Shown here: positions 1-8,451 of the stretch, one piece after another
Position numbering within the stretch: the stretch's first letter is position 1
Layout of the letters: each line of letters begins with the position of its first letter
Source of the DNA: a bacterium
GTDB lineage: Bacteria > UBP15 > UBA6099 > DSWB01
Direction: 5' to 3'
Length of the DNA stretch: 8,451 bases
Assembly (NCBI GenBank): GCA_020061125.1
Contig: JAGUYV010000315.1
Coordinates: 1-8,451 of the forward strand
The notes under the pieces: model-generated
Seen by the model: only the letters and a program-made list of their open reading frames with translations
What the model was told of the DNA's origin: nothing
Database searches by the model: none
Translations under genes and position numbers: made by a program

Positions 1-479
1 CCCATGTACGCCGCCATGTCCGCCACGGGCTTGAGCCACTTCTGCACGTCCATTCCAAAACTCTTCATGATCGTGCTGGATTCCACGATCTCGGGCATGG
101 TCTGCGGCAGCGTCTTGGCGCTGGCGGTCAGAAAGTCGAACACTTCGGCCGCCTTCTGCGCGCTGCCGTACATGGTTTCGAGCCGCACGCGCGCCGTCTC
201 CATGCTCCCCGCCGTATCGAGCACGCCTTTGCCAAGATTGCGAATCGCGTCCAGCGCGCCCGCCGCGCCCCCCAGCGCCAGCATCTGGCGCACCATGCCC
301 TTCACGGCCGCGGAACCGTTGTTCAGCGTGTGGTTAAAGGCGTCCACGGCCGCGCCGCCCGCGCGGAACGAGGCCGCGAGGTTTGCATTGCTCTGCGCCA
401 CGGCCTGCTGCGCGCGCCGCAGCGCGCCGCTGATTTCGTCCTTCAGGCTTATGGTGATCTGCACTTTGTCCTGGGCCAT
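1..479 (-). CDS. Tail tape measure protein, N-terminal part (runs off the left edge)
   Basis: Only the first 159 residues are in the window; the frame stays open to the edge. The protein starts MAQDKVQITISLKDEISGAL and continues as an alanine-rich helical stretch with a run of short amphipathic helices (for example ALDAIRNLGKGVLDTAGSME, residues about 78-97). This fits the N-terminal core of siphophage and myophage tape measure proteins, which set tail length and are chaperoned during tail assembly. Its place directly after the tail-assembly chaperone pair is the canonical position. The ATG at 479-477 has GGGA and AGGA purine runs just upstream. The true length cannot be seen. The family is judged from composition and synteny, not from a motif unique to it. 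Confidence 0.82.
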   Translation of the reverse strand, partial: MAQDKVQITISLKDEISGALRRAQQAVAQSNANLAASFRAGGAAVDAFNHTLNNGSAAVKGMVRQMLALGGAAGALDAIRNLGKGVLDTAGSMETARVRLETMYGSAQKAAEVFDFLTASAKTLPQTMPEIVESSTIMKSFGMDVQKWLKPVADMAAYM

Positions 480-481
480 GT

Positions 482-510
482 TTGCGTTCCCGTCCTGTCA
501 GGCGTATAAT
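482..510 (+). promoter_or_regulatory. Possible sigma70-type promoter on the plus strand
   Basis: A perfect TATAAT (505-510) lies 17 bp after TTGCGT (482-487), which matches the -35 consensus at three of six positions. A start site at about 517 would give an almost leaderless transcript for the small ORF at 520. It points against the tail operon, so it could also make antisense RNA to the chaperone gene. One perfect hexamer can occur by chance, though it is unusual in DNA this GC-rich. Confidence 0.4.
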
Positions 511-519
511 GAAAGTGTC

Positions 520-684
520 ATGACAAGCCTGTTCTTCGCCATCTTCTTCTACCTGCTCTGCGGCCTGGATTTTCTCTGGCCCGTGCCGCAGGTCTTTTTT
601 GCTCTGTGCCTTGTGTGCGCAGTTCCCGAGGCCATCGTGTTTTTCATATCCCTGATTCCCAGCGGCTCATCCCGCCCGCGTTAA
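520..684 (+). CDS. Possible small membrane protein on the opposite strand (54 aa)
   Basis: This ORF fits almost exactly in the roughly 200-bp gap between the tape measure start (479) and the chaperone stop (681), where no minus-strand ORF longer than about 32 codons exists. The product is strongly hydrophobic: residues about 3-20 (SLFFAIFFYLLCGLDFLW) and about 24-47 look like two membrane-spanning helices with a short polar turn between, and the tail is short and basic (SGSSRPR). A TATAAT box lies ten bases before the ATG. The ribosome-binding site is weak (GAAAG). Its TAA overlaps the chaperone TAA on the other strand within a TTAA. No family is recognised. A holin-like or other small inner-membrane role is possible but unsupported. 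Chance hydrophobicity opposite a purine-rich stretch is the main alternative. Confidence 0.42.
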   Translation: MTSLFFAIFFYLLCGLDFLWPVPQVFFALCLVCAVPEAIVFFISLIPSGSSRPR

Positions 685-989
685 TCCTTTTCCTTGATTT
701 CCTCGAACCTGGCCCGCAGCGCTGTCCATCGTTCCGTGTCGCCGTCCCCGGCCGCTTTCATGTCCAGGTAGTCCCCCAGGCTCTCTTTCCACCGCGCCCC
801 GCAGTTCAGCTTGAATTCCTCCATGAGGTCCGACAGGCCGTGGCTTTCCAGCGGGTCCGCGTCTCCGGATCCGCACAGCATCTGCACCCAGAAATCCTCC
901 CACTCCTTGCGCCGCGTCGCCGCCGCGCGCGCTTCGCGATCCAGGTGATCCAGATAAATCCGCACCGTGGCCCACGGCGTGAGCCACAT
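681..989 (-). CDS. Tail assembly chaperone, second ORF (gpT-like part of a G/GT pair)
   Basis: From the ATG at 989-987 the product is 102 residues, starting MWLTPWATVRIYLDHLDREA and ending in charged helical sequence (ARFEEIKEKD). The start overlaps the stop of the preceding ORF as TAATG, with AGGAG just upstream, so translational coupling is possible. The same frame is open far upstream of this ATG, at least to the slippery site at 1136-1142, and it is the -1 frame relative to the preceding ORF. That is the layout of lambda G-T style chaperones, in which a frameshifted GT fusion binds the tape measure and tail tube subunits. A fusion would have about 255 residues (104 from the first ORF plus 151). 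Its place just before the tape measure gene fits. The identity rests on synteny and arrangement. Confidence 0.7.
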   Translation of the reverse strand: MWLTPWATVRIYLDHLDREARAAATRRKEWEDFWVQMLCGSGDADPLESHGLSDLMEEFKLNCGARWKESLGDYLDMKAAGDGDTERWTALRARFEEIKEKD

Positions 990-1447
990 TATTCTCCTGT
1001 GCTTTGTGCAGTCTCCTCTTGCGGCGTGTGCGACGGCTCTGTCAACGCCGTCTCCGGCGCCGGAGGCATCAGCTTCGCGGCTTCCTTCCCGGCCAGGCTC
1101 CACGTTTCGAACCACGAGGAGACCGGGTTGACCGATAAAAAATCGCGCACCACTTCCGCGGCCATGCCCGGGTCTATGGTCCAGGTCACAAGGCGGCGGT
1201 GCTCGTTCCAGTCCCGGATTTCATGCGCGCGCTTGCCGTGCGGCAGCAGCACGATGCCGCAGATCTCGATGGCGCGGTCGCCCAGGCCGCACAGCATGTC
1301 CAGCTCGCTCATCCCCTGCGTGAACAGCCCGATCACGTCCGACAGCTCGGCCAGTATCATCTTGAGCTGCCCGCCAACCAGCCTGCGCTGGTCGTATTTG
1401 CGCCCGTCCTCGAATGTGTATGTCTTGATGGTGTTTCCGTCCGGCAT
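989..1447 (-). CDS. Tail assembly chaperone, first ORF (gpG-like)
   Basis: A 152-residue protein between the tail tube and the tape measure genes, the standard place for the tail assembly chaperone. The N-terminus (MPDGNTIKTYTFEDGRKYDQ) and the following helical region, with LKMILAELSDVIGLF at about residues 29-43, look like a compact helical domain. The C-terminal 30 residues are rich in P, E and T and probably disordered. The ATG at 1447-1445 is preceded by GAGAGGAG about 8 nt upstream, a good ribosome-binding site. A T TTT TTA heptamer in the zero frame at codons 102-104 could divert some ribosomes into the next ORF. No family-defining motif is seen. Confidence 0.68.
   Translation of the reverse strand: MPDGNTIKTYTFEDGRKYDQRRLVGGQLKMILAELSDVIGLFTQGMSELDMLCGLGDRAIEICGIVLLPHGKRAHEIRDWNEHRRLVTWTIDPGMAAEVVRDFLSVNPVSSWFETWSLAGKEAAKLMPPAPETALTEPSHTPQEETAQSTGE
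1136..1142 (-). promoter_or_regulatory. Candidate -1 ribosomal frameshift site T TTT TTA
   Basis: On the minus strand the chaperone codons read GAT TTT TTA TCG, which places the heptamer T TTT TTA correctly phased as X XXY YYZ. After an 8-nt spacer, 1127-1118 (CCCGGTCTCC) can pair with 1101-1088, forming about 10 base pairs with a 4-nt bulge and a 16-nt loop. The -1 frame is free of stops from here to 681. The heptamer lies about 48 codons before the end of the first ORF, further upstream than in lambda G, which tempers confidence. Confidence 0.5.
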
Positions 1448-1502
1448 GGGTGTTGCTCCTCTCGATTGTTTATTTCATGATTCCCTGACGCGGATCGGGA
1501 TT

Positions 1503-1531
1503 GCGGGCCGGGCGTTCCCGCCCGGTCCCGC
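1503..1531 (-). terminator. Strong GC hairpin between tail tube and chaperone genes
   Basis: Arms 1503-1514 and 1519-1531 pair over 12 bp with a single bulged T and a four-base loop. On the minus strand it is followed by AATCCC, with no U-run, so it is not a classical intrinsic terminator. It may instead protect the 3' end of the abundant tail tube mRNA or attenuate read-through. Between it and the repeat element (about 1532-1576) nothing recognisable is seen. Confidence 0.35.
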
Positions 1532-1576
1532 ATCTCTATCCCATTGCGCCCCTCATTGGGCTTTGGGTCTCGAACC

Positions 1577-1725
1577 TTTTCACCGCGGAGACACGGAGTC
1601 GCGGAGTGGTTCTTTCCGCGCGGCCCCTGGCCGCGCCCCCTGTGTTCTCTGTGCGCTCTGTGGTGATCATTGCCTTCGCCTTGCCTTTGCTTTTCCCTAC
1701 GCGCTACTCGCTACACGCTACACGC
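1577..1725. repeat. Intergenic palindromic repeat element, copy 1
   Basis: Contains a left arm of CGGAG-type units (1581-1606), a central perfect inverted repeat GCGCGGCC-CCT-GGCCGCGC (1618-1636), a right arm of CTCTGTG-type units (1639-1663), a pyrimidine tract of CTTTGCC/CTTTTCCC units, and an end made of CGCTAC(A/T)CG repeats (about 1699-1725). The tail tube gene stops six bases beyond the end. Compared with copies 2 and 3 it lacks the left GGCAAAG tract. Confidence 0.85.
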
Positions 1726-1730
1726 TCACC

Positions 1731-2978
1731 TCACGCCGCATACGACGCCTGCATGTTCTCCACGATGCAGATCACGCTGCCGTAGGTGGCGTCCTGCAAA
1801 ACGTCCAGGGTCAGCGTCTCGCCCAGCAGGCGGTTGTCGTCGGCCACGGGGCCGGTTTTGATTCCCACCTTGGGGAACACAAGCTCCACGGTGTAGTAGC
1901 GGCCGGTCTCGTAGGCGCTCTTGCCCACGAATTTCACATAGATGCTTGTGGTCCCGTTTTCCTCAAGGAGCTGCTGCCACACATAGCTGCGCATCTGCCT
2001 GCGCAGGGTGATGGTCTGCGCCCGCTGCCCGCGGATCACGCCGCCCGCGAACGAGCCGCCCGCCTCGGGGCACTCGTACACCTCGATGTTGTTGTTGAAC
2101 GCCCACTCCAGCCCCTTGCTCTCGGCCTTCACATGCACGCCCCCGGCCAGGGCGCTGCCGTCCCAGGCGCCGCCCACGATGACCGTGGCGTTGCCAAGAA
2201 GCATGATGTCTTCGTCCACGCGGTTGGGCGCCGTGCCCCACGCCGCGGCCGTGCGGTACACCACCTTGTAGTCAATGGTGCCGGCCACGGCCAGGCTCGT
2301 GATGTTGATGGTGGTCGTGCTCACGGATGTCACGGTGACCGGCTCCCACACGCCCGCGCTGGTCTCGGCCAGGATCTGATGCACGTTCTCGGCCAGGTCA
2401 TCGAGCACTGCCGAAGCCACCGTGAGGCTGGTGGCGCTGCCCGCCGCGCTCACCGTCTCGGTGGCGGGCAGGTCCTTGTCGTACTTGCCCGTGCCCTTGA
2501 TCTGCGCGGACAGCTTGATGAACGCGTTGTTGTCGAACGACAGCGACAGGCTGTCCACGCAGCAGCTCACCAGGCGGCGCTTGGCGATGTTGCCGCCGTA
2601 CCGCGCGGCCAGGGTGAAGGTCGGCGGAAACTGATCGTCCGTGGGCGTGATCGTGTGCTTCTTGCCCGCCACGCCCACATTGGCCGTGCTCACCGATCCG
2701 AGCGCGTAAGCCGCCAGAAACGCCAGGTGCTGCGCCTGCATCTTGCTCGTTTCGAGAGTGAACCCGGCGCGCATGCCCAGGTCGTACATCACATCGGCCT
2801 CTTCTTTGCCGGTCATTTCATCCGCGTTGCTCTCGCGCAGCGGCTCCAGGTTGGGCACCGACGAGATGTCGAACAGAAACGAAGTGTCCAGGGTCTGCGC
2901 CGTGTTCAGCCCGGACTCCTTGCTGTTGGCGCTGGCCGCCACCCACGAGTTTTTGGTTACGAAATTCGGAACGCTCAT
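1731..2978 (-). CDS. Major tail tube protein (non-contractile tail type)
   Basis: A 415-residue protein starting MSVPNFVTKNSWVAASANSK. It is beta-rich, and residues about 53-128 (ADEMTGKEEADVM, then AALGSVST-like YALGSVST and a PPTFTLAARYGG strand) resemble the tail tube proteins of siphophages that stack as hexamers around the DNA channel. Residues about 172-245 are threonine/valine-rich (AAGSATSLTVASAVLDDLAE, then TVTSVSTTTINITSL) and look like an inserted domain. This may explain a length above the roughly 300 residues common for the family. Its start overlaps the preceding gene's stop as ATGA, so the two are probably translationally coupled. The chaperone genes follow, as expected for a tube gene. 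A sheath protein is less likely, since no sheath-tube pair is present. Confidence 0.75.
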   Translation of the reverse strand: MSVPNFVTKNSWVAASANSKESGLNTAQTLDTSFLFDISSVPNLEPLRESNADEMTGKEEADVMYDLGMRAGFTLETSKMQAQHLAFLAAYALGSVSTANVGVAGKKHTITPTDDQFPPTFTLAARYGGNIAKRRLVSCCVDSLSLSFDNNAFIKLSAQIKGTGKYDKDLPATETVSAAGSATSLTVASAVLDDLAENVHQILAETSAGVWEPVTVTSVSTTTINITSLAVAGTIDYKVVYRTAAAWGTAPNRVDEDIMLLGNATVIVGGAWDGSALAGGVHVKAESKGLEWAFNNNIEVYECPEAGGSFAGGVIRGQRAQTITLRRQMRSYVWQQLLEENGTTSIYVKFVGKSAYETGRYYTVELVFPKVGIKTGPVADDNRLLGETLTLDVLQDATYGSVICIVENMQASYAA

Positions 2979-3190
2979 TTCTTGTCACCTGCTTTCTGCT
3001 CGGCCGCGGGTTTCGCGGGCGCGCTCTTCTTGTCCGCCTCGGGCGGCGGCGGGTCCGGGATGGCGTCAAAGTCCTTTTTGTTCCGAAGCGGCACGGCGTC
3101 GTACACAGGACCGTGCTTGAAGCTCACCCCCGCGCACTCGCCCTCGATCACCGTGAACGGCTGCGCGCCTTTCTTGAGCCGGTATTTCAT
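2975..3190 (-). CDS. Small phage protein upstream of tail tube (71 aa)
   Basis: A short protein with a folded-looking N-terminal half (MKYRLKKGAQPFTVIEGECA, then VSFKHGPVYDAVP) and a disordered C-terminal third rich in P, A and K. AAGGAG lies about 10 nt before the ATG, and the stop overlaps the tail tube start by 4 nt (ATGA). It occupies the slot of the small gp38/DUF2635-type proteins in Mu-like phages, but the sequence does not clearly show that family. Its function is unknown; a tail-related role is inferred only from the coupling. Confidence 0.75.
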   Translation of the reverse strand: MKYRLKKGAQPFTVIEGECAGVSFKHGPVYDAVPLRNKKDFDAIPDPPPPEADKKSAPAKPAAEQKAGDKK

Positions 3191-3217
3191 AACGATGCAA
3201 CTCCTTTCCTTGTGTGC

Positions 3218-3670
3218 TTAAAGAACCACGGCCGCGGCGAACGCCGTGCCGTAAATAATCGCCGTATCGTCCGCTTCAAGCCGCTCGTCCCGCACATGCT
3301 CGAACGGGCTTAACCCGGCAAGACCCAGGTCGTTGTCCTGGAGGGTGTCGAATATCCCGTCCAGCATGGCATAGGCCCCTTTCTCCGCGGTGCGCGCATC
3401 AGACTCTCCGGCCAGGCTTTCGGCGCACACATAGATCGCCCACTGCTTGATGTTCGCGGCGCTGCGCAGCGCTTCCTCGGAATCGCTCGAGCTGCCCGAG
3501 TACACCACCAGGATGGCCGGCAGCCCCAGGACCGCGCGCTCGAAGTCCACGATGTCCGGCCTGTCCCCGAACGATACGATCTGGTCGTCGGGCACGAAGT
3601 CCAGCGCCGTGCTGTCCTGCAAGGCCTCGATGATCGCGGCCTCGATGCTTGCGATGGCGGGGCGGCTCAT
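3218..3670 (-). CDS. Mu gp37-like protein (DUF1834), tail/neck assembly
   Basis: A 150-residue protein with the DUF1834 pattern: an N-terminal helix (MSRPAIASIEAAIIEALQ), a central strand block LGLPAILVVYSG (about 48-59), then IKQWAIYVCAESLAGESDAR (about 74-93), and the helix YAMLDGIFDTL. The family is found in Mu-like phages between gp36 and the tail genes and probably acts at the head-tail or tail-terminator stage. The ATG at 3670 has GGAGG only 4 nt away, and that site lies at the edge of the tandem CCGGAAG units of repeat copy 2. Confidence 0.83.
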   Translation of the reverse strand: MSRPAIASIEAAIIEALQDSTALDFVPDDQIVSFGDRPDIVDFERAVLGLPAILVVYSGSSSDSEEALRSAANIKQWAIYVCAESLAGESDARTAEKGAYAMLDGIFDTLQDNDLGLAGLSPFEHVRDERLEADDTAIIYGTAFAAAVVL

Positions 3671-3677
3671 CCGTCCT

Positions 3678-3839
3678 CCGGCTTCCGGCTTCCGGCTTCC
3701 GGAAAGTCAAGGGCAAAGATTACCACGGAGATCACGGAGGCGCGGAGGTCACGGAGAACCCGTGGTTTTGCGCGGCCGCAGGCCGCGTCCCTGTGTTTCC
3801 CTGTGGCCTCTGTGGTTGTCATTGCCTTTCGCCTTTGCC
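3678..3839. repeat. Intergenic palindromic repeat element, copy 2
   Basis: Starts with tandem GCTTCCG units (about 3680-3702) next to the gp37-like gene's ribosome-binding site. A GGCAAAGATTACCACGGAGA arm follows (3712-3731), then further CACGGAG units, the centre GCGCGGCC-GCA-GGCCGCGT (3770-3788), CTGTG/CTCTGTGGT units (to about 3817) and a short ATTGCCTTTCGCCTTTGCC tract. It lacks the CGCTACACGC end seen in the other copies. It fills nearly all of the 185 bp between the two flanking genes. Confidence 0.87.
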
Positions 3840-3855
3840 GGATCCCCGGCCGTTC

Positions 3856-4455
3856 TCATTTTTCCCCGGTGTAGAATTCGCCGAGTTTCTTTTTGTGATG
3901 CTCGCGGTCCGCGGCCGTGACCTCGATGTATTTCCATCCAGGAATCGTGACCTGTTTGCGCAGCACGAACAGGGGCTTGAGTTTGCGCTTTCCGATTTTC
4001 TGCATGATGATGCCCACGGATTTTCCGGCCGGAGTCTTGAGCAAGAAAGTGTTTTCATATTCCCTGGGCGCGCGGTTGATTCTTTCATCCACGGGAATGG
4101 CCAGCGCCTTGGCGCGTTTTGGCCGCACCGTGCCGCCGTGCCACAGCAGGCGCGCGCGCTTGTCCGATGTGCCGATCTCCAGCCTGTCGCCAGTCACGCG
4201 GAACTGGATGCTGCGATAGAGCCGCCTGGTGAGCGTGAGGGTTTTGCCGCCTTTCATGGCCGCGCGCCCGCTCTTTTCCCAGTCGGTTTCCTGGCCCTCT
4301 TCGCGGAAGGTTTTCGCCAGGCTGCGCATCTGCTGCGCGGCAACCAGTTTCATGGGCGCGCGTTTGTCCGCACCGGCGCGCGCGGCCATCTCGTTCAGCC
4401 GCTTCACCGCGCCGCCAGGCGGGTCCATCGTCACCGTGAATTTGAATCCGCTCAT
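3856..4455 (-). CDS. Phage virion morphogenesis / tail completion protein
   Basis: A 199-residue basic protein. The central region has the family's typical order: a tryptophan-containing turn (ETDWEKSGRAAMKGGKTL, about 56-73), the helix LTLTRRLYRSIQF (73-85), then a strand and histidine-containing loop IGTSDKRARLLWHGGTV (94-110). The last ~20 residues are lysine-rich. Members of the virion morphogenesis (Mu gpG-like, tail completion) family act at the head-tail joint. Placement between gp36-like and gp37-like genes is common in Mu-like siphophages. The ATG at 4455 is preceded by GGGAG, which lies at the outer end of repeat copy 3. Confidence 0.78.
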   Translation of the reverse strand: MSGFKFTVTMDPPGGAVKRLNEMAARAGADKRAPMKLVAAQQMRSLAKTFREEGQETDWEKSGRAAMKGGKTLTLTRRLYRSIQFRVTGDRLEIGTSDKRARLLWHGGTVRPKRAKALAIPVDERINRAPREYENTFLLKTPAGKSVGIIMQKIGKRKLKPLFVLRKQVTIPGWKYIEVTAADREHHKKKLGEFYTGEK

Positions 4456-4458
4456 TGT

Positions 4459-4695
4459 CCGGCTCCCGCCTCCCGGCTTCCGTCTTCCGGCAAGGCAAAG
4501 GCAAAGGCAAAGATTACCACGGAGAACACGGAGGCTCGGAGTCCACGGAGACCCCCCGTTTTTGCGCGGCCCAAGGCCGCGTCCCTGTGCTTCCCTGTGC
4601 GCTCTGTGGTTATCACTGTCTTTGCTTTTCCCTTGTCTTTGCCTTTGCCTTTGCCCTTGCTTTTCCCTGCGCGCTACTAGCTGCGCGCTGCACGC
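4459..4695. repeat. Intergenic palindromic repeat element, copy 3 (longest)
   Basis: The most complete copy. In order: CCGGCTTCCG-type units (4459-4490), GGCAAAGGCAAAGGCAAAG (4494-4512), TTACCACGGAGAACACGGAG (4515-4534), more CGGAG units, the centre GCGCGGCC-CAA-GGCCGCGT (4564-4582), CTGTG units and CTCTGTGGTTATCA (4602-4615), CTTTGCC repeats (about 4620-4660), and a CGCGCTAC/CTGCGCGCTGCACGCT end. The GGCAAAG and CTTTGCC tracts are reverse complements, as are the CACGGAG and CTCTGTG tracts allowing one mismatch, so the whole unit folds back on itself. The gp36-like gene stops 3 bases beyond. Confidence 0.9.
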
Positions 4696-4697
4696 TG

Positions 4698-5132
4698 TCA
4701 GAACCCGTCCAGGCTGTCCCTGAAATCGCTTGCCGCCGAGTGCGTGCTCTCCACTCCGTTGTCCGCGGCCTGGGCCGCGGGCGCCGAGGTGTTGCCGAGC
4801 GTGCCCAGGCCCGACGCCAGGTCGCGCAGAAATCTGATGCTCGCGTCGTGATCCGCCTTTTCCTCTTCGGCCTTGAATCCCCTGTTGCGGTTCAGCTTGT
4901 ACACGGCCAGGTTCGCGGCGTGCGGCGCCAGCGCGGCCAGGGCCGCGGCGTCGGTCACGGGCACCGTGTATTTTGGCGCCAGGTATGTGTTGATGATTCC
5001 GTCCGCATAGGCGATGGCCGCGGCCACCACCGCGGCGTCCGCCTCGCCGTCCCCGTCGAAATCCGCCAGCTTCACCAGCCTGGCCGAGCCGCCCAGCGCG
5101 GCCTCGATGTCCGCTTGCGTGCAGTAAGGCAT
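4698..5132 (-). CDS. Mu gp36-like protein (DUF1320), head-tail connector
   Basis: A 144-residue protein with the clear DUF1320 signature: start MPYCTQADIEAALGG, then LADFDGDGEADAAVVAAAIA (about 22-41) and YADGIINTYLAPKYTVPV (42-59), a helix with LAVYKLNR, and RFLRDLASGLGTLG. The last 30 residues are low-complexity and may be disordered. The family is the Mu gp36 equivalent, an adaptor at the portal or head completion stage. ATG at 5132 with GGAGG about 6 nt upstream. It is separated from the DUF115 gene by the half-length repeat copy 4. Confidence 0.9.
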   Translation of the reverse strand: MPYCTQADIEAALGGSARLVKLADFDGDGEADAAVVAAAIAYADGIINTYLAPKYTVPVTDAAALAALAPHAANLAVYKLNRNRGFKAEEEKADHDASIRFLRDLASGLGTLGNTSAPAAQAADNGVESTHSAASDFRDSLDGF

Positions 5133-5140
5133 GTCAGTCC

Positions 5141-5252
5141 TCCGTCTTCCGCCGTTTGACTTTGATTTTGCTTTTCCCTGCGCCCTCTGTGGCCTCTGTG
5201 GTTATCCTTGCTTTTGCTTTTCCCTACACGCTACTCGCTACGCGCTACACGC
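5141..5252. repeat. Truncated intergenic repeat element, copy 4
   Basis: Has a short GTCTTCCG remnant (5143-5150), then only the right half of the element: TTTTGCTTTTCCCTGCGCCC, CTCTGTGGCCTCTGTGGTTA (5185-5204), CTTGCTTTTGCTTTTCCCTA, and the CGCTAC end (about 5229-5252). The left CACGGAG arm and GCGCGGCC centre are missing. The right end matches copy 1 with very few differences. It overlaps the last codons of the DUF115 gene (stop 5231-5233). Confidence 0.85.
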
Positions 5253-6145
5253 TTCAGCCTTTTCCGCAACTGGAACGCGTAATCCACGCACGGGCCGGCA
5301 TGATACTCGCAGACCCGCGCGAAGTCCATGATCCGCAAACCCTTCTGTTCGCCAAGCAGGCCCGCGCCCGTGGCGTTGATGTACCGGGTTTCGCTCCAGC
5401 GCTCGAACCACATGCGGTAAGCCGCCAGGCTCTGCATGTACGCGCCGCAGGTGGCCACGGCCCGGCCGTGCATGTCGCGCGTCTCCGTCACCGTCTCGTG
5501 CTCCGGACGCTTCTCATCCAGCGGGAAACTCAAGTCCAGGCCCGCGAAGATTACAGGGTCCGCGCCCATGACCGTGGCCAGCATCATCGCCGCCCAGCCC
5601 ACGGTGCCGCCGGGCGCAAGCGCGCCAAAGTAATGGCGCGCTCTGTGAAAATAGCGCGCTTCGACCTCGCGCCAGAACCCGGTCCACGCCGGGTTGTCCG
5701 GGTCCGCGCTCACATCCTCGGTGTACAGCGCCATGTCGTCAGGCTCGAACAGGCTCACCAGGTCGGGGTCCTGGTACGGGCACAGCGCCACCAGGTCCTT
5801 GTGCGGCCGGTAGTTCTCGAAGAACCAGGCCGTGTGCGCCTGCGGGTCGCAGGTCACCGTAAGGTCCGGAACCACGCCGAAGTTCAGGCACCGGTCGAGC
5901 GCCGCGTCCACGGCAATCACCAGGAACTCGCCCTGGCGCTCGTTCAGCTCCGGCAGAATGCTCTCGAGGCTCGGCCCCGCGTTGGCCACAACCGCCGGCA
6001 CAGCGCGTCCCTTAAACATGCCGAACCAGCGGCGAACCCCGTTCATCCGCGCCACGCGCGGCCAGTTCGCGCGCCAGTTGCTCCACCACATGGGCAGCAG
6101 CGCTTCGGATATCCTGTAGTGTTCCGGCCTGGCCGCGGCGTTCAT
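5231..6145 (-). CDS. DUF115 (Maf/MptE-like) family protein, putative glycosyltransferase
   Basis: A 304-residue protein with the hallmarks of the DUF115 family: PAVVANAGPSL (50-60), VIAVDAALDRCLNFGVVPDL (76-95) followed by TVTCDPQ, PGGTVGWAAMMLA (178-190), GADPVIFAGLDLSF (194-207), and RYINATGAG (254-262). Known members include Maf proteins, which attach nonulosonic acids to flagellin, and the archaeal pterin pyrophosphokinase MptE. The fold binds a nucleotide-type donor. The ATG at 6145 was chosen because GGGGAG lies 8 nt before it and it starts 5 nt after the previous stop; the frame is open further upstream but without conserved sequence. The C-terminal VARSE and stop come from repeat copy 4. 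Such a gene is not part of the canonical Mu head module; virion or host-surface glycosylation is an inference. Confidence 0.85.
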   Translation of the reverse strand: MNAAARPEHYRISEALLPMWWSNWRANWPRVARMNGVRRWFGMFKGRAVPAVVANAGPSLESILPELNERQGEFLVIAVDAALDRCLNFGVVPDLTVTCDPQAHTAWFFENYRPHKDLVALCPYQDPDLVSLFEPDDMALYTEDVSADPDNPAWTGFWREVEARYFHRARHYFGALAPGGTVGWAAMMLATVMGADPVIFAGLDLSFPLDEKRPEHETVTETRDMHGRAVATCGAYMQSLAAYRMWFERWSETRYINATGAGLLGEQKGLRIMDFARVCEYHAGPCVDYAFQLRKRLKRVARSE

Positions 6146-6150
6146 GACCG

Positions 6151-6486
6151 TCACTCCCCGGTTGCGCCTGGGTTCGCGCCGTGCGCGCCCAGGATTTCCG
6201 CGATGATCCCGTCTTTTTTCGTGGCCGTCAGGGTGATGCCGCAGCACTGCGCGAACTCCTTGAGCTGCGCCACGGTCATGGACTGGAGCTTTTGCTCATC
6301 CGCGCCCGCGGCCGGCGTCGCGTCGGCCGGCGTCGCCTCGCGCGTGACTTCGAGCCACGGGTCGTTCAGTATGCGGTCCGTCATCTGCTCATCCGTGAGC
6401 GTCACGGGCGCGCGCCCGAACGCGAATCCGCCGCGGCTGTAGCGCCCGCTCGGGTGAGACCCTCGAACCTTCACTTTGTATGGCAT
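6151..6486 (-). CDS. Mu gp35-like small head protein (FluMu-type N-terminus plus HeH-like C-terminus)
   Basis: A 111-residue protein. The N-terminal half (KVKVRGSHPSGRYSRGGFAF at about 4-23, then LTDEQMTDRILNDPWLEV to 47) resembles the FluMu N-terminal domain. An A/P-rich linker (50-63) leads to a HeH/LEM-like helix-turn-helix at 67-100 (SMTVAQLKEFAQCCGI, then KKDGIIAEIL). This is the two-domain layout of the Mu gp35 equivalent, which follows the major capsid gene. The ATG at 6486 has GAGG about 6 nt upstream. The exact role in the virion is not established. Confidence 0.72.
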   Translation of the reverse strand: MPYKVKVRGSHPSGRYSRGGFAFGRAPVTLTDEQMTDRILNDPWLEVTREATPADATPAAGADEQKLQSMTVAQLKEFAQCCGITLTATKKDGIIAEILGAHGANPGATGE

Positions 6487-6523
6487 GGGCTTCCTCTTTC
6501 GTCAGGTTGCGGCCGGGCTGAAA

Positions 6524-6552
6524 GGGGGCGTGGCGCTTGCGGCCACGCCCCC
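6524..6552 (-). terminator. Strong hairpin downstream of the major capsid gene
   Basis: A perfect 11-bp stem (GGGGGCGTGGC / GCCACGCCCCC) with a 7-base loop starts 24 nt after the capsid stop. On the minus strand it is followed by only TTT, so it is probably a partial terminator or a 3'-stabilising hairpin. Either would raise capsid and cement mRNA over the downstream genes. No promoter is obvious before the gp35-like gene, so some read-through is likely. Confidence 0.5.
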
Positions 6553-6576
6553 CGTGAGCGCGGCCATGTCAATGGT

Positions 6577-7524
6577 TCAGTTCTTGATCTTGATGATGTG
6601 GTACCACGCGCCCGGAACCACGGTCCAGTACCCGCGGCCTACGTACACGTACTCGTCGAAGTCCACGAAGTGGTCCGAGTTTTCGCCCTTGATGCGCGTG
6701 TTGAACGATTCGTTCTCCACGTACAGCAGCGGCCTGATCTGGTCGTTCTCGGCGCCCTCGCTCGTGTCCCCGATGTACATCGGAAACCAGTCGTCCGCGT
6801 CCGTGAGCTTCGAGGACACGAAGATGTTCCTGGGGTCAATCTCGCCCGCGTAGGAGTTGCTCTCCGGCCCGGAGCCGAAATCCAGCAGCTCCGCGGTGAA
6901 CAGCTTCTTGAGCTTGCGCTCGAGCGCGGGCGGGCAGCACACGGCGTTGGGCTTAACGTCCAGGGTGCGCGTGTCGTCCGCGCTGGTAAGTCCGAACTTG
7001 AATCCCTGCATGGCCGTGCACGCGGAGTCCCAGTCCGCGGCGAGCTGCGCGTAGGTAGTCCCCGTGCCGCCCAGCAGGTTGTCGTTCACCACGCCGTCCT
7101 TGCCGCTCGGGTGGCTGTCGTCGAACAGGGGCTGGCCGTCGTAACACAGGTCGGTCTCCCCGTTGTTCAGCGCCGCCCACATGAGTTCGCTCGGGTGCAC
7201 GGCCGCGTCGTTGCCCATCTTGCGCAGCAGCGCTTCCTGCGACGCCGTGGCCGATTCCTCAAGCTCCTTGCGGCCCACGGCGATGGCCTCGCCGAACTGC
7301 TGGCAGGTGGCGATGGCCTCGTCGTCGCTCACCCGGTACACGCGCGGCGTGTCCTTGATCAGCATCAGGCCGGGGGTGTTGCGCAGAAAGCCCATCTTCA
7401 GGATGCGGCTCGATGGGCTGGGCACGAAGGTGCACAGCTTCAGGTGCGCCTGGTTCTTGGCCACGCGGTCGTAGCTCTCCAGGGGCAGGATCCGTAAATT
7501 TTCGCGTTTCACGCTTAATGGCAT
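6577..7524 (-). CDS. Major capsid protein, Mu gpT-like
   Basis: A 315-residue protein. The motif YDGQPLFDDSHPSG (128-141) matches the conserved DG-LF-HP segment of Mu-type major head subunits (gpT). Further family-like parts are VGRKELEESATASQ (83-96), CCPPALERKLKKLF (196-209), and a C-terminal block ending in FDEYVYVGRGYWTVVPGAWY (289-308). The subunit is expected to adopt the HK97 fold and form the icosahedral shell. Its length is close to the usual ~305 residues. ATG at 7524 with AAGGAG 7 nt upstream, a near-optimal site. The cement gene precedes it and a strong hairpin follows. Confidence 0.88.
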   Translation of the reverse strand: MPLSVKRENLRILPLESYDRVAKNQAHLKLCTFVPSPSSRILKMGFLRNTPGLMLIKDTPRVYRVSDDEAIATCQQFGEAIAVGRKELEESATASQEALLRKMGNDAAVHPSELMWAALNNGETDLCYDGQPLFDDSHPSGKDGVVNDNLLGGTGTTYAQLAADWDSACTAMQGFKFGLTSADDTRTLDVKPNAVCCPPALERKLKKLFTAELLDFGSGPESNSYAGEIDPRNIFVSSKLTDADDWFPMYIGDTSEGAENDQIRPLLYVENESFNTRIKGENSDHFVDFDEYVYVGRGYWTVVPGAWYHIIKIKN

Positions 7525-7550
7525 TGTCTCACTCCTTCTGTTCCGTCATG

Positions 7551-7565
7551 CCGGGCAGCGCCCGG
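7551..7565 (-). other. Short hairpin between cement and capsid genes
   Basis: CCGGGC-AGC-GCCCGG, a perfect 6-bp stem with a 3-base loop, lies between the cement stop and the capsid ribosome-binding site. There is no U-run. It may protect or help process the mRNA ahead of the capsid gene, but chance is possible in DNA this rich in GC. Confidence 0.3.
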
Positions 7566-7572
7566 GATTGTG

Positions 7573-8007
7573 TTACGAGCCGGTTTTCACGGCGTCGTCA
7601 ATGTCCAGCACGGCGCGCGTCGCGGTGAGGATCTCCGCGAACTCGCCCGCCAGGATCGCGTTCGACCCGGAAGCCAGGCCCGCGGAGGGCAGCACGGTCT
7701 GGTTGTCGGCCCAGTACGCTTTTTTGCCCAGGTCCGTTTGGGCCAGGCCCGAGCTGGCGAACTCGTGGTCACCGTCCGCGTGGACCACCACATACTTGTC
7801 GCCGTCCGCTCCGCCCGTGTTGTCCACGGCCTCGATGGACACGCCCACGGTCTTCACGCCCGCGGCGTCCTGGGCGTTCACCGCGTAGCCCGAGAGCACG
7901 CCCACGCCCACGCCCGCGGGGATCACTTCGTCCGCGGCCACGGGATACGCGCGCCGCTTGGTCACATTCTTGTTCGGGGTGTTCCGGTCCTGCGTTGTGG
8001 CTGTCAT
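7573..8007 (-). CDS. Capsid cement / head decoration protein
   Basis: A 144-residue, acidic, glycine- and alanine-rich beta protein. It starts MTATTQDRNTPNKNVTKRRA, followed by YPVAADEVIPAGVGVGVLSG (about 21-40), then VGVSIEAVDN, KYVVVHADGDHEFASSG and a late ILAGEFAEILTATRAVLDID. The repeated short beta strands around a value-type segment (current state, then value on display) are typical of DUF2190-like cement proteins that lie on the outside of the capsid. Its place between the protease/scaffold and capsid genes supports this. The ATG at 8007 has GAGG 7 nt upstream and a second AAGGAG close by. A start within the shared leader of the capsid gene suggests similar high translation. The family assignment is tentative. 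Confidence 0.65.
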   Translation of the reverse strand: MTATTQDRNTPNKNVTKRRAYPVAADEVIPAGVGVGVLSGYAVNAQDAAGVKTVGVSIEAVDNTGGADGDKYVVVHADGDHEFASSGLAQTDLGKKAYWADNQTVLPSAGLASGSNAILAGEFAEILTATRAVLDIDDAVKTGS

Positions 8008-8054
8008 GGTGTTTCCTCACTCCTTCCCTGTGTCGGGTTGTTTTTTTCGGGCGT

Positions 8055-8451
8055 TCACTTTCCGGGCGCCTTGATGCGCCCGGATCTGGCCTGCGCCAGG
8101 TACCACTCGCGCGACACTTTCATGTCCTTGGCGTGCGCGTCGTAATACTCGGCCGCGGCCTTCTCCGCGAAGTCCACGCCCGCTCCGTCCGCGGCCCCGG
8201 CCAGCTCGCGCGTCTCCGGGCCAATCACCGGCCGCTGCGCCAGCATGCGCATGAACTGCGCCCGCGCCGTGACCTTCACGGTCTTGCCGCCTTCGCTGAA
8301 GTCAATCGTCTCCGCGGCGTCGTCCAGCGCCAGCAGCGTGGACACCGTGCCGCCCGTTTCGTGCGGCAGCATGCGCCCCTCCTTGACCAGCCCGTCGCAG
8401 AACGAGACCATGCGGTTCCTGGTGAGTTCGTCCGTGGCGGCCTTGCCCGCG
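8055..8451 (-). CDS. Mu I-like protease/scaffold protein, C-terminal part (runs off the right edge)
   Basis: The last 131 residues of a gene that begins outside the window; the frame is open to the edge, so the internal ATG at 8411 is not the real start. The sequence is charged and helical: MVSFCDGLVKEGRMLP, a TLLALDDAAETIDF segment, then ARAQFMRMLAQRPVI and a C-terminus with YYDAHAKDMKVSREWYLAQA. This looks like the scaffold half of Mu-type head maturation protease/scaffold proteins (gpI/Z), which are encoded just before the cement and capsid genes. The catalytic part is not visible, so the protease assignment comes from synteny and family resemblance. Confidence 0.6.
   Translation of the reverse strand, partial: AGKAATDELTRNRMVSFCDGLVKEGRMLPHETGGTVSTLLALDDAAETIDFSEGGKTVKVTARAQFMRMLAQRPVIGPETRELAGAADGAGVDFAEKAAAEYYDAHAKDMKVSREWYLAQARSGRIKAPGK

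Follow-up and report, generated by a model that had tools for sequence, protein, structure and literature searches.

We found that the fold-back elements between the genes of a Mu-like prophage operon are mosaics of ordered tandem words, that copies of them occupy gene junctions throughout the host genome, that the spacers carrying them turn over rapidly, and that near-identical copies stand at non-homologous junctions. Our reading, to which we give somewhat better than an even chance, is that they are non-autonomous mosaic repeats of intergenic DNA that multiply as copies are made within the genome, probably by a homology-driven process, and that are retained where their end words give usable gene boundaries.

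Four mosaic elements in a Mu-like operon

The window analyzed here is the whole of an 8,451-bp contig (C8) from a 4.12-Mb MAG that is 79% complete. Every gene called in it is on the minus strand, and together these genes make up a Mu-like head-and-tail operon that includes capsid gpT, gp36, tail_S, gp37, and the tail tube; the gene calls came from a simple hexamer model, and the MAG is fragmented. By comparison with IMG/VR contig L149, the window, contig C78 (tape measure and tail assembly; also present in IMG/VR as viral contig L141), and contig C169 (tail fiber J) are neighbors in a single prophage of this type.

A preliminary description, made from the letters of this DNA, had proposed four related fold-back elements, all strictly between genes and in one orientation. 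The four elements and their common orientation were borne out with refined bounds, and E2 and E3 aligned at 86% identity over 127 nt (E = 7e-37). E1, E2, and E3 are complete, but E4 is partial, without a left arm and hairpin, and its CGCTAC tract runs into the end of the upstream gene, over the last codons and the stop codon at 5231. The elements, their inner features, and the flanking genes are as follows.

About 1560 to 1735, minus strand: E1, complete mosaic element in the gap that separates the tail tube gene (stop 1731) from a 152-aa gene (start 1447)
About 1618 to 1636: GC hairpin of E1, the same as that of E2
1697 to 1726, minus strand: C words of E1, tandem CTACACG/CGCTACT, period 7 (coding strand GCGTGTA)
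1731 to 2978, minus strand: tail tube protein gene (Phage_tube_2), flanking
3218 to 3670, minus strand: Mu gp37-like/tail terminator gene, flanking
3671 to 3855, minus strand: E2, complete element filling the gap from tail_S (stop 3856) to the gp37-like gene (start 3670)
3677 to 3702, minus strand: D words of E2, tandem GGAAGCC, period 7 (TRF, 100% matches), next to the ATG at 3670
3770 to 3787, no strand assigned: central GC hairpin of E2, GCGCGGCC-GCA-GGCCGCG
3856 to 4455, minus strand: Phage_tail_S (virion morphogenesis) gene, flanking
4456 to 4697, minus strand: E3, complete element filling the whole gap from gp36 (stop 4698) to tail_S (start 4455)
4564 to 4581: GC hairpin of E3, the same as that of E2
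4698 to 5132, minus strand: Mu gp36-like head-tail adaptor gene, flanking
5133 to 5253, minus strand: E4, partial element between the MptE-like gene (stop 5231) and gp36 (start 5132)
5224 to 5253, minus strand: C words of E4, in overlap with the 3′ end of the MptE-like gene and its stop codon

Every element consists of tandem 6- to 9-nt words put together as a mosaic in a fixed order. On the coding strand, this order runs from the stop codon through (GCGTGTA)n, an AAGC-rich tract, (CACAGAGGN)n, and the GCGGCC hairpin to (CTCCGTGNN)n, (CTTTGC)n, (GGAAGNC)n, and the ATG. In a full element, the C words read (GCGTGTA)n or (GGGTGCA)n and are followed by an AAGC/AAAGGC tract; the arm before the hairpin is TGATAACCACAGAGGCCACAGAGG, the GC hairpin is CGCGGCCTGCGGCCGCG, and the second arm is a run of the same word as above with the end CTCCGTGGTAATC, followed by (CTTTGCC)n. 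The D words vary among GGAAGCC, GGAAGAC, and GGGAGAC, in tandem before the ATG. As determined with TRF, the tandem period is 7 for the C and D words, 6 for the AAAGGC tract, and 8 to 9 for the arms.

E3 contains all of these parts (C, B, A, hairpin, A, B, and D). E2 has no C words, and its D words, GGAAGCC three times plus GGAGGAC, supply the Shine-Dalgarno sequence. In E1, the C words start straight after the stop codon, the D word is absent, and the next 110 nt or so are ordinary spacer; E4 consists of C, B, one A arm (CCACAGAGGCCACAGAGG), B, and D, the other arm and the hairpin being missing. The center GCGCGGCCNNNGGCCGCG, reported earlier as common to three copies, is present in three of the four elements, and the inner G-C pairs of the hairpin are invariant or nearly so across 12 copies. 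Among the remaining motifs reported as shared, CACGGAG, CTCTGTG, and CTTTGCC were recovered, but CGCTAC ends only E1, E3, and E4, not E2.

End words at stop and start codons

The outer words stand close to the codons that bound the genes. The C words of E1 carry TAG every 7 nt and so place stops in all three frames, and four of the five intergenic C arrays end 6 to 16 nt from a stop codon. Five of seven D arrays lie 11 to 36 nt from a start codon, one other being at a contig edge. The D word supplies the Shine-Dalgarno sequence GGAG, which was found 5 to 9 nt before the start at every module-bearing junction tested. With GGAG from the D words and a TAG every seven bases from the C words, both genes remain usable after insertion of a cassette between the stop and the start. 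Genes at module-free junctions likewise show GGAG at normal spacing, so the D words may be merely tolerated. Retention of the boundary words may reflect either a selected function or only the filtering out of harmful insertions.

Copies in the host genome

The elements had been thought to be confined to one phage operon, which proved wrong. E2 gave 40 matches in the host MAG, and elements were located at 54 places in 40 contigs; the census drew on some 790 kb of contig sequence and on pattern searches of the whole genome. Many of the host copies adjoin housekeeping genes such as those for ArgRS and murB, and complete elements stand beside the ArgRS, MurB, SIS-domain, NicO, and TetR-family genes. 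Strict tandem left-arm words were intergenic in 37 of 37 cases, measured against a genome that is about 85% coding, and none occurred in a reversed-sequence control. Arm-word sites reach 46 per 100 kb in the prophage compared to 2.2 in the chromosome, the latter density being taken from an approximately random set of other contigs; this amounts to an approximately 20-fold enrichment in the prophage. The nearest relatives of E1 are host chromosomal copies (L009, 82%), which rank above the orthologous junction of the relative phage described below.

Spacer turnover in a related phage

We compared the window phage with a relative represented by IMG/VR contigs L125 and L149, which come from one metagenome, abut with about 60 nt missing, and are assumed to be one phage. 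Gene order is the same in both. Over whole alignments, the genes are 88 to 91% identical and the module-free spacers 73 to 81%, compared to 10 to 67% for orthologous module-bearing spacers. At the gp36-tail_S junction, the 242 nt of E3 correspond to 42 nt with three CGCGGAG words in the relative. At the MptE-gp36 junction, the outer words are common to both phages and the inner modules differ, a CACAGAG arm in the window phage (E4) versus a CACGAAT fold-back in the relative. The word arrays at one junction differ between the phages in copy number and kind. A methyltransferase gene and two ORFs lie between module spacers in the window phage, where the relative has only a 158-nt module spacer. 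Within the relative, the elements at its tail_S-gp37 junction and at its equivalent of C78 positions 3597 to 3348, which is non-homologous, are 97.5% identical over 161 nt, whereas between the two phages the orthologous elements at tail_S-gp37 reach only 77.7%.

The relative therefore does not carry the same elements at all junctions with normal divergence, the outcome that had been named as speaking against an unusual repeat family. Judged from these alignments, the copying and swapping of elements between gaps far outpaces change in the genes. Whole spacers have been replaced between stop and start codons, with no clean empty site; copied blocks terminate within word tracts, half elements occur often, and words are swapped independently of one another.

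Taken together, the spacer turnover, the 97.5% identical non-homologous pair, and the proximity of E1 to host copies require copying between sites within a genome. We propose that the elements, each built from a small lexicon of tandem 6- to 9-nt words around the fold-back core (arm, GC hairpin, arm), multiply by being copied among the intergenic sites of one cell's DNA, prophage and host chromosome alike. The route would most likely be gene conversion or template switching, with both its start and its end in word tracts. The C words (GCGTGTA)n supply stops in all frames and the D words (GGAAGNC/GGGAGAC)n supply GGAG 5 to 9 nt before the ATG, and copies would survive at junctions through this boundary function rather than through mere tolerance. 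The transfer in this scheme is deduced from its products, none having been observed directly.

Possible transposition

Among the three roles offered in the preliminary description, the strongest support is for a mobile non-coding element, from the near-identity of non-homologous copies, the host-like E1, and the fast spacer turnover. Such mobility could also come from a transposase. REPIN-like or MITE-like elements might be moved in trans by RAYT, another HUH enzyme, or a DDE transposase, with the hairpin core as the substrate and the words as ragged flanks. Consistent with this, the elements are inverted, hairpin-forming, intergenic, and multi-copy with a conserved core, near-identical copies occur at different sites, and the host genome encodes four Y1_Tnp proteins. 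However, in this MAG, 79% complete, the four Y1_Tnp loci have no arm, B, D, CACGAAT, or hairpin words nearby. The GTAG/CGTC tag of the tagged REP super-families (PMC3733652) is absent, the foot of the fold-back being GGCAATGATAACC..GGTAATCTTTGCC instead, and target duplications were not seen on inspection by eye. Homology-driven copying is favored over precise transposition because block ends fall in word tracts, half elements are common, and words are exchanged independently. We therefore regard a transposase-driven origin as unlikely, though it is one to keep in view.

Two side observations belong here. The fold-back core is so well conserved that it could itself be the unit of transposition, which weighs against homology-driven copying, and one isolated two-unit C-like match lies near the Y1_Tnp loci. 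REP, BIME, and REPIN sequences (PMC3116915, PMC3733652) share with our elements an intergenic, palindromic, mosaic, multi-copy, and non-autonomous character, but the elements here are much longer (100 to 240 nt), have tandem-word arms, and show no tag and no RAYT association that we could find.

A possible role in RNA

The earlier suggestion of RNA stabilization or attenuation found weak support at best. The spacer mRNA might form a long hairpin that stabilizes or processes the polycistronic mRNA, attenuates it, or gates translation. Strong folds with negative z-scores are predicted for most copies, the orientation is identical at all phage junctions (the chromosomal sample for this comparison being small), and GGAG is a conceivable pairing partner of the CTCC-rich right arm. 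Against this, 16 of 18 copies fold better on the strand antisense to the phage-type reading (for E2, −67.9 kcal/mol compared to −49.5 kcal/mol for the mRNA strand), because the G.U pairs of the antisense strand correspond to A.C mismatches in the mRNA. Both-sided, compensatory change was found in only 1 of 22 consensus pairs, the arms show no consistent Shine-Dalgarno sequestration, and the relative phage manages without E3. We consider an RNA function improbable.

An intrinsic terminator or attenuator was examined and rejected: 7 sites were found compared to 5.6 expected by shuffling, and the coding-strand hairpin is followed by A, not T. A promoter scan gave nothing above chance, and an Rfam scan gave no match above the gathering score.

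Slippage and recombination linkers as possible explanations

Each spacer could instead have grown independently by polymerase slippage, its similarity to the others reflecting a mutational preference for certain words. Tandem word arrays do change copy number between relatives, and tandem heptamers occur in excess in many bacteria (PMC4692102). Independent slippage cannot, however, produce 161 nt that two non-homologous junctions share at 97.5% identity, or a conserved hairpin core; as the sole cause it is contradicted and very improbable, while it probably contributes to array length.

Boundary cassettes kept because they promote the exchange or acquisition of phage genes would fit the single orientation at many junctions and the methyltransferase-containing cargo between module spacers, but there is only one such cargo case, similarly built elements also occur in the host chromosome, and selection for future exchange is hard to show, so we give this idea very little credence. 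In lambdoid phages, short, similar boundary or linker sequences stand at gene boundaries and could guide recombination. We know of no case in which they are repeated within one genome or common to the host chromosome in such form.

Breadth and relation to known repeats

By blastn against 60 genomes of the host's order and beyond, E2 matched only its own genome, and as a DNA query it had no match among INPHARED phages and PLSDB plasmids. Its words reach further and recur in unrelated bacteria and viruses. The exact 21-mer CTCTGTGGCCTCTGTGGTTAT occurred in 15 stretches from 13 genomes, compared to a rough chance expectation of less than one, with labels that include Terriglobia/Acidobacteriaceae, a planctomycete, Deltaproteobacteria, Bacteroidales, Verrucomicrobia, Gemmatimonadetes, and WOR-3, among others. 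Several of these stretches are fold-backs of the same kind (L050, L052, L057, L060, and L063), and a few stand in clearly other contexts. The arm pattern ACCACRGAGRNCACRGAG was found in 39 of 386 genomes, often many times, with two single matches in the reversed control; both it and the D word were missing in each of the six further genomes from the host's order. Outside lineage G250, most sampled copies are inverted pairs, e.g., TTCACCACAGAG..CTCTGTGGTGAA. Among the genomes searched, the arm word thus appears widespread yet patchy, and the particular composite was found only in this MAG and the relative phage.

A search of open-licence papers found no description of these words or their peptides. 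The closest known systems are intergenic heptamers, TAACTGA in Beggiatoaceae, Cyanobacteria, and Bacteroidetes (PMC4679880) and GGGAATC in Xanthomonas and Nostoc (PMC4692102). TAACTGA repeats often lie a few nucleotides before a start codon, provide stops in all three frames, and have a patchy distribution among phyla for which no mechanism is known (PMC4679880). Tandem words of period 7 and intergenic placement are common to those direct repeats and to the C and D words here. Unlike the single-heptamer arrays, however, our elements combine several words in fixed order with a fold-back core, a GC hairpin, and arms of period 8 to 9; whole blocks are copied between junctions, and the D words contain a Shine-Dalgarno sequence, which is rare in the TAACTGA case. 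In halovirus HF2, too, a single virus has families of repeats at its gene junctions (PMC8707807); those have AT-rich motifs and were tested as promoters, whereas no promoter-like site was found in the elements here.

The earlier cross-phylum intergenic repeats without an evident mechanism were single heptamers (PMC4679880). The phage pair shows turnover directly, with spacers replaced exactly from stop to start and copies moving between non-homologous junctions, and the words double as Shine-Dalgarno sequences and stop codons. How such repeats spread and why they lie at gene boundaries thereby become directly testable questions. It is conceivable, but in our view doubtful, that all of these copies form a single undescribed mosaic fold-back superfamily with shared arm words (CACRGAG), mobile between host and phage across phyla, moved by some mobilizer, and absorbed into some viral protein N termini (LTTEDTE...). 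The words also carry a warning for gene finders: read as protein, they give long spurious reading frames, and some viruses appear to have turned them into real N termini.

Word copies outside the window

Among the viral copies of the arm word, a short repeat unit of the intergenic elements, 33 of 78 (IMG/VR loci L126-L205) lie in one frame soon after a start codon, and the in-frame word then encodes an N-terminus such as MKITTEDTEDTE (for example, in L129, L161, and L175). Relatives among these viral loci vary in the number of GACACAGAG (DTE) units at the N-terminus. A subfamily apart, CTTTACCACAGAGGACACAGAGGCGTCCCTTGAGACGCCGCCACAGAGGGCCACAGAG, with flanks conserved in part, was seen in a single sampled genome of 2.78 Mb (G250; loci L291-L300), which holds 21 matches to the word. 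Tandem arrays of the D-type GGAAGNC and C-type GTAGCGN heptamers were detected in unrelated viral contigs (L253-L290), in both coding and intergenic contexts.

Spacers and neighboring genes

Minimal spacers, consisting mostly of CGCGGAG-type words, are found in the host's own prophage (L007:1221-1246 and L007:1484-1522) and in a relative phage (L125:8345-8367); in the latter, the start codon follows immediately and GGAG comes from the words themselves. The own prophage also carries a DNA methyltransferase and two small ORFs (L007:1257-2825), flanked by module spacers, intergenic gaps that carry the repeat words of the elements. At L149:6173-6331, on a contig abutting L125 and assumed to belong to the same relative, these ORFs and the methyltransferase are absent. 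The Mu-like head-tail operon in the window includes a gene for an MptE-like (6-hydroxymethylpterin diphosphokinase-like) domain protein (5231-6145).
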